NCBI GenBank assembly: GCA_018667995.1
Contig: JABIQT010000006.1
Span: 1-6,505 of the forward strand
DNA: 6,505 nucleotides
Origin: Candidatus Latescibacterota bacterium
GTDB taxonomy: Bacteria; JAAXHH01; JABIQT01
Direction of reading: 5' to 3'
The position numbers and the translations under genes were made by a program. The notes beneath the pieces were generated by a model, which made no database searches, was not told the DNA's origin, and was given only the letters and a program-made list of their open reading frames with translations. This document shows, in pieces, positions 1-6,505 of this stretch. Each line of letters starts with the position of its first letter. The first letter of the stretch is position 1.

Positions 1-1182
1 CTGTTCCACAACCAGGGAGGAGATCTGTTCAAGAACGAAGCGGCACGTCACGGTCTTGATTCTCAGTTGGACGCACGTGGTGTGGCTGTGGTGGATTTCG
101 ACAATGATGGCCGGTTGGATATGTTCATCTCGAATGCTAATACCGAACCTCTATTGGTTCGTAATGCACAGCCGACGGGTAGACACTGGATTCAGTTTCT
201 GTTGGAAGGCGTCCACTCAAACCGCGATGCTGTCGGTGCCCGTGCGTCCATCATCGTCAATGGTCAAAGACGTCTGAGTTATGTAAACGGAGGCAACGGG
301 TTCGCAAGCCAGAGTACGCATCGGATTCACTTCGGCCTTGACGACGCCACCGAAGTTGAACGACTCGAGATCGAATGGCCTTCCGGTGGCAAGCAGGAGT
401 TTTCACGACTGAAAGCCGATCACATCTACAGAATAACTGAAGGACAGAGTCGCTTGGTGCCGTTCGTCGCCAGCGGGTCCGGATCGACCCTCGGGGCGAA
501 GGCCAACGATGATTTCGATGCCGGCATGAAAGCCGTCGCATCGCAGGATTATCCGGAGGCGCTCGATCGCTTCGAAGCCGCCCTGCTCGACGAACCAAAC
601 AACCTGGGTTTCGGCAATGAATATCGACAGGTCGTTATTACGGTTGAGGCGTTTGAACGCTCCATCGCATTCTTCGAGAAGCTGGTCGAGAAACATCCCA
701 ACACCTACAGCGCCTGGATGAATTTGGGCTACGCCTGCGTGGATAACATCCCCACCGAAGGTGCAATCACGCAGGTGATCCTCGCGAATACGGCGATCAA
801 TCACTTCAGCGCGGCTATTGATATCGAGGAAACCTGGCTCGCATTCTTTACCCGCGGCAACAGCTACGTCTACTGGCCGGCAATCTTCGGACGAACCCAA
901 CTCGCTATCGCTGACCTGGAAAATGCCCTCTCCCTGGCGGCCGATGTGGAGCAGAAGCCATTTCACGCCCGTGCCTGGGTAGCGTTAGGCGACAGTTACT
1001 GGCGCCTTGACAACCTGGAAAAGTCGCGCCAAATCTGGCGCCGAGCACTCGATCGTTTTCCCGACCATGCCGCCCTCAAGGAACGTCTGTCTCTTGCGGA
1101 CGTGGCGCTCGTTGATTATCTGACGGAAACATACGACGCCAGTCGCCGGGTAGATACCAACCTATCTGAGTTGCTTGATTGA
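1..1182 (+). CDS. CRTAC1-like protein with C-terminal TPR repeats, 5'-partial (last FG-GAP/VCBS blade, ASPIC/UnbV, TPR)
   Basis: The frame is open from base 1 and gives 393 residues, so the true start lies upstream; the TTG at 67 is internal, because family-typical sequence (LFHNQGGDLFKNEA) precedes it. Residues 32-40 (DFDNDGRLD) form the calcium-loop motif of an FG-GAP/VCBS propeller blade. Residues about 62-135 are an ASPIC/UnbV domain, with SNRDAVGAR at 73-81, ASQST at 102-106, HFGL at 110-113 and WPSG at 126-129. From about 169 to the end the protein is helical and TPR-like: clear units lie at 169-201 and 321-359 (AWVALGDSYWRLDN then RRALDRFPDH), with irregular units between, including WPAIFGRTQLAIADLENAL at 292-310. 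The following gene starts 37 bases downstream and encodes a paralogue, so co-transcription is likely. The role is inferred to be an exported binding or scaffold protein; ligand and export signal cannot be seen. The domain calls are firm, the function is not. Confidence 0.9.
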   Translation: MFHNQGGDLFKNEAARHGLDSQLDARGVAVVDFDNDGRLDMFISNANTEPLLVRNAQPTGRHWIQFLLEGVHSNRDAVGARASIIVNGQRRLSYVNGGNGFASQSTHRIHFGLDDATEVERLEIEWPSGGKQEFSRLKADHIYRITEGQSRLVPFVASGSGSTLGAKANDDFDAGMKAVASQDYPEALDRFEAALLDEPNNLGFGNEYRQVVITVEAFERSIAFFEKLVEKHPNTYSAWMNLGYACVDNIPTEGAITQVILANTAINHFSAAIDIEETWLAFFTRGNSYVYWPAIFGRTQLAIADLENALSLAADVEQKPFHARAWVALGDSYWRLDNLEKSRQIWRRALDRFPDHAALKERLSLADVALVDYLTETYDASRRVDTNLSELLD

Positions 1183-1185
1183 GGC

Positions 1186-1215
1186 CTTAGTGAGAGGTCA
1201 ATCTTAGGAGAGGTC
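1186..1215 (+). repeat. Imperfect tandem duplication containing the Shine-Dalgarno segment
   Basis: CTTAGTGAGAGGTC (1186-1199) is followed by CTTAGGAGAGGTC (1203-1215). The two copies are offset by 16-17 bases and differ by one T. The second copy carries the ribosome binding site of the next gene, and the first carries a second purine-rich GAGAGG. It looks like a small slippage duplication in the gap between the first two genes. Whether it affects translation is unknown. Confidence 0.6.
1206..1213 (+). promoter_or_regulatory. Ribosome binding site deciding the TTG start at 1220
   Basis: AGGAGAGG lies six bases upstream of the TTG at 1220. That codon is followed directly by an Arg-His n-region and a hydrophobic stretch. 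No in-frame ATG or GTG gives a comparable combination of site and signal peptide, so TTG is the likely initiator. Confidence 0.75.
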
Positions 1216-1219
1216 TGTT

Positions 1220-3007
1220 TTGCGACACATTGTTTGTATTTCGATTACGTTAGTTGCCTTGTTTACAGTCCCCTTGGTCGGATGGACGAGCAATAAGCCA
1301 ACCATTCGCTTCAAAGAAATCGGCGAGCAGGCCGGCGTGGGCTTTGTACCCTCGTCTCGGCAGTTCACGGGAAACAAAGCTCAGGTCCTGGCGATGTTCA
1401 CCGATGGGGGTTGCGCCGTAGCAGTCGCCGATTACAACAATGATGGGTATGACGATATGTTCGTGACCGATTCGGACACGGGTAAACGCAACCATCTGAT
1501 GCGCAACAACGGGGATATGACGTTCACCGACGTCGCAATCGAGTCGGGAGTCTCCGGTGGTAATGACGCTAGCTCCATTGTGGCGGACGCGCTCTGGTTT
1601 GATTACAACAATGACGGTCAAAAGGATCTGCTGGTGGTCCGTTTTGGTACCTCTATTCTTTACCGTAACGAAGGGCCGCAAGATGGGGGGCAATATCGCT
1701 TCACGGACGTCAGCAAAGAAAAAGGATTGACCAAATTCGGAAACACGATTGCCGCCATTGCGTTTGATGCCGACCGGGATGGATATCTAGATCTCTTGCT
1801 CGGCAATTACTTTCCGGCTCGGAATCTCCTTGATTTGGACACACCACACGTGCTTCCCAATAATCTTGATTACGCAGACAATGGTGGTGGAGTCACGTTC
1901 TGGCGTAATCTTCCCGGAAAAAACGGCGAACGCGTTTTTGTCGAGGCGACGGTTGAGGCAGGTTTCGCCCACCATACCGGTTGGTCTCTGGACTTAGGTC
2001 ATGCGGATATAAACAATGACGGTTGGCAGGATGTCTATATAGCCGGTGACTACGGTACTGATCGTCTGTTTTTCAACAAAGGCGACTCCACAGGCGCATT
2101 TGAAGACGTGACGGAAGCGGCCATAGGATTTGATACGCGGAAAGGTATGAACGTGGATTTCGGGGATTATAATCGCGATGGCTGGCTTGACATCTTCGTT
2201 ACAAACATTACCGACGAATATATGCGCGAGTGCAATATGCTTTGGCATAACAATGGTGACGGTACGCTGATCGATCTATCCCGGGAGACCGGCGTATGCG
2301 ACACCGACTGGGGTTGGGCCGGCAAATTCGGCGATTTCGACAACGATGGTTGGGAAGATCTTTTCGTGGTTAACGGACTGCGGTCGGCGGGTGAGCGCAA
2401 CTATATTCCGCTTATGCTCGAGATGATCATAACTCCTGGGATCGACTTCTCCGATATCAACAACTACCCGGATATCGGCGATAGGACCTGGAGTGGCTAT
2501 CAGAAACAGCGGCTTTTCCAAAACCTGACAGACGGCACCTTCAGAGAGACAGGAGCCGAGTCCGGAGTCGACAATGATTTCGATGGGCGCGGCATTGGTA
2601 TGGCCGATTTCAACAACGACGGCCTGATTGATCTGTACCAGACAAACGCCCGACAATCCGCCCTGCTCTATGAAGGTGCGACCGAGAACGCAGGCAACTG
2701 GGTAGAAATGAAACTAGTCGGCACGTATTCAAACCGGGATGCAATCGGTACCCGTGTCATTCTGACCGCCGCCGATGGCGAGGAATACCTTCGAGAGGTT
2801 AACTGCGGCAACGCATATGCCAGCCAGAGTACGACCCGTTTGCACTTTGGTATCGGGACGGCGACCGGAATAACATCGGTTGAGATTCGCTGGCCCAACG
2901 GCCAAATCGAGACTTTCGGCTCCACGGACGATTTATCAGTAGTTCCGGTCAATGCCATTACCTGTTTCAAAGAAGGCAAAGGGATCGTTGACACGGTGAA
3001 CGAATGA
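1220..3007 (+). CDS. Exported CRTAC1-like protein: seven-motif FG-GAP/VCBS propeller plus ASPIC/UnbV domain
   Basis: This is a complete 595-residue protein with a TTG start behind a strong Shine-Dalgarno site. Residues 1-24 look like a Sec signal peptide: R2 and H3, a hydrophobic core at 4-20, and a polar region near 21-25; there is no lipobox. Seven calcium-loop motifs follow: DYNNDGYDD 71-79, DYNNDGQKD 128-136, DADRDGYLD 183-191, DINNDGWQD 263-271, DYNRDGWLD 316-324, DFDNDGWED 372-380 and DFNNDGLID 463-471. That number fits a seven-bladed propeller, with longer inserts between blades 3/4 and 6/7. Residues about 493-566 are ASPIC/UnbV, with SNRDAIGTR 504-512, ASQST 534-538, HFGIG 542-546 and WPNG 558-561. 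All loops keep their acidic ligands, so calcium binding is likely. The domain is clearly paralogous to that of the upstream gene. The length is normal for bacterial CRTAC1-like proteins as I recall them. No enzyme motif is visible, and ligand and process are unknown; a surface or periplasmic binding role is inferred. Confidence 0.93.
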   Translation: MRHIVCISITLVALFTVPLVGWTSNKPTIRFKEIGEQAGVGFVPSSRQFTGNKAQVLAMFTDGGCAVAVADYNNDGYDDMFVTDSDTGKRNHLMRNNGDMTFTDVAIESGVSGGNDASSIVADALWFDYNNDGQKDLLVVRFGTSILYRNEGPQDGGQYRFTDVSKEKGLTKFGNTIAAIAFDADRDGYLDLLLGNYFPARNLLDLDTPHVLPNNLDYADNGGGVTFWRNLPGKNGERVFVEATVEAGFAHHTGWSLDLGHADINNDGWQDVYIAGDYGTDRLFFNKGDSTGAFEDVTEAAIGFDTRKGMNVDFGDYNRDGWLDIFVTNITDEYMRECNMLWHNNGDGTLIDLSRETGVCDTDWGWAGKFGDFDNDGWEDLFVVNGLRSAGERNYIPLMLEMIITPGIDFSDINNYPDIGDRTWSGYQKQRLFQNLTDGTFRETGAESGVDNDFDGRGIGMADFNNDGLIDLYQTNARQSALLYEGATENAGNWVEMKLVGTYSNRDAIGTRVILTAADGEEYLREVNCGNAYASQSTTRLHFGIGTATGITSVEIRWPNGQIETFGSTDDLSVVPVNAITCFKEGKGIVDTVNE

Positions 3008-3014
3008 GCGGAAT

Positions 3015-3030
3015 TTCGATAGCAATCGAA
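3015..3030 (+). other. Small inverted repeat just after the second gene
   Basis: TTCGAT, loop AGCA, ATCGAA form a perfect six-base-pair stem beginning eight bases after the stop codon. It is AT-rich and has no T-run after it, so it is not a convincing terminator. It could stabilise the 3' end of the message or be chance. Confidence 0.35.
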
Positions 3031-3045
3031 TGTGAGCGCGTATTA

Positions 3046-3064
3046 TGTCCGCCTTGGGCGGGTA
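3046..3064 (+). terminator. Weak GC-rich hairpin in the 3008-3116 gap, possible attenuator
   Basis: The core is CCGCC (3049-3053), loop TTG, GGCGG (3057-3061). Two G-T pairs and one T-A pair extend the stem to eight pairs. Only a broken T-rich stretch (CTCTTTC) follows, partly inside another small inverted repeat (ACTC TTTC GAGT, 3064-3075). At best this is partial termination or a processing or attenuation signal between the second and third genes. Confidence 0.35.
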
Positions 3065-3103
3065 CTCTTTCGAGTGAGAACGCTACAAACAAACATGTGC
3101 CTT

Positions 3104-3109
3104 GAGGGG
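3104..3109 (+). promoter_or_regulatory. Ribosome binding site deciding the ATG start at 3117
   Basis: GAGGGG lies seven bases before the ATG at 3117. In-frame alternatives are TTG 3102 (upstream of the site), ATG 3111 (one base after it) and GTG 3114 (four bases after it). Spacing favours 3117, which also gives a clean signal peptide. Confidence 0.7.
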
Positions 3110-3116
3110 TATGGTG

Positions 3117-6100
3117 ATGGCTGTCTTTCTAAAAGTAACCTTTTTCTGTGTATTTCTCTTCATTTCCACGAGCCTGAACGCTCAAACCAGTTCGCAAGAG
3201 GAACAGTTGTGGCATCACCGGAATCTAGGCAAGGCTTTCTACGAGAATCCGGTCACACAGTATGATGCTGTGGGCGAGTTCAAGAAGGCGCTGGACCTGG
3301 CGCCTGGATCGGCACGGGATAGGATTAACTATGGCCTTTCTCTGTTGCGGGCCGGCAAAACGGCAGAGGGTGTAGCAGAACTGGAGGCGGCACAACAGCA
3401 GGATCCAGGAATACCCCATACCTGGTTTAATCTGGGCATCGCTTACAAGCGGGAATCACGGTATGAAGATGCGATTCAGCAGTTTGAACGTATGATAGAA
3501 CTTGTTCCCGACGAACCGATCTCTCGGTACAACCTCGGCGTTCTCTACAAGCAGACTGGCCAACAGGAAGAGTCTGTTCAGCAATTTCAGAAATCTGCCG
3601 TACTCGATCCGAATTTGGCCGGTCCACACTATCAGTTGGCAACCGCATTTCGCTCAGCCGGTCGCCAGGAAGACTTCAAACGAGAGATGGCTGTTTTCCT
3701 CCGAATCAAAAGAGAACAGGCCAATGCTGCGGTTCCCGCAGATCTCGAATGGAGTCTGTATTCCGAGATTTACGAGACAATAGATCCCGCTTTCGCCACT
3801 GATAACGGGTCGGCATCAGAGATGATTTTCAGTTCTGTCACCCTTGAAAACAGACAAGACACCATTGGCGCCGGTTTCGCCATCTTCGATGCCGATGCCG
3901 ATGACCATGTCGATGTGTTATTCTGGTCAAATCACGGTATGAAACTGTTCAAACAGGGAAAAGATCTGGTGACCAGTGGTTTGGAGGGAGTAAAAGATGT
4001 GATCGCCGCAATACCGGGAGATGTAGACAACGACGGTTTTGTCGACATCTGCCTGGTAACCCGCGATGGCGCAGCCTTGTATATCAATAGCAATGGGCGT
4101 TTTCAATTACAGAAGGATGGGTTCTATACGGGACAGTTTAACGATGCTATCTGGCTCGATTACGACCACGATTATGACATCGACTTGTTTCTACTCGGAT
4201 CTCGATCCGTTTTGATGCGCAACGAGGGTACGGCGGTCTTCAGCGATCAAAGTGCCAACTTTCCCTTTGTCGAGGGACAGGCGTTAAACGGCGCCCCAAT
4301 AGACCTGATTGCCGATACCCAGGGCATGGACTTGGTCGTTATTTACGCTAACCGAGCTGGGGTAATCTATCGCGATCGGCTGGCCGCTAAGTACGAGGCC
4401 CAACCGCTCGAAGAGTTAGCGACCATGACGGAGGTCGTAACGGCTGATTTTGACAACGACGGCTGGACGGACTTAGCTGCCGGCAACACTTCCGGTATAA
4501 GTCTGTTTGTCAATGATCAGAAGGGAGGATTTACGATCCTGCCAGCGCCGAAAGAGGCGAAAATTCCCTTTGTCTTCGCCGATCTGGAAAATCGGTCGAT
4601 CAGCGAATTGATTGCTGGAGGTAGACTATATCGAAACCTGGGCCTCGGGAAATTTGCCGCGGGATCCGAATTAATTAGCCTGCCAACGGCTATAGGAGTC
4701 GCGGATATTGATAATGACGGCCGCCTTGATGTGTCTGCGGTCGGATCAGGTGGGAAATTAGAAGTCTGGTACAATAAATCAGATACTGACAATCACTGGT
4801 TGCGCATCAGTGTCACGGGGGTAAAAAACCTTAAGCTTGCACCCGGCGCTGAGATTGAAGTGAAGGCTGGAACTTGCTATCAGAAGAAGATCTATCACGG
4901 CATTCCTCTGTTGTTCGGCCTGGCGTCGTATGAGCAGGCAGATGTGGTTCGGATTACGTGGCCAAATGGATTGATTCAGAACGAGACCCGCCAAGCTACG
5001 GAACGGTCCGTTCTTTACACGGAGGCGCAGCGACTTTCTGGATCCTGCCCGATGATATTCGCATGGAACGGCGAAACATTCCAATTCATAACCGATGTGT
5101 TGGGTGTCGCTCCACTAGGCGCCAGTTCAGGCGATAATCAATACTTTCCTGTGGATCACGATGAGTATATTCAGCTTCCTTTAAATTCGATGAAGCCGAA
5201 CAATGACGGTCATCTTGAAATTCGCATCACAGAGGAATTGCGCGAAGTGGCCTATATCGACGAGATCTCTTTGATCGCTATAGATCATCCCCAGAAGTTC
5301 GACATTTTTGTTAATGATAAGTTCAAAGGCCCACCGTTCCCGGATTTTCGGCTTTTTGGCGTAGCTCAGCGCATCTATCCAATTCGTGCCCAAGATCATC
5401 AACAGCGCGATGTGCTGCAAGAAATCCTGACTCATGATCGCACCTATCCTGACCATTTCGAACGAGACTACGCCGGGGTTGCTGAAAAGCACTTTATTGA
5501 ACTTGACTTCGGTAAACAAGAAGCAGAGGGGCGCGCGATTCTCGTCCTGAATGGCTGGGTCGATTGGGCTGATGGCAGTACGTACATCGGCAACGCACAG
5601 CGGAATCCTGATGGCTTGATTATGCCGTACCTTCAAGTCAAGGATTCCCAGGGCAAATGGAAAACCGTGATTGAAGACATGGGTATGCCTGCCGGCAAGC
5701 CCAAAACCATTGTCGTGGATCTCACTGACAGGTTTCTGTCTTCAACACGTGAGGTTCGGATTGTAACCAACCTGTGCGTATACTGGGACGAGATCTTCTT
5801 GAGTACCGACTTTGAGGTGTGGCGACGGGAGAGCTTACCTCAAACCGTACGACTTACCGATCTTCACGCGATGTCGGCCGACTTGAATTACAAAGGCTTT
5901 TCGCAACCCGTGATTCATCCGGAGCGGAAACAGCCGGAAATGTTCATATATGACAGAGAACTCACATTTCCGATGTGGAACCCTACTCCCGGGAAATATA
6001 CTCGGTATGGTGATGTGCGAGAGTTGTCCGAGAGCATTGACGATCGCCTCATCATAATGGGCTCGGGCGATGAACTTCGCTTAACGTTCGATCCCGGCGA

Positions 6101-6380
6101 GTTGCCCACATTGGCACCAGGCTGGCGGCGCGATTATTTACTGTTCGTGGACGGTTGGGCCAAGGATGGAGACGCGAACACGGCCTTCTCCCAAACCGTT
6201 GAGCCACTACCGTATCACGGCATGCCGCAATACCCATATGCCGAACCGTACGTCTATCCGCAGGATGTCGAGCACAATTCGTACAGAACGCGTTTCAACA
6301 CCCGGCCCGCCCGACGATTGATCCGTCCGTTGTCCGAAGCGCTGCAAGGTAATTCGGCTGCGAGTGCAGACGTAAAATGA
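3117..6380 (+). CDS. Exported TPR / FG-GAP propeller / ASPIC-like protein with large C-terminal region of unknown function
   Basis: This is a 1087-residue protein. Residues 1-22 are a signal peptide (K6, hydrophobic core 7-16, cleavage likely after SLNA). Five TPR units follow at about 34-65, 66-99, 100-133 (WFNLGIAYKRESRYEDAI), 134-167 (RYNLGVLYKQTGQQEESV) and 168-201. A propeller spans about 235-555. Canonical calcium loops are at 302-310 (DVDNDGFVD), 444-452 (DFDNDGWTD) and 530-538 (DIDNDGRLD). Altered loops are at 258-266 (DADADDHVD) and 348-356 (DYDHDYDID), and blades near 391-409 and 487-502 have lost the motif. Residues about 559-635 are a diverged ASPIC-like domain: LFGL and WPNG (615-618) remain, but the ASQST signature of the neighbours is missing. 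From 642 (GSCPMIFAWNGETFQF) to the end is a region I cannot name. It is rich in beta-type sequence and Trp/Tyr, with VYWDEIFL at 888-895 and a Pro/Tyr-rich stretch near 1029-1050. As I recall, similar C-termini follow ASPIC domains in Acidobacteria and related groups. The protein is probably co-expressed with the upstream paralogues. Its function is unknown. Confidence 0.92.
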   Translation: MAVFLKVTFFCVFLFISTSLNAQTSSQEEQLWHHRNLGKAFYENPVTQYDAVGEFKKALDLAPGSARDRINYGLSLLRAGKTAEGVAELEAAQQQDPGIPHTWFNLGIAYKRESRYEDAIQQFERMIELVPDEPISRYNLGVLYKQTGQQEESVQQFQKSAVLDPNLAGPHYQLATAFRSAGRQEDFKREMAVFLRIKREQANAAVPADLEWSLYSEIYETIDPAFATDNGSASEMIFSSVTLENRQDTIGAGFAIFDADADDHVDVLFWSNHGMKLFKQGKDLVTSGLEGVKDVIAAIPGDVDNDGFVDICLVTRDGAALYINSNGRFQLQKDGFYTGQFNDAIWLDYDHDYDIDLFLLGSRSVLMRNEGTAVFSDQSANFPFVEGQALNGAPIDLIADTQGMDLVVIYANRAGVIYRDRLAAKYEAQPLEELATMTEVVTADFDNDGWTDLAAGNTSGISLFVNDQKGGFTILPAPKEAKIPFVFADLENRSISELIAGGRLYRNLGLGKFAAGSELISLPTAIGVADIDNDGRLDVSAVGSGGKLEVWYNKSDTDNHWLRISVTGVKNLKLAPGAEIEVKAGTCYQKKIYHGIPLLFGLASYEQADVVRITWPNGLIQNETRQATERSVLYTEAQRLSGSCPMIFAWNGETFQFITDVLGVAPLGASSGDNQYFPVDHDEYIQLPLNSMKPNNDGHLEIRITEELREVAYIDEISLIAIDHPQKFDIFVNDKFKGPPFPDFRLFGVAQRIYPIRAQDHQQRDVLQEILTHDRTYPDHFERDYAGVAEKHFIELDFGKQEAEGRAILVLNGWVDWADGSTYIGNAQRNPDGLIMPYLQVKDSQGKWKTVIEDMGMPAGKPKTIVVDLTDRFLSSTREVRIVTNLCVYWDEIFLSTDFEVWRRESLPQTVRLTDLHAMSADLNYKGFSQPVIHPERKQPEMFIYDRELTFPMWNPTPGKYTRYGDVRELSESIDDRLIIMGSGDELRLTFDPGELPTLAPGWRRDYLLFVDGWAKDGDANTAFSQTVEPLPYHGMPQYPYAEPYVYPQDVEHNSYRTRFNTRPARRLIRPLSEALQGNSAASADVK

Positions 6381-6383
6381 AGA

Positions 6384-6396
6384 GACACTCAGTGTC
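6384..6396 (+). other. Short palindrome after the third gene
   Basis: GACACT C AGTGTC is a perfect inverted repeat starting four bases after the stop codon. As RNA it would form about five pairs with a three-base loop. No T-run follows, so it is not a standard intrinsic terminator. Confidence 0.35.
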
Positions 6397-6406
6397 AGGT
6401 ATAGCA

Positions 6407-6431
6407 GTTCTTAACTAGGAACGGAAACGTT
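6407..6431 (+). other. Two overlapping, mutually exclusive small hairpins
   Basis: Stem A is GTTCTT, loop AACT, AGGAAC (6407-6422, including one G-T pair). Stem B is AACG, loop GAAA (a GNRA-type tetraloop), CGTT (6420-6431). They share bases 6420-6422, so only one can form at a time. They lie just upstream of the next gene's ribosome binding site. Both are short and may be chance. Confidence 0.25.
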
Positions 6432-6441
6432 AAATCTTGCC

Positions 6442-6446
6442 AGAGG
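6442..6446 (+). promoter_or_regulatory. Ribosome binding site of the fourth gene
   Basis: AGAGG lies three bases before ATG 6450 and nine bases before the in-frame ATG 6456. The spacing favours 6456 as the initiator, although 6450 cannot be excluded. Confidence 0.5.
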
Positions 6447-6449
6447 AAT

Positions 6450-6505
6450 ATGGCCATGTTGAACTCTGAGAACACAGATCAGAAAGATGGAGATAAGAAG
6501 AAAGA
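6450..6505 (+). CDS. N-terminal fragment of an unidentified protein, 3'-partial
   Basis: The frame starts ATGGCCATG, with two possible starts at 6450 and 6456, behind an AGAGG site, and stays open to the end of the window (18 codons plus two bases). The visible residues, MAMLNSENTDQKDGDKKK, are hydrophilic and lysine-rich, with no signal peptide in this part. A charged cytoplasmic leader before a membrane segment is one possibility. It begins about 70 bases after the third gene on the same strand with no convincing terminator between, so it may belong to the same transcript. The product cannot be identified from so few residues. Confidence 0.5.
   Translation, partial: MAMLNSENTDQKDGDKKK

Follow-up and report, generated by a model that had tools for sequence, protein, structure and literature searches.

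A conserved C-terminal domain on a TPR–CRTAC1-type protein from a Latescibacterota genome, a candidate binding domain missing from the searched domain libraries

Acidobacteriota and related bacteria commonly carry ASPIC/CRTAC1 genes, for which we know of no established function. The window analysed here (the whole stretch of DNA under study, 6,505 nucleotides) carries as its third gene a protein of this type in which an ASPIC-like domain is followed by a long C-terminal region that a sequence-only reading could assign to no named domain. What this region is, and what it may do on such a protein, is the question addressed here. A literature search found no paper on the region, and ASPIC/UnbV itself is named only in passing, in the Solibacter and Poribacteria genome papers.

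Domain layout of the protein

The third gene is a single open frame of 1092 codons on the forward strand, as are its parts and the two neighbouring genes of the window described below, with its stop codon at 6378–6380. The candidate starts are TTG 3102, ATG 3111 and ATG 3117, of which ATG 3111 or ATG 3117 is more likely than the TTG codon; ATG 3117, which agrees with the residue numbering of the sequence-only reading, is assumed throughout (gene at 3117–6380). The N-terminus is hydrophobic (AVFLKVTFFCVFLFISTSLNAQ) and looks like a Sec signal peptide. It precedes a set of TPR helices (model residues 27–201, 3195–3719; Pfam TPR_11, E = 4e-15, with the helices visible in the model), a CRTAC1-type FG-GAP propeller (model residues 232–560, 3810–4796; FG-GAP_3, 57.2 bits, four stretches), a diverged ASPIC/UnbV (transthyretin-like, TTR) domain (4797–5021) and the C-terminal region of 451 residues (5025–6377). 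The earlier reading had opened the region slightly later, at 5040 (5040–6377, residues 642–1087, 446 residues), where it starts with GSCPMIFAWNGETFQF, and had pointed to a Pro/Tyr-rich end; this stretch (PLPYHGMPQYPYAEPYVYP) does lie near the C-terminal end and is conserved.

The position of the region after an ASPIC-like domain was read correctly. The Pfam match to ASPIC is weak and partial (20.0 bits, under the curated cut-off of 23.4, and over profile positions 33–66 only), so that the window protein possesses the FG-GAP propeller of the CRTAC1/ASPIC-UnbV family but differs from it in an ASPIC domain that scores below the cut-off. A propeller–TTR core as in solved CRTAC1 is nevertheless supported by the predicted structure, because a fold comparison with the full-length model (pLDDT 86.7, pTM 0.83) matched the propeller and ASPIC/TTR core to mouse CRTAC1 (9etn_A) with Z = 34.1 over 403 residues at 2.7 Å. 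While the FG-GAP propeller and TTR core are common to both proteins, the 551-residue CRTAC1 chain aligns mainly with the middle of the window protein, and the TPR front and the C-terminal region are additions here.

Conservation of the region and its wider family

Relatives of the region are encoded in 126 stretches detected by a single scan of 84,980 species genomes, and 80 of these stretches were kept. These share about 56–66% identity over nearly the whole region and come mostly from Acidobacteriota (Bryobacterales, Terriglobia and others), with single ones labelled Latescibacterota or Zixiibacteriota; the remark of the earlier reading on similar tails behind ASPIC domains in Acidobacteria is borne out, the region being common in TPR/ASPIC-type proteins there. 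The second survey, of 384 genomes selected as relatives, placed the strong form of the region in the window genome, in the 15 others of its order and in 17 genomes of other families, where the members are mostly frames of 1110–1440 residues matching the family; the divergent ones examined, mostly of 1110–1350 residues, have the region at the C-terminus. The order TPR, FG-GAP propeller, ASPIC/TTR and C-terminal region is constant in all 66 of the 66 complete aligned relatives, each set behind a signal-like N-terminus. The strong form thus nearly always sits on a TPR–propeller scaffold, in scattered bacterial lineages.

Conservation within the protein is by far the highest in the C-terminal region, with a mean pairwise identity of 65% and 17% invariant columns against 44–53% and 4–8% in the other domains (44% and 4% for the propeller alone). 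The strongest constraint of the branch therefore lies in an unnamed domain missed by Pfam and NCBIfam, not in the named domains. Trp, Asp, Lys, Arg and Thr are among the invariant residues, of which many lie in loops specific to the branch, and 42 positions stay near-invariant after the addition of 36 divergent sequences, including P394, L395, P396, Y403, P412 and R427 (region numbering) in the Pro/Tyr tail. Residues near-invariant across such divergent sequences rule out the tail as low-complexity filler. The sequence-only reading had also remarked on many Trp, Tyr and Asp residues; these are slightly enriched relative to the rest of the protein (2.0 versus 1.4%, 4.5 versus 3.6% and 8.7 versus 7.6%, respectively), but the clear excess is in Pro (7.4 versus 3.3%). 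At one relative locus, a full-length copy is followed after about 2 kb by a 190-residue frame that covers the second half of the region alone (L152:12979–13548, profile positions 264–429), either a partial duplication or a decayed copy.

Searches with the region sequence returned no match in Pfam-A or NCBIfam, and Pfam searches over 81 relatives gave only stray matches (E > 0.08) in a few members. No PDB chain is similar to the region by sequence, and the best PDB match of a profile built from 81 sequences had E = 0.48. No characterised family was matched with confidence, although such a match was looked for throughout, and the judgement that no domain could be named held in every one of these searches. 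A plasmid search with the region matched nothing. Among viral contigs there were three partial matches, each beginning within 6 bases of a contig end; they are read as probable host flanks on viral contigs rather than viral genes. A fold search against viral proteins was uninformative: its matches were scattered beta proteins of the tail-fibre and carbohydrate-binding-like kinds, with a TM on the query of 0.22 or less. The region is a real, conserved and unnamed domain.

The profile of the region also matches proteins of other make-up (whole-sequence E about 4e-10 to 3e-14), which look secreted; some carry NHL repeats and T9SS sorting tails, some are lipoprotein-like and some have carboxypeptidase-regulatory domains. 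A profile–profile comparison (hhalign) aligned positions 1–418 with a probability of 100 and E = 4e-41, and the reverse profile, made from the wider family, matches the window region with E = 2e-21. The reverse profile also identified 13 genomes with members that, judged by length or score, are not of the TPR–CRTAC1 type; of two that were read whole, one carries PKD and a T9SS tail and the other LVIVD and FlgD_ig domains. The wider module (L119–L126, L179, L183) and the window region are homologous over nearly the whole region at 19% identity, and a signature of an SCPxxYxWDG opening, a VDHP strand and an RxFxxxSxGYY closing is common to both, whereas the wider module lacks the GWVDWADGST motif, the WNPTPGxYTRYGD insertion and the Pro/Tyr tail and has other fusion partners. 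The profile comparison shows the window region to be one specialised branch within a wider secreted module, CPxxYxWDG ... VDHP ... RxFxxxSxGYY. Because this wider family has other fusions, the region does not occur solely as a tail behind ASPIC domains. Neither branch nor module is present in Pfam or NCBIfam, and the two profile families could join the domain libraries.

Predicted fold and motifs of the region

The AlphaFold2 model of the region, computed from 81 sequences (pLDDT 87.5, pTM 0.88), is nearly all beta, as the sequence pattern had led the earlier reading to expect. When this predicted model was compared with known structures using VIA-align, the top ranks were galactose-binding-like jelly rolls (Z 8–10, rmsd about 3 Å, 115–139 residues); these values are only moderately above the tool's usual background of Z 7–8 for models without clear matches, so that more weight falls on the agreement of the top matches in fold class than on Z itself. 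The highest match was PAPP-A (8hgg; Z = 10.1, 139 residues, 3.7 Å), and 1tvg (Z = 9.1), CBM32 modules, DOC domains, discoidin-type domains and neuropilin b domains were also matched. Residues 112–265 (5358–5819) are accordingly modelled with a galactose-binding-like jelly-roll fold, a class that covers about a third of the region; no new fold is claimed for the flanking beta segments. The beta strands on either side of the jelly roll probably make up one outer layer together.

This predicted fold is common to residues 112–265 and the galactose-binding-like domains (CBM32, F5/8 type C/discoidin and DOC; 1tvg, 4a42, 9r6v and PAPP-A, 8hgg), but the window region matches none of the family profiles of this superfamily in sequence, Pfam included, and its jelly roll forms part of a larger beta region that also has loops specific to the branch and a tail. 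The region opens with SCPMIFAWNG (5043–5072; SCPxxYxWDG in the wider family), in which C8 and P9 are near-invariant, and the opening-motif residues C7 and P8 are invariant in seven distant members. Profile alignment places an IDHP motif (VDHP in the wider family) at 5280–5291, with D74 and H75 invariant in distant members. The branch-specific motif GWVDWADGST, which distant members lack, lies within the jelly roll (5553–5582), and its G177, W178, D180, W181, D183 and S185 are invariant in 81 close sequences. It is followed by a branch-specific insertion (region residues 287–331, 5883–6017), a gap in the wider family, with an invariant GFS, Y309 and WNPTPGxYTRYGDV. In the alignments, the closing strands contain GWAKDGDANT in place of the RxFxxxSxGYY of the wider family (6051–6182), and the Pro/Tyr-rich tail, conserved in the branch of the window, extends from VEPLPYHGMPQYPY to NTRPARRLIRPL (6192–6332).

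Gene neighbourhood and possible function

We tentatively propose that the region is a ligand-binding head on a secreted CRTAC1 scaffold. The protein would be exported by the Sec system, its TPR repeats would dock a partner, and the CRTAC1-type propeller/TTR core would serve as a rigid scaffold presenting the C-terminal region, a predicted jelly roll between N- and C-terminal beta segments with branch-specific loops and the conserved Pro/Tyr tail, which may bind a glycan, a peptide or another ligand. In Acidobacteriota, its partners in an extracytoplasmic complex are probably the CRTAC1 proteins encoded alongside it and, in many cases, a membrane-anchored c554-type multihaem cytochrome. Both the class of fold and the invariant loops, with their aromatic and charged residues, suggest a ligand-binding role. 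The sequence-only reading had likened the region to carbohydrate- or ligand-binding modules; the galactose-binding-like jelly roll of residues 112–265 is compatible with that likeness, but so common a fold is no proof of a ligand, and jelly-roll folds also act as protein-interaction or structural domains.

Cytochrome genes often lie next to genes of this branch, as do biosynthetic genes in some lineages. A conserved row comprises CRTAC1, CRTAC1, TPR protein, CRTAC1 and the gene with the region, and the window is one piece of it: a fusion of the TPR protein with the C-terminal end of a CRTAC1 gene (1–1182; separate frames in L021, L023 and L041), a CRTAC1-family gene with FG-GAP and ASPIC domains (1220–3007; in the same place in some relatives, with the Pfam matches found on the L021 equivalent) and the gene studied here. 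The 5' part of the row is probably on contig C1054 of the same genome. Some loci continue the row with a membrane protein bearing c554-type haem motifs and TPRs, and then another CRTAC1. Among loci with room, a CRTAC1 gene immediately precedes this gene in 19 of 65, and a c554-type multihaem cytochrome gene immediately follows it in 39 of 71. Such gene order, together with the TPRs of the cytochrome itself, the DOC-type jelly rolls among the fold matches, the top rank of PAPP-A and the defined domain arrangement suggested by the pTM of 0.83 for the full-length model, would also suit an assembly or interaction domain that clamps CRTAC1 neighbours or the cytochrome without any small ligand. We consider this rather unlikely, as the region stays highly similar where the neighbours differ, beyond what a surface for those neighbours would need.

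In the window genome, a cytochrome of the same cluster is on contig C272 and adjoins unrelated genes. None of the genes seen near the divergent members that were examined belongs to the cytochrome cluster; the complex is therefore not universal, and the idea of a universal cytochrome partner was dropped. The distant families are mostly without these neighbours, CRTAC1 genes excepted in some. Other CRTAC1 genes of the window genome adjoin relatives of the c554-type cytochrome (L149, C129:6486–13163; L150, C1075:2771–5182), and a CRTAC1 gene adjoining hydrazine-synthase-like multihaem genes has been reported (PMC12758564).

Ketosynthase genes occur within 8 kb downstream in 10 of the 48 loci with room, several of which also have genes for HMG-CoA-reductase-like proteins and FAD oxidoreductases. 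It is improbable, in our view, that the region is or completes an enzyme, with the invariant loops as active site and the CRTAC1 propeller as scaffold, as in propeller enzymes. These neighbours would fit such a role, as would the 17% of invariant columns, in many of which the residue is D, E, K, R, W or H, and the presence of the propeller enzyme aldos-2-ulose dehydratase among the fold matches of the scaffold, but most loci have no biosynthetic neighbours, no catalytic motif was recognised in the region, and the branch-specific invariant loops are absent from the wider family. UnbV, the name-giver of PF07593, comes from enediyne gene clusters, which would also favour an enzyme; a literature search found nothing linking UnbV to enediyne and, for diiodotetrayne, only an unrelated paper. 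That the region is a mere structural cap or surface-display domain, stabilising or anchoring the scaffold, is very improbable, since it is the best rather than the least conserved part of the protein, even if the wider family does occur in diverse secreted proteins, several with terminal sorting domains.

Returning to the ligand-binding head, jelly-roll modules on secreted scaffolds are common, and the arrangement predicted here is of that known kind; the family and its wider relatives are nonetheless absent from the searched libraries. Its predicted fold and recurrent scaffold recommend the region as a candidate new binding domain, and a defined piece of about 440 residues provides a target for experiments. 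A further-reaching proposal, which we regard as a long shot, is that the region founds a new family of secreted domains, with a binding or catalytic role, which on the TPR–CRTAC1 scaffold recognise or modify a specific extracytoplasmic substrate together with the multihaem cytochrome; if it were true, the 'CRTAC1' operons of Acidobacteriota would encode an undescribed redox-linked surface machine.

Two further observations concern flanking genes. At seven loci (L023:9582–13253, and L029, L037, L040, L041, L042 and L053), two ketosynthase genes and an HMG-CoA reductase homologue (PF00368) lie downstream, with a CrtI/amine-oxidase-like FAD enzyme added in some; the same kinds of genes, plus one like tryptophan halogenase, are present on contigs C689 (L151) and C931 (L148) of the window genome, and the arrangement resembles a polyketide or polyene cluster linked with CRTAC1 genes. 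In the window itself, positions 6457–6505 hold the start of a possible next gene (MLNSENTDQKDGDKKK...), truncated where the contig ends.
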